64,000 nucleotides of DNA from Hyphomicrobium sp. 99 (GTDB lineage: Bacteria > Pseudomonadota > Alphaproteobacteria > Rhizobiales > Hyphomicrobiaceae), in NCBI RefSeq assembly GCF_000384335.2, contig NZ_KQ031382.1:1550001-1614000 (forward strand), written 5' to 3'. Both the position numbers and the translations under genes were made by a program. Below are positions 1-64,000 of this stretch, one piece after another (the first letter of the stretch is position 1; the number at the start of each line of letters is the position of its first letter). Below the pieces are notes generated by a model, which saw nothing but the letters and a program-made list of their open reading frames with translations, did not search any database and was not told the DNA's origin.

Positions 1-12
1 GAAGGCAAGGCG

Positions 13-651
13 ATGGCATCGGCGCTCTTTTTCTATCTCTTTGCAGTACTCGCGGTGGTATCGGGCGCTTCCGTCATTTTGACGAAGAACCCCGTCCACG
101 CCGTTCTGTTTCTGATCCTGGCGTTCTTCAACGCGGCAGGACTTTTCGTTCTGCTCCAGGCCGAGTTCCTGGCGATGCTGCTTGTCATCGTCTACGTCGG
201 CGCGGTTTCCGTGCTCTTCCTGTTCGTCGTCATGATGCTCGACGTTGACTTTGCCGAGCTGAAAGCTGGCTTCATCAAGAATGCAAAAGTCGGCGCGCTG
301 ATTGGCGGCATCGTGCTGACGGAGCTTGTCGCGCTCGTCGGTTACCGGGGCCTCGCGGTCGCGCCGGTGATGACCCCATCTGCGCCTATCCCCACGGGCG
401 TCACCAACACCCGGGCGCTCGGTGAAATCCTCTATACGCAATACGTCTACTACTTCCAGGGAGCCGGCCTCATCCTGCTCGTCGCGATGATCGGCGCCAT
501 CGTGCTGACGCTCAAGCATCGACAGGGCGTCAAGCGTCAATCGATCGCCGCGCAGGTCGCACGCGGACCGGCGACGGGCCTCGAAGTCATCAAGGTTCCG
601 AGCGGTGGTTCGGTCATCCCGCCCGCCAAACATCCGGAGGCAGCCGAATGA
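13..651 (+). CDS. nuoJ: NADH-quinone oxidoreductase subunit J
   Basis: Membrane-arm subunit of respiratory complex I, which couples NADH oxidation to quinone reduction and proton pumping at the inner membrane. The 212-residue protein has about five hydrophobic segments in its first 165 residues (starting with [14 protein letters not shown]) and ends in a hydrophilic tail of about 45 residues. Length and hydrophobicity fit NuoJ. It is the first gene in the window and is followed in order by nuoK, L, M and N; nuoA-I should lie upstream. Its stop overlaps the nuoK start by 4 bases (ATGA), so translation is probably coupled. Confidence 0.96.
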
Positions 652-956
652 CCATAGGTCTCGGACATTATCTCGTTGTTGCCGCGTGCCTCTTCACGCT
701 CGGCATCTTCGGCATCTTCCTGAACAGAAAGAACGTCATCGTCATCCTGCTCTCGATCGAGCTGATGCTGCTGGCGGTCAACATCAACCTCGTCGCGTTT
801 TCTCATTTCAATGGCGACCTCGTCGGTCAGGTCTTCGCGCTCTTCGTGCTGACCGTCGCCGCGGCCGAATCCGCCATTGGCCTCGCGATCATGGTCGTCT
901 ACTTCCGCAACCGCGGCTCCATCGCGGTCGAAGACATCAACATGATGAAGGGGTGA
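648..956 (+). CDS. nuoK: NADH-quinone oxidoreductase subunit K
   Basis: Small MrpC-like membrane subunit of complex I, involved in proton translocation next to NuoJ and NuoN. The 102 residues form three transmembrane helices. Two buried glutamates conserved in the family are present: Glu38 in [12 protein letters not shown] and Glu74 in [11 protein letters not shown], matching Glu36 and Glu72 of E. coli NuoK. The start overlaps the nuoJ stop, and nuoL begins 7 bases after the stop. Confidence 0.96.
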
Positions 957-963
957 GGCGGGA

Positions 964-2922
964 ATGATTTACGCCGCCATCGTTTTTCTGCCGCTTGCGG
1001 GCGCGCTGATCGCAGGTCTCTTTGGCCGCGCCATCGGCGCCCGGCCGAGCGAGGTCGTCACGACAGCGTTCCTGATGACCGCTGCCGTGCTGTCGTGGGT
1101 CGCGTTTTTCCAGGTCGCGCTTGGACATGAAACGCACGACGTGACGCTGATGCGCTGGATCACATCAGGCGAACTCGACGTGTCATGGTCGCTGAAGATC
1201 GACACGCTGACGGCCGTCATGCTCGTCGTCGTAACGACCGTCTCATCGCTCGTGCATCTCTATTCCATCGGGTACATGCACGAAGATCCGTCGCGGCCAC
1301 GCTTCTTCGCCTATCTCTCGCTCTTCACCTTCGCGATGCTGATGCTGGTGACCAGCGGCAACCTCGTGCAGATGTTCTTCGGCTGGGAAGGCGTAGGCCT
1401 CGCGTCCTATCTTCTCATCGGCTTCTGGTATCAGAAGCCCTCCGCCAATGCCGCCGCGATAAAGGCCTTCATCGTCAACCGCGTCGGCGATTTCGGCTTC
1501 TCGCTCGGCATCTTCGGACTGTTCTTCGTCTTCCACACGGTCAATCTCGACGCGCTGTTCGCGGCCGCACCGAGCGCCGTCGGCAAGACGTTCAGTTTTG
1601 CGGGTCACCAAGTCGATATCCTGACGACGCTCTCGCTGCTGCTGTTCGTCGGAGCGATGGGCAAGTCAGCCCAGTTCCTGCTGCACACATGGTTGCCGGA
1701 CGCCATGGAAGGCCCGACACCCGTCTCCGCGCTCATTCATGCAGCGACGATGGTGACAGCCGGTGTGTTCATGGTCGCCCGCCTGTCGCCGATCTTTGAA
1801 CTGGCGCCGAATGCGCTCATTGTCGTGACGCTCATCGGCGCGATCACGGCCTTCTTCGCGGCGACCGTCGGCCTCGTCCAGAACGACATCAAGCGCGTCA
1901 TCGCCTATTCGACGTGCTCGCAGCTCGGCTACATGTTCGTTGCATGCGGTATCGGTGCGTATGGCGCCGGCATCTTCCACCTCTTCACGCACGCCTTCTT
2001 CAAGGCGCTGTTGTTCCTGGGCGCCGGCTCCGTCATCCACGCCATGCATCACGAGCAGGATATGCGCGCGATGGGCGGCCTCCGAAAGAAAATCCCGTGG
2101 ACGTTCGCGGCGATGATGATCGGCACGCTCGCGTTGACCGGCGTCGGCATTCCGCATCTCGCGGGCTTTGCGGGCTTCTACTCGAAAGACGCCATCATCG
2201 AGGCTGCGTACGCTGCTGATACGCCGAACAACTACGCGTTCTGGCTCCTCGTCATCGCAGCGCTGATGACGTCGTTCTACTCTTGGCGCCTCATCTTCAT
2301 GACCTTCTATGGCGAGACGCGCGCCGACCATCATACGTATGATCACGCGCACGAAAGCCCGCCGACAATGATGCTGCCGCTCGCCGTTCTCTCGCTTGGC
2401 GCGGTGCTGGCCGGCATCCTTTTCGTTCCGTACTTCATCGGTCATGACGAGACCGCGTTCTGGGGCGCCGCGCTCTTCCGCGGTGAGCACAATCACATCC
2501 TGCACGAGATGCACGAAGTGCCGGGTTGGGTGTCCTATTCCTCATTGATCGCGATGCTCGCGGGCTTTGCGATCGCCTGGGTCTACTACATCGGAGCGCC
2601 GTGGCTACCGGCGGCAACGGCGCGGACCTTCCGCCCGCTCTACCTGTTCCTGCTGAACAAGTGGTACTTCGACGAACTCTACAATTTCATCTTCGTGCGA
2701 CCCGCATTCGCGATTGGCCGCTTCCTCTGGAAGGATGGCGACGGCGTCGTAATCGACGGTGCGATCGATGGCACCGCAGCGGGCGTCGTCCGGATCACCG
2801 ACCGCGTCGTCAAGCTGCAGACGGGCTACATGTACCACTATGCCTTCGCGATGCTGATCGGCGTTGCGGCCATCCTGACATGGCTCACCTACAACGGGCT
2901 CTTTGGCGGGGTGCTCAAATGA
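964..2922 (+). CDS. nuoL: NADH-quinone oxidoreductase subunit L
   Basis: Distal antiporter-like proton-pumping subunit of complex I. At 652 residues it has the full family length, with about 14-16 helices and a C-terminal extension that in known structures forms the long lateral helix along the membrane arm. Visible antiporter-family signatures include [17 protein letters not shown], the [20 protein letters not shown] segment, and [20 protein letters not shown] with its conserved lysine. NuoM follows with a 4-base ATGA overlap. Confidence 0.97.
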
Positions 2923-4418
2923 GCAACATTCTCTCGGTCGTAACCTTCCTGCCGCTTGTCGGCGCGCTGCTGATCGCAACGCTCAACTCTGAAGCGAAAG
3001 GCAACGCGCGCTGGATCGCGCTCTGGACCACGCTCGTCACCTTCGCGGTTTCGCTGCTGATCTGGATCAACTTCGACACGAACACCGCGGGCTTCCAGTT
3101 CGTTGAGGAGCACCCTTGGCTCGGGCCGTTGAAGTACAAGATGGGTGTCGATGGCATCTCGATGCTGTTCGTCATTCTGACGACGTTCCTGATGCCGCTC
3201 TGCATCCTCGCGAGCTGGGTGTCGGTCCAGGAGCGCGTCAAGGAATACATGATCGCGTTCCTCGTCTTGGAAACGCTGATGCTCGGCGTCTTCTCGGCGC
3301 TCGATATGGTTCTTTTCTACCTCTTCTTCGAGGGCGGCCTAATCCCGATGTTCATCATCATCGGCGTCTGGGGCGGCAAGCGGCGCGTCTACGCGAGCTT
3401 CAAGTTCTTCCTCTATACCTTGCTCGGCTCAGTGCTGATGCTGCTCGCCATGATGGCGATGTATTGGCACGCAGGCACGACCGACATCCCGACCTTGCTG
3501 CAAACGAAGTTCCCCGCGGACATGCAGTGGTGGCTCTGGATCGCGTTCTTCGCGTCCTTCGCCGTGAAGATGCCGATGTGGCCCGTCCACACCTGGCTTC
3601 CCGACGCGCACGTCGAAGCGCCGACGGCCGGATCGGTCATCCTCGCCGGCATTCTCTTGAAGATGGGAGGCTACGGCTTCCTGCGCTTCTCGCTGCCGAT
3701 GTTCCCGAACGCTTCGGCTGATCTCGCGCCGCTCGTCTTTACGCTCTCGATCGTTGCAATCATCTACACCTCGCTCGTCGCGCTCGTGCAGGAAGACATC
3801 AAGAAGCTCATCGCTTATTCGTCCGTTGCTCACATGGGCTACGTGACGATGGGCATCTTCACCGCATCCCAGCAGGGCATCGACGGCGCCATCTTCCAGA
3901 TGCTGTCCCACGGCATCGTTTCATCCGCGCTCTTCCTCTGCGTCGGCGTCATCTATGACCGGACGCACACGCGCGAGATTGCGGCCTACGGCGGCCTCGT
4001 CGAACGGATGCCGAAATACGCCGTCGCCTTCATGGTATTCACGATGGCGAACGTCGGCCTGCCCGGAACGAGCGGCTTCATCGGCGAATTCCTGACGCTG
4101 CTGTCGGCCTTCAAGGCCAACACGTGGGTCGCGATCCTGGCGACGACCGGCGTTGTCCTGTCGGCGGCCTACGCGCTCTATCTCTATCGCCGCGTGATCT
4201 TCGGCGTGCTTGAAAAGGCGAGCCTGAAGAAGCTTCTCGATCTCTCTCCGCGTGAGATCGCGATCCTCGCGCCGCTCGTGATCCTCACCATTTTCTACGG
4301 TGTCTATCCCGCACCCGTCCTCGACGTGACGGCGACATCGGTGAAGAACCTCGTGCAAAACTATCAATCCGCTCAGGGGATGGCGGCCGCATCGGCGGCG
4401 CCTCAAGGAACCCAATAA
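2919..4418 (+). CDS. nuoM: NADH-quinone oxidoreductase subunit M
   Basis: Second antiporter-like proton-pumping subunit of complex I, 499 residues. I place the start at the ATG overlapping the nuoL stop ([18 protein letters not shown]); the open frame runs further upstream but only antisense to, or out of frame with, nuoL. Signatures are [20 protein letters not shown] and [20 protein letters not shown], the same motif as in NuoL and NuoN. The stop and the nuoN start share one base (TAATG). Confidence 0.97.
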
Positions 4419-5872
4419 TGGATAGCTCGGTCCTCCACGTCATTTTGCCGGAGTTGATACTCGCGATCGGCGCCATTGCGCTTTTGATGATCGGTGTCTT
4501 TTCACCGAATGGCGAAACGTCGGGCCGCAACGTCACTTGGCTTGCGATTGCGGTATTGATCGCGGCTGCTATTGCCGTATTCGAAGGCAGCGGCTCTTCA
4601 ACGATTTTTGGCGGAGCGTTCGTTTCCGACGCGTTTACCCGCTTCCTGAAGATCGTCATTCTCGTCGGCGCCGCTTTGACGCTGCTGATGACCTTCGACA
4701 ACTTTGGCCGCGCCAAGCTTCTGCTGTTTGAATATCCGGTGCTCGTGCTTCTCGCGACCCTCGGCATGCTGATGATGGTCTCGGCGAATGACCTCATCGC
4801 GCTTTATCTCGGCCTCGAGCTGCAATCGCTCGCGCTCTACGTCGTCGCTGCGTTCAAGCGCGATGATGTGCAATCCAGCGAAGCCGGCCTGAAGTATTTC
4901 GTCCTCGGCGCGTTGTCGTCGGGCATGCTTCTCTACGGCGCCTCGATGCTCTACGGCGTGACGGGCTCGACGAGCTACGCGACGATCGCAGCCGCAGCGA
5001 ACATGCCGGAAATGGCCACGAACATCGGCCTGACCGTCGGCCTCGTGTTCGTACTGGTCGGTCTGGCCTTCAAGGTTGCCGCCGTGCCGTTCCACATGTG
5101 GACGCCGGACGTCTATCAAGGCGCGCCGACGCCGGTCACAGCATTCTTCGCCGGTGCGCCGAAGATCGCCGCCATGGCGCTGCTGCTGCGGTTCACCCAG
5201 GCGGCTCTCCCAGGCATTTCATCGCAATGGGAGCAGATCATTATCTTCATTTCGATCGCCTCGATGGCGCTCGGCTCCTTTGCTGCAATCGGCCAGACCA
5301 ACGTCAAACGGCTGCTCGCATACTCCTCGATCGGCAACATCGGCTTCGCATTGATAGGCCTTGCGGCGAACAACACCGAAGGCACCGCCGGCGTTCTGAT
5401 TTATCTCGTAATTTACGTGGCGATGACGCTCGGCGCGTTCGCCTGTGTCCTCTCGATGCAGCGTAATGGCCGCAACGTCGAAAGCATCTCCGACCTTTCT
5501 GGTCTCGCGAAAACCGACCTGACGTTCGCGACCATCCTGGCCGTCCTGATGTTTTCCCTTGCAGGTATTCCGCCGCTCGCCGGGTTCTGGGCGAAATGGT
5601 ACGTCTTCCTGCCGGCGATCAAGGCTGGGCTTTATCCGCTGTCGGTCATCGGCGTCGTCACGAGCGTTGTCGGCGCCTACTACTATCTGCGGGTCGTGAA
5701 GATCATGTTCTTCGACGAGTCGGTCGAGGGCTTTTCGCCGACCGAAGGCCGGACCTTCGCGGTCATGGCGCTTTCGGCTGCTTTCGTGGTGGCATTTGTT
5801 TTGCCCTTCGTCGGCGGAGCCGTGGTAGATGCAGCAACGGCCGCAGCTTCGGTGCTGGTGCCGCCCCGCTAG
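4418..5872 (+). CDS. nuoN: NADH-quinone oxidoreductase subunit N
   Basis: Third antiporter-like subunit of complex I, 484 residues with about 14 hydrophobic segments. Typical motifs are FHMWTPDVYQGAPTPVTAFF and QTNVKRLLAYSSIGNIGFAL. It is the last nuo gene; the biotin ligase gene starts 7 bases after its stop, an arrangement I know from other Hyphomicrobiales, so nuoN-birA-rnj are probably cotranscribed. Confidence 0.97.
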   Translation: MDSSVLHVILPELILAIGAIALLMIGVFSPNGETSGRNVTWLAIAVLIAAAIAVFEGSGSSTIFGGAFVSDAFTRFLKIVILVGAALTLLMTFDNFGRAKLLLFEYPVLVLLATLGMLMMVSANDLIALYLGLELQSLALYVVAAFKRDDVQSSEAGLKYFVLGALSSGMLLYGASMLYGVTGSTSYATIAAAANMPEMATNIGLTVGLVFVLVGLAFKVAAVPFHMWTPDVYQGAPTPVTAFFAGAPKIAAMALLLRFTQAALPGISSQWEQIIIFISIASMALGSFAAIGQTNVKRLLAYSSIGNIGFALIGLAANNTEGTAGVLIYLVIYVAMTLGAFACVLSMQRNGRNVESISDLSGLAKTDLTFATILAVLMFSLAGIPPLAGFWAKWYVFLPAIKAGLYPLSVIGVVTSVVGAYYYLRVVKIMFFDESVEGFSPTEGRTFAVMALSAAFVVAFVLPFVGGAVVDAATAAASVLVPPR

Positions 5873-5878
5873 CTCTTT

Positions 5879-6652
5879 TTGAACGGCAAATCCGTGCCTC
5901 GTATCATCCATCTCGCCGAGACGGGATCGACGAACGCTGACGCCATGCGTCTTGCCCTGGGCGGCGAAGAGCTTCCCCTATGGGTCCTCGCCGACAGCCA
6001 GACGGGCGGCCGGGGCCGCTCCGGCCGGACGTGGGTTTCCCAGCCAGGTAACCTTCACGCCAGCGTGGCATTCCGGTGCAATGCGCCCATGGAGAAGGCG
6101 GGCCAATTGTCACTATTGGCCGGAATCGCGGTGATAGACGCCGTTCGAGCCACAATGGATCTTGCGCCGGGAACCGATCTTCGCCTCAAATGGCCGAACG
6201 ACATTTTAATAGGAAGTGCCAAGGCCGGAGGAATCCTGGTCGAGAGCACGTCCGCTCGCGTGGGCTCCGGCTTTTTAGCGATTTTAGGTTTTGGATTGAA
6301 TTTGATCACCTCACCCGACACGCTTGGCCGTGCAGTCGCGGCCTTCCGCCATCATGGCAAAGTTCCCGAGCCGCTCGCCTTCACCGAGACGCTGTCAGAA
6401 AAGATCTTTTTCTGGCTCGACCGTTGGCAAGAGGGGGAGGGATTCCCCGCGATCCGTGAGGCCTGGGTCGAGCGCGCGGGCCCAATGGGTGAACCCATCG
6501 TCCTCAATACGGTCGCTGGACCTTTATCTGCAACTTATCAGGGGCTTTCAGAAACGGGCGCCCTGCGTGCGGACATAGACGGCGATATCAAAGAGATCAG
6601 CTACGGCGACGTCATGCTCGTCAGCCAGGTTGCACGCGATGGAACTCCATGA
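5879..6652 (+). CDS. birA: biotin--[acetyl-CoA-carboxylase] ligase
   Basis: Joins biotin to the carrier lysine of biotin-dependent carboxylases via biotinyl-5'-AMP, in the cytoplasm. The 257-residue protein has the ligase motifs GRGRSGR (about 44-50), LKWPND (103-108) and KAGGIL (115-120), followed by the small C-terminal domain. There is no N-terminal helix-turn-helix, so it is a monofunctional ligase and not a repressor like E. coli BirA. The start used is a TTG; an in-frame GTG lies 15 bases downstream. The stop overlaps the next start (ATGA). Confidence 0.92.
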   Translation: MNGKSVPRIIHLAETGSTNADAMRLALGGEELPLWVLADSQTGGRGRSGRTWVSQPGNLHASVAFRCNAPMEKAGQLSLLAGIAVIDAVRATMDLAPGTDLRLKWPNDILIGSAKAGGILVESTSARVGSGFLAILGFGLNLITSPDTLGRAVAAFRHHGKVPEPLAFTETLSEKIFFWLDRWQEGEGFPAIREAWVERAGPMGEPIVLNTVAGPLSATYQGLSETGALRADIDGDIKEISYGDVMLVSQVARDGTP

Positions 6653-8361
6653 GCGATCGCGACCAGCCTTCGCGATCGGGAAGTTCGCGACCCGACGAAC
6701 TCGTATTCGCCGCGCTCGGCGGCCTCGGCGAGATCGGCATGAACGTCTATCTCTACGGCTTCGGCCCGCCGAGAGCGCGTTCCTGGTTGATGGTCGATCT
6801 CGGCGTCACGTTCCCTCATGAGAGCGAACCCGGCGCCGACGTCGTGCTGCCGGACCTTCGCTATATCGTAGCTGAGCGGAAAAACCTCGCCGGCCTCGTG
6901 TTGACCCACGCGCACGAAGATCACATCGGCGCCGTCATCGACCTTTGGCCGTCACTCGAATGTCCGATCTTTGCAACGCCGTTCACGGCGGGAATGTTGA
7001 AGACGAAGGTCGGCGAATTCGGCGGAACGCTCACTCTGCCGATCAAGGAAGTGCCGCTCGGCGGCCGCTTCAACGCCGGTCCTTTCGACGTCGAGTTCGT
7101 GAGCCTTACGCATTCGATCCCGGAGCCGAACGGTCTGGCGATCCGAACGCCAGCAGGGCTCGTCTTCCACACCGGCGACTGGAAGCTCGATCCGACGCCC
7201 GTCGTCGGCAGGCCGCATGATGCCGCACGGCTCGAGGCGCTGGGCACGGAAGGCGTTCTGGCCTTGGTTGGCGACTCGACAAACGCGCTTCGCGAAGGCC
7301 GATCAGCGTCGGAAACCGACGTGGCGAAGACGTTGCAAAAGATAATCGCCGACGCGCCCCGTTGCGTTGCCGTAACGCTCTTCGCGTCGAATGTCGCCCG
7401 CGTCGCCTCGATCGTGGCTGCTTGCCATGCGGCGGGCCGTACGCTCGTCGTTGCCGGACGCGCGCTTCATCGCATTATCGAAGTCGCGATCGAGACGGGT
7501 TATCTCCCGAAAGGCTTCACCTATCTCGATCAGCAGCGCTTTTCGGATCTGCCGCGAGACAAGATCGTCGTTCTTTGCACCGGCAGTCAGGGTGAGCCGC
7601 GCGCAGCGATGGCGCGTATCGCCGAAGACGAGCATCCCGACATCTCGCTCGACAAGGGCGATCTCGTCATCTTTTCCTCGCGCACCATTCCCGGAAACGA
7701 GAAAGCTGTCTCGCGCATCCAGAATGGCTTGGCCCGGCTCGGCGTCGACATCGTCACCGACGCCGAAGCGCTCGTGCATGTAACGGGTCATCCGCGTCGC
7801 GACGAACTCAAGGACATGTACGCCTGGATCCGTCCGAAGATCGCCATTCCAATGCATGGCGAAGCACGGCATCTGAGGGCGCACGCCAAGCTCGCACGCG
7901 AATGCGGAGCGAGCGAAACATTCACGATGGGCGACGGCGATCTTTTGAAGCTGTGGCCAGGGCCTGCGGGCGTCGTCGATCAACTGCCGGTCGGACGCCT
8001 GTTCCGCGACGGCAATCTGATCGTTCCGGACATCGAAGGCCCCGTTAAGAGCCGCCGGAAACTATCCTTCGTCGGCATAGCGGTGGTGTCGATGGCCCTA
8101 TCACGGCGCGGCGAGATCATCGGTGAGCCCGGGGTCGTGCTCGAGGGCGTGCCTGCCGCCGATCGTGACGGAGAATCGATGCGCGAGATCGTGCTCGACG
8201 CCATCGACGGAACGCTCCGCTCGATTCCGCCGAAGCGGCGCGGAGACCACGCCATGGTTCAGGACGCGGTGCTTCGCTCGGTGCGTGCCGCCATTAACGA
8301 GGCATGGGGCAAGAAGCCAGTTGTCAAAGTGCTGGTCTCCGTGGTGGATGGCAGAAGCTAA
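6649..8361 (+). CDS. rnj: ribonuclease J
   Basis: Metallo-beta-lactamase/beta-CASP ribonuclease that acts as a 5'-3' exonuclease, and in some species an endonuclease, in rRNA maturation and mRNA decay. It has 570 residues, close to the family norm. The metal-binding HAHEDH motif lies at about residues 87-92; SLTHSIPE, HTGDWKLD and the late MHGEARHLRAH are further conserved catalytic or structural segments. The C-terminal domain (about 450-570) is present. It is translationally coupled to birA. RNase J alongside the RNase E pathway is usual in alphaproteobacteria. Confidence 0.93.
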   Translation: MSDRDQPSRSGSSRPDELVFAALGGLGEIGMNVYLYGFGPPRARSWLMVDLGVTFPHESEPGADVVLPDLRYIVAERKNLAGLVLTHAHEDHIGAVIDLWPSLECPIFATPFTAGMLKTKVGEFGGTLTLPIKEVPLGGRFNAGPFDVEFVSLTHSIPEPNGLAIRTPAGLVFHTGDWKLDPTPVVGRPHDAARLEALGTEGVLALVGDSTNALREGRSASETDVAKTLQKIIADAPRCVAVTLFASNVARVASIVAACHAAGRTLVVAGRALHRIIEVAIETGYLPKGFTYLDQQRFSDLPRDKIVVLCTGSQGEPRAAMARIAEDEHPDISLDKGDLVIFSSRTIPGNEKAVSRIQNGLARLGVDIVTDAEALVHVTGHPRRDELKDMYAWIRPKIAIPMHGEARHLRAHAKLARECGASETFTMGDGDLLKLWPGPAGVVDQLPVGRLFRDGNLIVPDIEGPVKSRRKLSFVGIAVVSMALSRRGEIIGEPGVVLEGVPAADRDGESMREIVLDAIDGTLRSIPPKRRGDHAMVQDAVLRSVRAAINEAWGKKPVVKVLVSVVDGRS

Positions 8362-8407
8362 AACGCTGTAACATTTCGCTCGCCTTTGCCATGCCGGAGA
8401 CCCAAGC

Positions 8408-8812
8408 ATGATCGGACGCCTTAACCACGTCGCCATAGCTGTCAAAGATCTCGCAAAGGCTTCAGCTGTTTACAAAAATGCCCTGGGAGCGCAGGTCGGT
8501 CCGCCGCTCGTGCAACCGGAGCACGGCGTTACCGTCGTTTTCATCGAGCTTCCAAACACCAAGATTGAGCTGCTCGAGCCGCTCGGCGAAGGTTCGCCGA
8601 TTGCGAAATTTCTCGAAAAGTCTCCCGACGGCGGAATTCACCATGTATGCTACGAGGTGGATGATATCATTGCGGCGCGCGACCAGTTGAAGTCTCAGGG
8701 GGCTCGCGTACTCGGCGATGGCACTCCAAAGATCGGCGCACACGGTAAGCCCGTGCTGTTTCTGCATCCGAAGGATTTCTGCGGCACTCTCGTCGAGCTG
8801 GAGCAGGTCTGA
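8408..8812 (+). CDS. mce: methylmalonyl-CoA epimerase
   Basis: Interconverts (2R)- and (2S)-methylmalonyl-CoA in propionyl-CoA and ethylmalonyl-CoA metabolism. The 134-residue protein is a vicinal-oxygen-chelate (glyoxalase) fold: it opens with IGRLNHVAIAVKDL (metal His), contains PDGGIHHVCYEVDDI in the middle, and ends FCGTLVELEQV with the last metal-ligand Glu. The start is the ATG 47 bases after rnj. A glyoxalase-fold protein of another specificity is possible, but length and motifs fit Mce well. Confidence 0.9.
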   Translation: MIGRLNHVAIAVKDLAKASAVYKNALGAQVGPPLVQPEHGVTVVFIELPNTKIELLEPLGEGSPIAKFLEKSPDGGIHHVCYEVDDIIAARDQLKSQGARVLGDGTPKIGAHGKPVLFLHPKDFCGTLVELEQV

Positions 8813-8851
8813 AGCGGCCTCGGTGCAGCCAAGAGAATAAAGGTCAGTGCG

Positions 8852-9076
8852 ATGCGTACGTCAGTAGCGGTGGCAACATTCCTTTGCCTGTGGTTCATCA
8901 CGCTATTTGCGGTGCTACCCTTCTTCGCGAAAACTCAGGGCGAGGCTGGCGAGGTTGTTCCAGGCACCTCTGAAAGCGCCCCCCACAAAATGAACGTCCT
9001 CAGGCTTTTTTGGGTCAATACGATCGTTGCGGCGATCACCTTCGCGGGCGTCTACGCCGTGATCGCGAACATCTGA
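8852..9076 (+). CDS. DUF1467 family membrane protein
   Basis: A 74-residue protein with two transmembrane helices (about 7-26 and 51-72) joined by a short polar loop. The pattern TFLCLWFITLFAVLPF ... NTIVAAITFAGVYAVI matches the alphaproteobacterial DUF1467 family, which I know to sit between mce and proS in related genomes. Its function is unknown. A short gap to mce suggests the same transcript. Confidence 0.8.
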   Translation: MRTSVAVATFLCLWFITLFAVLPFFAKTQGEAGEVVPGTSESAPHKMNVLRLFWVNTIVAAITFAGVYAVIANI

Positions 9077-9423
9077 GACTTACCGCTCCAATCCCGATTT
9101 GGCAGTCAATCAAAGCTCATAGTGTCGTGGATTATCGCCACGCCGCCGATTGCCAGCGGGGCGGTCCCCCGCTATTGCGCGCTATCTCGGTCTCGCCGTC
9201 TGACGCGCGCGTCTCCGCGACGTTGAACCTTTGGGCAGCCAGCTTTGCATCGTTGCAACGCCAGCATGAAAAGGCTATTCGGCTGAGGCTCAATTCCTGA
9301 ATTCCAAGAGACTACGGCGCGGCTCGCCCGCGCGGATTTAACGAGCGAGCCCGCAATGCGCATGTCCAAGATCTTGTCCTGCCGTCCATCCCGTTCGCAC
9401 ACTGGCGCGCCGGAGGCCGCACG
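9077..9423. other. intergenic region before proS
   Basis: 347 bases between the DUF1467 gene and proS. I see no convincing gene, tRNA or T-run terminator. A 96-codon open frame on the plus strand at 9010-9300 has no family resemblance and overlaps the DUF1467 gene. The proS promoter is presumably here, but I cannot point to one. Confidence 0.4.
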
Positions 9424-10956
9424 ATGAGCAAGCGCGCCCTTTCCGTCACCCGCGAGCAGAACTTTCCGGAATGGTACCAGGCGGTCGTCCGCGACGGCGA
9501 CATGGCAGAGACGAGCCCTGTCCGCGGCTGCATGATCATCAAGCCATGGGGCTGGGGCGTCTGGGAACGCATCCAGGCCGACCTCGACGCCCGCATCAAG
9601 GATACGGGTCACGACAACTGCTATTTCCCGCTTTTCATTCCGATGAGCTTTCTCGCCAAAGAGGCGGAGCACGTCGAAGGTTTCGCCAAGGAAATGGCGG
9701 TCGTCACGCACCACCGCCTGAAAAACGAGGGCGGCAAGCTGGTGGTCGATCCCGACGCCAAGCTCGAAGAGCCGCTGATCGTCCGCCCGACGTCCGAGAC
9801 GATCATCGGGGATGCATTTCAACGCTGGATCAAAAGCTATCGCGACCTGCCGCTGCTCATAAATCAGTGGGCGAACGTCGTGCGCTGGGAAATGCGTACG
9901 CGTCTCTTCCTGCGCACCGCGGAGTTCCTCTGGCAGGAAGGCCACACGGCGCACGCGGATCGGGAAGACGCAGTCGCCGAGACGCTGAAGATGCTCGAGG
10001 TCTACCGCACGTTTGCGGAAGACGTGCTCGCGATGCCGGTTGTCGCGGGCGAAAAACCGGCGAACGAGCGTTTCCCCGGCGCCGATAACACCTATTCGAT
10101 CGAAGCGATGATGCAGGACGGCAAGGCCCTTCAGGCCGGCACGTCGCATTACCTCGGCACGCACTTCGCCGAAGCGCAGAACATCCAGTTCCAGAATGCG
10201 AAGGGTGAGCTCACCTATTGCCACACGACGAGCTGGGGCGTCTCCACGCGCCTGATCGGCGGCGTGATCATGACCCACGGCGACGACGACGGTTTGCGCC
10301 TGCCGCCCATGATCGCTCCGCGTCAGATCGTTCTTGTCCCGATGCTGCGTGAAAAGCCCGAGGACGCCGAACTCATCGAATATTGCGCTAGCCTCGAGAA
10401 AGAGCTGAAGGCTGCCGGCATTCGCACGCTCGTCGATGTGAAGCCGATCAAGTCCGCCGAGAAGCGCTGGAACTGGGTACGCCGCGGCGCGCCCGTCATC
10501 GTCGAAATCGGCGGCCGCGATGCAAGCGGCGGCAACGTCACGTTCATGCGCCGTGATCGTCTGCGCGACGGCGATAAGATCATCTCGCACACGATGCCGC
10601 GCGCCGATTTCGTCGCCGGTGCCCCCGCGCTCCTGAAGGAGATCCAGGCAAACCTCTACAACGAGGCGAAGGCGCGGCTCGATGGCAACATCATCTCGAA
10701 CATCAAGTCGTTCGAAGAGCTTGAAGCCTACTTCGGACCGGGCGAGGGCGACGACGAGGCAGGCGCTTTCAAAGGCTGGGTGCGGGTGCCCTGGTCGCGT
10801 CCCGAAGGGGCAGCGCTCGAAAGCATCGCGGACCGCTTGAAAGCGCTGAAGCTTACGATCCGCAACGCACCGCTCGAGCAAGAGAAAGCCACGGGGCCGT
10901 GCTTCTTCACGGGGGAACCGGCGAAGGAGTACGTGCTGATAGCACGCGCATACTAA
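9424..10956 (+). CDS. proS: prolyl-tRNA synthetase, archaeal/eukaryotic-like type
   Basis: Charges tRNA-Pro with proline. The 510-residue sequence has the class II core: motif 1 around VRGCMIIKPWGWGVWERIQ, then LIVRPTSETIIG, motif 2 NVVRWEMRTRLFLRTAEFLW, and motif 3 near HGDDDGLRLPP. An anticodon-binding domain lies at about 290-400, and the C-terminal domain ends in aromatic IARAY. This architecture, without the editing insertion and with a C-terminal domain ending in Tyr, is the archaeal/eukaryotic type. The roughly 440-residue form is usual in alphaproteobacteria. The C-terminal domain keeps GPCFFTGEPA but has lost most zinc-binding cysteines. The start ATG follows a purine-rich stretch. 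Confidence 0.93.
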   Translation: MSKRALSVTREQNFPEWYQAVVRDGDMAETSPVRGCMIIKPWGWGVWERIQADLDARIKDTGHDNCYFPLFIPMSFLAKEAEHVEGFAKEMAVVTHHRLKNEGGKLVVDPDAKLEEPLIVRPTSETIIGDAFQRWIKSYRDLPLLINQWANVVRWEMRTRLFLRTAEFLWQEGHTAHADREDAVAETLKMLEVYRTFAEDVLAMPVVAGEKPANERFPGADNTYSIEAMMQDGKALQAGTSHYLGTHFAEAQNIQFQNAKGELTYCHTTSWGVSTRLIGGVIMTHGDDDGLRLPPMIAPRQIVLVPMLREKPEDAELIEYCASLEKELKAAGIRTLVDVKPIKSAEKRWNWVRRGAPVIVEIGGRDASGGNVTFMRRDRLRDGDKIISHTMPRADFVAGAPALLKEIQANLYNEAKARLDGNIISNIKSFEELEAYFGPGEGDDEAGAFKGWVRVPWSRPEGAALESIADRLKALKLTIRNAPLEQEKATGPCFFTGEPAKEYVLIARAY

Positions 10957-11043
10957 AACGGCTGGAATACGGTCTACGGCCTTAACTGCGACACAGGGAG
11001 CTGCGATGCGGCGCGCGATTGGGGTAACGGCGGTGAGGCCACA

Positions 11044-12360
11044 ATGACTGTTTCAGGGCACAGTGAAGCCGCGGCTGGATTGGGTGGGGAACGGGTCGCC
11101 TCCAGCGGCACCGCGCCATTCTCCGCCTTCGAGTGGATGATTGCAGGCCGCTATTTGCGCGCACGGCGCAAGGAAGGCTTCATCTCGGTCATCGCCGGCT
11201 TTTCGTTTCTCGGCATCATGCTCGGCGTCGCGACGCTGATCATCGTCATGGCCGTGATGAACGGCTTCCGGCACGATCTGTTCGGCAAGATCATGGGCCT
11301 CAACGGCCACGTCATCGTCCAGAAGATCGGCGATCCGTTCACCGACTACACCGATATTTCGAGTGCGATTTCGAAAGTTCCCGGCGTCGTCATGGCCATG
11401 CCCGTGATCGAAGGCCAGGTGATGGTCTCCTCGAGCACGCAGGCGCTCGGCGGTCTCGTTCGAGGCGTGCGCGAGACCGATTTGAAATCGCTGAAACTCG
11501 TTTCAGACAACATTCGCGCCGGCACGCTCGATGGTTTCGATAAGCAGACCGGCATCGCGATGGGCGTGCGCTTGGCGAACCAGCTGCGCGTCGGCCTTGG
11601 CGATACGGTGACGCTCGTGTCGCCGCGCGGAGCAGCAACTCCGTTCGGCACCGCGCCCCGTTCGAAGCCCTATCAGATCACGTCGATCTTTGAATTGGGC
11701 ATGTCCGAATACGACCGCATGATGATCTTCATGCCGCTCCCCGAAGCACAGAAATATTTCTCGAAGAACGGCGAGGTCGATGTCGTAGAAGTCGTTGTCG
11801 ATCGCCCCGAAGACGTCGATCACTACAACAATCTGATCAAGGATGCAGGCGGGCCATCGGTAACCATCAACGATTGGCGCCAGCGCAACGAAACGTTCTT
11901 TAACGTGCTCGCAGTCGAGCGAAACGTGATGTTCATCATCCTCTCGCTCATCGTGCTCGTCGCGGCGCTGAATATCATCTCCGGTCTGATGATGCTCGTG
12001 AAGGACAAAGGCCGCGATATCGCGATCTTGAGAACCATGGGCGCGACCAAGGGCGCCGTGATGCGAATATTCCTGATTACCGGCGCGTCGATCGGCGTTG
12101 TCGGTACGCTCGCGGGCCTCATCCTCGGTGTCGTGTTCTGCTGGAATATCGAGAACATCAAGAACTTCGTGTCGTGGGTCACCGGCACGACAGTCTTCGA
12201 TCCGAGCGTCTACTACCTGACGAAGTTGCCCGCCGAGATCGATATCCACGAAACGGGAGGCATTGTCCTGATGGCGCTTCTGCTGTCCGTCCTTGCGACG
12301 CTCTATCCATCGTGGAAGGCGTCGAAGCTCGATCCGGTTGAAGCGTTGCGGTACGAGTGA
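11044..12360 (+). CDS. lolC: lipoprotein-releasing ABC transporter permease (LolC/E-type)
   Basis: Inner-membrane permease that releases mature lipoproteins to the periplasmic chaperone LolA. The 438 residues show an N-terminal cytoplasmic tail, a first helix (about 45-75), a large periplasmic domain (about 80-290), three further helices (MacB/FtsX fold) and the C-terminal PSWKASKLDPVEALRYE. Only one permease gene precedes lolD, which suggests the single-permease LolF-type system known from alphaproteobacteria and not a LolC/LolE pair. lolD follows within 6 bases. Confidence 0.9.
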   Translation: MTVSGHSEAAAGLGGERVASSGTAPFSAFEWMIAGRYLRARRKEGFISVIAGFSFLGIMLGVATLIIVMAVMNGFRHDLFGKIMGLNGHVIVQKIGDPFTDYTDISSAISKVPGVVMAMPVIEGQVMVSSSTQALGGLVRGVRETDLKSLKLVSDNIRAGTLDGFDKQTGIAMGVRLANQLRVGLGDTVTLVSPRGAATPFGTAPRSKPYQITSIFELGMSEYDRMMIFMPLPEAQKYFSKNGEVDVVEVVVDRPEDVDHYNNLIKDAGGPSVTINDWRQRNETFFNVLAVERNVMFIILSLIVLVAALNIISGLMMLVKDKGRDIAILRTMGATKGAVMRIFLITGASIGVVGTLAGLILGVVFCWNIENIKNFVSWVTGTTVFDPSVYYLTKLPAEIDIHETGGIVLMALLLSVLATLYPSWKASKLDPVEALRYE

Positions 12361-12365
12361 GACCC

Positions 12366-13076
12366 ATGGACACCACATCTGTTGCGCCGATTTTGCAGCT
12401 CCAGAACGTCACGCGGTCATTCCGCCAAGGCGAAAAGGAGATCACGGTTCTGACGGGCGTCGACGCCGTTCTGTGGCCCGGTCAAGCCGTGGCTCTAGTC
12501 GGACCCTCCGGCGCCGGTAAATCGACTCTTCTGCACATCACGGGATTGCTTGAATCTCCGACCAGCGGCCGCGTGATCATCAACGGTCGCGACTGCGCAA
12601 CGCTCTCCGAAGCCGAGCGCACGAAACTGCGTAGAAAAGAGATCGGCTTCGTCTATCAGTTTCATCAGCTGTTGCCGGAATTCAGCGCGATTGAAAACGT
12701 CGTCATTCCGCAGCTCATCTTAGGGACCAACCGGAAGGCTGCCGAGGCGCACGCGCGCGAGCTTCTGGCGAGTGTCGGTCTTGCAGGACGGGGAGAGCAT
12801 CGTCCCGCCGAGCTATCGGGCGGCGAACAGCAGCGCACCGCCATTTGCCGCGGGCTTGCCAACAGCCCAAGGCTTCTGCTCGCGGACGAGCCGACCGGAA
12901 ACCTCGATCCGCATACTTCCGAGCATGTGTTCCGTCAGCTGATCGATGTTATCCGCCGCCAGGGCGTCGCAGCGCTGATCGCGACCCACAATATGGAACT
13001 TGCGAGCCGCATGGACCGCGTTCTGCAGGTTCATGAGGGCCGGCTCGTCGAGATCTCGCTGGCGCAAGCGCGCTGA
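12366..13076 (+). CDS. lolD: lipoprotein-releasing ABC transporter ATP-binding protein
   Basis: ATPase subunit that powers lipoprotein release. It has Walker A GPSGAGKST, the Q-loop region FVYQFHQLLPEFSA, the ABC signature LSGGEQQR, Walker B LLLADEPTGNLD and the switch His in ATHN. I use the ATG at 12366 (236 residues); an in-frame GTG at 12357 overlapping the permease stop would add three residues. It pairs with the permease just upstream. Confidence 0.93.
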   Translation: MDTTSVAPILQLQNVTRSFRQGEKEITVLTGVDAVLWPGQAVALVGPSGAGKSTLLHITGLLESPTSGRVIINGRDCATLSEAERTKLRRKEIGFVYQFHQLLPEFSAIENVVIPQLILGTNRKAAEAHARELLASVGLAGRGEHRPAELSGGEQQRTAICRGLANSPRLLLADEPTGNLDPHTSEHVFRQLIDVIRRQGVAALIATHNMELASRMDRVLQVHEGRLVEISLAQAR

Positions 13077-13166
13077 AATTGGCTTGGCCGTACGCCTTAT
13101 GCTCGTAGCTGTGCGGCATCGGCGCGTTTAGCTTGCGACCGGCCGACGGGTACATAACCTAGCGAC

Positions 13167-16100
13167 ATGGAACACGCGATTCGCCCACCCGCACGAAACC
13201 CGAAGTTCATCCACCTCAAGGTGCATTCGGCTTACTCGCTGCTCGAGGGCGCGCTTCCGATAACGAAGCTCGCCAAGCTCGCGACCGCGATGAACCTTCC
13301 CGCGCTTGGCTTGACCGATACGAACAATCTCTTCGGCGCGCTCGAATTTTCCGAGAAGCTTTGGGGCGCGGGCGTGCAGCCGATTTCCGGCACGACGCTC
13401 GATATCGATTTCGGCGACAATCGCGATAACGGTACGGTCACGCTCAAGGCGATGAGCAACGAGCCGCGCGTGAAACCCGCCGGAAAGCTTGCGCTTCTCG
13501 CCATGAACGCTGAGGGTTTCGCCAACCTCATGCGGCTTTCGAAATCCTTGAATTTCGAACCGTCGGCCGACGAGCCCGCGCACGTCAAAGTCGCGCGCCT
13601 TGAAGAACTGTCGGCGGGACTGATCGCGCTGACGGGCGGCCCGCAAGGTCCGATCGATGCCGCCCTTCGCGATGGCCAGCACGAGCAGGCCGTCGAGCGG
13701 CTGAAGACGCTGGAGAAGATTTTCGGCAACCGGCTCTACGTTGAGCTTCAGCGTCACGGTCTTCCAGAAGAAGCCGAGGTCGAGCCGCAGCTGCTCGAAC
13801 TCGCCTACGCGCGCGGTCTGCCGATCGTTGCCACGAACGAATGCTACTTCGCAGTCCGCGGCGACTATGAAGCGCACGACGCGCTGCTCTGCATCGCCGA
13901 TGGCCGCTACGTCGTCGAAGACAATCGCCGCCGTGCCAGCCCCGAGCACTATCTCAAAACCGAAGATGAGATGGCGGCGCTGTTCGCTGATCTGCCCGAA
14001 GCGCTCGAAAACACCGTCGAAATCGCCATTCGCTGTGCCTATCGGCCCGAAGGCCGCAAGCCCATTCTCCCGCGCTTCGTCGCAGCCGACGATAGCCTGA
14101 GCGAAACCGAGAACCTCAGCCTCGAAGCGGCAGAACTGAAGAGACAGGCGATAGAAGGCCTCCAGCGTCGCCTCGACGCGCATGGACCCGCGGAAGGCTT
14201 CACGACCGAGGATTATGAGAAGCGCCTCGCCTACGAGGTGGACGTCATCACGCAGATGAAGTTCCCCGGCTACTTTCTGATCGTTGCCGACTTCATCAAA
14301 TGGTCGAAAGCCAACGGCGTGCCCGTCGGTCCGGGCCGCGGCTCGGGTGCCGGTTCTCTCGTCGCTTACGCGCTGACGATCACCGATCTCGATCCGCTGC
14401 GCTTCGGCCTGTTGTTCGAGCGCTTTCTCAATCCTGAACGCGTTTCGATGCCCGACTTCGACATCGACTTCTGTCAGGAAAAGCGCGATCGCACCATCGA
14501 TTACGTGCAGAAGAAATACGGTGACGATCGCGTCGCGCAGATCATAACGCACGGTAAGCTGCAAGCGCGCGCCGTGCTGCGCGACGTCGGCCGCGTGTTG
14601 CAAATGCCGTACGGTCAGGTCGACCGGCTCTGCAAGCTCGTGCCGAACAATCCTGCAAATCCGGTAACTCTGCGCGAGGCGATCGACGGCGAACCCAAGC
14701 TTCAGGAAGAGCGCGACAGCGAACCGCTCGTTGCGCGGTTGCTCGAGATCGCCGAAAAGCTCGAAGGCCTTTATCGCCACGCCTCGACTCACGCAGCCGG
14801 TATCGTGATCGGCGACAGGCCGCTCGAAGAACTCGTGCCGCTTTATCGCGATCCGAAATCTCACTTCCCGATCACGCAATACAACTGGAAAATGGTCGAG
14901 GCGGCTGGCCTCGTGAAATTCGACTTCCTCGGCCTCAAAACGCTGACCGTTCTCGCGAAGGCGCTCGAGTTGATCAAGCGCGGCCGCGGCATCGATATCG
15001 ATCTAGCGGCGCTGCCACTCGACGATAAGCCGGCCTACGAAATGCTTGCTAAAGCCGATACGGCGGGCGTGTTCCAGCTCGAAAGTACGGGCATGCGCGA
15101 AAGCTTGAAGCGCCTGAAGCCCGACCGCTTCGAAGACATCATCGCCATGGTGGCGCTCTATCGCCCCGGCCCGATGGATAACATCCCGACGTACATCAAC
15201 CGCAAGCACGGCGAAGAGCCGGTCGACTGCCTGCATCCGATGCTCGAAGGCATCCTGAAGGAGACGTACGGCGTCATCATCTATCAGGAGCAGGTCATTC
15301 AGATCGCTCAGGTGATGGGCGGCTATACGCTCGGACAAGCTGACTTGCTGCGCCGGGCGATGGGCAAGAAAGACAAGGCCGAAATGGCCAAGCAGCAAGC
15401 GCGCTTCGTCGAAGGTGCGCTCGCTAATGGCGTCAAAAAAGAAGACGCTATTTATATCTTCGAGCTGGTCGATAAGTTCGCAGGCTACGGCTTCAACAAA
15501 TCGCACGCGGCGGCTTACGCGCTCGTCAGCTATCACACCGCCTATTTGAAGGCGAACTTCCGCGAGGAATTCTTTGCGGCATCGATGACGCTCGATATGG
15601 GCAACACCGACAAGCTCGCTATGTTTGCATCCGAAGCGCGAAAGTCCGGCATTAAAATGCTGCCGCCGTGCGTCAATCAATCGGGTGTCGATTTCGGCGT
15701 CGAGCGGCCAACGGGCGATTCCAAATTGGGAGCAATCCGCTATTCGCTTGCGGCGCTGAAGAACATCGGTTCGGGCGCCGTTGAAACCATCGTCAGTGAG
15801 CGGAGCACCAGCGGACTCTACAGTTCGCTCGGCGATTTCGCGGGCCGTGTCGATGCCAAGGCGCTGAATAAGCGCGCCGTCGAAACGATGGCCAAAGCCG
15901 GAGCTTTCGATTCTCTGAATTCCAATCGCGCACTCGTTGCGGCCAACGCCGATACGATCCTCGCATCAGCGCAGCGGCGAACGTCTGATGCAGCGCAGGG
16001 CATCACGGACCTCTTTGGTTCAGGCGGTAAGCCGGCTGATCTCGTGTTACGCGCTACGCCCGCATGGACCAGCATGGAGAAACTCTCCGCTGAATTCGAG

Positions 16101-16712
16101 GCCATAGGCTTTTATCTTTCCGGCCATCCGCTCGATCAGTACGACCGCGTTCTAGGAAAGCTCGGCGTCAAGCGGGTGAGCGAGTTCGAAGCGCTGGTGA
16201 TGCGCGGAGCAACTGCGGGACGTCTCGCCGGCATCGTCATCGCTGCCCGCGAGCGACGCTCTCAGAAGGGCAACAAGTTCGCGTTCGCAACATTTTCCGA
16301 TGCGACCGGACAATTCGAAGCGATCATTTTCTCCGACACCCTGGCCGCGAGCCGTCATCTTCTCGAACCGGGAACGCCGGTCATCGTCTCAGTCGAAGCC
16401 GAGCGCGACGGCGAGACGATGAAATTGCGCGTGCAGTCGATTGAAGAATTGGACAAAGCCGCAGCCAGCGTTCCGCGCAATCTGAAGCTCGTTCTCGATC
16501 GCAAGTCCGTGGTCGCAAAAGCTGCACCCGTTTCCGATGTCGGCAAATTTTTGAAGCCGAATGCGCGAGGAGGAGAAATTCGCCTCGTGCTCGCGTTGGA
16601 TGACCGCAACCGCGAAATGGAATTCCTATTGCCGGGCCGATACGACGTTTCCCCGCGCGAGGCACTTCGCATTGAGGCACTGCCGATTGTGTCGGAAATC
16701 ATTGAAATTTAA
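13167..16712 (+). CDS. dnaE: DNA polymerase III subunit alpha
   Basis: Catalytic subunit of the replicative polymerase, 1181 residues (normal for DnaE1). In order: an N-terminal PHP domain starting FIHLKVHSAYSLLEGA, the polymerase palm with PDFDIDFC (catalytic Asp pair, about residues 430-437), the tau/beta-binding and fingers regions, a helix-hairpin-helix and an OB-fold (about 1000-1080: MRGATAGRLAGIVIAARERR), and the C-terminal domain. GRGSGAGSLVAYAL and YRPGPMDNIPTYI are typical. It is a single gene with its own upstream gap of about 90 bases. Confidence 0.97.
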   Translation: MEHAIRPPARNPKFIHLKVHSAYSLLEGALPITKLAKLATAMNLPALGLTDTNNLFGALEFSEKLWGAGVQPISGTTLDIDFGDNRDNGTVTLKAMSNEPRVKPAGKLALLAMNAEGFANLMRLSKSLNFEPSADEPAHVKVARLEELSAGLIALTGGPQGPIDAALRDGQHEQAVERLKTLEKIFGNRLYVELQRHGLPEEAEVEPQLLELAYARGLPIVATNECYFAVRGDYEAHDALLCIADGRYVVEDNRRRASPEHYLKTEDEMAALFADLPEALENTVEIAIRCAYRPEGRKPILPRFVAADDSLSETENLSLEAAELKRQAIEGLQRRLDAHGPAEGFTTEDYEKRLAYEVDVITQMKFPGYFLIVADFIKWSKANGVPVGPGRGSGAGSLVAYALTITDLDPLRFGLLFERFLNPERVSMPDFDIDFCQEKRDRTIDYVQKKYGDDRVAQIITHGKLQARAVLRDVGRVLQMPYGQVDRLCKLVPNNPANPVTLREAIDGEPKLQEERDSEPLVARLLEIAEKLEGLYRHASTHAAGIVIGDRPLEELVPLYRDPKSHFPITQYNWKMVEAAGLVKFDFLGLKTLTVLAKALELIKRGRGIDIDLAALPLDDKPAYEMLAKADTAGVFQLESTGMRESLKRLKPDRFEDIIAMVALYRPGPMDNIPTYINRKHGEEPVDCLHPMLEGILKETYGVIIYQEQVIQIAQVMGGYTLGQADLLRRAMGKKDKAEMAKQQARFVEGALANGVKKEDAIYIFELVDKFAGYGFNKSHAAAYALVSYHTAYLKANFREEFFAASMTLDMGNTDKLAMFASEARKSGIKMLPPCVNQSGVDFGVERPTGDSKLGAIRYSLAALKNIGSGAVETIVSERSTSGLYSSLGDFAGRVDAKALNKRAVETMAKAGAFDSLNSNRALVAANADTILASAQRRTSDAAQGITDLFGSGGKPADLVLRATPAWTSMEKLSAEFEAIGFYLSGHPLDQYDRVLGKLGVKRVSEFEALVMRGATAGRLAGIVIAARERRSQKGNKFAFATFSDATGQFEAIIFSDTLAASRHLLEPGTPVIVSVEAERDGETMKLRVQSIEELDKAAASVPRNLKLVLDRKSVVAKAAPVSDVGKFLKPNARGGEIRLVLALDDRNREMEFLLPGRYDVSPREALRIEALPIVSEIIEI

Positions 16713-16847
16713 ACCGGCGGTTGCGGGTCGGATTTAATGCTCCGTACAGCAAATATTTTATTGTAATTATCGACGGCTTTTTCCTCGAATGGACGTTATG
16801 TGCTCAGACGTGAGAGACGCGTCTAATATTCGATAGGAGCCTATCCA

Positions 16848-17096
16848 ATGAAAAAGAGCTTGATTGCTGCAGCGACCTTCGCAGCCATCGCCCTCGGTGC
16901 TGCTGGCGGCGCGAATGCCGGTGTGGCCGGCGCTGGCCTGAACGGCATCGGCGTCCACGCCGATAAGACCGTTGCAGAACACGTCGACTACAGAAGGGAC
17001 CATAGACGCCCGCACCACTTCAACCGTCACCACCGTCATGGCAAGAAGTGGATCTGCCGCTATCGTCACGGCCATCGTCACTGCTTCTGGCGCTAA
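16848..17096 (+). CDS. small exported His/Arg-rich protein
   Basis: An 82-residue protein with a clear signal peptide (MKKSLIAAATFAAIALG, predicted cleavage near ANA at about 24). The mature part is strongly basic and histidine-rich, with HRRPHHFNRHHRHGKKW followed by two cysteines in ICRYRHGHRHCFWR. A good ribosome-binding site (TAGGAG) lies 8 bases before the ATG, and the upstream 100 bases are AT-rich, like a promoter. A hairpin terminator follows at 17114. Similar short basic exported proteins are common in Hyphomicrobiales, but I know no function. Metal binding is a guess from composition. Confidence 0.7.
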   Translation: MKKSLIAAATFAAIALGAAGGANAGVAGAGLNGIGVHADKTVAEHVDYRRDHRRPHHFNRHHRHGKKWICRYRHGHRHCFWR

Positions 17097-17113
17097 GCCC
17101 TGAGAACTAAAGC

Positions 17114-17142
17114 GAAGGTAGCGCGTTAGCGCTGCCTTCTTC
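17114..17142 (+). terminator. putative hairpin terminator
   Basis: An 11-base stem, GAAGGTAGCGC / GCGCTGCCTTC with one G-U pair and a GTTA loop, followed by TTCT. It lies 17 bases after the His/Arg-rich protein stop. The T-run is weak, so the stem is firmer than the terminator call. Confidence 0.55.
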
Positions 17143-17200
17143 TGACACAGTTTGCGTACATAGCTCCGCTCGTTTGAGCTAGCCAATTAAGAGGCAAAAC

Positions 17201-17545
17201 ATGTCGAAGTTCTACGCCGCTCTGGTCGCTGGTTTGCTGCTCGCTACTGGCGCATACGCCGCCGACCAGAAAATTGCCGCGCCCGATATTAAGAAGAACC
17301 TCGAAGCAGCCGCGTCTGACCCCGCGAAGGTCACGGCCTATTGCGCGATGTCGAAGAAGATGGACGAGATCGGCGACGATGAGAAGAAGGCCGAAGCTGC
17401 TGGCGATCAAATCGACGGCTACTTCAAGGTGCTAGGCGACGATTTCGAGAACGCCTGGGACGCTGGCCAGGACGCCGCGGATGGATCGCCTGAAGCGACC
17501 GCGATGGATCAGGCCGTGGCGACCCTCGACGCCAAATGCAAGTAA
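17201..17545 (+). CDS. small exported helical protein, unknown function
   Basis: A 114-residue protein with a signal peptide (KFYAALVAGLLLATGAYAA, cleavage near residue 20) and a polar, mostly helical, acidic mature region (KKMDEIGDDEKKAEAAGD). It has one Cys in the middle (YCAMSKK) and one at the end (LDAKCK), which could form a disulfide. The start is supported by AAGAGG 8 bases upstream. A strong terminator follows at 17624. I do not recognise a named family. Confidence 0.7.
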   Translation: MSKFYAALVAGLLLATGAYAADQKIAAPDIKKNLEAAASDPAKVTAYCAMSKKMDEIGDDEKKAEAAGDQIDGYFKVLGDDFENAWDAGQDAADGSPEATAMDQAVATLDAKCK

Positions 17546-17623
17546 ATCGAACAAACGTCGATGCTGCATCCGGCCAAGCGCTGGACCGGACCCAATAGCT
17601 TATAAATTGCGTGAAATCAGTCG

Positions 17624-17670
17624 CGCACTGCGAGCCGTGGCAAATGCCGTCGGTCGCGGTGCGTTTTTTT
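17624..17670 (+). terminator. rho-independent terminator
   Basis: The arms CGCACTGCGAGCCG and CGGTCGCGGTGCG pair over about 13 positions (one bulge, one G-U), enclosing a smaller TGGC/GCCG hairpin, and are followed directly by seven T. It lies 79 bases after the 114-residue exported protein and separates it from rpsB. Confidence 0.85.
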
Positions 17671-17921
17671 GTGCCCATTCAAGATGAATGGCTAGGGGAC
17701 TTCGCTTCGGCATACCCGCGCAGGGTGATCAAACGTCGCCCGTGGGTTGCACAATCGGACGATCCCCCGTATAAGGCCGCCATCTCACACGCGAGACGCT
17801 CGCGCAATGCGGATGAAAAGCCCCGTATCGCGCTCCGGTGGAGAAGCGCTAAGCCTATGAAACGGCTGGCAATTCTCTTCTCAAGTCTCGCGGAGGTCTA
17901 ACCGGAAAAAGGAACGTTACG
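17671..17921 (+). other. rpsB upstream/leader region
   Basis: 251 bases between the terminator and rpsB. There is no convincing gene; a 96-codon frame ending at 17901 lacks support. It must hold the rpsB promoter. A short GCGAGACGCTCGC inverted repeat near 17792 could be part of an untranslated leader, but I cannot assign a known r-protein leader motif by eye. The rpsB ribosome-binding site is AAAAAGGAACG just before the ATG. Confidence 0.4.
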
Positions 17922-18911
17922 ATGGCACTTCCTGCCTTCAACATGCGTCAGCTATTGGAAGCTGGCGTTCACTTCGGCCACCAGGCTCACCGCTGGAACC
18001 CCAAGATGGCACCGTTCATCTATGGGTCGCGCAACAAAATCCACATTCTCGATCTGACGCAGACGGTGCCGCTCTTGCACCAGGCGCTGCTCAAGGTCTC
18101 CGACACGGTCGCCGGCGGCGGTCGCGTGCTGTTCGTCGCGACGAAGCGTCAGGCTTCCGATGGCATCGCTGAAGCCGCAAAGCGCAGCGCCCAGTACTTC
18201 ATCAACCACCGTTGGCTCGGCGGTACGCTGACCAACTGGAAGACCGTTTCTCAGTCGATCCGCCGTCTTCGCCAGCTTGACGAGATCCTTGCCGATCCGC
18301 AGGGCCGCACGAAGAAGGAAGTCCTGAACCTCACGCGTGAACGCGACAAGCTCAACCAGTCGCTCGGCGGCATCAAGGACATGGGCGGCACGCCCGATCT
18401 CCTCGTTGTCATCGACACGAACAAGGAAGCGATCGCCATTCAGGAAGCGCGCAAGCTCGGCATCCCGATCGTCGCGATCGTCGATACTAACTGCGATCCG
18501 GACGGCGTTGATTATCCGGTTCCGGGCAACGACGACGCTGGTCGTGCGATCACGCTTTATTGCGATCTGATGGCACGCGCCGCTCTCGATGGTCTCGAGC
18601 GTTCGCAGGGCTCTGCTGGCGTCGACATCGGTGCGTCCGAAACGCCGCCGGCTGAAGATCTGCCGAAGGTCGTGTTCAAGGGCATCGAAGCACCGCGCGG
18701 CGAAGCTGATGACCTGAAGCGCATCACCGGCATCAATCCGAAGGTCGAGCAGCGCCTCAACGATGCGGGCGTCTACCACTTCTGGCAGATCGCCGATCTT
18801 ACCCCGGACTACGCTGAATCGCTCGATCGTCAGCTGAAGCTCAGGGGCCAGATCGCCAAGGAAGACTGGGTCGCCCAGGCCAAGAAGCTTGTCGAGGCAG
18901 CCACCGTTTAA
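17922..18911 (+). CDS. rpsB: 30S ribosomal protein S2 with C-terminal extension
   Basis: Small-subunit ribosomal protein, 329 residues. Residues 1-230 are ordinary S2 ([56 protein letters not shown]). After a low-complexity linker, residues 263-329 form an extra helix-hairpin-helix-like domain beginning [21 protein letters not shown] know this domain as an add-on in alphaproteobacterial L21, NuoE and S2. E. coli S2 has about 241 residues. tsf follows after 105 bases that include a hairpin. Confidence 0.96.
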
Positions 18912-18975
18912 TCGGCGTTGGCGCCTGACATCGAACTGACGTGCTGCTGAAGCACGACTGTGAATGAACTGATAT

Positions 18976-18997
18976 GAGGCGCCCATCGTGGCGCCTC
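18976..18997 (+). terminator. hairpin between rpsB and tsf
   Basis: A perfect 8-base stem, GAGGCGCC / GGCGCCTC, with a CATCGT loop, 19 bases before the tsf start. No T-run follows, so it is probably not a full terminator. It could attenuate transcription, stabilise the rpsB 3' end or shape tsf initiation; the choice is open. Confidence 0.5.
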
Positions 18998-19016
18998 GAA
19001 CCTCATAGGTGACAGA

Positions 19017-19940
19017 ATGACGACGATCACCGCCGCAGATGTGAAAAAGCTGCGCGATATGACCGGCGCCGGCATGATGGATTGCAAAACGGCGTTGACC
19101 GAGACCAACGGCGATATCGAAGCCGCCGTCGATTGGCTCCGCAAGAAGGGCCTGTCGAAAGCTGCAAAGAAGTCCGGCCGCGTCGCCGCCGATGGCCTCA
19201 TCGGTATCGTTGCGAAGGGTCGCGAGGGTGCCGTCGTCGAGGTGAACTCCGAGACGGACTTCGTTGCCCGTAACGAGCAGTTCCAGACGCTTGTCCGCGA
19301 GATCACCGCGTTGGCTCCGGCCGCCAAGGGCGATCTCAAGGCGCTTTTGGCTGCAACCTATCCCGGCAGCAAGAACACCGTCGAAACGACGATTCAGGAA
19401 GCAGTCGCAACGATCGGCGAGAACATGACCGTTCGCCGGACCGCAGCGGTTGCAGTCAAGGAAGGCGTCGTCGCCGACTACGTCCACAACCGCGTGGCTG
19501 ACGGTCTCGGCAAGATCGGCGTGCTCGTCGCGCTCGAAAGCGCAGGCGATGAGCCGTCGCTGTTCGAACTCGCTCGCATGATCGCAATGCACGTCGCGGC
19601 GGCAAGCCCCGTTGCACTCGACATTTCCGAGGTGCCTGCCGAAGTGATCGAGCGCGAGAAGGCAATTCTCGCCGACAAGAACCAGGGCAAGAAGCCGGAC
19701 GTTCTCGAGAAGATCATCTCGGGCGGCATCAAGGCCTTCGCTAAGGAGAACTGCCTGCTCGAGCAGCAGTACATCCACGACACCTCCAAAACGGTCGCGC
19801 AGGCCGTCAAGGAAGCCGAAGGCAAGGCCGGAGCACCGATCAAGGTCGCAGGCTTCGTTCGCTTCGCGCTCGGTGAAGGCATCGACAAGAAGGAAGAGGA
19901 CTTCGGCGAGGAAGTCCGCAAGCTCGCGAGCGGCGGCTAA
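19017..19940 (+). CDS. tsf: translation elongation factor Ts
   Basis: Nucleotide exchange factor for EF-Tu, 307 residues. The N-terminal UBA-like domain ([20 protein letters not shown]), the [12 protein letters not shown] signature of the core, and the two-lobed core through [21 protein letters not shown] are all present. It pairs with rpsB as in most bacteria. A strong terminator lies between it and pyrH. Confidence 0.97.
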
Positions 19941-20006
19941 GTTTTTGCCCGGTCGAATGGCCGGGTAAGACGCTGGCCGGAATCGCTCGAGCGCGTTAGG
20001 TATCAG

Positions 20007-20036
20007 CCGGCCGGTCCTCGCGACCGGCCGGTTTTT
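20007..20036 (+). terminator. rho-independent terminator between tsf and pyrH
   Basis: A perfect 10-base GC-rich stem, CCGGCCGGTC / GACCGGCCGG, with a five-base loop, followed by TTTTT. A weaker hairpin, GCCCGG..CCGGGT, precedes it near 19946. It ends the rpsB-tsf unit and lies directly before the first ATG of the pyrH frame, arguing that this ATG is not the real start. Confidence 0.9.
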
Positions 20037-20076
20037 CATGGCTATTCAGATTGTCGTGCCGAAGGGAGTGAAACGG

Positions 20077-20808
20077 ATGCCGGGAGCGCAGGGTCTCAAA
20101 TACAAGCGGCTGCTGGTGAAGCTCTCCGGCGAAGCTCTGATGGGCTCGAAACCCTACGGCATCGACATGGCCGTCGCCGACCGTCTGTCGAACGATATCG
20201 CCGCCGCCGTTGCCGAGGGTGCCGAGATCGCGATTGTCGTGGGCGGAGGTAACATCTTCCGGGGCTTGAGCGGTGCGGCCAAGGGAATGGACCGCGCCAC
20301 CGCCGACTACATGGGCATGCTCGCGACCGTGATGAATGCGCTGGCCCTCCAGAATTCGCTCGATCATCGTGGCGTCCAGGCGCGCGTTTTGTCGGCCATT
20401 CCGATGCCGACGGTCTGCGAGAGCTATGTCCGACCGAAAGCCCTGTCGTATCTTGCCCGGGGCAACGTCGTCATATTTGCGGCGGGCACGGGAAACCCCT
20501 TTTTCACGACCGACACGGCGGCTGTCCTGCGCGGCATCGAGATGAACTGCGACGCGGTTCTGAAGGCGACCCAGGTCGATGGCGTCTATTCGGCCGACCC
20601 GAAGACGCACAAGGACGCGGTCCGCTACGACAAGCTGACCTACTCGGAAGTTTTGGCCAATGATCTCAAAGTGATGGATGGTGCGGCCATTGCCCTTGCC
20701 CGCGATAACGGACTTCCGCTAATTGTGGTCTCGATCGAAGAACCGGGAAATCTCTTGAAAGCTCTGCGCGGAGAAGCTCGCCAGACCCTTATCGAGGGAG
20801 CCGGCTGA
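20077..20808 (+). CDS. pyrH: uridylate kinase
   Basis: Phosphorylates UMP to UDP in pyrimidine nucleotide synthesis. The protein has 243 residues from the start chosen here and shows the amino-acid-kinase core: [36 protein letters not shown], and [16 protein letters not shown]. The open frame reaches back to an ATG at 20038, but that lies immediately behind a terminator stem. The ATG at 20077 has AAGGGAG upstream and gives the usual length. It is followed by frr. Confidence 0.93.
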
Positions 20809-20890
20809 CGGCCGCTGAAAGCCCGTCTTCGCGCCGCCCTTTCGCGGCGGCGAAGATTTCGCGGTTTCGCGCGCTTGGAGGAATAGGAAA

Positions 20891-21454
20891 ATGGCACTAG
20901 CAGTTCACGACATCAAAGAAATCGAAACGCGCATGCGCGCCTCGATCGACGCTCTGAAGCGCGAGTTCTCGGGGCTTCGCACCGGCCGCGCCAGCGCCAA
21001 CCTTCTCGATCCTGTACAAGTGATGGTCTACGGTTCGCGTATGCCCTTGAACCAGGTCGCGACCGTTTCCGTGCCCGAGCCGCGAATGATTACGGTTCAG
21101 GTTTGGGATCGCAGCAACGTCATCGCCGTCGATAAGGCGATCCGCGAAGCCAACCTCGGCCTCAATCCCATCACCGATGGCCAAATTCTCCGCCTTCCGA
21201 TTCCCGCGCTGACCGCCGACCGCAGACAGGAGCTGGTCAAACTCGCGCATAAGTATGCCGAGCAGGCCAAGATTTCGATCCGCAACGTCCGGCGCGAAGC
21301 GATGGACGTTCTCAAGAAGCTTGAGAAAGACGGCAAAATGAGCCAGGACGACCATCGGGGCAATTCCGATAAGGTGCAGGAGTTGACAGATCGCCTCATC
21401 AAGGAGATCGACGCGACTCTCGTCACAAAAGAAGCTGAAATTCAGAAGGTTTGA
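20891..21454 (+). CDS. frr: ribosome recycling factor
   Basis: Splits post-termination ribosomes together with EF-G. Its 187 residues fit the family, with the three-helix bundle pieces MRASIDALKREFSGLRTGRA, PEPRMITVQVWD and NVRREAMDVLKKLEKDG. The start has a strong GGAGGAATAGGA leader. It sits in the conserved pyrH-frr-uppS order. Confidence 0.96.
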   Translation: MALAVHDIKEIETRMRASIDALKREFSGLRTGRASANLLDPVQVMVYGSRMPLNQVATVSVPEPRMITVQVWDRSNVIAVDKAIREANLGLNPITDGQILRLPIPALTADRRQELVKLAHKYAEQAKISIRNVRREAMDVLKKLEKDGKMSQDDHRGNSDKVQELTDRLIKEIDATLVTKEAEIQKV

Positions 21455-21526
21455 TGTCCCGGCCCTTATGGGGGCGGGAAGTCGTGTAACCGATTTTGAG
21501 ATCTTGATCCCAGAGGCCATTCGACC

Positions 21527-22285
21527 GTGGCGGCAGCAGCGAAGCCTATCGACGATGGGTCCGGAGTTTTGGTCCCGCCGCGTCACGTCGCTATAATCAT
21601 GGACGGGAACGGGCGGTGGGCGCGCGAGCGCGGACTGCCGCGGGCGCTGGGCCATCGCCAGGGGGTCGAAGCCGTCCGCCGCGCCGTACGGGCTGCGATC
21701 GAACTCAAAATCACTTATCTGACGATCTTCAGCTTCTCGTCCGAGAACTGGAAGCGCCCAGTCGAAGAGATCGACGACCTCATGGGCTTGATGAAGCGCT
21801 TCATCCGCCGCGATCTCGCCGAGCTGCACGAGGCCGGCGTCTGCATTCGGGTGATCGGACAGCGTCAGCACGTCGACAACGAGTTGGCCGCGCTGATCGA
21901 CGAAGCGGTCGAGCTGACCCGCGGCAACGATGTGCTGACCCTAGTCATCGCCTTCAATTACGGCTCGCGCTCCGAGATTGCCGGTGCAGCGCGGAAACTC
22001 GCCGAGCAAGTGGTAGCGGGCGAGTTGCGGCCCTCGGAGATCACTGTCGAGCGCATCGCCAATGCACTCGACACCTCCGGCATCCCCGATCCCGATCTGT
22101 TGATCCGGACATCGGGTGAGATGCGGCTGTCGAATTTTCTGCTTTGGCAAACGGCCTATTCGGAATTTGTTTTTCTGGACTGCTACTGGCCGGACTTCGA
22201 TAAGGCTGCCTTCGAAGTCGCCATCGAAGAATTTCGTTCGCGCGAACGCCGCTTCGGCGGCTTGTCCAAACGCTCGACCGCTTGA
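21527..22285 (+). CDS. uppS: isoprenyl transferase (undecaprenyl diphosphate synthase)
   Basis: cis-Prenyltransferase making undecaprenyl diphosphate, the lipid carrier for peptidoglycan and polysaccharide. The 252-residue protein has the catalytic [13 protein letters not shown] segment, the FSSENWKRP motif, and [18 protein letters not shown] with ELxF-type residues near the end. The start is the GTG at 21527. It overlaps the beginning of the cdsA frame. Confidence 0.94.
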
Positions 22286-22296
22286 GGGCCAGGAAA

Positions 22297-23169
22297 ATGC
22301 CGGCCGAAGGTCCCGATAATCAACGGCCGTTCCTTTCGGGCGCGCTTGATTTTATCCCGCAAGAGCTGAGGCTTCGTATCGCGTCGGGTATCGCCATCGC
22401 CGTCGTTGCGTTCACGATGCTTTACTGGAGCCCGACTGCGTTCACGCTGCTGACGTTTCTCGTCGCGGCAGCGATGAGTTGGGAGTGGGGACGCATCGTC
22501 AGGGATACCATGCCGGATCGTGCCCTGATCGCGCATATCGCGACCGTCTTCATCGCCGCAATCTTTGTGGTCAACGACATGGCCGGCTGGGGCGTCGCTG
22601 CGGCAATCGTTGGCGCAGGCGTGGTTGCCGCGTTGGCGATTGGATCTGGCAGGACGCGGCTGTCCGGCGCCGGCGTGTTCTACACGGCGTTGCCGGTCGT
22701 GGCGCTCGGATGGCTACGCTCGGATGAGCCTCTCGGATTTCTCGCAACGCTCTTCGTCGTGCTTGCCGTCGCCGTGACGGATATCGCGGCCTACGTATCC
22801 GGACGAACCATCGGAGGGCCGAAGCTCTGGCCCGAGATTTCCCCCAACAAGACGTGGTCAGGTCTCTTGGGCGGCATTACTGCGGCCGCCGTGGCAGGTT
22901 TTCTTTTTGCGTTTTTCACCGGTACAGGAAGCCCCGGCTGGCTTGCGAGCCTCGGTCTTGCCATAGGTTTGGTAGCCCAATGGGGCGATCTGGCAGAATC
23001 GGCATTGAAGCGGCATTTCGGATTGAAGGACTCAGGCGACTTGATACCGGGGCACGGCGGGTTCATGGATCGCATGGATGGCCTCGTAACCGCGAGCATC
23101 CTGGCAGCCTTGATTGGCTTCGGCATCGACGCTTTTGCGCCCGCCCGCGCACTTCTCTACGGATCATAG
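22297..23169 (+). CDS. cdsA: phosphatidate cytidylyltransferase
   Basis: Makes CDP-diacylglycerol from phosphatidate and CTP, the branch point of phospholipid synthesis. Multi-pass membrane protein of 290 residues with about eight helices. The family signature is complete: SPNKTWSGLLGG, then AQWGDLAESALKRHFGLKDS and LIPGHGGFMDRMDGL near the C-terminus. The ATG at 22297 is preceded by GAGGGCCAGG; a TTG at 22282 overlapping the uppS stop is an alternative. Confidence 0.94.
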   Translation: MPAEGPDNQRPFLSGALDFIPQELRLRIASGIAIAVVAFTMLYWSPTAFTLLTFLVAAAMSWEWGRIVRDTMPDRALIAHIATVFIAAIFVVNDMAGWGVAAAIVGAGVVAALAIGSGRTRLSGAGVFYTALPVVALGWLRSDEPLGFLATLFVVLAVAVTDIAAYVSGRTIGGPKLWPEISPNKTWSGLLGGITAAAVAGFLFAFFTGTGSPGWLASLGLAIGLVAQWGDLAESALKRHFGLKDSGDLIPGHGGFMDRMDGLVTASILAALIGFGIDAFAPARALLYGS

Positions 23170-23173
23170 AAGA

Positions 23174-24418
23174 ATGGCAGTGACAGCGAGCGTTCCTTCT
23201 CAGTTGACTGGGCGAGCGTCTGCTGCGCGCCCTGGACCTGCGGACGCATCCCGGCCGATGCGCCTCACCGTTCTCGGCGCGACGGGCTCTATCGGAACGA
23301 GCACGCTTGATCTCGTCTCGCGCAGCCCGGGCCGCTTCGAGATCGTCGCGGTGACGGCACAATCGAACGCTCAGGATCTCGCCGCCATTGCTCGCAAGCA
23401 TAAGGCGAAGCTGGCTGTGATTGGCGACGAGAGCCGCTTGAGCGAGCTCAGGGAAGCGCTGGCCGGAACTGGCATCAGAACAGCTGGCGGCGCCTCGGCG
23501 CTCGTCGAAGCGGCGCTCGAGCCGGCCGATTGCGTCATGGCGGCAATCGTCGGCGCGGCCGGGCTTCGGCCGACATTCGCAGCGGCGTCCCAGGGATCCC
23601 GCGTAGCCCTCGCGAACAAGGAGTGCCTCGTCTCGGCCGGACACGTCTTCACGGCCGCGATCGCTCAATCCGGTGCCGAGCTGCTGCCCGTGGACAGCGA
23701 GCATTCTGCAGCTTTCCAGGCGTTGGCAGGCGCCGACCCAGTGTCCATCGAAAAGATCGTCCTGACGGCGTCGGGCGGCCCGTTCCGCACCTGGACCTAC
23801 GAGCAAATCCAGGCCGCAACGCCCGAACAGGCGCTGAAGCACCCGAACTGGTCGATGGGCGCAAAGATCACGATCGACAGCGCCAGCCTGATGAACAAAG
23901 GTCTCGAGCTGATCGAGGCATTTCACCTCTTCCCGATTTCGGTGGATGCGCTCGACTGCATCGTCCACCCCCAATCGATCGTCCATTGCCTCGTAAGCTA
24001 CGTCGATGGCTCGGTGCTGGCCCAGTTGGCGGCACCCGACATGCGCACGCCCATCGCCGTCGCGCTCGCCTGGCCCGATCGCATGGTCGCGCCGACCGAG
24101 AAGCTCGATCTTGCCCGGCTCGCAACGCTGTCCTTCGAGCCGCCCGACGAAACCCGTTTTCCGGCGTTGCGCGTCGCCCGGGCGGCGATGCGACGAGGCG
24201 ACACGGCCCCGGCCGTTTTGAACGCCGCCAACGAAATCGCGGTTAAGGCCTTCCTTGAGCGGAGGATCAAGTTTTTGGACATTGCCGCCCTCGTCGAAGA
24301 AACGCTCGACGCGGCTGAGCGGAAGGGCGCGATTTGCCCTGCCGAAACCCTGGACGATATACTGGCGGTCGACGAGTTGGCTCGCTATCTGTCGGAAGAC
24401 AAACTCAGTGGTTATTAG
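23174..24418 (+). CDS. dxr: 1-deoxy-D-xylulose 5-phosphate reductoisomerase
   Basis: First committed enzyme of the MEP isoprenoid pathway, NADPH-dependent. It has the NADPH-binding LGATGSIGTSTLDL, the ALANKECLVSAG motif, metal and substrate segments DSEHSAAFQ, TASGGPFR and HPNWSMGAKITIDSASLMNK, and a C-terminal helical domain. The ATG at 23174 gives 414 residues with a leader of about 30 residues before the core; the longer frame from 23114 would overlap cdsA. It lies 4 bases after cdsA. Confidence 0.94.
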   Translation: MAVTASVPSQLTGRASAARPGPADASRPMRLTVLGATGSIGTSTLDLVSRSPGRFEIVAVTAQSNAQDLAAIARKHKAKLAVIGDESRLSELREALAGTGIRTAGGASALVEAALEPADCVMAAIVGAAGLRPTFAAASQGSRVALANKECLVSAGHVFTAAIAQSGAELLPVDSEHSAAFQALAGADPVSIEKIVLTASGGPFRTWTYEQIQAATPEQALKHPNWSMGAKITIDSASLMNKGLELIEAFHLFPISVDALDCIVHPQSIVHCLVSYVDGSVLAQLAAPDMRTPIAVALAWPDRMVAPTEKLDLARLATLSFEPPDETRFPALRVARAAMRRGDTAPAVLNAANEIAVKAFLERRIKFLDIAALVEETLDAAERKGAICPAETLDDILAVDELARYLSEDKLSGY

Positions 24419-24479
24419 GGTCGCCCGCGCTTAAGGTCGGGCTTCCTGCTGTTCGAATCAGCACGCAAGGGATTTTCAA

Positions 24480-25622
24480 ATGGATTTTCTGACGTCGGTC
24501 GCAGGTGGGATCTGGCAATACGGGATCATGTTCCTGCTCGTACTGACGCTCGTCGTATTCATCCACGAGCTGGGCCATTTTCTCGTCGCGCGCTGGTGCG
24601 GCGTTACCGTCAAGGCCTTCTCGATCGGCTTCGGCCCTGAAATATATGGGTTTTACGACAAGCACGGCACGCGCTGGCGCTTTGCCTGGATACCGCTCGG
24701 CGGCTACGTCAAATTCATCGACGACGAAAACCCGTCCTCATTCGGCGGCGAGAAGAAGCTGACGCCAGCCGAGCAGGATGGAGCGTTCCACTCGAAGTCG
24801 GTCGGCAAGCGCGCGGCTGTCGTCGCGGCCGGACCGATCGCCAACTTCCTCCTCGCGATTGTGCTGTACTCCGCACTTAACGCCACTGTCGGCCTGCATA
24901 TTTTGCCGCCGCTCGTCGATGCGGTCGTCGCCAATTCTCCGGCCGAGAAGGCAGGCTTCAAGTCGGGCGACATGATCCTCGCCATCGACGGCACGAAGAT
25001 CGCCAAATTCGACGACCTCCAGCGCATCGTCGGCTCGAGCGCCGGAGAGGAACTCAAATTTACCGTACAACGCGGCAGCGAGACCCTTGTACTCAATGCA
25101 ACCCCAAGTGTTGACGAGCAGAAGGACGCGATGGGCCGGACGTTCCGGCGCGGCCTGATCGGCATCCAGCGGGCGATATCCCCAGATAAGGTAAAAACTG
25201 TTCAGGTCAGCCTGCCGGAAGCGGTAATGCTCGGTGTATCTGAAACCTATGGCAATTTAACGCAGACGCTCGCCGGACTTCGGGACATCGTCACGCGCCG
25301 CCAGTCGGCGGAGCAGATGGGCGGCCCGATCATGATGGCCGAGGTGACGGCCAAGGTCGCCGAGCTCGGCATCGAGCCAATGCTGCGCTGGATCGCCTTC
25401 ATTTCGGCAAACATTGGCTTTCTGAATCTCTTGCCGATTCCCGTTCTCGATGGCGGACACCTAATGTTCTACGCCTTCGAAGCAATCCGCAGGAAGCCGG
25501 CGAGTGAACGCCTTCAGCAAATGGGCTTTCAAGTCGGTTTGGCGCTCTTGATGATGTTGATGGTTTTCGTGAATTTCAACGACATTTTGAACGTTTGGCG
25601 ACGATTGACGGGAACTGGCTGA
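24480..25622 (+). CDS. rseP: site-2 protease (RseP/MmpA-type zinc metalloprotease)
   Basis: Membrane-embedded zinc protease that cleaves single-pass membrane substrates in regulated proteolysis; the Caulobacter homologue MmpA cleaves PodJ. The 380-residue protein has HELGH in the first helix (FIHELGHFLVARWCG), one PDZ domain (about 130-215, SGDMILAIDGTKI), and the second metal-ligand motif NLLPIPVLDGGHL near the C-terminus. A single PDZ domain, not the two of E. coli RseP, fits alphaproteobacteria. It sits upstream of bamA. Confidence 0.93.
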   Translation: MDFLTSVAGGIWQYGIMFLLVLTLVVFIHELGHFLVARWCGVTVKAFSIGFGPEIYGFYDKHGTRWRFAWIPLGGYVKFIDDENPSSFGGEKKLTPAEQDGAFHSKSVGKRAAVVAAGPIANFLLAIVLYSALNATVGLHILPPLVDAVVANSPAEKAGFKSGDMILAIDGTKIAKFDDLQRIVGSSAGEELKFTVQRGSETLVLNATPSVDEQKDAMGRTFRRGLIGIQRAISPDKVKTVQVSLPEAVMLGVSETYGNLTQTLAGLRDIVTRRQSAEQMGGPIMMAEVTAKVAELGIEPMLRWIAFISANIGFLNLLPIPVLDGGHLMFYAFEAIRRKPASERLQQMGFQVGLALLMMLMVFVNFNDILNVWRRLTGTG

Positions 25623-25905
25623 CACCACGCCGAATCCTCCGTGAGTGACGTAAACTTACCACTTCCCGGAGCCTTTCTGAATCGTTAAAAGCGGTATGGT
25701 GCGCAGCATGTTAGGGCGACGAATCGGGGGGCCGAGTTGAAGTCCTGAGTATGACTGCCGGGGAACTAAGAGCCTTCACGACCATAAGAAACGACCGAAA
25801 AGCCTATAAAAACACGACGAATAACAATACGCATGAGTGTGACGCTGCCGCCGACAGCTCGCATGTGAATTTGGGGGTCGGCGGCACACGGGGGCAATTC
25901 CGCGT

Positions 25906-28290
25906 ATGCAGAAATTTAGGATCATCTTGGCGGGACTGCGCCTCGTTCTGGCGCTTTTAGTTCTCTCGCCGGTGGTCGCGATGGGGGATGCAGCCTGGGT
26001 ATCGGGCCCTGCATCAGCTCAAGGCGTGATCAAAAACATCGAAGTCGTCGGTAACCGGCGCGTCGAACCTGAAACTGTGCGTTCGTACCTGCAGTTCGGG
26101 GCGGGCGATGCATACAACGCCTCCAAGATCGATGCGTCGATCAAAGCCCTGTTCGGAACCGGCCTCTTCGCCGACGTTTCGATGGACTTCAAGGGCTCGA
26201 CCGTCGTCATCACGGTCAAAGAAAACCCGGTCATCAATCAGGTTGCCTTCGAAGGCAACAGCGAGGTCGATACGGCGACCCTGACCGGCGAAGTCCAGTT
26301 GAAGCCGCGCTCGGTCTTCACGCGCGCCAAGGCTCAAGGGGACGTTCAGCGCATTCTCGACGTCTATCGCAGGCAGGGCCGCTTTGCCGCCAGCGTCGAA
26401 CCGAAAATCATTCAGCTCGAGCAAGATCGCGTCAACCTCGTCTTCGAAATCGACGAAGGCGCAGCGACGAAGGTCAAGGGCATCAACTTCGTGGGCAACC
26501 ACGCATTCTCTGACAGCCAGCTTCGCGACATCATCTCGACGACGCAGGCCGGCTGGTTCGACTTCCTTAAGGGCACGTCAGTTTACGACCCTGACCGTAT
26601 GAACCTCGATCGCGAGCTCATCCGTCAGTACTATCTCAAGAACGGCTATCCCGACGCGTCCGTCACGGCAGCGAACGCTGAGATCGATCCCGATGGTTCG
26701 GGCTTCCTCATCACGTTCGCGATCGACGAGGGCCAGCCCTATACCTTTGGCGCGATCAACATCGAAAGCTCACTGCCGGGCGTAGATGGCAGCTCGTTCA
26801 CGGGCGATCTGCTGACGCAGGCCGGCACGACGTATGACGCTTCGCAAATCGACAAGACGGCAGAGAGGCTGACACTCACCATCGCCGACCAGGGTTATGC
26901 GTTCGCCCGCGTTCGCCCGCGCCCGATCCCGGATGCTGCAAGCCGCACGATCGCCATCACCTACGTCGTCGACGAAGGCCCGCGCGTTTACATCGAGCGC
27001 ATCAACATCATCGGCAACACGCGTACCAAGGACTTCGTGATCCGTCGCGAATTCCGCTTGGCTGAAGGCGACGCCTTCAACACGCTGATGGTCGATCGCG
27101 CCAAAAAGCGCCTGCAGGGACTGGGTCTCTTCAAGAACGTCGACATCAAGCGGCGTCCTGGATCGGCACCTGATCGCGTCGTGCTCGACGTGGTTGTTGA
27201 AGAACAGTCGACGGGTGAACTCTCGTTCGGCGCCGGCTACTCGACGAGTGAAGGCGTGATCGGCGACGTGTCGATCACCGAGCGCAACCTGTTCGGTAAC
27301 GGCCAGTTCGTTCGACTGAAACTCGCAGGCTCGTTCGAGCGCATGCAGGTGGACTTCTCGTTCACCGAACCGCGCTTCCTCGACCGCAACTTGGCGGCTG
27401 GTTTCGACCTCTTCTACAAGCAGCTCGACTACACGCAACAATCGGGTTTCGAACAGAAGAAGATGGGCGGTCAGGTCCGTCTCGGCTTCCCGATCGCCGA
27501 AAACCTCTGGATGCAGACGGCGTACTCGATCTCGCGTGACGAAATCTTCAACGTCCAGGACGATGCTTCGCTTGCGATCAAGGAAGCTTGCGGCAACACC
27601 AATCCCGATCCGAGCAAAGTGACTTGCAGTAATTCAGGTTACTGGACGTCGCTGGTCGGCACCACGATCAGCTACGACAAGCGCAACAATGCGCAGAACC
27701 CGAACAAGGGCTATTACATCGAAGTCGCCAACGACTTCGCGGGCCTTGGCGGCGACGCTCAATACTGGCGCGTCAATGCGGAAGGTCGCTTCTACTACCC
27801 GATCACCGACAAGATCACCTTCGTCGCCCGTGGCGTCGGCGGTATGATCCAGGGTTGGGGCGGTGAGGATGTTCGACTGCTCGACGCCTACTTCAAGGGT
27901 GGCGAAACGGTCCGCGGCTTCGACCGCTCGGGTTATGGTCCGCGCGACTTGAGCTCGGCTAACAAAGACGCGCTGGGTGGCCAGAAGTACTGGGCGGCGA
28001 CTGCCGAAGTCCGCTTCCCGATCCCCTACGTGCCTGACGACCTGGGCATCAGCGCCGCTGTCTTCGCCGACGCCGGTTCGCTGTGGGATGCAACGGGTGG
28101 CGCAAAGAAAGCGTTGGGCAACGATCCGAGTATCTTGGGCGACAGCGACTCTGTCCGTTCGTCGGTCGGCGGCAGCTTGATGTGGAACTCGCCGGTCGGT
28201 CCGCTGCGCATGGACTTCGCGAAGGTCCTGACGAAGCAGGCCTACGACGAGACTCAGTTCTTCCGCTTCGGCGCACAGACGAAGTTCTAA
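25906..28290 (+). CDS. bamA: outer membrane protein assembly factor BamA
   Basis: Central component of the machine that inserts beta-barrel proteins in the outer membrane. Of its 794 residues, the first 39 or so are a signal peptide (cleavage near ASA-QG), followed by five POTRA domains (first beginning GVIKNIEVVGNRRVEPETV) to about residue 430, and a 16-stranded barrel with GKGYYIEV-like NPNKGYYIEVANDFAG, ETVRGFDRSGYGPRD (VRGF loop) and a terminal Phe (FFRFGAQTKF). The 283 bases upstream hold no gene that I can support. A strong terminator follows. Confidence 0.97.
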   Translation: MQKFRIILAGLRLVLALLVLSPVVAMGDAAWVSGPASAQGVIKNIEVVGNRRVEPETVRSYLQFGAGDAYNASKIDASIKALFGTGLFADVSMDFKGSTVVITVKENPVINQVAFEGNSEVDTATLTGEVQLKPRSVFTRAKAQGDVQRILDVYRRQGRFAASVEPKIIQLEQDRVNLVFEIDEGAATKVKGINFVGNHAFSDSQLRDIISTTQAGWFDFLKGTSVYDPDRMNLDRELIRQYYLKNGYPDASVTAANAEIDPDGSGFLITFAIDEGQPYTFGAINIESSLPGVDGSSFTGDLLTQAGTTYDASQIDKTAERLTLTIADQGYAFARVRPRPIPDAASRTIAITYVVDEGPRVYIERINIIGNTRTKDFVIRREFRLAEGDAFNTLMVDRAKKRLQGLGLFKNVDIKRRPGSAPDRVVLDVVVEEQSTGELSFGAGYSTSEGVIGDVSITERNLFGNGQFVRLKLAGSFERMQVDFSFTEPRFLDRNLAAGFDLFYKQLDYTQQSGFEQKKMGGQVRLGFPIAENLWMQTAYSISRDEIFNVQDDASLAIKEACGNTNPDPSKVTCSNSGYWTSLVGTTISYDKRNNAQNPNKGYYIEVANDFAGLGGDAQYWRVNAEGRFYYPITDKITFVARGVGGMIQGWGGEDVRLLDAYFKGGETVRGFDRSGYGPRDLSSANKDALGGQKYWAATAEVRFPIPYVPDDLGISAAVFADAGSLWDATGGAKKALGNDPSILGDSDSVRSSVGGSLMWNSPVGPLRMDFAKVLTKQAYDETQFFRFGAQTKF

Positions 28291-28324
28291 GTCTGAGCCG
28301 ATCGGCCTGACGGTTTGAAAAATC

Positions 28325-28355
28325 AAAGAGCGGCGCCCCAAGCGCCGCTCTTTTT
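28325..28355 (+). terminator. rho-independent terminator after bamA
   Basis: A stem AAAGAGCGGCG / CGCCGCTCTTT with a CCCCAAG loop runs into a TTTTT run. It lies about 35 bases after the bamA stop, so lpxD must have its own promoter in the following 125 bases. Confidence 0.9.
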
Positions 28356-28478
28356 CATTGGGTTATCACCTGTTGGAATGGTCTATTTCCGTCAGGCACT
28401 TGCCAACGTCCTTCCCGTCGTTCATTCAACCCCTTAAACACCGTTAGATCTGAAACCGCGGCGACCGGAGGCGGCGTA

Positions 28479-29540
28479 ATGGAGCATCCCGGATTCTTTG
28501 AACGCGCCGGGCCTTATGCACTCTCTGAAGTGGCAGTGGCGGCAGGCGCGGAGATCCTGAGCGGCGCTGACGCGACCGTCAAAATCGATGACGTGCGTCC
28601 ACTGCACGAAGCGGGTCCAAGTCACATCTCATTCATCGACAACCGGAAATATCTTTCGCAGCTCGATGCGACGAAGGCCGGTGCCTGCCTTGTCGTCCCC
28701 ACACTCGCGGACCGCGTTCCGGCCGGAACGACCGCGCTCATCACCAAGCAGCCCTATCACGGCTTCGCCCGCGCCCTGGCGCTGTTCTATCCCGATGCCA
28801 TGCAGCCGATGGTGGCGAGCGCAGGCGCCGCGCCGATCGATCCAACGGCCAAGCTCGAGCCGGGAGTACTGATCGAACCCGGCGCGATTATCGGCCGGGA
28901 GGCGCAAATCGGCGCCGGAACCCGTATTGCCGCAGGCGCCGTCGTCGGCGCGCGCGTAACGATCGGACGCGATTGCTTTATCGGTGCCCTCGCAACCGTA
29001 ACCCACGCACTTGTGGGCGATCGGGTCATCATCCATTCCGGTGTCCGGATCGGTCAGGATGGCTTCGGCTTCGCCATGGGCCGGTCAGGGCACCTGAAAG
29101 TGCCTCAAATCGGCCGGGTGGTTATCCAAGATGACGTCGAAATTGGAGCAAATACAACCATAGATCGGGGTGCCCTTAAGGATACGCTTATCGGCGAGGG
29201 CACTAAAATTGATAATCTCGTCCAGATCGGGCACAACGTCATCATCGGTCGCCACTGCGTGATCGTTTCGATGTGCGGCATCTCAGGCTCGACCGAACTA
29301 GGCGATTTCGTCGTCATGGGCGGCCAATCCGGAACTGTCGGCCACATCAAGATCGGCAGCGGCGCACAAGTCGGCGGGGCGTCCCATCCGACGCATGACG
29401 TGCCGCCGGGCGCCCGCTATTTCGGCACCCCGGCGAAACCCCTGCGTGAATCCGCACGTGAACAAGCCATGATCAAGCGGCTCGTCGCGCGCGATAAAGA
29501 CAGCTATGAGGACGGGGCGCCGGAGCCTGAGGAAGGCTGA
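28479..29540 (+). CDS. lpxD: UDP-3-O-(3-hydroxyacyl)glucosamine N-acyltransferase
   Basis: Third step of lipid A synthesis: N-acylation of UDP-3-O-acylglucosamine. It has 353 residues: an N-terminal uridine-binding domain (to about 110) and a left-handed beta-helix of hexapeptide repeats ([37 protein letters not shown]), with the catalytic His region [12 protein letters not shown]. It heads the lpxD-fabZ-lpxA-lpxI/B cluster. Confidence 0.95.
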
Positions 29541-29589
29541 CAGCCGGCGGGCTCTTCTTTCGAGCGTAATTTTTTTGGAGCACACGACT

Positions 29590-30093
29590 ATGGAAGGCAA
29601 GGCTACGGCGGTTAAAACTCTCGGCACCGCGGACATCAACCGCGTGATGAAGCTGCTGCCGCATCGCTATCCGTTCCTTCTGGTCGATCGGATGTACGAT
29701 ATGGACGCGGACGAGAGCTGCGTCGGCGTGAAGAACGTCACCATCAACGAGCCGTTCTTCCAGGGACACTTTCCCCAGTTTCCCGTGATGCCGGGCGTGC
29801 TCATCATCGAAGGTCTCGCCCAGACGGCGGGCGCGCTTTGCGTCTCGAACGTCGGCCACGACTACAAGGCCGAGCTCGTCTATTTCATGGGCATCGACAA
29901 CGCCAAGTTCCGCAAGCCGGTGCTGCCGGGCGACCAGCTCCACTACCACGTGCGCAAGGTCCGCAACCGCGGCCGCGTCTGGCGCTTCAAGTGCGAAGCG
30001 AAGGTCAACGGCAAGACCGTGGCCGAGGCCGAAATCAGCGCCATGCTGGCGGACACGGCCGATGCGCGCGCATTTGCGAGCCAAAATGGCTGA
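29590..30093 (+). CDS. fabZ: 3-hydroxyacyl-ACP dehydratase FabZ
   Basis: Dehydrates (3R)-hydroxyacyl-ACP in fatty acid elongation and so competes with LpxA/LpxD for hydroxyacyl-ACP. Hot-dog fold, 167 residues. Key pieces are [13 protein letters not shown], the catalytic His in [19 protein letters not shown] and the Glu in the following helix (EGLAQTAG). I use the ATG at 29590 with TTGGAG upstream; the frame extends back over the end of lpxD without similarity. It overlaps lpxA by 8 bases. Confidence 0.95.
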
Positions 30094-30892
30094 AGTGGAA
30101 GTCCATCCGACGGCCGTCGTCGAAGACGGGGCTAAGCTGGCCGCCGGCGTAAAAGTCGGACCCTTCTGCGTCGTCGGTCGCGACGTGACGCTCGGCGAGC
30201 GCGTCGAACTGGTGAGCCATGTCGTCGTCGCCGGAACGACTGACATCGGCGCCGGCACGCGCATTTTTCCGTTCGCGTCGATCGGCCACCAACCGCAGGA
30301 TCTGAAATACAAGGGCGAGCCTTGCTCGCTCTCGATCGGCTCGGATTGCATCATCCGCGAAGGCGTGACGATGAATCCCGGCACCGCAGGCGGCGGCTCG
30401 GTGACGGTTGTTGGCGACGGCTGCGCCTTTCTGGCGAACAGCCACGTCGGCCACGATTGCCGCGTCGGCAACGGCGTGATCTTCTCCAACAACGTCATGC
30501 TCGCCGGTCATTGCAACGTCGGTGATTTCGCGATCATCGGCGGCGGCGCTGCCGTCATTCAGTATGCGCGCGTTGGCCATCACGCTTTCGTCGGCGGCAT
30601 GTCGGGCCTCGAAAACGATCTCATTCCGTACGGCATGGCGCTCGGCAATCGCGCCTACCTCTCGGGCCTCAACATCGTCGGCCTGCAGCGGCGCGGCTTT
30701 TCCCGCACCGACATTCACGATCTCCGCCGCGCCTACCGGCTGCTCTTCGCTGCTGAAGGTACGCTCGTCGAGCGCATGGAAGATGTCGCTGAAGAGTTCG
30801 CCGGTCACGCGTCCGTGCAGGAAATCCTCGCGTTCATCCGCCAGGGCGGCAAGCGTTCGCTGTGCACGCCGAAGAACGGCGAAGAGAGCTGA
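30086..30892 (+). CDS. lpxA: UDP-N-acetylglucosamine acyltransferase
   Basis: First step of lipid A synthesis: 3-O-acylation of UDP-GlcNAc. The 268-residue protein is a left-handed beta-helix (repeats such as [19 protein letters not shown]) with the catalytic His in [13 protein letters not shown], and a helical C-terminal domain ([13 protein letters not shown]). The ATG at 30086 gives the usual [14 protein letters not shown] start; an ATG at 30062 inside fabZ is possible but gives a non-conserved leader. Confidence 0.94.
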
Positions 30893-30900
30893 AACCGCCC

Positions 30901-33378
30901 ATGGACGGTCCGATGAAGCGCATCGGGATCATCGCTGGAGCCGGCTCGCTTCCTCTTGAAGTCGCGGAAAGTGTCACGCGCCGCGGCGGCGAAGTTCACG
31001 TCGTCATGGTCGAGGGCGCGGCCGATCCCGCGCTCGCGAAGTTCCAGCATACGCTCGTCAATTGGGCTCAGCCCGGACGCGCGATGGCGGCATTCCGGCG
31101 TGCAGGCATCAGTCACGCGCTGCTGCTCGGCGGCTATCGGCGCCCATCGTTTCGGACCGCGCGTCCAGATCTCGCATTTCTGCGGCTCGCCCCGGCGGTC
31201 GTGAAATTGTTGAAAGCAGGCGGCGACGACGCCGTGCTGCGCGGCGTCCTCGCGCAATTCGAAGCGCTCGGCCTGCACATCGTCGGCGTCGAGGACGTGG
31301 CACCCGAACTGCTCGTCGGCGAAGGCAACCTGACGAGAGCCGCGGCCTCGCCGGAGAATGCCGCGGACATTGCGCGCGGCTTCGATCTCGTTGCCGCGCT
31401 TGGACGCTACGACATCGGCCAGGCGGCCGTCGTCAGCCGCGGCCACATCGAAGCGATCGAAGGCGCCGAAGGCACGGATCGCATGCTGAAGCGCGTCGCT
31501 GAAGCGCGCCGGGCGCGAGGCGACAACGAACGCTACGGTGTGCTCGTCAAGCGCCCGAAGCCCGGTCAGGATCTTCGCGTCGATCTCCCGGCCATTGGCC
31601 CGAACACGATCGTGGGTGTCGAAGCTGCTGGCCTCAGCGGCATCGCCGTGATGGCCGATCACGTGCTCGCCGCGAACCGCTCAGAGATGATCGCGCGCGC
31701 CGACGAGCGAGGCCTCTTCATCACGGGCATAAAAGCGGGAGAGGGGAAACGCGATACGACAGGCATCCCAGATATCCGAACGCACGCTCTGGGCGATCTC
31801 CCGGTCAATCCTTCCGCCGAAAAGGACATCGCACGCGCCGCTGGCGTTCTTTCCGCCTTGTCATCGTTTGGCGACAGCTCGGCTGTCGTCATTGACGGCG
31901 GACGCATCCTCGCCGTCGGCAACTCAGAAGACCCCGCATCGGTCGTCGAACGCGTGAGAATCCTGCGCGGCAAGAAAAAGCGCCGTCGCGGCATCCTGGT
32001 CGTCGGCGAAAAGTACCCGCTCGACGAAGCGCTCATTCGCGCAGGCGAGAACGCCGACCTCAGCGGTATTGCGATCACCGGCGACGCGGCGGGTCTCGAG
32101 ACATCTTCAAGTGTCATCCGGTTGGCAAACAGTTCCGCGATGTTCGTCGCCTCTTCACAACCGGGATCAGGACCGAAGCCGTTGAAAATATTCCTCATCG
32201 CCGGTGAACACTCAGGCGATGCGCTCGGCGCCAAGCTGATCGGCGCGCTGAAGAAGCAGCATCCCGACCCGATCGCCTTCTCGGGTGTCGGCGGAGAGGA
32301 AATGGAGGAGCAGGGGTTCCGTTCGCTTTTCCCCATCGAAGACGTGGCCGTCATGGGGCCAATGTCCATACTGCCGAAGCTGCCGCGCATCGTCCGCCGC
32401 GTCTATCAGACCGTCGATGCGGCGATCGCGTTTGCGCCCGATGTTGTGGTCATCATCGACAGCCCCGAGTTCACCCACCCGATCGCGAAGCGCATCAGGA
32501 AGCGCGCGCCGAACATCACAATCGTCGATTATGTGAGCCCCAGCGTTTGGGCTTGGCGTCCTGGCCGCGCCAAGAAAATGCGGCCTTACGTCGATCACAT
32601 CCTGGCGCTGCTGCCGTTCGAGCCGGAAGCGCATGCGCGTCTCGGCGGACCGCCGTGCACGTATGTCGGTCATCCGCTGATCGAAAAGCTCGACGACATT
32701 CAGAATGCCGACGCGAACGGCCTGGCGTCTCGCCTCGGTATCGCACCTGACCGCCCGGTCTTGCTCGTTCTCCCTGGCAGCCGCACTTCAGAAGTCGAAC
32801 GACTAATCGACGTGTTCGGCGAAGCGGTCGCGCGCGTTGCGTCGTCGAAGGGACCGATTGAAGTCATCATCCCGGCCGTCCGCCATCTGCGCGATCGCGT
32901 CGCCGCGAAAACAGAAGCATGGACGCCTAAGCCGCACATCATCGATGCATCGGCGACGAACGACAAATACGCCGCCATGCGTCTCGCACGAGCCGCGCTC
33001 GCGGCATCTGGCACCGTGACCCTCGAACTTGCACTCGCCGGAACGCCCTCGGTCGTTGCCTACAAGGTCGATAAGGTGATGGCGAACTTGCGCTTCCTGC
33101 TGAAGGTGCCGAGCGTCGTCTTGGCGAACCTCGTCATCGGCAAGAACGTCTATCCGGAATATTTGCAGGAAGCCTGCACGGCCGAAAATCTGGCAAACGC
33201 CATCGCGCCGCTTCTGAGCGATACCGTTGCCCGCTCCGCGCAACTCGCCGGCTTGAGCCTAGCGCCAGAAAAGCTTCGCCTCGCCGCCTCGAGTCCAAGC
33301 GAGGCGGCGGCAGCTGTCGTGTTGTCGGTTGTTGCGGATCAGCCTGCCGGGAAATCGCGGCGCGCCGGCCCGATGTAG
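30901..33378 (+). CDS. lpxI/lpxB: LpxI-LpxB fusion with a degenerate second LpxI domain
   Basis: A single 825-residue open frame carrying two consecutive lipid A enzymes. Residues 6-276 are LpxI (UDP-2,3-diacylglucosamine pyrophosphatase), starting [16 protein letters not shown], with DIGQ, EGTD and the catalytic [14 protein letters not shown] segment. Residues about 428-825 are LpxB (lipid A disaccharide synthase): [49 protein letters not shown], and [20 protein letters not shown]. Residues about 309-419, between them, align with the LpxI catalytic domain (156-276) but lack its acidic catalytic motif. I saw no stop or frameshift within the frame. I use the ATG at 30901; ATGs at 30862 (inside lpxA) and 30913 are alternatives. 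The 3' end overlaps gltA on the opposite strand by 40 bases. Confidence 0.92.
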
Positions 33379-34658
33379 AGCTGCCTCGGACGGCCGATGC
33401 GCTGCTCCGGATCCTCGATCATTTCCTTCCACTGCGCGATCCAGCCGACCGTGCGCGCGACCGCGAACAGCACGGTGAACATGTCGACGGGGAAGCCCAT
33501 CGCCCGAAGCGTGATGCCGGAATAGAAGTCGATGTTCGGATAAAGCTTCTTCTCGATGAAGTACTCGTCCTGAAGCGCGATGCGCTCGAGCTCCAACGCG
33601 ACCTTGAGCAAAGGATCGTCGCCGTGGCCGAGTGCATCGAGAACCTCGTGACAGGTCTTCTGCATCACCTTGGCGCGCGGATCGTAGTTCTTGTACACGC
33701 GATGGCCGAAGCCCATCAGCCGGAAGCCGGACGACTTGTCCTTCGCCTTCTTCACGAATTCGGGGACGCGATCGACCGTGCCGATCTCTTTCAGCATGTT
33801 GAGCGCAGCTTCGTTGGCGCCGCCATGCGCGGGGCCCCATAGGCAGGCGATGCCGGCCGAGATGCACGCGAACGGATTGGCACCCGACGAACCCGCCAGA
33901 CGCACCGTCGAGGTGGAGGCGTTCTGCTCGTGATCGGCATGCAGGATGAAAATGCGATCCAACGCACGCGAGATGATCGGATTGACGATGTAGGGCTCGC
34001 ACGGCACCGCAAAGCACATCTGCAGGAAGTTCGATGTGTAATCGAGATCGTTGCGCGGATAGATGAAGGGCTGCCCCATCGAATATTTGTAGGCCATTGC
34101 CGCGATCGTCGGCATCTTGGCGATCATGCGCTGGCTCGCGACCTCGCGCTGCGTCGTATCGTTGATGTCGGTCGAGTCGTGATAGAACGACGACAATGCG
34201 CCGACCGTCCCGACCATGACCGCCATCGGATGCGCGTCACGCCGGTAGCCCGTGAAAAAGCGCGTCATCTGCTCGTGAACCATCGTGTGGTTCGTGATCG
34301 TCTTCCGGAAATTGATGAACTCGCCGTTCGTCGGCAGCTCGCCGTAAAGCAGCAGGTAGCAGACCGCCAAGAAATTCGTATTTTCCGCGAGCTGATCGAT
34401 CGGATATCCGCGATACAGCAATTCGCCCTTATCACCATCGATATAGGTGATCGAACTCTTGCAGTTCGCCGTCGACGTGAAGCCCGGATCGTACGTGAAG
34501 CAGCCGGTTTCTTTATACAGGCTGGCGACGTCGATGACGTCAGGCCCGATGGTGCCGGAACGCACCGAAAGCTGAACCTGCTTGTTATCGACAGTCAACG
34601 TCGCACTGGGCTTCGTCGCGCCCTTTGCAGCTTTGTCGTAAATGTTCATGCTCGCCAC
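33339..34658 (-). CDS. gltA: citrate synthase
   Basis: Condenses acetyl-CoA and oxaloacetate at the entry of the TCA cycle. It has 439 residues and is the type II (hexameric, gram-negative) form, with the N-terminal beta-rich domain ([20 protein letters not shown] segment with [11 protein letters not shown]), [13 protein letters not shown], and the catalytic [15 protein letters not shown]. It is convergent with lpxI/lpxB and their 3' ends overlap by 40 bases. The start could be Met1 or Met4 (MASMNIYD). Confidence 0.96.
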
Positions 34659-34834
34659 CTCGCCCCGGAAGACACGACCGATGCCTGAAGTAACTTATCG
34701 CACTCTCCGGTTAACGGCCGGATGTCGGCGGCCCGGAGAACGTTTGGCGGCCTTCACAAAAGCAATCGGCTATTGAAGGATTTAACGGATATTTTGCGGT
34801 GCGGCAAGAGACCGTTAAGACGCCAATTGCCCAG

Positions 34835-36376
34835 CTATCCGGCAGCATCCGCAATCCGGCCCAGGCTTTCCTCGCGTCCTAGCACCTCGAGCACGTTGAA
34901 CACGGGTGGCGAAACCGCGCGCCCCGTGAGCGCCGCGCGAAGCGGCTGTGCGACGTTGCCGAGCTTCAAACCCTTCTCTTCGGCAAAGGCTTTGACTTTG
35001 GCCTCCAAGAACGCCGCGGACCATTCAGTCTCCGGAACCTCCGACAAGAGTTTGAGAACATCGGAGTTCGACGCGCGGCCTTCCGGCCCGAGCAGTTTTG
35101 CGGCCTTGTCCTCGAGCTTCAGCGGCCGCTCGGCAACGATGAACAATGCGCCGCCAACGAGTTCCGCGAGAGTCTTCGACCGCTCTTTGAGCGACGGAAT
35201 TGCCGCTGTGAAATTCCCCCATCCCTTGGCGGCGAAGAGATCCGCGAGAAGCTTGCCTGACAAGACCGCAGGCAGCTGCCGCAGCACTTCGCGCGCGAGC
35301 GCAATGTCCGGACGCGGCGGCGCTTTCGGATCAGGAGGCAGCTCAGCCAGCGCCTGAAAATTCAGATGAGGCAACATTCCGCGCACGTGCGCTTCGAGTT
35401 CCTCGTCTTGAGCGGCGCGAATGTAGTGCCCGTTCAAATCATCGAGCTTCTTGAAGTCGAGCCGCGCCGGGCTCTTGTTGATGCCGTCGATGTCGAACCA
35501 GCGGATGAGATCGTCCGTCGAAATGATCTCGTCGTCGCCGTGGCTCCAGCCGAGGCGCACGAGATAATTGCGCAGAGCGACCGGCAAATAGCCCATGTCG
35601 CGATATTCTTCGACGCCCTGCGCGCCGTGACGCTTCGAAAGCTTCGCGCCGTCCGCGCCATGAATGAGCGGCACGTGCGCAAATTCCGGAACGTGCCAAC
35701 CCATGCCCTGATAGATCTGCGTCTGCCGCGCCGCGTTCGTCAGATGATCGGCGCCGCGGATGACGTGCGTGATCTCCATGTCATGATCGTCGACGACGAC
35801 GGCGAGATTGTACGTGGGATTGCCGTCGGATCTCAGAATGATCAGATCGTCGAGATCCTTGTTCGGGAATGCGACGCGCCCCTGCACATGATCGTTGACG
35901 ATCGTCTCGCCCTCGCGCGGCGCCTTGAGGCGAACCGCTGGCTTCAAGTCTTTCGGCGCATCCTTCGGATCGCGGTCGCGCCAGGGCGAAAGGAAGATCT
36001 GCGGACGCCCCTCGGCCTTTGCCTTCTCGCGCGCGGCATCGATCTCGGCGGGCGACGAATAGCAGTAATAGGCGGCGCCGCGGGCGAGCAGTTCGTTTGC
36101 AACCTCGCGATGGCGATCCGCGCGCGAAAACTGCGAGACGACGTCGCCGTCCCAGTCGAGCCCGAGCCATTTGATGCCGTCGAGGATGGCCGCGACCGCC
36201 GCCTCGTTGTTGCGCTCGCGATCCGTATCTTCAATACGCAGCAGAAAGCGTCCACCGCGGCCGCGCGCGTAAAGCCAGTTGAAGAGCGCCGTGCGCGCGC
36301 CTCCGATATGCAGATACCCTGTCGGAGAGGGTGCAAATCGCACGATGGGCGCACTCGGTGTAACGGTCTCGGACAT
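34835..36376 (-). CDS. gltX: glutamyl-tRNA synthetase
   Basis: Charges tRNA-Glu (and possibly tRNA-Gln, for later transamidation). Class I synthetase of 513 residues with the HIGH-type motif [19 protein letters not shown], the KMSKS-type motif [14 protein letters not shown], and a C-terminal anticodon-binding helical region. The ATG at 36376 gives [10 protein letters not shown] and the usual length; an upstream in-frame ATG would add 17 unconserved residues. It is divergent from comEC with a gap of about 110 bases. Confidence 0.95.
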
Positions 36377-36488
36377 TGACCTTTTTGCTCGCCTGCCATT
36401 GAGGGAATGAGGCTCCGCTCGTAGCATGTGAGGTGGGACAAGTTAAGAGGGCGGAAATTCCGGCCTTGGCTTGCAACGGGCAGGGGGC

Positions 36489-38825
36489 ATGTCGGTCGAA
36501 GCGGCTGGGCTAGAGATCGGATTTCCGGCGCAACCGGAGCGTGGCCTCAGCCGCGCCGCGCTTCTGTTCGACGCCGAACGGGAAAGCTTTTTTCTTTGGG
36601 CTCCGGTTTGCCTCGGCGCCGGGATTGCGGCCTATTTCTCACTTTCCGTCGAACCGCCGACGATCATGGCATTCGCGCCCCTCCTGCTGGCGCTCATCCT
36701 GCGTTTGACGGTCCGAGCGGGAACACTGGCCGCAGCCATGACGACCGCTTTTGTATTGGCGGGAGCGGGCTTTGCAATTGCAAAGCTGCGTGTCGAAGCC
36801 GTCCGCGCCCCAGTCCTGACCAAGGCCCTGCATGGCGTCGAGATCACCGGCACCGTGACGATGGTCGAAGCAAAGATCCCGCGCGGCCAACGGCTCACAA
36901 TCAGGAAGCCGACCATCGCAGGCCTGACAGCCGATCAAACGCCGGCCGTCATTCGCATCCGGACGATGTCCGCGCGTTCGCCCGCGGCGCCCGGAGATCG
37001 CATTCGCATCAAAGCGAACCTGTCGCCGCCTGCGAAGCCTCCGCTTCCGGGTGGCTTCGATTATGCCCGCACCGCTTGGTTCGATTCTGTCGGCGCGGTC
37101 GGATACGCATTCGCCGCGCCCGTCATCGAGGGGCATGAAGAGTCCGGCTCGCTTTCGCAGTGGTATCGTCAGACGATCGAAAGCGTCCGCCAGGGAATTG
37201 CCGCGCGCATTCGCCAAGCGTTGCCGGGAGAAACCGGCGAGATCGCGCTTGCGCTGATAACCGGAGAACGCGGCGGCATCACCGCTGCGACGAACAACGC
37301 CTTCAAGAATTCCGGCCTCTTTCACATCCTGTCGATTTCCGGCCTGCACATGGTGATTGCAGCTGGCGCCGTGTTCTATTCGGTCCGTCTCATGCTCGCC
37401 GCCGTCCCGCTGATCGCATTGACGCTGCCGATCAAGAAGATCGCCGCCGCATTGGGAATACTGAGTGCCATCGCCTATCTTGCAATTTCCGGCGGACAGT
37501 TCGCGACCGTCCGTTCGGCGCTGATGATCCTGATCATATTCGGAGCCGTGCTTCTCGATCGCCCCGCGTTGGCATTGCGAAACGTCGCGCTCGCGGCTTT
37601 TCTGATCCTCATCGTTTATCCCGAAAGCCTGCTGGACGCTGGCTTCCAAATGTCGTTTGCCGCCGTCACGGCGCTGATCGCATCGCACGAAACCTTGAGC
37701 AATTTCCTCGGACGTCAGTCGCGCCCGCATCCGGTGCTGAAGGTCGTGAAGTTCTTCGGCGAGATTATTGCCTCGACCCTCATCGCGAGCGTGGCCGTCG
37801 CGCCGTTCGCCGCCTACAACTTCCACCAGAGCCAGCAATATGCCGTGCTCGGCAATATGATCGCCATTCCGATCTGCAACATCATCGTCATGCCGTCGGC
37901 GCTGCTGGCGATGGTGCTGATACCGTTCGGGCTTGAATGGCTTGGACTGAAGCCGATGGGCTGGGGCATTGAAGGCATGGCCTGGTGCGCGAACAAGGTT
38001 GGCGCATTGCCGGGCGCCGTCGGCCACATTCCGGAAATTCCGGCGCTCGCCTTCGCCCTGATGCTCGCTGGCGGAATCTGGCTTTCGCTTTGGCAGACGC
38101 GCATTCGGCTTTTAGGCGCGGCTCTCGTGGTTCTTGGTCTGCTCCTCGCGCCGTGGATGCCGCGGCCCGATATCCTGATCGGCCAGAAAGGTCTGATCGC
38201 CGTGCGCGACACCTCCGGAAAGCTCTCCGCGCTGCCGAACAAAGGCTCGAAATACGATCTCGACCGCTGGCTCGAATATGACGGCGATGGCCGGACCGCG
38301 CGCGATGCGCAAAGCGGTGACGCATTCACCTGCGATGCGGCTGGATGTATCGCCCATGTCAAAGGCGCAACCGTCGCCGTTGCGAACCATCCCGCGGCCA
38401 TCACCGACGATTGTCTGAATGCCGACGTGCTGGTCATCAATGACCCGAAGCCGGAGGACTGCAGCGTCCCGCGAACCATCATCGATGTCTTCGACCGGTG
38501 GCGAAACGGCGCTTATGCGCTCTACGTCGACCGGACCGATGATAGCCCGGAACCGCGCGTGCGCCTCGAAACGGTCGCCGCCCATCGCGGCGAGCGGCCG
38601 TGGAGCGTGATGCCGGAGCGCAAGTCGCTTGGATTGCCGAAGCCGCGCATCGTGGAGACGCCGGGGGGAGGGGCACCCCCGCCCGCAGTGGCACGCGCGA
38701 CCGAAAACCCGGAATCAGATCCCCGAACCCTGGCCGAAGACGACCCGGGCGAGGGGCCCGAACCCGCGAACGACTGGCTCGACGACGCGTCCGCTGACGC
38801 GTCTGCCGCCAGCGACGCCCAGTAG
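36489..38825 (+). CDS. comEC: ComEC/Rec2-family membrane protein
   Basis: Inner-membrane channel for DNA uptake in naturally competent bacteria. It has 778 residues: N-terminal helices, a DUF4131/OB-like periplasmic domain (about 90-220), then the Competence domain with ALALITGERGGIT, FHILSISGLHMVIAAGAVFY and about eight helices. The C-terminal part (about 560-700) resembles the ComEC extracytoplasmic domain, but I do not see an HxHxDH metallo-beta-lactamase motif. A proline- and acid-rich tail ends the protein. The ATG at 36489 follows CAGGGGG; a TTG at 36471 is possible. Competence itself is not shown. Confidence 0.88.
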   Translation: MSVEAAGLEIGFPAQPERGLSRAALLFDAERESFFLWAPVCLGAGIAAYFSLSVEPPTIMAFAPLLLALILRLTVRAGTLAAAMTTAFVLAGAGFAIAKLRVEAVRAPVLTKALHGVEITGTVTMVEAKIPRGQRLTIRKPTIAGLTADQTPAVIRIRTMSARSPAAPGDRIRIKANLSPPAKPPLPGGFDYARTAWFDSVGAVGYAFAAPVIEGHEESGSLSQWYRQTIESVRQGIAARIRQALPGETGEIALALITGERGGITAATNNAFKNSGLFHILSISGLHMVIAAGAVFYSVRLMLAAVPLIALTLPIKKIAAALGILSAIAYLAISGGQFATVRSALMILIIFGAVLLDRPALALRNVALAAFLILIVYPESLLDAGFQMSFAAVTALIASHETLSNFLGRQSRPHPVLKVVKFFGEIIASTLIASVAVAPFAAYNFHQSQQYAVLGNMIAIPICNIIVMPSALLAMVLIPFGLEWLGLKPMGWGIEGMAWCANKVGALPGAVGHIPEIPALAFALMLAGGIWLSLWQTRIRLLGAALVVLGLLLAPWMPRPDILIGQKGLIAVRDTSGKLSALPNKGSKYDLDRWLEYDGDGRTARDAQSGDAFTCDAAGCIAHVKGATVAVANHPAAITDDCLNADVLVINDPKPEDCSVPRTIIDVFDRWRNGAYALYVDRTDDSPEPRVRLETVAAHRGERPWSVMPERKSLGLPKPRIVETPGGGAPPPAVARATENPESDPRTLAEDDPGEGPEPANDWLDDASADASAASDAQ

Positions 38826-38833
38826 CGCCAGCC

Positions 38834-39562
38834 TCAGTAACGCCTGAGCAGCCCGACGAGCCGCCCCTGAATGTCGATCTGATCCGGCCCGAAAATGCGC
38901 GTCTTGAATTCCGGATTGGCCGCCTCGAGCGCGATCGTCGACCCCTTCTTGCGCAGCCGCTTCAGCGTCGCTTCCTCGCCCTCGACGAGCGCGACGATGA
39001 TGTCGCCGTTCTCCGCGTTGTTGCAGCGGCGGATGATGACGGTATCGCCGTCATGGATACCCGCCTCGATCATCGAATCGCCCTTCACTTCCAGGGCGAA
39101 ATGCTCGCCGTTCGTTAAAATGTCGGGCGGCACGGCGATGTCGTGGGTGTGGTTCTGAATGGCGCTGATCGGCGTACCGGCCGCGATCCGGCCCATGACC
39201 GGGATCGAGACCGTCCGCGCGTCGATGACGTGCGACGGCGGCGGTGGCGAAACGCTCGCACGCGGCCCGGAGCCTTCGATCACGCTCGGCTGGAAACCGC
39301 GCTGCGGCGCGATCGAGGAAACGGAGGCGCCTGCCCCCGCGCTTTGATTGTCCGGAAGCTTGATGACTTCGATGGCCCGCGCCCGGTGCGGCAGACGGCG
39401 GATGAACCCGCGCTCCACGAGAGCCGTGATGAGCCGGTGAATGCCGGACTTCGACCTCAGATCCAGCGCGTCCTTCATTTCATCGAACGAGGGGGGCACG
39501 CCGCGTTCTTGCATGCGCGCGTGGATGAAAAGCAGGAGGTCTTTCTGTTTCTCGGTGAGCAT
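38834..39562 (-). CDS. lexA: LexA repressor
   Basis: SOS-response repressor that cleaves itself when RecA is activated. From the ATG at 39562 the protein has 242 residues: a winged-helix domain ([20 protein letters not shown], 1-65), a long linker, the Ala-Gly cleavage site (A128-G129 in GRIAAGTP), and the catalytic pair Ser163 (KGDSMIEAG) and Lys201 (EEATLKRL). The open frame continues far upstream through repeat DNA, but that part is not LexA. A GTTC-N7-GTTC box lies 111 bases before the start. It is convergent with comEC, 8 bases apart. Confidence 0.96.
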
Positions 39563-39672
39563 CGCGTTTCGTCTCAAGCCTTCCATGGCTGTGCGAGCGC
39601 CGCTGGCCGAAACGCTGACCACCGAACGGCCACCCGCAGGATGACGGTACAAATCGTGTATGTACGCTACAC

Positions 39673-39687
39673 GTTCTTGTCTCGTTC
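39673..39687. promoter_or_regulatory. SOS (LexA) box, GTTC-N7-GTTC
   Basis: The sequence GTTCTTGTCTCGTTC matches the alphaproteobacterial LexA operator, a direct repeat GTTC-N7-GTTC. It lies 111 bases upstream of the lexA start codon, consistent with autoregulation. The match to the consensus is exact; binding is inferred. Confidence 0.85.
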
Positions 39688-39809
39688 TGCAACCTCGCCC
39701 CAACTTATGCAACCCATCGTCGTGCGAATGAAGGGAGGAGTGGCACGAATGTCTCGGCCTCCACTGCGTCCAGCACGGGAACGACAAGTTCGGGCGGACA
39801 GCAGCAACT

Positions 39810-39946
39810 CTCGTCATCCCGGCGCAGGCTGGGATCCAGGCAACGTGAAGCGCACTCGCATGTGCTGTCCCCACGGAGCGACCCGCGTCTGACGTTTTGT
39901 TGAGGCTTGTCTGGGTGCCGGCCTTCGCCGGCATGACGGCGGTGGG
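39810..39946. repeat. 137-bp intergenic repeat, copy 1
   Basis: It begins CTCGTCATCCCGGCGCAGG and ends GGCGGTGGG. It contains the palindromic piece TGCCGGCCTTCGCCGGCA. Its reverse translation gives the [13 protein letters not shown] peptide typical of dispersed alphaproteobacterial intergenic repeats. Copy 2 begins 191 bases downstream and matches without gaps at about 132 of 137 positions. Confidence 0.9.
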
Positions 39947-40000
39947 GGAGAGCAAGCGCTCGCCCGGGATGACAGCAGGAAGCCCATCTCCGTAACAATT

Positions 40001-40137
40001 CTCGTCATCCCGGCGCAGGCCGGGATCCAGGCAACGTGCAGCGCACTCGCATGTGCTGTCCCCACGGAACGGCCCGCCTCTGACGTTTTGTTGAGGCTTG
40101 TCTGGGTGCCGGCCTTCGCCGGCATGACGGCGGTGGG
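40001..40137. repeat. 137-bp intergenic repeat, copy 2
   Basis: Same length and orientation as copy 1, with five substitutions and no gaps by my reading. Each copy is followed within about 60 bases by AGCGCTCGCCCGGGATGACA. A partial relative (CTTGTCTGGGTGCCG..CGGCATGACGG) occurs at 48934-48971. Confidence 0.9.
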
Positions 40138-40387
40138 CGGGGCTCGCTGCAGCCATAGCCATCCCTGCCGGCTGGGTCCCGGGTCTCGCAAGCGCTCGCC
40201 CGGGATGACAAGCGGGGTGTCGCGGGCGACGTATGAGGCGAACGCTCCAGTTCGAGCGCCTGAATTCCGCCGCCTCGCAGCCGTGCAAAAGCGCCGGAAG
40301 CCGTGCGACGGAAAGATGGTCGCCGCCGGTCCAACACCGGCGCAGCAATTCGATTTTCGGCCGTTTGGAGCGGGGCATCGTCGGGCC

Positions 40388-40522
40388 ATGCAGGGTTGGT
40401 TCTCGCAGATCGTCATAGGCGTCATCGTCACCGTTTTGGGCACCGTCATCGCGAACGCAGTCACTGGCGGCCGCGCCGGCCATCACTTCGTCCCGAGCTT
40501 CCACGCCTCGTCTCGCCACTGA
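40388..40522 (+). CDS. possible 44-residue single-span membrane protein
   Basis: A short frame starting [20 protein letters not shown] has one clean transmembrane helix (about residues 6-27), then a short basic and histidine-containing tail. GAGCGGGG lies about 13 bases upstream of the ATG. It sits alone between two repeat elements. The sharply bounded hydrophobic segment favours a real gene, but there is no family match I can name. Confidence 0.4.
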
Positions 40523-40530
40523 TCTCTTCC

Positions 40531-40580
40531 GCACCGGCGGCCGGCTCCGCGAAAGCGGAGCCGTGTGCGCAATCAATAAG
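40531..40580. repeat. REP-like hairpin, copy A
   Basis: Starts GCACCGGCGGCCGGCTCCGC, then a GAAA loop and GCGGAGCCG. It is related to the copies at 42440, 50148 and 50205. The terminal stem GGCTCCGC/GCGGAGCC is perfect. The outer arm is less conserved than in copy B. Confidence 0.75.
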
Positions 40581-40993
40581 CACGAAGCGGACGGGTTCCG
40601 CGGCTGGGTCGTGCAGCAATGAAGTCTCGGAACCGATCCGCTCCGTGACAGACCGAGAACAGGGTCTCGAGCAGGGTCACTTTACGTCAGCGGGATGCTC
40701 CGCACACAGGCTTCTCACCCTGTGCGAACCTTGCCGATCGCCTTGTCCGGAAGCGCGCGTCACGCCCCGGGTCGGGCTGCCCCACCCGAGCCCGACGCAA
40801 CGCCTTGCGCACGAACCCTTCGCCGGATGGGCGACGCGATTATGCGTGAGGAGGCGAGAGCGGGGATAAGTTTTTTTGAGTGGGGGGAATTGCAATTTGG
40901 AAAAGGAGGAATGGGGGCTGTACAGATGATCTGCTCTGAGAGAAGTTAACGGAATTGGGTGGGGTCGCGTTGTTGCGTTTGGGGGGCGTAAAT
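40581..40993. other. intergenic region before the TPR gene
   Basis: 413 bases without a gene I can support. Open frames here (for example to 40869) lack any recognisable protein. The right half becomes AT-richer and purine-rich (AAAAGGAGGAATGGGGG near 40900), unlike the flanking housekeeping DNA, and may hold the promoter of the TPR gene. Confidence 0.35.
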
Positions 40994-41944
40994 ATGTTCG
41001 AGGAACTTTTGCATTCGGTTTTTGAGCAATGGTCGCACGTCGCGGAGACGTTTTTTCAAGGAATTCAGGCCCCCAAAATATTGAGCTTTCTCATTCCGAT
41101 CTTTCCGGCGGCCTACGGAGTGTTCATTAAATGGCGCAGCTCGGGATATCGTCTCTTGGACAGGATGGACGAATTCTTGGGGCGGCAAGAGAAGCGCTTG
41201 CAGGAGTCGAGAGAGTCCGTTGCGGGTCTGTTTCGTTGTCCTTCACCGGCTAGGGCGCTCGACGAGCCCACTTTTGACTCTCGCTCTGTCAGCAGATCGC
41301 TTCGCAAAATGAGTTGGGGCTTCGGAGCTGCGGCTGTCAACGACTTGCACGGAGCTATCGTCATCAGTTCCAATCAAGCTCGCCTTGCGCAGAAGCAACT
41401 GGAAGAATTCAAAAGTCGGCAAGCGCTTGCTCACCTCTTGCTGGGCGCAAAGGAAGCCTCAAGAAACTTACAAGATCCGGAAGGACGACGCGCTTCGCGA
41501 GAGGCAGCGCTTGAGCATTTTAATTCAGCAATTGAGATCAATAGTGGTGATGTTGATGCAATCGAATACGCCGGGATGATGCTGCTCGAACTAGCAAATC
41601 CCGCAGGCGCGCTGTCACGCTTCAATGAGCTGATTGCATTGCGCCAAGCGGACGGTGGGGTTTCGCTTGCCCGTGCATACCGTTTGCAGGCTACCGCTTT
41701 CGAAACTCTACCTTCGCCAGCGAATGCCAATGCAAACGCTGCGCTCGGGAATGCACTTGCGGTACTTCCCCCGTCAGAAGCATTGGAACGCGCTCTCACT
41801 TTTGAGCATCGGGGAAATGTTAGAGTGAAGCTCGGGTTTCTACCCGCAGCGAATACCTGCTTTCAAAACGCCTTGACCATCTATCAAAGCTTTAGGTCAA
41901 TGCCCGCAGGTCGCGAAGGCTTGGACGAGTCAATGCTGCGATAG
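40994..41944 (+). CDS. TPR-like membrane-anchored protein, unknown function
   Basis: A 316-residue protein with one hydrophobic segment near the N-terminus (about 28-46, ILSFLIPIFPAAYGVFI) and then a soluble helical region. Residues about 140-300 look like tetratricopeptide repeats (AALEHFNSAIEINSGDVDAI, GALSRFNELIALRQADGG, AANTCFQNALTIYQSF). The ATG at 40994 has GGGGGGCG upstream; the frame opens at 40955. Codon use is less GC-rich than in neighbouring housekeeping genes. It lies between REP-like copies A and B. I recognise no specific family; a scaffold role is only a general expectation for TPR proteins. Confidence 0.65.
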   Translation: MFEELLHSVFEQWSHVAETFFQGIQAPKILSFLIPIFPAAYGVFIKWRSSGYRLLDRMDEFLGRQEKRLQESRESVAGLFRCPSPARALDEPTFDSRSVSRSLRKMSWGFGAAAVNDLHGAIVISSNQARLAQKQLEEFKSRQALAHLLLGAKEASRNLQDPEGRRASREAALEHFNSAIEINSGDVDAIEYAGMMLLELANPAGALSRFNELIALRQADGGVSLARAYRLQATAFETLPSPANANANAALGNALAVLPPSEALERALTFEHRGNVRVKLGFLPAANTCFQNALTIYQSFRSMPAGREGLDESMLR

Positions 41945-42037
41945 CAAAGATAAATCGCTCGCAGAGCGCCTCCGTTGACACCCCGTCGCAGCAGGATGAG
42001 GTGCCACCACCCGTAGGCCCCTCTAATAATTGGCTAA

Positions 42038-42295
42038 CTAGATTTGCAAAGCCCAACGGCTAGCAAAGCCTATTGCAAACGCCGCTCCGCTCGCCAATAC
42101 CGCATGCCCTGCACTTTGCCAGTGGGCCATCGTCAGCATTTGCGATAGGCCGAGGTTCGTAAACCGAGCTGCGAATTTGCGCTGCTCACGGAGCGAAACT
42201 GAAAAGAGAGCCGCGGCTCCAAGCAGCGCTGCCCATATCGGTGCGCCAGCGAACGCAGCGAATGCCGTGAATAGTATCGATGTGAATGCCAGCAT
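42038..42295 (-). CDS. small hydrophobic membrane protein
   Basis: An 85-residue protein with two or three hydrophobic stretches (LAFTSILFTAFAAFAGAPIW, AALLGAAALFSVSL, and a C-terminal AVLASGAAFAIGFA). The start has GGGGGA 6 bases upstream, and a perfect 13-base palindrome overlaps this leader. It converges with the TPR gene. I know no function. Confidence 0.5.
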   Translation of the reverse strand: MLAFTSILFTAFAAFAGAPIWAALLGAAALFSVSLREQRKFAARFTNLGLSQMLTMAHWQSAGHAVLASGAAFAIGFASRWALQI

Positions 42296-42302
42296 TGGTA
42301 TC

Positions 42303-42315
42303 CCCCAATTTGGGG
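42303..42315. promoter_or_regulatory. palindrome over the leader of the small membrane protein
   Basis: CCCCAATTTGGGG, a perfect 6-1-6 inverted repeat, ends 7 bases before the start codon of the minus-strand 85-residue protein and includes its presumed ribosome-binding G-run. It could be an operator or a translation-blocking hairpin. Confidence 0.4.
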
Positions 42316-42439
42316 TAATGAGCCGTGATTCCCGAAATCCATGCAGCTTCGCGCTGTGAGCGAACTGGAATAACCTGTTGATAACAAGCCAACGCCCAAG
42401 CTCCGCTTAAGTTGCGAGCACCAACGCCACCCCAAGCCC

Positions 42440-42480
42440 GCGCCGGCGGCCGGCTCCGCGCAGCGGAGTCGCCGGCGCAA
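42440..42480. repeat. REP-like hairpin, copy B
   Basis: Outer arms GCGCCGGCG / CGCCGGCGC and inner stem CTCCGC / GCGGAG around a GCA loop, with a short bulge between them. It is the best-formed copy of the family. It is followed at once by a terminator-like hairpin. Confidence 0.85.
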
Positions 42481-42481
42481 T

Positions 42482-42510
42482 TAAAAAAGGCAGCTTGCGC
42501 CGCCTTTTTC
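42482..42510. terminator. bidirectional terminator-like hairpin
   Basis: TAAAAAAGGCAGC ... GCCGCCTTTTTC, a GC stem of about six pairs with one mismatch, bordered by A-run and T-run, so it can work on both strands. On the minus strand it lies about 45 bases beyond the stop of the 146-residue exported protein. Confidence 0.75.
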
Positions 42511-42551
42511 TTTCTCGTTTGGGAGGATCGGTATTCGAAGTTTGGGGAAAT

Positions 42552-42992
42552 TCAGGATTCAAGTTGCCAGATGCCCGTCGGCAAACGGCAGGCGACGATT
42601 TCGGTCTCCTTCGTCGTGTCGACGCCGGTCAGCGAGACGACCGCATGGCGGCAGACGCTGCCGCGCGTGTCCTTGAACGATGAGACGGGCTTGACGATGC
42701 CGGAGAGGCGTCCGTGCGCGCGGTGCCAGACATAGCTCGAGCCGTCGGCAACTTCCGTCAGGGCGAATTGCACGCTTTCGAGCGCCGCATATTCGTCATC
42801 CCGGTCAAGCGCGACCTTGACGCTGGTGAGTTTCGTTTTGTCGTCGAGGGCGCTGGGTTTCGGGCAGGCGGCCGATGCGAGGGGCTGGTCCGCACCCCAG
42901 GCAAACCCGTAAGGTAAGAAAATCGCCGCAACCAGCGCGAATGCCGTTGCGCCGGCCGCGGCAGTCGAGAATAGGGACGCATTTGAGGACAT
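42552..42992 (-). CDS. exported protein of unknown function
   Basis: A 146-residue protein with a signal peptide (hydrophobic AAAGATAFALVAAIFLPYGF, likely cleavage after FAWGA at about 34). The mature part has the pattern of small alphaproteobacterial outer-membrane/surface-antigen proteins, with two cysteines (VCRHAVVSLTG and VACRLPTGIW) and the closing GIWQLES. I am unsure of the family. The start at 42992 is chosen for the signal peptide; the frame extends upstream past pdxH without similarity. It is divergent from pdxH. Confidence 0.7.
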   Translation of the reverse strand: MSSNASLFSTAAAGATAFALVAAIFLPYGFAWGADQPLASAACPKPSALDDKTKLTSVKVALDRDDEYAALESVQFALTEVADGSSYVWHRAHGRLSGIVKPVSSFKDTRGSVCRHAVVSLTGVDTTKETEIVACRLPTGIWQLES

Positions 42993-43187
42993 GACGCTTA
43001 CTTTCAACTCAGGCGGAACGCGACGCTCGCCCAACAAGACGATGGGGGGAGTCTGCCTCAGTATGGTTAAAAGGGACTGAACATATGTCGCGGCGTGTGC
43101 TGTAACGGGGCGCGCCGCCATCTTGGCAAACCGATTTGAACGCGCGATCTGCAATTGAGACTGAAAATCCAGCGTTGAGCACGCAAC

Positions 43188-43844
43188 ATGAGTGACACCG
43201 GAACTTCCCAGACCTCGGCTCCCGAAAGGGCACCTGATTTCTCGACCGCCGAAGATCCTTTTCTGCTGTTCGAGACCTGGATGTCGGAGGCAGAAAAGTC
43301 CGAGCCGAACGATCCGAACGCGATGGCGCTCGCGACCGTCGATGCGGGCGGAATGCCGAACGTGAGGACGGTGCTGCTGAAGGGACTGGATGGGCCAGGC
43401 AGCGCCGATCGCGGCTTCGTCTTCTACACGAACTTCGAAAGCGCGAAGGGCCGCGAGCTGCTCGCAAACCCGAAGGCCGGTCTGCTGTTCCATTGGAAGA
43501 GCCTCGAACGGCAGGTGCGCATTCGCGGTCCCGTGTCGCTGGTCTCGCATGGCGAGGCGGATGCCTATTACGCCTCGCGGCCACGGCTGAGCCGCATCGG
43601 CGCCTGGGCTTCGCATCAGTCGCGGCCGCTATCGTCGCGCGACGTGCTCGAAGCCAAGGTCCATCATTACGAAGCCAAGTTTCCGGAAGAAGCCATTCCG
43701 CGCCCGGCCCACTGGTCGGGGTTCCGCGTTCTCCCGGTCGAAATCGAATTCTGGATGAGCCGTCCGTTCAGGCTTCACGACCGCATCGTCTTCCGCCGCG
43801 ACGCGCCGCGCGACTCCTGGCAGAAAACCCGTCTCTATCCCTGA
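43188..43844 (+). CDS. pdxH: pyridoxamine 5'-phosphate oxidase
   Basis: FMN enzyme making pyridoxal 5'-phosphate (vitamin B6). The 218-residue protein has the family core [64 protein letters not shown], and the C-terminal [12 protein letters not shown] ... RLYP signature. The length is usual. Confidence 0.96.
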
Positions 43845-43910
43845 GCGACCACAAAAAGCGCGGCTTGTGGCACAATGAAGCTAAGGCGTGAGGATTGACT
43901 TGAGGCGCGA

Positions 43911-44963
43911 ATGGTAACGGACCGCATCGACGAACGCCGCCCGAAACGGCGGCTCCGCGACCGTTATCAATCGACGCGGATCTATTACGCAGCCGGCCAG
44001 CCGCCGTCTTTTCTCGCGAAGTGGACGAGCCGCATCGCGCTCTTCTCAGCCGTCGCCGCGCTGGTGACGGCGGGCCTGCACCGATTGCATTTGCTGCCCA
44101 CGCCCGTCGCGTTGACGATCGCCTACATCGTCATTTTCTGCGCGGGCCTTTCGCTGCTGATGGCATTCGTCGCCGGGCTCGATATCTGGGTGACGGGACG
44201 GCAGGGCGCGGCGCGCGTGTTCTGCGGGGCGATCGTCGCGCTGGGGCTGCTCGCCATTCCCGCCGGCGTCTGGGCCATGAGTTTCAAGTGGCCGCCGATC
44301 AACGACGTCTCGACCGATCTCGACGAGCCGCCGGAGTTCACAGAGGCCAAGGACGAGCGGCCGGCCGACGCCAATCTGACGGACTATCCGGGCGATGCGT
44401 TCGCAACGATCCAGCGCGCGCATTATCCCGACCTGAAGAGTCTGGTCCTCCCGCGGCCGACCGAGGAAAGCTACGAGCTGGTGCTGCAAGCGCTCGCCAA
44501 GCTCAAGCTGAAAACGACGCTCGAAGTGCCGCCGGAAGATGAGCAGGACGCGCCGGGCTTCATCGAGCTTTCCGACCAGTCGCAGATTTTAGGGCTTGTC
44601 GACGACATCATCATTCGCGTGCTGGGCGAGGATGGCTCATCCCGCATCGACGTGAGATCAGCGTCGCGCTATGGCGATATCGATTTCGGCCGTAACGCCG
44701 CCCACGTGCGCGCGATCCTGAAGGAAACCGCGAGCCGCTTCGAAGCCTCCGTCCCCGACGTCGACAAGGATACGCGCGCCGCCGTCGACAAGCGCAACAA
44801 GCTCAAAGCGGAGAAAGGTCGCGGTCCGGCGTCAAAGGCAGATCGGAAGCGACCAAACCCTTCTCGATTAGATACTCGACGTGCGCCTGGACAGAAAGCG
44901 TCGCAGCCGGGATCAGCTGGGGGGCAAGGCCGCGGTAAACAGCGGGGACAATTTGACGAATAG
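43911..44963 (+). CDS. DUF1499 domain membrane protein
   Basis: A 350-residue protein with three N-terminal transmembrane segments (about 40-60, 65-90 and 100-125) and a DUF1499 domain (about 150-290). The domain ends with the characteristic SRIDVRSASRYGDIDFGRNA. The function of DUF1499 proteins is unknown. The last 54 codons or so run antisense over the end of the MBL hydrolase gene and give a basic low-complexity tail, so the 3' end overlaps that gene by 161 bases. The start has TTGAGGCG upstream. Confidence 0.8.
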   Translation: MVTDRIDERRPKRRLRDRYQSTRIYYAAGQPPSFLAKWTSRIALFSAVAALVTAGLHRLHLLPTPVALTIAYIVIFCAGLSLLMAFVAGLDIWVTGRQGAARVFCGAIVALGLLAIPAGVWAMSFKWPPINDVSTDLDEPPEFTEAKDERPADANLTDYPGDAFATIQRAHYPDLKSLVLPRPTEESYELVLQALAKLKLKTTLEVPPEDEQDAPGFIELSDQSQILGLVDDIIIRVLGEDGSSRIDVRSASRYGDIDFGRNAAHVRAILKETASRFEASVPDVDKDTRAAVDKRNKLKAEKGRGPASKADRKRPNPSRLDTRRAPGQKASQPGSAGGQGRGKQRGQFDE

Positions 44964-45684
44964 TCGTCGCGCCACCAGTGAGCGCGTCGAGCACGGATTT
45001 CTCGCGCCACGTCCGGTGCAGAAGATAGGCTTTCACCGTGCGCTGGGGATCGTTGAGGCGATCGCCGTGACCCGGCAGAAAAACATCGTCCGTGCGATCG
45101 AGCAGAATTTCGAGCGATGAGACGTAATCGGCCATGCGCCCTTCCGGCGGCGCGATGACCGTCGTGTTCCACGCCATCACATGATCGCCGGAGAAGACCA
45201 CCCTGCGGCCTTCGAGCGCGAAGCAGAGATGATCCGGCGCGTGGCCGGGCGTGTGGATCGCGGTCAGCGCCCAGTCGGCGCCAATAATCGTGTCGCCGCC
45301 GTTGAGCGCGATGTCGGGCACGAAATCATAGTCGACGAAGTAGCTTCCCGACGGACTGTTCTCGAGCGCCATCTTTCCCGCACCCGGATCGCGCGCATAG
45401 GCAGCCGTCACGGCACCCGTTTTCGCCTTGAGCTTGGCGATGCCGTCGACGTGATCGCGATGCGCGTGCGTCGAGAAGATGTGCGTGATCGGCCGACCGG
45501 CTGCGGCTTTCAGAATCGCTGCGCGATGCTCCGCGCTGTCAGGCCCCGCATCGATGACAGCGAGAGACGTTGAGCCGACGAGATACGTATTCGTACCCTT
45601 GAAGGTGAACGGGCTCGGATTATCCGCGACGAGCCGAATGACGCCCGGTCCCATCGGAGACGGCACGCCATAGGTGAACGCCAT
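44803..45684 (-). CDS. MBL-fold metallohydrolase (LACTB2-like)
   Basis: A 293-residue metallo-beta-lactamase-fold hydrolase. It has the metal-binding STHAHRDHVDG, then HTPGHAPDHLCF, FSGDHVMAW and the late PGHGDRL, followed by a C-terminal winged-helix-like region (about 220-290, RTWREKSVLDAL). This layout fits LACTB2/RNase-Z-like or hydroxyacylglutathione hydrolase-like proteins; the substrate cannot be told. I start at MAFTYGVPS (45684); the frame continues upstream without conservation. Its 3' end overlaps the DUF1499 gene. Confidence 0.85.
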   Translation of the reverse strand: MAFTYGVPSPMGPGVIRLVADNPSPFTFKGTNTYLVGSTSLAVIDAGPDSAEHRAAILKAAAGRPITHIFSTHAHRDHVDGIAKLKAKTGAVTAAYARDPGAGKMALENSPSGSYFVDYDFVPDIALNGGDTIIGADWALTAIHTPGHAPDHLCFALEGRRVVFSGDHVMAWNTTVIAPPEGRMADYVSSLEILLDRTDDVFLPGHGDRLNDPQRTVKAYLLHRTWREKSVLDALTGGATTIRQIVPAVYRGLAPQLIPAATLSVQAHVEYLIEKGLVASDLPLTPDRDLSPL

Positions 45685-45791
45685 CTCTGTTTTGAAATTG
45701 AGTGAATCCAAACCCCGTGGGCCCTCGTTGAAACGTGACGCGCTTATAGGGAACTCGGTCGAACTACGAATACCCTGAAATTCGACGCAGG

Positions 45792-47075
45792 TTAACGTGG
45801 CGCGCGATTTCGCACATGCTCCGGCCGGAAACCGAGACCGATGAGACGGCCCGCAAGATGCGCGAGTACGGGCCATTTGGCGATGCCCAGAATAAAACCC
45901 GGCGGACCTGATCGCGTCGGCTCAACGGCTTCGCGTTTTCGCCGGTCGCTGCGCATCATGAGCTGCAGCTTTTGCGTGGCCTTCGTCGGAAACGTGCGGC
46001 GCGTTTCGACCGCCGCAAGATGCGCGTTGGAAAGACGGCCTTCTTTCAACGGCTTCGTCAAAATGTTCGCGCTCGCAACGGCATCCTGTATCGCGAGGTT
46101 AACGCCGACGCCGCCGATGGGCGACATCGCATGCGCCGCATCGCCGATGCAGAGAAGCCCCTCGCGCCACCAGTGCTTCAGGCGATCGATCCTGACGCTC
46201 AAGAGATGCACATCGTCGAAGGACCGGATTTCCTGCAACCGTTCTGGCGGCAGCGGCGAAACGGCAGCGACCATCTCCCGGAAGGCTTCGATCCCACCCG
46301 CCTTGATCTCGGCATATGTGCCTTTACGGACGACATATCCGCATTGCCAATAATCACCGCGATCGATCATAACGAAACCTTGCCGCGGACCTGCATGACC
46401 CATGGTCTGCTCGGGATCGCTCGCCGCATGCGAAAGTTTCATCCAGAGTACTTCGCTTGGGTTCCCGAAGCTCTCGACTTCAAGTCCCGCAAGCTTGCGT
46501 GTCACCGAATTCCGGCCATCAGCGCCGACGATGAGGGATGTGGAGAGCGTTAGCGGTCCGTCGGCTGTCAACGCGCGAAGCCCGGTAACCCGATCGCCTT
46601 GAATGATGAGATCCGTGACTTCGCTCCGCATCAGCAGGCGAAAGTTCGGATAGCGCTTTGCCTCGCGCGCGAGGAAATCCAAAAAATCCCATTGCGGCAT
46701 GAAGGCGATGAAACGGTTCTTCGTCGGCAGCCAGGAAAAGTCTGCGATGGTGATGTTTTTCCCGCCGACCTCCGCATTGAGCGTGCGCGCTTGCGTATGC
46801 GGAAGTTTCAAAAGCTCATCAGCAAGCCCGAGTTCCTCCATCACCTGCAAAGTCGAAGGATGGATCGTATCGCCGCGAAAATCGCGCAGGAAGTCGCCAT
46901 GCTTTTCGACGACGGTCACGTCGACGCCGGCACGCGCCAGCAAGAGGCCGAGCATAAGGCCCGCAGGCCCCGCGCCTACGATGGCGCACGTCGTGTTGAT
47001 TTCGCGTTTCGCGGCAATGTCCTTTTCGATCTCTGAGCTTTCCGAAATAGGTACAGCGCGGGTCTCAACAATCAT
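45792..47075 (-). CDS. FAD-dependent monooxygenase (PHBH/UbiH fold)
   Basis: A 427-residue flavoprotein with the N-terminal dinucleotide-binding GAGPAGLMLGLLLARAGVDV, the DG motif GADGRNSVTRKLAG, and the GDAAHAMSPIGGVGVNLAIQD motif of group A aromatic monooxygenases. The substrate is unknown. The start overlaps the stop of the araC-family gene by 4 bases, so the two are cotranslated and the regulator probably controls this enzyme. Confidence 0.87.
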   Translation of the reverse strand: MIVETRAVPISESSEIEKDIAAKREINTTCAIVGAGPAGLMLGLLLARAGVDVTVVEKHGDFLRDFRGDTIHPSTLQVMEELGLADELLKLPHTQARTLNAEVGGKNITIADFSWLPTKNRFIAFMPQWDFLDFLAREAKRYPNFRLLMRSEVTDLIIQGDRVTGLRALTADGPLTLSTSLIVGADGRNSVTRKLAGLEVESFGNPSEVLWMKLSHAASDPEQTMGHAGPRQGFVMIDRGDYWQCGYVVRKGTYAEIKAGGIEAFREMVAAVSPLPPERLQEIRSFDDVHLLSVRIDRLKHWWREGLLCIGDAAHAMSPIGGVGVNLAIQDAVASANILTKPLKEGRLSNAHLAAVETRRTFPTKATQKLQLMMRSDRRKREAVEPTRSGPPGFILGIAKWPVLAHLAGRLIGLGFRPEHVRNRAPR

Positions 47076-47974
47076 ATCGGACTCCCGAGCGCCATCGATT
47101 TGAGATCGATGACGTCGCGTTTGGGTGGCGTGCCGAACATGCGCGCATATTCGCGGCTGAACTGTGAAGCACTCTCATAGCCGACTTGATAGGCCGCGCC
47201 CGCCACGTTGATGTCGCCGGCTGCCATCAGGCGGCGCGCTTCCAGAAGGCGCAGCTGCTTTTGATATTGCAGCGGGGTCATCGATGTCAGCGCTTTGAAA
47301 TGCGCATGAAAGGACGACGGGCTCATCCGCGCGACGGACGCGAGCTGCTCGATGCGGACGGGGCGCGCGAAATCCTCGCGCAAAACTTGGATCGCCTCGG
47401 CGAGGCGCCGCGTGCGGCTGTTCGGCAAAACGAGCTTGCAGAACTCGCCGCCGTACTCTCCCGTCAGTAGCCAGAACGAAATTTCGCGCATGATCGTGGG
47501 ATAGAGCACGGGAATGGCGTTCGGCTTCGAAAGCAACTGTGCAAGCCGCACTGTGCAATCGGCGAGTGGTCCTTGGAGATTGCCGACGAACACGCCGACG
47601 CCGCCATCGTCATTGGGAAGAGGCGGCGCCTCCAGCTCTTCCATCACCTCCCGCATGATGCGGAGGTCGAGTTCGAGGATGAGTCCAAGCAGCGGCTTCT
47701 CAACACTCGCCTTCGATACCCACCCGAGCGCCGGAATTTCGACGCTGAAGACCAGCGCCTGCAACTCGCCGTAAGTGAGCGTATCATCGTCGAACAGCAC
47801 CTGCTTTTCGCCCTGCGCGACGATGCACAGAGACGGCCGGTAGACCATGTGACGCGGGAGAGTGGGGCGGCTCGTACGCATGAAGGTGAAGCCCGGGATC
47901 GGCGTCTCGAAAACGCCTTCGCCTCCGCCATTCTCATCGGCATAGGTGCCAAGCGCGGTCTTCAAATCGAGCAT
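47072..47974 (-). CDS. AraC-family transcriptional regulator
   Basis: A 300-residue regulator with an AraC N-terminal cupin domain (about 20-160, FTFMRTSRPTLPRHMVYRPS) and two helix-turn-helix motifs near the C-terminus (IEQLASVARMSPSSFHAHFK and INVAGAAYQVGYESASQFSR). The start at 47974 has AAAGG 9 bases upstream; the longer frame gives an unconserved leader. It is followed by the FAD monooxygenase gene (4-base overlap) and is divergent from an SDR gene. The shared 180-base region is its likely operator. Confidence 0.88.
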   Translation of the reverse strand: MLDLKTALGTYADENGGGEGVFETPIPGFTFMRTSRPTLPRHMVYRPSLCIVAQGEKQVLFDDDTLTYGELQALVFSVEIPALGWVSKASVEKPLLGLILELDLRIMREVMEELEAPPLPNDDGGVGVFVGNLQGPLADCTVRLAQLLSKPNAIPVLYPTIMREISFWLLTGEYGGEFCKLVLPNSRTRRLAEAIQVLREDFARPVRIEQLASVARMSPSSFHAHFKALTSMTPLQYQKQLRLLEARRLMAAGDINVAGAAYQVGYESASQFSREYARMFGTPPKRDVIDLKSMALGSPI

Positions 47975-48154
47975 CTCGAACCTTTCGTTTTGCGGACATT
48001 TTCTCGATGATCCGAGCCTTATCATAGGACGAGAGGGCGTGACGCCCAAGCCTGTTAGAGGATTAGGCAAGAAATTCGAGAGTTCCGGCATTCAAGAGGC
48101 GACCGTCGAAGCCTAGATGTTCCGCACGCAAACACTCGCTTTGAGGAGAACACA
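47975..48154. promoter_or_regulatory. divergent AraC/SDR promoter region
   Basis: The 180 bases between the AraC-family gene and the SDR gene must hold promoters for both. A perfect 13-base palindrome, GGGCGTGACGCCC, lies at 48035-48047, the only clear symmetric site. The SDR ribosome-binding site is GAGGAG, 6 bases before its ATG. Confidence 0.45.
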
Positions 48155-48934
48155 ATGGCACAGGCAAAAAGCGGTTCGGGTCCCAAGATCGCCATCGTCA
48201 CAGGCGGCAGCCGCGGGCTTGGACAGAACACAGTTTTGAGCCTCGCCGAGCGGGGCATCGATGTGATCTTCACCTATCGCTCCAATCGAGCGGAAGCCGA
48301 GAAGACCGTCTCGGCGATCGAAAAGCATGGCCGCAAAGCCGTCGCGCTCCAACTCGACACGGGCGACGTCGCCTCGTTCGATGCCTTCGCCGCCGAGGTC
48401 AGGAAAATCCTCAAGGACAAGTGGGGTCGCGACACGTTCGACTATCTCGTGAACAATGCCGGCATCGGTTTGATGGCGCCCATCGCCGATATGAAGGAAG
48501 CCGACTTCGATCAGCTCTACAACATCCACTTCAAGGGCGTGTTCTTCCTGACGCAGAAGCTGCTGCCGCTGATCGCTGACGGGGGCCGCATCGTGAACCT
48601 ATCATCCGGCCTCGCGCGCTTCACGATGCCTGGGTTCGCAGCCTACGGCGCCATGAAGGGCGCGATCGAGGTGTTGACGCGCTTCATGGCGAAAGAGTTC
48701 GGACCGCGCGGCATTGCCGTCAACGTTGTTGCGCCTGGTGCGATCGAGACCGATTTCGGCGGTGGCCTTGTGCGCGACAACGCCGAGATCAACAAACACA
48801 TCGCATCCGCGACGGCGATGGGACGCGTGGGCGTTCCCGACGATATTGGGCCGATGATCGCTGTGCTGCTTGCAGACGAAAATCGCTGGATGACGGCGCA
48901 GCGCCTCGAGGTCTCGGGCGGCGTGAACCTCTGA
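48155..48934 (+). CDS. short-chain dehydrogenase/reductase
   Basis: A 259-residue classical SDR. Its features are the cofactor motif TGGSRGLGQNT, NNAG (LVNNAGIGLMAP), the catalytic Ser segment NLSSGLARF and YGAMK (Tyr-x3-Lys), then the NVVAPGAIETDF loop. The basic YRSNRAE after beta-2 suggests NADP(H). The substrate is unknown. It is divergent from an AraC-family regulator, and pairing with the FAD monooxygenase suggests a small catabolic or detoxification module. Confidence 0.9.
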   Translation: MAQAKSGSGPKIAIVTGGSRGLGQNTVLSLAERGIDVIFTYRSNRAEAEKTVSAIEKHGRKAVALQLDTGDVASFDAFAAEVRKILKDKWGRDTFDYLVNNAGIGLMAPIADMKEADFDQLYNIHFKGVFFLTQKLLPLIADGGRIVNLSSGLARFTMPGFAAYGAMKGAIEVLTRFMAKEFGPRGIAVNVVAPGAIETDFGGGLVRDNAEINKHIASATAMGRVGVPDDIGPMIAVLLADENRWMTAQRLEVSGGVNL

Positions 48935-48971
48935 GCTTGTCTGGGTGCCGACCTCCGTCGGCATGACGGTG
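48934..48971. repeat. partial copy of the dispersed intergenic repeat
   Basis: The sequence GCTTGTCTGGGTGCCGAC followed by CTCCGTCGGCATGACGG matches the right part of the 137-bp repeats at 39810 and 40001. The hairpin has changed from GCCGGC..GCCGGC to GCCGAC..GTCGGC, so pairing is kept. It starts at the last base of the SDR stop codon and may serve as its transcript end. Confidence 0.75.
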
Positions 48972-48989
48972 AGGAGGCGAGAGTGCGGC

Positions 48990-49997
48990 TCACACGCCGT
49001 AGTACGACCGGTACCAATCGACGAAGCGGCCGATGCCCTCGGCAAGCGGCGTCGAAGGCCGGAAGCCGACGTCGCGCGCAAGATCGTCGATATCCGCGTA
49101 CGTTTTCGCGACATCGCCGGGCTGCGGGGGAAGAAAGATTTTCTTTGCCTCGCGGCCCGTCGCCTTTTCGATCGTCGCGATGAAGTCCATCAGCTCGATC
49201 GAATTGTTGTTGCCGATATTGTAGATTCGGAAAGGCGCGTTCGAGGTTGCGGGATCCGGCGCGTCGCTGTTCCAGTTGGGATCAGGCTCGGCGATCTTGT
49301 CAGCCGTGCGAACGACACCTTCGACGATGTCGTCGATGTACGTAAAGTCGCGCGCATGGTGGCCGTTGCTGAAAACTTCGATCGGCTCGCCCGCGAGAAT
49401 TTTCCGCGTGAAGCTGAAATAAGCCATGTCCGGGCGTCCGAACGGCCCATAGACGGTGAAGAAGCGGAGGCCCGTGACGGGAAGGCGGTAGAGATGGGCA
49501 TATGCATGCGCCGAAAGCTCGTTGGCTTTCTTCGTCGCGGCGTAAAGGCTCAGTGGATGATCGACGTTGTCGTGCGTGCTGAACGGCATCTTCGTGTTGG
49601 CGCCGTAGACCGAACTCGATGACGCGAAGACGAGATGCTGCACGCCGTAATGGCGGCACCCTTCCAGAACGTTCTGCGTGCCGACGATATTGGAATCGAT
49701 ATAGGCGCCCGGATTCTCGCTGCCATAACGCACGCCCGCCTGCGCCGCGAGGTGAATGACCTTGTCGAAACGCTGCACGCGGAACAGCTCGTTCATCGGC
49801 GCGCGATCGGCGATATCGAGATGCAGAAACGAAAATCCTTGTCGCCCGCCGAGCTTTGCGAGCCGCGCCTTCTTGAGTGCGGGATCGTAGTAGCCGTTGA
49901 CGTTGTCGATGCCGACGACCTCGTCGCCGCGATCAAGAAGTCGGGCCGCCGTGTAATAGCCGATGAAGCCGGCAACGCCAGTGACCAGAAACTTCAT
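48990..49997 (-). CDS. NAD-dependent epimerase, likely UDP-glucuronate 4-epimerase
   Basis: A 335-residue extended SDR that supplies UDP-galacturonate for surface polysaccharide or lipopolysaccharide core, if the assignment is right. It has [38 protein letters not shown], the catalytic YAATKKANE (Tyr-x3-Lys) and [20 protein letters not shown]. The AGVRYS/G..P and YGPxGRPDMA segments are typical of the LpsL/CapI group. It lies beside repeat DNA and far from the exopolysaccharide genes at the right end. Confidence 0.87.
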
Positions 49998-50147
49998 CTG
50001 TTAACAGTCCTCGTCTGATTTCTGGCCTGGGGGATAAGCGACGGCCCGGTTTAGTAGGTCCGTTGGGAGTGTCAATCACGCCCAATGGCCGACCCGCAGA
50101 AGGGCAGGTACCGACCCTGAAGGGGCCGCGGAAGGCGCCCCAAGGCC

Positions 50148-50188
50148 GCGCCGGCGGCCGGCTCCCCGTAGGGGAGTCGCCGGCGCCA
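50148..50188. repeat. REP-like hairpin, copy C
   Basis: Outer arms GCGCCGGCG / CGCCGGCGC as in copy B, but inner stem CTCCCC / GGGGAG around a GTA loop. Both sides of the inner stem changed together relative to copies A and B. It is followed by CATCAAAAACTCT, repeated after copy D. Confidence 0.85.
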
Positions 50189-50204
50189 TCAAAAACTCTA
50201 ACCC

Positions 50205-50265
50205 GCACCGGCGGCGCCTGCGAGCTGCTTCCCGTAGGGGAGTCGCCAGCGCCATCAAAAACTCT
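50205..50265. repeat. REP-like hairpin, copy D
   Basis: A diverged copy (GCACCGGCGGCGCC ... TTCCCGTAGGGGA ... GTCGCCAGCGC). Its right half plus CATCAAAAACTCT repeats the right half of copy C at a period of 66 bases, so C and D look like a local tandem duplication. Together they fill much of the 347-base gap between the epimerase gene (start at 49997) and the tail-protein gene. A further inverted repeat, CCCGCCCTTAGGCCGGG-like, follows near 50282. Confidence 0.75.
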
Positions 50266-50344
50266 CCCTAAAAAACTTATCCCCGCCCTTAGGCCGGGTC
50301 TTATCTTTGCGCGTGGGAGCCTCGTTGCAGACATTAGCGTGAAC

Positions 50345-52240
50345 ATGAACGATACGCCGAACCTCGCACTACCCTACATCCTGGCCGCTCAGGCGCAGAA
50401 GCATGTCACGCATAACGAGGCGATACGCGCCCTCGATTGCCTTGTGCAGCTTTCCGTCGAAAGCCGGACGCTGACGGCGCCGCCCGCCTCTCCGGCGGAA
50501 GGCGCGAGATATGTCGTAGCAGCGTCCCCGACAGGCGCATGGTCCGGAAACGCAGGTCGGATCGCGGCATTCCAGGACGGCGCGTGGACTTTTTATGCAC
50601 CGAAAGACGGTTGGGTCGCGTGGGTCGCAGCTGAAAGCGCGCTCGTCATCTACGCTGCGGGAGCGTGGTCGCTGTTCGCGGGGTCAGGTGGCGGCGGGGA
50701 AGGCGGGGGTCTATCCGCACCTGTTGCGAACTCCAGTCTCGCCAACATGGCGAACGGCACGATTAAGGGCCGCTCCTCATCCGGAAGTGGCGCACCCGAA
50801 GACCTGACCGGAGCGCAGGCGACTGCGCTTCTCGATGCCTTCACGGGCTCGGGCGCGAGCCACAAGAAGGGCCTCGTCCCCGATCCGGGCGCGACGGCTG
50901 GGACCGCCAAATATCTGCGCGAGGATGGCTCGTGGAGTGACGTGAGCAACGTCCCGCTCGTTGGCGTTAACACGACCGCGGACGCGACGAACAAATTTGC
51001 AGTCAAGAGCGCGGCAACTCTCTTCGACAACGCCGGCAACGGCCATCAGCAGAAGATCAATAAGGCGGCCGCGAGCGACACGGCAAGCCAGCTCTACCAG
51101 ACGAACTATTCGGGCCGCGCCGAAATGGGCCTGACGGGCGATGAGGATTTTCACTTCAAGGTCAGCGCGGATGGCGCGACGTGGCGCGAAGCGATAAAGA
51201 TCGATCGCAACACCGGGTTCGTTTCGTTTCCTCAATCTGGCGGCCCGCGTGAAGTCCTGACCGCCAACCGAACCTACTACGTCCGATCCGATGGCAGCGA
51301 TAGCAATAACGGGCTGACGAACACGTCCGGCGGGGCGTTCGCTACCATTGGCAGAGCGCTCACTGTCGCGGCGGCGCTGGATTGTTCGACTTTCAATTGC
51401 ACCGTCTCTGTGGGAGCGGGAACGTTCGCTCAGAACGTGGTGCTGCCGCGAATGTTCGGGTCCGGAACTTTCACGCTCCAAGGGGCCGGCCCCACAACGA
51501 TCATACAGCCCGCAAGCGGCATCCCGATTAGCGTTAGCTACAACGGCACCAGATGGTTTCTCACGTCCGTTAAACTCGCATCGACGAATGCGAACCTCAT
51601 CGAATGCCGCGGAGCCGGTTCAGTCGTGACGATCACGACTGTGGAATTCGGAAACGCAGGCACGGCCGCGCATGTCTTCTTCGCGCTTGGTGCTATTGTT
51701 AATACCAACGGCAACTACTCGATTTCAGGCAATGCAGTTTACCATTTCAACAGTAGCTCCGTGGCGTCGTCCACCACATTTGGCCGGACCATAACATTCA
51801 TAGGGGCCCCCAGATTTTCCAGTTACTTCGCATATGCCACCAGCGGCTCTGTACAGCTATGGGGCAGCGTCACATTCAACTATCCCACGGCCACAATATC
51901 CATCGCCTCTCCCGGAGTGGTCACGTACGCGGGGCACAATTTGTCGGCGAACCAACCGCTAGCCTTTGCGACCACAGGGGCGTTACCAACCGGACTTACG
52001 GCGGGGACGACCTATTACGTGAAGACGGTTATTGATGCGGATACGTTCACCGTTTCCGCGACAGCGGGCGGCACGGAGATCAACACTTCCGGGTCGCAGA
52101 GCGGCACACATTCGATCATACCCACGGGGACGAGATACCTGGCAACGCAGGCTTCTGTCGTCGACACAAGCGGCGGCGGGGCGTCCTACCTTCCCGGCAA
52201 TGCAGCCGGATCGACCGCAACCGGAGGGCAATACACATGA
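50345..52240 (+). CDS. phage-tail-like protein with DUF2793 and beta-helix domains
   Basis: A 631-residue protein of prophage or gene-transfer-agent type. Residues 1-115 are a DUF2793 domain (NLALPYILAAQAQKHVTHNE, AAFQDGAWTFYAPKDGW). A Gly/Ser linker and collar-like segment follow (GTAKYLREDGSWSD), then SADGATWREAIKIDRNTGFV, and from about 305 to 540 a right-handed beta-helix beginning YYVRSDGSDSNNGLTNTSGG. The end (about 550-600) has the VVTYAGHNLSANQPLAF / TYYVKTVIDADTF module of tail fibres. A receptor-binding or glycan-degrading role is inferred. An in-frame GTG at 50339 is an alternative start. The next gene overlaps by 4 bases. No capsid or baseplate genes are nearby. Confidence 0.82.
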   Translation: MNDTPNLALPYILAAQAQKHVTHNEAIRALDCLVQLSVESRTLTAPPASPAEGARYVVAASPTGAWSGNAGRIAAFQDGAWTFYAPKDGWVAWVAAESALVIYAAGAWSLFAGSGGGGEGGGLSAPVANSSLANMANGTIKGRSSSGSGAPEDLTGAQATALLDAFTGSGASHKKGLVPDPGATAGTAKYLREDGSWSDVSNVPLVGVNTTADATNKFAVKSAATLFDNAGNGHQQKINKAAASDTASQLYQTNYSGRAEMGLTGDEDFHFKVSADGATWREAIKIDRNTGFVSFPQSGGPREVLTANRTYYVRSDGSDSNNGLTNTSGGAFATIGRALTVAAALDCSTFNCTVSVGAGTFAQNVVLPRMFGSGTFTLQGAGPTTIIQPASGIPISVSYNGTRWFLTSVKLASTNANLIECRGAGSVVTITTVEFGNAGTAAHVFFALGAIVNTNGNYSISGNAVYHFNSSSVASSTTFGRTITFIGAPRFSSYFAYATSGSVQLWGSVTFNYPTATISIASPGVVTYAGHNLSANQPLAFATTGALPTGLTAGTTYYVKTVIDADTFTVSATAGGTEINTSGSQSGTHSIIPTGTRYLATQASVVDTSGGGASYLPGNAAGSTATGGQYT

Positions 52241-52560
52241 GCGATTTTCCGAAGAATTGGTTTTGGATCGTTGGTGGCGACGAGAGCAAGGCGTGGTCAA
52301 GCGCGGCTTGTGCTTATGTGGCCGAGTACCCGTCCGATCGCGCCACGCGCATTGCAAATGAGATTGAACTCTACGACGTGCTTGCAAAAAATGGCGCCGT
52401 GTCGAGGGCGCCGCCCGGACCCTTTTCGGTCGAGCAAATTCGGGAAGCGCTTTTGAGGATTGACGCGAGTGCGACCGGAGAGGCGGGAAACTATGAGGAG
52501 CTTGCCGAGGTCGCAGCCGAAATCGAGTTTATTCTACCTAGCTCGGCGTCCGATCCCTGA
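52237..52560 (+). CDS. small protein paired with the tail protein
   Basis: A 107-residue acidic protein, MSDFPKNWFWIVGGDESKAW followed by a helical C-terminal half. It overlaps the tail gene stop (ATGA), so the two are translated together. The position is that of a tail-fibre chaperone or accessory gene, but I recognise no family. WFWIVGGDES.. WSSAACAYV resembles short proteins found behind DUF2793 genes, from memory only. Confidence 0.65.
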   Translation: MSDFPKNWFWIVGGDESKAWSSAACAYVAEYPSDRATRIANEIELYDVLAKNGAVSRAPPGPFSVEQIREALLRIDASATGEAGNYEELAEVAAEIEFILPSSASDP

Positions 52561-52812
52561 TTGCTTCCTGGCGGGCCTTGTTGAGTTGCGCCACACGGCC
52601 ACGCCGGCATCAGTCGGGTTTTCCATCCCCAATGCGCAGTTGGACGAGATGATGACGTTGGTGACGTTCTTGCCGCTGTTCTTCGAGAAGAGCTTCAGCG
52701 AGTTTTGCACGTTCCTGAGAGCGCTCGGCAGCGTCGTCGAGAACTTGCACTTTTCGGGCCACTTCGTGCGAGGGATATGTGGCGGCCAGGACAGGGGGTA
52801 AGCACTCGTCAT
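52534..52812 (-). pseudogene. truncated phage-type gene remnant
   Basis: A minus-strand frame starting MTSAYPLSWPPHIPRTKWPE and continuing through TLPSALRNVQNSLKLF, NVIISSNCALG and DAGVAVWRN. I recognise this pattern from alphaproteobacterial prophages, where the protein continues with a roughly 60-residue C-terminal half. Here homology stops after VAVWRN and the frame runs out after a short unrelated tail, so the gene is cut. It overlaps the upstream remnant by 4 bases (ATGA), as intact phage operons do. Confidence 0.6.
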
Positions 52813-53019
52813 TCGTCCACCCCATCGGTTGAGACGCGAAAGATCGACCAGCGGTGCTCAGCCATCCACTTACGACCGAACCAATCGCGGAAAACGTAGA
52901 CGGGCTTGGGAGCGCCCCAAAAGCTCGAGACATCAAAGCCTGCGGAACACACGCGCTCCATCGGCCGACCCGCCGGTAAGCTCCATCAGGACGCGCTTGG
53001 CGAGCGAAGGTCTCCTCAT
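52809..53019 (-). pseudogene. frameshifted phage-type small gene
   Basis: On the minus strand an ATG at 53019 gives [20 protein letters not shown] and stops just after ARVFRRL, while the next frame continues as [20 protein letters not shown] and RKWMAEHRWSIFRVSTDG up to a TGA that overlaps the next remnant. A single frameshift near 52940 joins the two halves into one small phage protein. Its start lies about 80 bases from the 3' end of tRNA-Pro. Confidence 0.55.
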
Positions 53020-53102
53020 GCGGCACCTCGGAAACCGGCCGTTTCTTGGGCGGTTTCTTGGGCGGATGTTGAGGGGGGTATTTGCTAAGCTATTGGAATG
53101 AC

Positions 53103-53179
53103 TGGTCGGAGCGAGAGGATTCGAACCTCCGACCCCTTGCTCCCGAAGCAAGTGCGCTACCAGGCTGCGCTACGCTCCG
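53103..53179 (-). tRNA. tRNA-Pro (anticodon CGG)
   Basis: Read on the minus strand: acceptor CGGAGCG pairs with CGCTCCG, D-arm GCGCAGCCTGGTAGCGC, anticodon stem-loop CTTGC-TTCGGGA-GCAAG with anticodon CGG, T-arm GGAGGTTCGAATCCTC, discriminator A and encoded CCA. It is 77 nucleotides long. The 3' end faces the phage remnants. Confidence 0.95.
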
Positions 53180-53419
53180 CCCGACCGTCAGCCTGAAAAA
53201 GGCTTTCCGCGGCGCCGGGTAGGCACCGAAGAGAGGGGGGTTATAACGACCTCGATCACGTACCGCAAGCGCCTCTTAGCGAGAATGTGAAGGGTGCCGC
53301 ATGCAACGATACCGAATGCCTTTTGTCGAGGAAGGAGGGCTCGGTCCGTGCGTCGGGACCCGGGGACTAGTACTCGGCTCCAAGGGCGGGGGCCTTCCAC
53401 GTCCGTCTGGGGCTCAGAA

Positions 53420-53800
53420 TGGCGTCGTGGCCAAGCGTGAGTGCTCCAGGCGCATTGCACTTCGGTCGTCGTTCTTCACAACCAGCCGGCGACGCTCCAA
53501 GTGGGTGACCAGGTTCCCCGTATCGACCATCTCGCAGCGGCGCATCACCAGCACGATCGCCTTGCAAAGCGGCCAGATGGTGGTTCTTGGCGGCCTTATC
53601 GGCGAGCAGTCGGATCAGCAAAAAAGCCGAACTCCGGTTATCGACAAGATCCGTATCTCGGTGACGTTTTGGGCGGGACCACGGAAAGGGCACGCTCCAG
53701 AACCGAGCTCGTCGTATTCCTGAGGCCGAGTGTGATCCGCAATCCCGGTGACGCAAGCAATGTCGCCGAGGCGGTGCGCGCTTCAATGCAATCACGGCAG
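53420..53800 (+). pseudogene. frameshifted secretin (GspD-like) C-terminal fragment
   Basis: Pieces of a type II secretion secretin occur in order but in alternating frames. Frame one, about 53450-53518: VVVLHNQPATLQVGDQVP. Frame two, about 53514-53651: STISQRRITSTIALQSGQM, VVLGGLIGEQ and TPVIDKI. Frame one again, about 53650-53800: PYLGDVLGGTTERARSRTEL, VVFLRPSVIRNPGD. These match the last 120 or so residues of GspD, so at least two frameshifts are present. No N-terminal or mid domains are visible upstream, where tRNA-Pro lies. This is a decayed remnant. Confidence 0.75.
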
Positions 53801-53823
53801 AGCGCGCCTCGAGGGCACGTCTT

Positions 53824-54262
53824 GTGCGGCCCCCGGCAGCGACAGCCCGCAAGAGCTTGGCGCTCGCCGCCATCGGACTGGCATCCGCTCTTTTGATTCG
53901 CTTGCCAGGTAATGGCCCCGCTTTGGCCGCCGTCCACATCGAAGGCGACGACCAGAGCAAGATCGAGCTCAAACATCGAGGCTGAAGCCTTATCCGTCAC
54001 AATCGAGTCGCTGGCGACGGAATACGGCATCGAGGTCGAAGGCGCCGAACATGCCTCCAAGGCGAAGCCCGTGAGCGCAACCATCCAAGGGAGCCTGAAG
54101 GAGATCCTCGCTCGCCTCCTGAAGAACTGGAATCACATCATCGTCTCGGACCCCGACGACCCGGACCGTATGGAAAAAATTATCATCTTGAATGATGACC
54201 AAGTTTCGCGATCGCCCGCGGCCAAGGCTCCGCCGCCGCCCGCGTCACCTGAAATTCCATAG
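53824..54262 (+). pseudogene. frameshifted exported STN-domain gene
   Basis: From a GTG at 53824 one frame gives a plausible signal peptide (KSLALAAIGLASALLIRL) and AVHIEGDDQSKIELK before a stop at about 53984. The next frame continues ALSVTIESLATEYGIEVEG, SATIQGSLKEILARLLKNW and EKIIILND, a typical secretin/TonB short N-terminal (STN) fold. Joining them needs one frameshift near 53975. It directly follows the gspD fragment, and proteins of this type neighbour type II secretion genes elsewhere, so both are probably relics of one locus. Confidence 0.6.
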
Positions 54263-54377
54263 GTTCCGGGAGCCGCTTTTGTGGGCTGCAATCCTCGCCC
54301 CCGTCGTGCATCAAATGGCCGCCCGCAAGTGTACCTTGATACCCGGCGTAAACACTGCTAACTCGCCGGTCTCCCAT

Positions 54378-54452
54378 TGGGATGTCGCCAAGTGGTAAGG
54401 CAGAGGATTTTGATTCCTCCATTCCCAGGTTCGAATCCTGGCATCCCAGCCA
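54378..54452 (+). tRNA. tRNA-Gln (anticodon TTG)
   Basis: Acceptor TGGGATG pairs with CATCCCA, anticodon stem-loop GAGGA-TTTTGAT-TCCTC with anticodon TTG, T-arm CCAGGTTCGAATCCTGG, discriminator G and encoded CCA, 75 nucleotides in all. It lies 115 bases after the STN pseudogene. Confidence 0.95.
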
Positions 54453-54802
54453 ATAATTTCGCTAGGCGTTAGCCGCTTCAGTTCTCTCACCCTTTTGGGC
54501 CGAGCGCGTGTTGAAGTGCCCGATGCGACAGGGCAGCCCTTGGCGCATTGATTCAGTCGCCCTGATGTCCGTCCTTAAGGCTGAACACGGGATAACACCG
54601 GGTCGAGCGGCGCCGCAAAACATCGCGTCTTTGCAGATGCCCTCGGCCCGCCCGCGTTGGGTTTCAATTTTTAAGGCTATTCAGGAAATTGCTGCAATGC
54701 GGAGCAAGTTCTTTGCTTCTGTACGCTGACGGATCCGGCGCAGCGCTTGCGACTCAGTGAAACTTCCGGCTTGCTGTTGCTGGCTTACTGAGGAGAATTT
54801 CC
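54453..54802. other. intergenic region after tRNA-Gln
   Basis: 350 bases. A 73-codon frame at 54508-54729 has no recognisable features and poor composition, so I do not call it. The right end should hold the promoter of the glycine-rich protein, whose ribosome-binding site is GAGGAGAA. I see no other structure. Confidence 0.35.
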
Positions 54803-55093
54803 ATGGATCTCACCTCACTAATCATCCAACTCATCAGCGGTGCCATCGGTGGTAACGCCGCGGGTGCGCTTTCCGACAAAACGAGCCTGGGCACTCTCGG
54901 CAATTCGATCGTTGGAGCCCTCGGTGGCGGCATCGGCGGTCAGATCTTGAGTTCCCTCCTTGGCATCGGTGGCGCGGCAGCAACCTCGGGCCTGGATATC
55001 GGCACGATTGTATCCGGCTTCGCCACTGGCGGTCTCAGCGGTGGTGTGACCGCGCTCGTCATCGGCTTGCTGAAGTCACGGTTTGCACACTGA
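54803..55093 (+). CDS. glycine-rich, glycine-zipper-like small protein
   Basis: A 96-residue protein of alternating Gly/Ala/Ile/Leu stretches (AIGGNAAGALSDKTSLG, IVGALGGGIGGQILSSLLGI, ATGGLSGGVTALVIGLL). Such glycine zippers insert in or associate with membranes. There is no signal peptide. The start has GAGGAGAATTTCC upstream. Similar small proteins occur in Hyphomicrobiales, without known function. Confidence 0.6.
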   Translation: MDLTSLIIQLISGAIGGNAAGALSDKTSLGTLGNSIVGALGGGIGGQILSSLLGIGGAAATSGLDIGTIVSGFATGGLSGGVTALVIGLLKSRFAH

Positions 55094-55143
55094 GCAAATG
55101 CGATCTGCACTGCTGCGGCCGCGCGCGAGCAACTGCAGCGGCG

Positions 55144-55806
55144 TCAGTCGCCCTTCCCATTTTGCATTCCGGCTGATTGTCCCGCGATTTTTCTGAGTAG
55201 ACTCTCTATGAGCAGATCCGCGGACTCATTCTCCGATCCATCAATCGTTTCGGTGATCGCTTGTCCGCGGTTCTGCGCGCTCCGATAGTTTGCGCGTTCC
55301 GGGACGAACCCCGGCAATAATTCGTAACCGGCGGCATCGATGTAATCCCTCGCGATTTTCTCCTCACTCGGCTCCAATACGCGGCAGAGCACAACAGCCA
55401 ACCGGCTTCGAGTAATGCCTATCTCCTCGAGAGCATGGAGCAAGAGAACAGTCGGATACAGATCATCTATGGTCGGGCTCGTAGGCACCACGACGACGTG
55501 CGATGCGCGCGCGACTCTCCCCGTCGAGGGGCTCGTATGGCCGGGCATATCGACGATGATGAGATCGAATGCTTCACTGTCGTCGAGTGCGTCTTCGAAC
55601 GAACGGAAGGCTCCGACTTCCACGTAGGAAGCCGACGCTCTCTGCTTACGCGCCTTTCCCCATCTGACGGCCGTCTGCTGTTGGATATCGAGGTCCGCGA
55701 GCTTGACCTTCAACTTGCCCGTGGCGCCGACCGCGGCAAGCGCCCGAGCGAGCGTGCTTTTGCCGACGCCGCCTTTCTGACTGACGAATGAAACGATCAA
55801 CGGCAT
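55144..55806 (-). CDS. ParA-family ATPase
   Basis: A 220-residue P-loop ATPase of the ParA/MinD superfamily. It has the deviant Walker A KGGVGKST (residues 11-18), an Asp in LADLDIQQQTAV, and Walker B-like FDLIIVDMPGH. A partner parB is not next to it, and it is far from the chromosomal partition genes typical of the family. It is probably an orphan of plasmid, phage or cargo-positioning type. It is convergent with the glycine-rich gene and divergent from the membrane protein at 56180. Confidence 0.85.
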   Translation of the reverse strand: MPLIVSFVSQKGGVGKSTLARALAAVGATGKLKVKLADLDIQQQTAVRWGKARKQRASASYVEVGAFRSFEDALDDSEAFDLIIVDMPGHTSPSTGRVARASHVVVVPTSPTIDDLYPTVLLLHALEEIGITRSRLAVVLCRVLEPSEEKIARDYIDAAGYELLPGFVPERANYRSAQNRGQAITETIDGSENESADLLIESLLRKIAGQSAGMQNGKGD

Positions 55807-56179
55807 TCGCGCTCCCTGGCGTGCGCTTTTTTTTGATCCGTCTTTTTTCTGAACGTGTGATGGACCGTTACATCATGAGACGCAAGGAGTGTTCGGAAAG
55901 GCACTGATCCTTTGGGGGGGCCGAAACCCAATGTCCTACGATCAAGAGCAACAATGCACTCGCGTGCCGGCAAGCGAGAACTGTCCTCCGTCGCTGACTT
56001 TTAGGGAGAGAGCTTCACATCAATGGCCGCATAAATATGCCGCGCTTTCGATACCTCATGCCCTGCAGAGCGCTGAACATATCGTCCGTTAAACAATTTC
56101 CCAACCTGTGCTCGATTGGTTGACCCTCGATAATTTAAAAGGAACTTTAATTGCATCCTTTCTGTAAGGACGGCATTTG
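55807..56179. other. intergenic region between parA and the Cys-repeat protein gene
   Basis: 373 bases containing T-runs (55829-55836 and near 55848) close to the ParA start. A 67-codon frame at 55889-56092 has no features I can support. The divergent promoters of both neighbours should lie here. The 56100-56160 part is AT-rich. Confidence 0.35.
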
Positions 56180-57493
56180 ATGTCCTGTCATCGTAGCAGC
56201 TACCGAAAGACCGCGCTTTGGGCGTCAGGCGTCATGCTATCCGCAGTAGTGGCCGCGATCGCGTTGCTCAATTCAACCGACGCAATCACACATTTTCGTC
56301 TGCTGCCGGATCTACTCGCACTGCCATTGCTTCTGGTGTCAGTGCTGGCAGGGCTTGTCGCCTTGGGCGGATGGATCGGCCTACATCGCGACTCACTTGA
56401 AACGAGCGGGATACCTTATTTTGCAACCGGACCTCGCGAACGGTCGCCCGGGGCTTTTACCCGCGTGCGCCGACTTCTGCTCAATATGCTCCCCGGTTCC
56501 GCAAGGAGATTGCGGCTGCACGCTGGTGAGTGGGTTCGCGTCCGACCGCTGGCTGAAATATATGCGTCGCTTGATGCAGACGGGCGGTTGGACGGGCTGC
56601 CATTCATGCCGGAGATGGCGCGCTATTGCGGCAAGCATTTTAAAGTCTTTCGACGAGTGGAGAGGATCCACTATTACTTTGATCCGGCGGGGGCCCACTT
56701 GCGCCGCATGCATGATGCGGTCTTGCTGGATGAATTGCGTTGCGACGGCGGAGCCCACGGTGGATGTCAGGCAGCCTGCCAAATCATTTGGAAGGAAGCG
56801 TGGCTCTCTATCGATAATGGTGTGCGGACAGCTGAAAATCCAACGGTTCTTGCTGACGCAATGAAGTTGGAAGCGCTCGATCAGCTCACCCGCGTCAAAT
56901 CATCGGACGGTGACACACGTTACGTCTGCCAAATGACCACGCTTCCCGACGCGACAGTCCGGACGCGTTGGAGCGATCCTCGTCATTTTTTGACTGACTT
57001 GTGGTCAGGCAATATCCGTTTCGATTTATTCGTTACCGCCATTTCGCTTGCTTTGTTCAATATGGTGCAACGAAGGATGGGCGGAGCGTTGACGCCTTAT
57101 CGTGAAAATGACCTTCCCAAAGTGCCCCCCGCAGAGCCGCTTAACTTGCAACCCGGCGAACTCGTGCGTGTAAAGAGTAGGCCAGAGATCGAGCGCACTT
57201 TGACGAAGTCAAGAAATCGGGGCTTGTGGTTCGATGTCGAAATGCACAGGTTCTGCGGCGGCGAGTTCAGGGTCGCGAGCCGAGTGACAACGATGGTGGA
57301 AGAGGCGACTGGCCGGATATTATCACTAAAGAATCCGTGCCTCATCCTTGAGGGGGTTGCCGCGACAGGGGAGTATCAATCGCTTTGTCCGCAAAACGAG
57401 CTTATTTATTGGCGCGAAGCGTGGCTAACGCGTGTGGGAAACCCTGACGTCGGCGAAGTTCAGCGGAGCCAAGTCGAGCCCTGCGAAGGTTGA
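56180..57493 (+). CDS. membrane protein with duplicated Cys-containing domain, unknown function
   Basis: A 437-residue protein with two N-terminal transmembrane helices (about 12-31 and 43-65) and two copies of one domain. Copy 1 (114-209) runs from GEWVRVRPLAEI through LPFMPEMARYCGKHFKV to RCDGGAHGGCQAACQIIWKE. Copy 2 (323-417) runs from GELVRVKSRPEIERTL through FDVEMHRFCGGEFRV to CPQNELIYWREAWL. Cys150, 188, 196 and 200 in copy 1 and Cys359, 387 and 403 in copy 2 could bind metal. From memory, similar two-domain proteins of unknown function occur in biosynthetic and polysaccharide loci of several phyla; I cannot verify this. The start is ATG 56180 with AAGGA upstream. Confidence 0.72.
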   Translation: MSCHRSSYRKTALWASGVMLSAVVAAIALLNSTDAITHFRLLPDLLALPLLLVSVLAGLVALGGWIGLHRDSLETSGIPYFATGPRERSPGAFTRVRRLLLNMLPGSARRLRLHAGEWVRVRPLAEIYASLDADGRLDGLPFMPEMARYCGKHFKVFRRVERIHYYFDPAGAHLRRMHDAVLLDELRCDGGAHGGCQAACQIIWKEAWLSIDNGVRTAENPTVLADAMKLEALDQLTRVKSSDGDTRYVCQMTTLPDATVRTRWSDPRHFLTDLWSGNIRFDLFVTAISLALFNMVQRRMGGALTPYRENDLPKVPPAEPLNLQPGELVRVKSRPEIERTLTKSRNRGLWFDVEMHRFCGGEFRVASRVTTMVEEATGRILSLKNPCLILEGVAATGEYQSLCPQNELIYWREAWLTRVGNPDVGEVQRSQVEPCEG

Positions 57494-57564
57494 AGGCGGC
57501 GCGCTTCATCGGCTAATGATCGATGATTAAGTCGGAGCTCAAGCCGATATGATGCCCATTCCAA

Positions 57565-58722
57565 ATGTTGAATAACGTTGATGTCCAAACGGCCGTCATC
57601 GGGGCCGGTGTCGTTGGCCTTGCGATCGCCGCGGAGCTTGCAGGAAAAGGACAGGACGTGCTCGTCGTCGAGCGACGCCACGCTTTTGGTACCGAAACTT
57701 CTTCAAGAAATTCGGAAGTAGTGCATGCCGGCATTTATTATCCGGAAGGATCTCTCAAAGCGAAGCTGTGCGTCGAGGGCCGTGAGCGTCTCTATGCGTT
57801 TGCCGAAGAATATAAGGTGCCGTTCAACCGTTGTGGCAAACTTCTTGTCGCGACGAACGAACTGGAGGTCGATCAGCTTGCCGCTATAGAAGCGAAGGCG
57901 GCGCGAAATGGAGTGAATGATCTCGCGCGCCTGACGGCGGAAGAAGTTCACCTACTCGAGCCTGAGGTTCGCTGCGTCGCTGCTACATTGTCGCCTTCGA
58001 CGGGGGTCATCGACAGTCATCTTTTCATGGCCGCTCTCGAAGCTCGTATTATCGACGCTCGAGGGCAGGTAGCCTTTAATTCTGAAGTGGTCGGCATATC
58101 ACGCCATTCGACTGGTGGATTTCTGTTATCCGTTTTATCCGGAGGCGAAATCACCGATCTGTTATGCGCCCGCGTAATCAATGCCGCGGGGCTCGGCGCT
58201 TCGCGCATCGGGCGAATGCTTGCGCCTGAAAAGCCCGGATACGTGGTTCCCGCCTTGTATCCCGCGAAAGGGCATTATTTCTCACTGTCGGCACGGGCTC
58301 CGTTCAAACATCTTATCTATCCGATGCCATCGGCGGATGCCCTTGGTGTCCACGTCACGCTCGATGCCTCAGGTGCGGCAAGGTTCGGACCGGACATCCA
58401 CTGGCAGGAAGAACTCGATTATACGTTCGTCGATCCCGATGCCCGCCGGGAGGTCTTTGCGAAGGAGATCCGACGCTATTGGCCTGCGCTGCCGAAAGAA
58501 GCTCTTGTCCCTGCCTACACAGGCATCCGGCCGAAAATCTATTCGCAGGGGATGCCGCCCGCGGACTTCGCCATCCACGGCGAAGAGCAACATGGGATAC
58601 CTGCCTTCATCGCGCTCTACGGGATTGAAAGTCCCGGCTTGACCTCTGCACTCGCCATCGGCGCGTATGTTGCGGAAATGATTGAGCGCGGTCGCGCGCC
58701 CGTAAGCAGCTCCGGAATTTAA
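57565..58722 (+). CDS. FAD-dependent oxidoreductase, LhgO-like
   Basis: A 385-residue DAO-family flavoprotein. It has the FAD-binding AVIGAGVVGLAIAAELAG, the SSRNSEVVHAGIYYPEGSLK motif characteristic of L-2-hydroxyglutarate dehydrogenases, and GIRPKIYSQG with LYGIESPGLTSALAIGAYVA near the C-terminus. It probably oxidises L-2-hydroxyglutarate or a related hydroxy acid and passes electrons to quinone; the substrate is inferred. It follows the Cys-domain gene by 71 bases on the same strand and may share its transcript. Confidence 0.87.
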   Translation: MLNNVDVQTAVIGAGVVGLAIAAELAGKGQDVLVVERRHAFGTETSSRNSEVVHAGIYYPEGSLKAKLCVEGRERLYAFAEEYKVPFNRCGKLLVATNELEVDQLAAIEAKAARNGVNDLARLTAEEVHLLEPEVRCVAATLSPSTGVIDSHLFMAALEARIIDARGQVAFNSEVVGISRHSTGGFLLSVLSGGEITDLLCARVINAAGLGASRIGRMLAPEKPGYVVPALYPAKGHYFSLSARAPFKHLIYPMPSADALGVHVTLDASGAARFGPDIHWQEELDYTFVDPDARREVFAKEIRRYWPALPKEALVPAYTGIRPKIYSQGMPPADFAIHGEEQHGIPAFIALYGIESPGLTSALAIGAYVAEMIERGRAPVSSSGI

Positions 58723-59170
58723 GCCTAATATTGAATTTTCGCAGAGGGGCCGAGCGCGCCGCAAAACAGCGCCAAGTGGTAAATCCTGAATGGCCTTAAT
58801 CTTGTCGCCGCGACAGTGCTGGAGAATAGGCTCATCCTCCCAGCGGATTTTATTCTGGATTTGACTAGATTTTGCCGACCGGCCGGTCGCCGACCGCTGC
58901 GGAAAGAGGGATTCGACACCGAAGGCGGACAAGATATTCGGATACCCAGCCACAACACGCCTTACGCATTTTGTATTAGGCGGGTGTACGCCTTTTTGAG
59001 GTTCGAAACCGTTTGCGGCCGCGAAAGAGTAGCTCCCCTCGGCAAATTAGATTGCTTGGGTGCAACGCCCATTATGGTACGGTCATTTATGTTTTTCTTG
59101 TCCGTTTTTATCTGATCTGACGGGCGTTTGCCGAACGCAAAGCGACCGAAGAGCAGGAGAGTCAGAGGCT
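58723..59170. other. intergenic region before the polysaccharide export gene
   Basis: 448 bases without a supported gene; short frames on both strands lack features. It ends with GAGCAGGAGAG, which serves the export gene. The stretch just before it (58970-59110) is AT-richer and contains likely promoter-type sequence, but no box I can name. Confidence 0.35.
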
Positions 59171-60787
59171 ATGACCAATCCAATCCGCTATAGCGTGTCC
59201 GGTTCGTTTAGCCGCGGAAATAACGCCCCGCCCCCCCGCTTCATTGCCCGTTTTCGAGTTCAAAGAAAAATGTTCGGCAAAAGCAGGACCATTGGCGGCC
59301 GTTTCGGGACCTCCGCCCTGACCTTGGGAATGCTTGCCTTTGCGGGAGTTGGCATAGGGATTCCGGCTGCAATCACCCACGCCGATACGCGTCAGGAGAC
59401 TTATCGCCAAGTTAATTCGCCTACGCTTTCCGAGTACCGATTGAATGTGCGCGATCGCCTGCGCATTCAAGTAATCGAATGGCGGCCTTCTCGCGACGAG
59501 GTCTACACCTGGACGGCGATCAATCAAGTCTACACCGTCGATCCGGCAGGCAAAATCTCTCTACCGCTGGCAGGAGAGGTTGCGGCCGCTGGCTTCACGA
59601 CTGCCGAGTTGGAGCAAGTGATTTCGCGACAGTTGGCCAAGCGCTTGAACTTGGCGACGTTGCCCGATACCACCATCGAAGTTACGGATTTCCGGCCCAT
59701 CTACGTTACGGGTGCCGTCGAAAAATCCGGTGAATATTCCTACACTGGCGGCATGAGCGTGCTGCAGGGCGTGAGTCTCGCGGGCGGTATATTCAGAAAT
59801 TCGGCAGCAGGCGGGTTGAGGCTCGAACGTGAGTGGGTGACGACCGCAGGCAACTACCAGAGTCTCGCGAGAGAGCGTCAACGGCTTCTTGCGCATAAAG
59901 CGCGGATCGACGCCGAACTGGCATCAGCCGATTTTATCGCATTCCCTCAAGAACTGCAGTCGGTGAGCGGACGGACAGCAATCGAATATACCGCTTCTGT
60001 CATGAGCAAAGAGCAGAGCGTTTTCGATTTGCGCCGGAACGCCAACAACACGCAGGTTGTCGCGCTCAATCAGTTGCAGAAGTCCCTGGAGTCCGAGGTC
60101 GACTCCTTGACCAAGCGCATAGCGTCCCAGCAAACGCAGATCGATCTGCTGAAGTCGGAATTGGGCGGTATCAAAGCTTTGAGCGACAAGGGACTCGCGA
60201 CTCAGCCGCGGCTCCTTGGACTGCAGCGTAATCTTGCGGAGCTCGAGGGTCAGAAGCTCACGATAGAGAGCAATCGGACGCGGGTCGAACAGGAAGTGAA
60301 TCGGACCAAGCTTTCGAAAATCGAGTATGAGAATAAGCGCGCCAATGATCTGACCGTCGAACTTCAGACCACAGAGGCTCGGCTGCAGCAGATCGTTCAA
60401 GAGGCGACCATCGATGAGCGCCTGCTCGCCGAAACGAGAACCCAGGCTGTGGCCTCGCCACTGAGGCTCGCTGTTTCCACTTCCGACAGCAATTCGGCGA
60501 ATGGAGGTCGACCCGCGCTTCACTACACCATCGCTCGCCAGATTGGTGCAGATACGATTGAAATCGAGGCCACGGAAAAGACCCTCTTGCAACCCGGTGA
60601 TACGGTGAAGGTCGAGATGACCATGCCGGCCACCGAAGCTAACGACGAACTTGATGCGCTGTTCGAGGGTATGCCGGCGTCCAAACCGGCTACGCCGATC
60701 TTGGATGATGACACCTTCCGCCGCTCGACACCCGCGCCAACGCACGCTTCAATTGAAGTTTCGACAACGCCAACATTGCGACCCTAA
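59171..60787 (+). CDS. polysaccharide biosynthesis/export protein (Wza/ExoF-like)
   Basis: A 538-residue periplasmic/outer-membrane export protein. Residues 1-75 are a long leader with a hydrophobic signal segment (ALTLGMLAFAGVGIGIPAAI). The Poly_export domain begins YRLNVRDRLRIQVIEW (about 95) and includes DPAGKISLPLAGEVAAAGFT, followed by a SLBB segment ITGAVEKSGEYSY-type (VTGAVEKSGEYSYTGGMSVL). Residues about 240-430 are coiled coil (QKSLESEVDSLTKRIASQQT). No lipobox Cys is obvious, as in ExoF and unlike Wza. It opens an exopolysaccharide locus. The start could also be the later Met in MFGKSRT. Confidence 0.85.
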   Translation: MTNPIRYSVSGSFSRGNNAPPPRFIARFRVQRKMFGKSRTIGGRFGTSALTLGMLAFAGVGIGIPAAITHADTRQETYRQVNSPTLSEYRLNVRDRLRIQVIEWRPSRDEVYTWTAINQVYTVDPAGKISLPLAGEVAAAGFTTAELEQVISRQLAKRLNLATLPDTTIEVTDFRPIYVTGAVEKSGEYSYTGGMSVLQGVSLAGGIFRNSAAGGLRLEREWVTTAGNYQSLARERQRLLAHKARIDAELASADFIAFPQELQSVSGRTAIEYTASVMSKEQSVFDLRRNANNTQVVALNQLQKSLESEVDSLTKRIASQQTQIDLLKSELGGIKALSDKGLATQPRLLGLQRNLAELEGQKLTIESNRTRVEQEVNRTKLSKIEYENKRANDLTVELQTTEARLQQIVQEATIDERLLAETRTQAVASPLRLAVSTSDSNSANGGRPALHYTIARQIGADTIEIEATEKTLLQPGDTVKVEMTMPATEANDELDALFEGMPASKPATPILDDDTFRRSTPAPTHASIEVSTTPTLRP

Positions 60788-60837
60788 TAGAATCTGAGGC
60801 CGTGTTTATTTCAACTTCTGAGCGGTCGTTAGCTTGG

Positions 60838-60876
60838 TCGAGCAGGGAGGCAATTTTTTGCGTCTCCCTGGCTCGA
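60838..60876 (+). terminator. long hairpin after the export gene
   Basis: TCGAGCAGGGAG pairs with CTCCCTGGCTCGA (one bulged base), with a nested GCAA-TTTT-TTGC, giving a stem of about 16 pairs, 50 bases after the stop. There is no 3' T-run, so it may be an RNA-stabilising or processing hairpin and not a classical terminator. Confidence 0.5.
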
Positions 60877-61004
60877 CATTGATCGCGAAGTCGGCGGCAT
60901 TGTGATTCATCACGGGGAGCGGACCAACGAAGCATGAGAATTCATTGAACCCATTAGAAGTTTGATCTTCCGGCCTTTGCCAGACCAATCATGCTTCCGA
61001 GCTA

Positions 61005-62165
61005 ATGGTACGGTGCAACTTGAGTCGAATATTGGTGGTAGGAGCCGGTTTTGCCGGCGCGGTTCATGCCCGAGAATTGGCCGAGGCGGGATTCGAAGTT
61101 GATGTAATCGATAAACGTTCCCATATCGCAGGCAATTGCTACGACTACGTTCATAGCTGTGGGGTCAGGGTACACAAATATGGCCCCCATCTTTTTCATA
61201 CTTCCAATCAAAAAGTTATCGACTGGCTATCGCGATTTACCGGGTGGCTACCGTACGAGCATCGAGTGGCGGCGCGGCTTCCGGATGAGAGGTTGGCGCC
61301 ACTGCCTGTCAACCTCGATACCGTGAATATCGTGTTCCGTGAAAGCCTATCCACGCCAGAGGAAGTGGCGAGCCTCCTTGCTTCAAAGGTTCTGAACCGA
61401 AATCCGATTTTAAGCGCAGAGGACCATCTTTATACTCATATCGGTCCCGATCTCACCAATCTGTTTTTTCGCCCCTATAGTTTGAAGATGTGGGCAATGG
61501 ACTTGAGCGAAACCGATGCGTCGGTCGTTCGTCGCCTTGAAATTCGCATGGACCGAGACGACCGATATTTTCCGAACGATACCTTTCAAGCTATGCCGAG
61601 CGAAGGCTTTACCCGGCTATTTGAACGCATATTGGACCACGATCGGATTCATGTCCGGCTGGGAGAGAGCTTCTCCGCAGATGTCGCTGACGCGTACGAT
61701 GAATGCTTCAACAGCATGCCGATCGATGAATTCTTCGGATTTGATCTAGGCGAGCTGCCTTACCGTTCGATCCGCTTTCATCTGAATGAGCATGCAGCCG
61801 AAGTCACATCGGCGCCGTATGCAGTCATCAACTATACGGATCATGGACCTTTTACGCGCGAAACATGGTGGCACAGGATCTCCGGGCATCACGTCCGGCC
61901 CGGTCCCACCGTACTGCGCACGGTGGAGGAGCCGTGCGATTATCGCGATAACGGATATGAGCGCTATTACCCCGTCAAAACGCGCGACGGCCGCTATGAC
62001 GCCCTATATCGGCAGTATGCGGAGCGCATATCTAGCGATAAGCGAATGCATTTTATCGGCCGGTGTGGCACCTACCAATACTTAGACATGCACCAGGTGA
62101 TCAACCAATCGCTCGCGCACGTCGGTAAATGGCTTGAACGGGCTCGACATGACACCGTGGCGTAA
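61005..62165 (+). CDS. glf: UDP-galactopyranose mutase
   Basis: Flavoenzyme converting UDP-galactopyranose to UDP-galactofuranose, so the glycan made here may contain galactofuranose. The 386-residue protein has the FAD-binding GAGFAGAVHARELAEAG, the SHIAGNCYDYVHSCGVRVHK and YGPHLFHTSN motifs, the Glf-type TGWLPYEHRVAAR, and the terminal GRCGTYQYLDMHQVINQSL. The first ATG is used; a TTG 15 bases on would begin closer to LSRILVVGAG. The following DUF707 gene overlaps its 3' end by 17 bases. Confidence 0.94.
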   Translation: MVRCNLSRILVVGAGFAGAVHARELAEAGFEVDVIDKRSHIAGNCYDYVHSCGVRVHKYGPHLFHTSNQKVIDWLSRFTGWLPYEHRVAARLPDERLAPLPVNLDTVNIVFRESLSTPEEVASLLASKVLNRNPILSAEDHLYTHIGPDLTNLFFRPYSLKMWAMDLSETDASVVRRLEIRMDRDDRYFPNDTFQAMPSEGFTRLFERILDHDRIHVRLGESFSADVADAYDECFNSMPIDEFFGFDLGELPYRSIRFHLNEHAAEVTSAPYAVINYTDHGPFTRETWWHRISGHHVRPGPTVLRTVEEPCDYRDNGYERYYPVKTRDGRYDALYRQYAERISSDKRMHFIGRCGTYQYLDMHQVINQSLAHVGKWLERARHDTVA

Positions 62166-63018
62166 GGCGACTCTTGCAGTTGTTCGTTGCGGCGACGCCA
62201 GTCTTCACAGGAGCTGGTCCGGCCCTGACCGGGCGTTCGACGTTGGCGTCAGCTACTTCGGCAACAACCCTGCTAAAGCCTTTCCTGAAGCGCGCTTCGT
62301 TCACCGCTATAAGGGCGGCAAGTGGGACGGACTGTTTGATTTCTTTCTTAAGTTTCCCGATGCCTTGGACGCGTACGATTATTTTTGGTTTCCGGATGAT
62401 GATATCGCAGCCACCGCCAACGACATTAATCGGCTCGTCGAGATTGGAACTGCATACGGCCTAGAAGTATTCCAGCCGGCACTCGACGATGAATCGTACT
62501 ATTCGCACGTAATCACCCTTAGACATCCGAGCTTCAATCTAAGGTACACCAACTTCGTTGAGATCATGGCGCCCGTAATAAGCAGGGCGGTGCTGACGAG
62601 AACGCTGCCGATGCTCGACGCCAATCGAAGCGGCTTCGGAATTGATTTCGTATGGCCGGAAATGGCTGCCGACATAAGTGGCGAGCCGATCAAGAGTACG
62701 GCGATCGTCGACAGCGTCACAGTCCGTCACACGCGCCCTGTCGGCGGGAGTCTTCATAAATTTATGAACGAAGCAGGTGGCGTCAGTGCGGTGGAGGAAA
62801 TGGCGAAAGCGCTGAGTATTGTGAAGGGACCGCGAAACTCGTCGATAAAGGGCGTTCCTACTCCCCGAATAACCATTCGCTCCGGCATGGACCGGGCTGG
62901 AAACTACCTTCAAGGTTATGCCTTGGTCTCGCGTGTCCTTCTTGATCTACTGCTTCGCCATACGAATAGGGCTCAACCGGTTAAGTTTCGGCGCGTAATA
63001 AAACTTGCCTTTGCCTGA
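62149..63018 (+). CDS. DUF707 family protein, possible glycosyltransferase
   Basis: A 289-residue protein from MTPWRKATLAVVRCGDAS (ATG 62149). It has YKGGKWDGLFDFF, FWFPDDDIAATANDINRL (an acidic DDD motif like the metal-binding site of GT-A enzymes) and GFGIDFVWPEMA, features I associate with DUF707. That domain is found in plants and bacteria next to polysaccharide genes. Glycosyltransferase activity is inferred. The frame also has an ATG at 62134. Its 5' end overlaps glf. Confidence 0.78.
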   Translation: MTPWRKATLAVVRCGDASLHRSWSGPDRAFDVGVSYFGNNPAKAFPEARFVHRYKGGKWDGLFDFFLKFPDALDAYDYFWFPDDDIAATANDINRLVEIGTAYGLEVFQPALDDESYYSHVITLRHPSFNLRYTNFVEIMAPVISRAVLTRTLPMLDANRSGFGIDFVWPEMAADISGEPIKSTAIVDSVTVRHTRPVGGSLHKFMNEAGGVSAVEEMAKALSIVKGPRNSSIKGVPTPRITIRSGMDRAGNYLQGYALVSRVLLDLLLRHTNRAQPVKFRRVIKLAFA

Positions 63019-63157
63019 TCAAGGCTAACGTTTCTTTTTCTTGCACGAGCCCGTTCTTGTTTGTCGCCGAGTGGGCCGATGATGTAACGCAGCGGTCATC
63101 GCTGGCAAGTCATGGTCCTGTCCTTGGATGCCTGACGCGTTCTCCAGAAGGGAGGCC

Positions 63158-64000
63158 ATGATGGGTGCTTTATCAGTTCGCTGTTTCGGAATTACTTGTG
63201 CCTTGCTCATCCCAAGCACGGTCGGAAGCGTGGAAATACCAGGGCCTTCGAAATCATGTGAATTACGGCCGATAATGCAGGAAGACTTCAATGAAGAAAG
63301 CATCGCGGCCCATCGCATCGGCCCAGCTCGTTGGACCGCTCACACTCCCTGGAACGGTGATTTCGGAGACGCCGGATTTGCAAACCCAGGACCGGGTGGT
63401 CCGTTCAGTGTCAAAGATGGGGTTCTCTCGATCACGGCTGCAAAGGGAAAAGATGGGCGATGGAGCTCAGGGCTCATTGCTGCTGCCGACGCCTCGGGGG
63501 CGGGATTTGGAACGCGTTACGGATATTTTGAAGCGCGCATGAAGATGCCTCCAGGGCCAGGGACTTGGCCTGCATTTTGGCTAGCAGCGCTAAAGCCGGT
63601 CGGCAGCTCGGATGGGAGCTTGGAAATCGACGTCGTAGAGTACTATGGCCAGTTTACAGCGTCCTACCAAGCCACCGTTCAGGTCTGGTACAAAGACCAA
63701 GAGAAACATAGAGCCGAAAGCAAACAGATCGACGTAGCGGACAATTCTCTGGTCGGTGACTTTCATACCTTCGGCGTGGACTTGTCCCCCCAAGCGATAA
63801 TCTTCTTCCTCGACGGAAAGCAAGTCTGGACCCAGCCAACGCCGCCTGAACTTACCACTCCCATGTATCCGCTCGTCAATCTTGCACTCGGAAGCGGCTG
63901 GCCGATTGATCGGACTCCAAATCCGTCGACGCTTCTTGTTGACTACGTGCATGTCTACGGAAGGGACGCTGGTCCGCCGGAAGGCTGCACGCCCGGCCTT
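63158..64000 (+). CDS. GH16 family glycanase (partial)
   Basis: An open frame of 281 codons that runs off the right edge without a stop. The start is ATG 63158 or 63161 after GAAGGGAGG. It opens with a weakly hydrophobic leader (MMGALSVRCFGITCALLIPS, likely signal). The catalytic motif of GH16, ExDxxE, is seen as E156-I-D158-V-V-E161 in SLEIDVVEYYG, preceded by YGYFEARMKMPPGPGTWPAF and followed by HTFGVDLSPQAIIFFLDGK and LLVDYVHVYG. It is probably an ExoK/ExsH-like beta-glycanase that trims the exopolysaccharide made by this locus. Confidence 0.9.
   Translation, partial: MMGALSVRCFGITCALLIPSTVGSVEIPGPSKSCELRPIMQEDFNEESIAAHRIGPARWTAHTPWNGDFGDAGFANPGPGGPFSVKDGVLSITAAKGKDGRWSSGLIAAADASGAGFGTRYGYFEARMKMPPGPGTWPAFWLAALKPVGSSDGSLEIDVVEYYGQFTASYQATVQVWYKDQEKHRAESKQIDVADNSLVGDFHTFGVDLSPQAIIFFLDGKQVWTQPTPPELTTPMYPLVNLALGSGWPIDRTPNPSTLLVDYVHVYGRDAGPPEGCTPGL

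Follow-up and report, generated by a model that had tools for sequence, protein, structure and literature searches.

Why would a bacterium read two steps of lipid A synthesis from one frame, with an apparently dead copy of part of the first enzyme lodged between them? The question is raised by one gene of Hyphomicrobium sp. 99, which lies in a stretch of 64,000 nucleotides (the window; contig NZ_KQ031382.1, positions 1,550,001 to 1,614,000). An earlier note, made from the letters alone, had described the gene as LpxI, a second and inactive copy of the LpxI C-terminal domain (here called C'), and LpxB.

One frame, two enzymes

The reading frame at 30901..33378 on the plus strand, which starts at the ATG of 30901 or of 30913, translates into 825 amino acids and a stop. 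A stop or frameshift between the LpxI and LpxB parts was looked for and none is present, and the single frame of the earlier note stands. The N-terminal domain of LpxI occupies residues 7 to 137 (30919..31311; PF17930, E 4.6e-32, 111.1 bits) and its C-terminal catalytic domain residues 141 to 274 (31321..31722; PF06230, E 2.5e-45, 154 bits), both above the Pfam cut-off of 25 bits, and residues 5 to 279 match the LpxI structure 4ggm. A linker at residues 275 to 300 (31723..31800) precedes C' at residues 304 to 419 (31810..32157). LpxB follows at residues 430 to 804 (32188..33312), with 295.6 bits to PF02684 (E 6.2e-88; cut-off 22.6) and 230.4 bits to TIGR00215 (cut-off 190.25). The narrower NCBIfam model for LpxI (the equivalog NF047836) gave 217.4 bits for the whole protein, below the 400 that it requires.

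Both enzymes appear intact. In the first LpxI_C copy, Q174, T192, D193, K217 and D228 correspond to Q169, T187, D188, K214 and D225, the residues given for substrate and catalysis in the LpxI of Caulobacter crescentus (PMC6286764), and are kept in all 54 aligned family sequences; T236 is kept in 52 of the 54. In the LpxB part, aligned to 5w8n, R628, E709 and N743 correspond to R201, E281 and N316 of Escherichia coli, taken as reference from PMC5785501, and are invariant across 12 aligned rows. The earlier note's proposal of one protein for two lipid A steps thus agrees with LpxI and LpxB domains that bear intact catalytic residues in one chain, and the protein would be bifunctional in vivo.

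The surroundings fit lipid A synthesis. Upstream, lpxD, fabZ and lpxA lie in the usual order of the lipid A cluster (28479..30892, plus strand; Pfam), and downstream lies a convergent citrate synthase gene (33339..34658, minus strand; open reading frame list and Pfam), whose 3' end shares 40 bases with the end of the fusion gene. We note that the overlap stretch, 33339-33378, is still similar in relatives whose lpxB stops earlier (L005, L008 and L010). Assignment of the first half to LpxI agrees with its position after lpxA and before lpxB, and with a genome whose sole match to the LpxH model scored 46.8 bits, far under the cut-off of 190.35. Because that match is below cut-off and no second match to the fusion protein was found at E <= 0.001 when the genome was searched in full (4.1 Mb on 3 contigs), both the LpxI and the LpxB activity of this genome probably come from the fusion gene alone.

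A degenerate second copy of the LpxI catalytic domain

That C' is a copy of LpxI_C is clearer from the family than from the single protein. Searched alone against Pfam, the stretch 31750-32190 gave a weak LpxI_C match (E 0.0015, 18.8 bits) and a subthreshold match to a short imidazolonepropionase model (21.1 bits, cut-off 25.5). The profile search that the earlier note had offered as a check therefore finds LpxI_C, but at a score below the gathering value of 25 bits. Among C' regions of relatives, three pass that value (28.2, 25.7, and 24.3 or 26.6 with neighbours) and one fails (22.4). When the columns of C and C' from 54 family sequences were compared by hhalign, the two domains aligned over 127 columns with a probability of 99.65% (E 4.8e-25). 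The match is not due to chance, because the best of 30 column shuffles reached 0.79% and LpxI_N against C' reached 0.31%. The homology extends over the whole domain and pairs the same residues as the earlier note had paired by eye.

The predicted structure agrees. C' is confidently folded, with a pLDDT of 84-96 per 10-residue block from 291 to 420, and its helices and strands follow the order of LpxI_C; a disordered spacer or a new fold, either of which would have counted against the duplication, is excluded. The linker before it has a pLDDT of 58 at residues 281-290. Foldseek with the whole predicted protein returned LpxI, LpxB, GT-B folds and some complex I chains and nothing separate on C', and C' was modelled alone for that reason. 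Modelled alone, its fold also resembles ATIC and nucleotide deaminases; the AICAR transformylase of ATIC and the deaminases ADAT2/ADAT3 share 10-14% identity with C' and have unrelated chemistry.

What C' has lost is the active site. In the source protein S327, P345, A346 and V368 stand in place of Q, T, D and K, and the segment that holds D225 is deleted in the family profile. Over the family, the LpxI residue is retained in C' at Q169, T187, D188 and K214 in 4, 2, 3 and 0 of 54 rows. The family alignment and profile comparison thus confirm the loss of EGTD and of a second, ten-residue motif that had been read from the sequence, and they support the reading of C' as a catalytically dead LpxI_C domain. 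Other positions have been held: D309, R351, G364 and A409, which match conserved residues of C, persist in 50-52 of the 54 rows, in a domain whose mean column identity across the family is 26%. A motif RQWG occurs in C' of 27 of the 54 rows (L090, L106, L118, L125 and others); it is present in L089 and missing from the source protein and from the five other fusions of the Hyphomicrobium clade in the alignment.

Pairwise dN/dS among the six closest fused genomes was lowest in LpxI_N and LpxB (0.07 each) and rose to 0.13 in C, 0.29 in C' and 0.46 in the fast-evolving linker (residues 279-300); the values come from 15 pairs that are not independent, 12 of them usable for the linker. By this measure C' is under purifying selection, looser than in C and in the enzyme domains.

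Distribution and order of events

Fusion and C' do not coincide. All 22 genomes of the same genus carry C', and 11 are fused and 11 unfused, where the state of one (G004) was read from the LpxI-C' frame alone, as its lpxB lies on another contig, and one locus (L011) begins at a contig edge without LpxI_N. An artefact of assembly or sequencing is excluded for the Hyphomicrobium clade by the 11 fused genomes, which include two single-contig assemblies and one isolate. Over 80 named loci, 9 are fused, 55 have an unfused LpxI with C', 13 have a plain LpxI, and in 2 no LpxI was seen. The remaining one (L152, genome G118, the metagenome-assembled Hyphomicrobium sp. WM.3.5) was set aside, since LpxI and LpxB share a frame there and C' lies in another, probably through an indel in that assembly. 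Nine further genomes taken up as candidate fusions (G023, G065, G102, G071, G116, G036, G041, G052 and G054) have separate frames when checked stop to stop. The survey that the earlier note had suggested thus finds the three-part form in one Hyphomicrobium clade and in one separate lineage, L089.

Beyond the genus the doubled domain thins out. With the generic Pfam profile, an adjacent second LpxI_C match was found in 4 of the 143 order-sample genomes that have LpxI_C, all four in the family of Hyphomicrobium, and in 0 of 136 order-sample genomes outside it; three family genomes in that sample, the source genome included, show no second match at the Pfam threshold. Four loci of the order outside the family (L056-L059), checked stop to stop, are all unfused. 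In the class sample two LpxI_C matches occurred in 1 of the 242 genomes with LpxI_C; they lie on different contigs of a genome with 8% contamination (G364), which was rejected as a tandem duplication.

Trees order the events. An LpxB tree of 87 rows gathers all 11 fusions from Hyphomicrobium, H. facile DSM 1565 among them, in a single clade (100/97) that adjoins three unfused species. Over the 84 rows scored for C' (71 with, 13 without), the tree requires a single change, which precedes the main fusion, and C' is present in all 71 readable rows of its side; the node that unites the carriers has modest support (82/90). In a tree of the domain itself C' forms one group (100/99) on long branches, and this tree is as compatible with descent from the LpxI_C of the family itself as with another source. 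We conclude from these trees that C' arose once, before the main fusion of LpxI to LpxB. A few assemblies among the carriers bear other titles: Devosia, Bradyrhizobiaceae and Hyphomonadaceae.

The L089 fusion is placed apart from the Hyphomicrobium clade and counts as a second origin provided that its sequence is correct. It comes from a single metagenome assembly, and since lpxI and lpxB share a frame in its unfused relatives L091 and L092, a single miscalled base in a stop codon could produce a false fusion.

A fusion without C' is found elsewhere. The class sample pointed to G303, a genome of 0.8 Mb in family f81, a family of small-genome alphaproteobacteria in which 38 of 40 genomes match. 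Among the best 20 of these 38 loci (L174-L193), checked stop to stop, 17 are fused, in five genera, and 3, all of genus g340, are unfused. The fused proteins have 1-7 residues between the matched stretches of LpxI and LpxB, and none of the 17 has a residue in the C' stretch. All 17 keep the catalytic residues of both enzymes, except at position 193, where 9 have D, 7 have N and 1 has E. Within f81 the tree requires a gain and a loss of the fusion, or two gains. Because the f81 fusions lie far from those of Hyphomicrobium in the tree (a short search without bootstrap), there is firm sequence evidence that the LpxI-LpxB fusion arose at least twice, once beside C' and once without it, and a third origin is added if L089 is right.

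Roles of the fusion and of C'

What the fusion might do follows from a shared substrate. The LpxI half, comprising the N domain and the first C domain, would hydrolyze UDP-2,3-diacylglucosamine, and the lipid X so released would be condensed by the LpxB half with another molecule of UDP-2,3-diacylglucosamine, yielding the tetra-acyl disaccharide 1-phosphate; since both halves use this substrate, one chain can draw on it twice. Fusion would set the two activities at 1:1 with a short transfer distance, and it may confine the detergent-like substrate and lipid X locally. UDP-2,3-diacyl-GlcN is described as detergent-like and toxic on accumulation (PMC4985137), and both wild-type and D225A LpxI yielded lipid X and UDP-DAG when purified (PMC5785501). 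Overexpression of another UDP-DAG hydrolase, LpxG, is reported to cause toxic accumulation of lipid X (PMC4807358), in keeping with a requirement that hydrolase and LpxB be matched.

How C' contributes must be reconciled with its age. The earlier note had offered a linker, a dimer interface or a lipid channel. As a spacer or channel that arose to connect LpxI to LpxB, C' would be well placed, as it sits exactly between the enzymes in the Hyphomicrobium fusion clade and ends about 8 residues before LpxB in the source protein. The 55 unfused LpxI proteins with C', the origin of C' before the main fusion and its absence from all 17 f81 fusions speak against such a function, and we regard it as very unlikely. 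Because C' predates the fusion and is missing from the f81 fusions, its role would belong to LpxI, and among the three options we favor an element of the dimer interface. A review describes LpxI as a two-fold dimer in its crystals, and apparently also in solution, and calls the purpose of dimerization unclear (PMC6286764). C' may pack against the LpxI half, for example by taking in cis the place of the dimer's second subunit; it would date from the ancestor of this group of Hyphomicrobiaceae and only later have come to abut LpxB.

Other accounts of C' were weighed. It might be a duplication leftover without a present role, foldable still since a misfolded insert would harm the protein. Loss of every catalytic residue, faster evolution than the domains of either enzyme and the low family identity are what decay would produce, but C' has been retained in every readable carrier, including unfused proteins where a stop could easily delete it, its fold positions are held and its dN/dS is lower than that of the linker; simple decay seems unlikely. 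Alternatively, the former active-site cleft might bind a nucleotide or lipid ligand (UDP, UMP or an acylated sugar) and regulate the enzyme. C' does derive from a domain that binds a UDP-sugar, and its fold is shared with ATIC and nucleotide deaminases, but the positions that would contact substrate are variable or deleted, and we consider regulation of this kind decidedly improbable.

The fusion itself might be partly a by-product of merged overlapping genes, with two products: the full chain and a free LpxB from an internal start at or near codon 428. The junction (32101..32184) holds AGGA at 32169-32172 and the TTG of codon 428 at 32182-32184. Leu428 is TTG in all six members of the subclade of the source, with AGGA upstream in five of them; of the 74 invariant leucines, only 20 are confined to a single codon. 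Another TTG, codon 408, is likewise kept in all six. In ten genomes, few windows of the gene vary less at synonymous sites than codons 401-424, and one member of the fused clade (L007) retains an in-frame ATG with GAGGAGG upstream. In the source gene, however, the junction lacks any ATG that has a good ribosome site, and TTG is a weak start codon. The synonymous signal was sought after the fact; windows sampled at codon 410 and later are unremarkable (ranks 0.29-0.74), and the gene has its lowest windows in other places. The sequence is no more than suggestive of an internal start, and we hold the two-product reading to be possible but on balance not likely.

A more specific version of the structural reading would make C' a built-in pseudo-subunit that packs on the catalytic LpxI_C in cis in place of one half of the ancestral homodimer, such that an LpxI with one active site stands, after fusion, at a fixed geometry beside the LpxB dimer, which is intertwined (PMC5785501), and hands over lipid X directly. 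Hand-over might then be the selected property, because another lineage fused LpxI_C straight to LpxB; we find this version rather doubtful. We lean instead, with some reserve, towards the broader reading in which the fused gene encodes a predicted bifunctional enzyme and C' is an older LpxI pseudo-domain kept for structure through packing with the LpxI half.

A dead copy of LpxI_C in cis across a whole bacterial group is a natural test of what a second domain does for LpxI. Independent LpxI-LpxB fusions are genetic evidence that two steps with one substrate gain from coupling, and the fused chain offers a single-protein setting for the study of lipid X hand-over. The open-licence literature searched, at the level of titles, starts of abstracts and selected passages, held no mention of an LpxI-LpxB fusion or of a doubled, half-dead LpxI. 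LpxI, LpxB, their gene order and one gene fusion of the lipid A cluster are already known. That precedent, lpxC/fabZ of Bacteroidetes, Chlorobi and Verrucomicrobia, involves other genes than LpxI-C'-LpxB, and no pseudo-domain is mentioned in the passages on it (PMC3087551). The LpxI of C. crescentus (PDB 4GGM, 4J6E) resembles residues 5-279 of the fusion protein in its two domains and its active-site residues, and its gene, as reported in the same source, lies between lpxA and lpxB as in the source genome (PMC3087551); unlike the fusion protein, it has no second C domain and is not fused to LpxB. The E. coli LpxB (PDB 5W8N, 5W8S, 5W8X) matches residues 426-781, with counterparts of its three reference residues, but is a separate protein. 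Closer to the fusion are H. zavarzinii (L129) and Filomicrobium insigne (L125), which share the order LpxI_N, LpxI_C and C' but end it in a stop, with lpxB as a separate gene in another frame. Finally, the f81 proteins resemble those of Hyphomicrobium in their single frame and largely kept catalytic residues, and differ in their separate origin and in joining LpxI to LpxB without C'.
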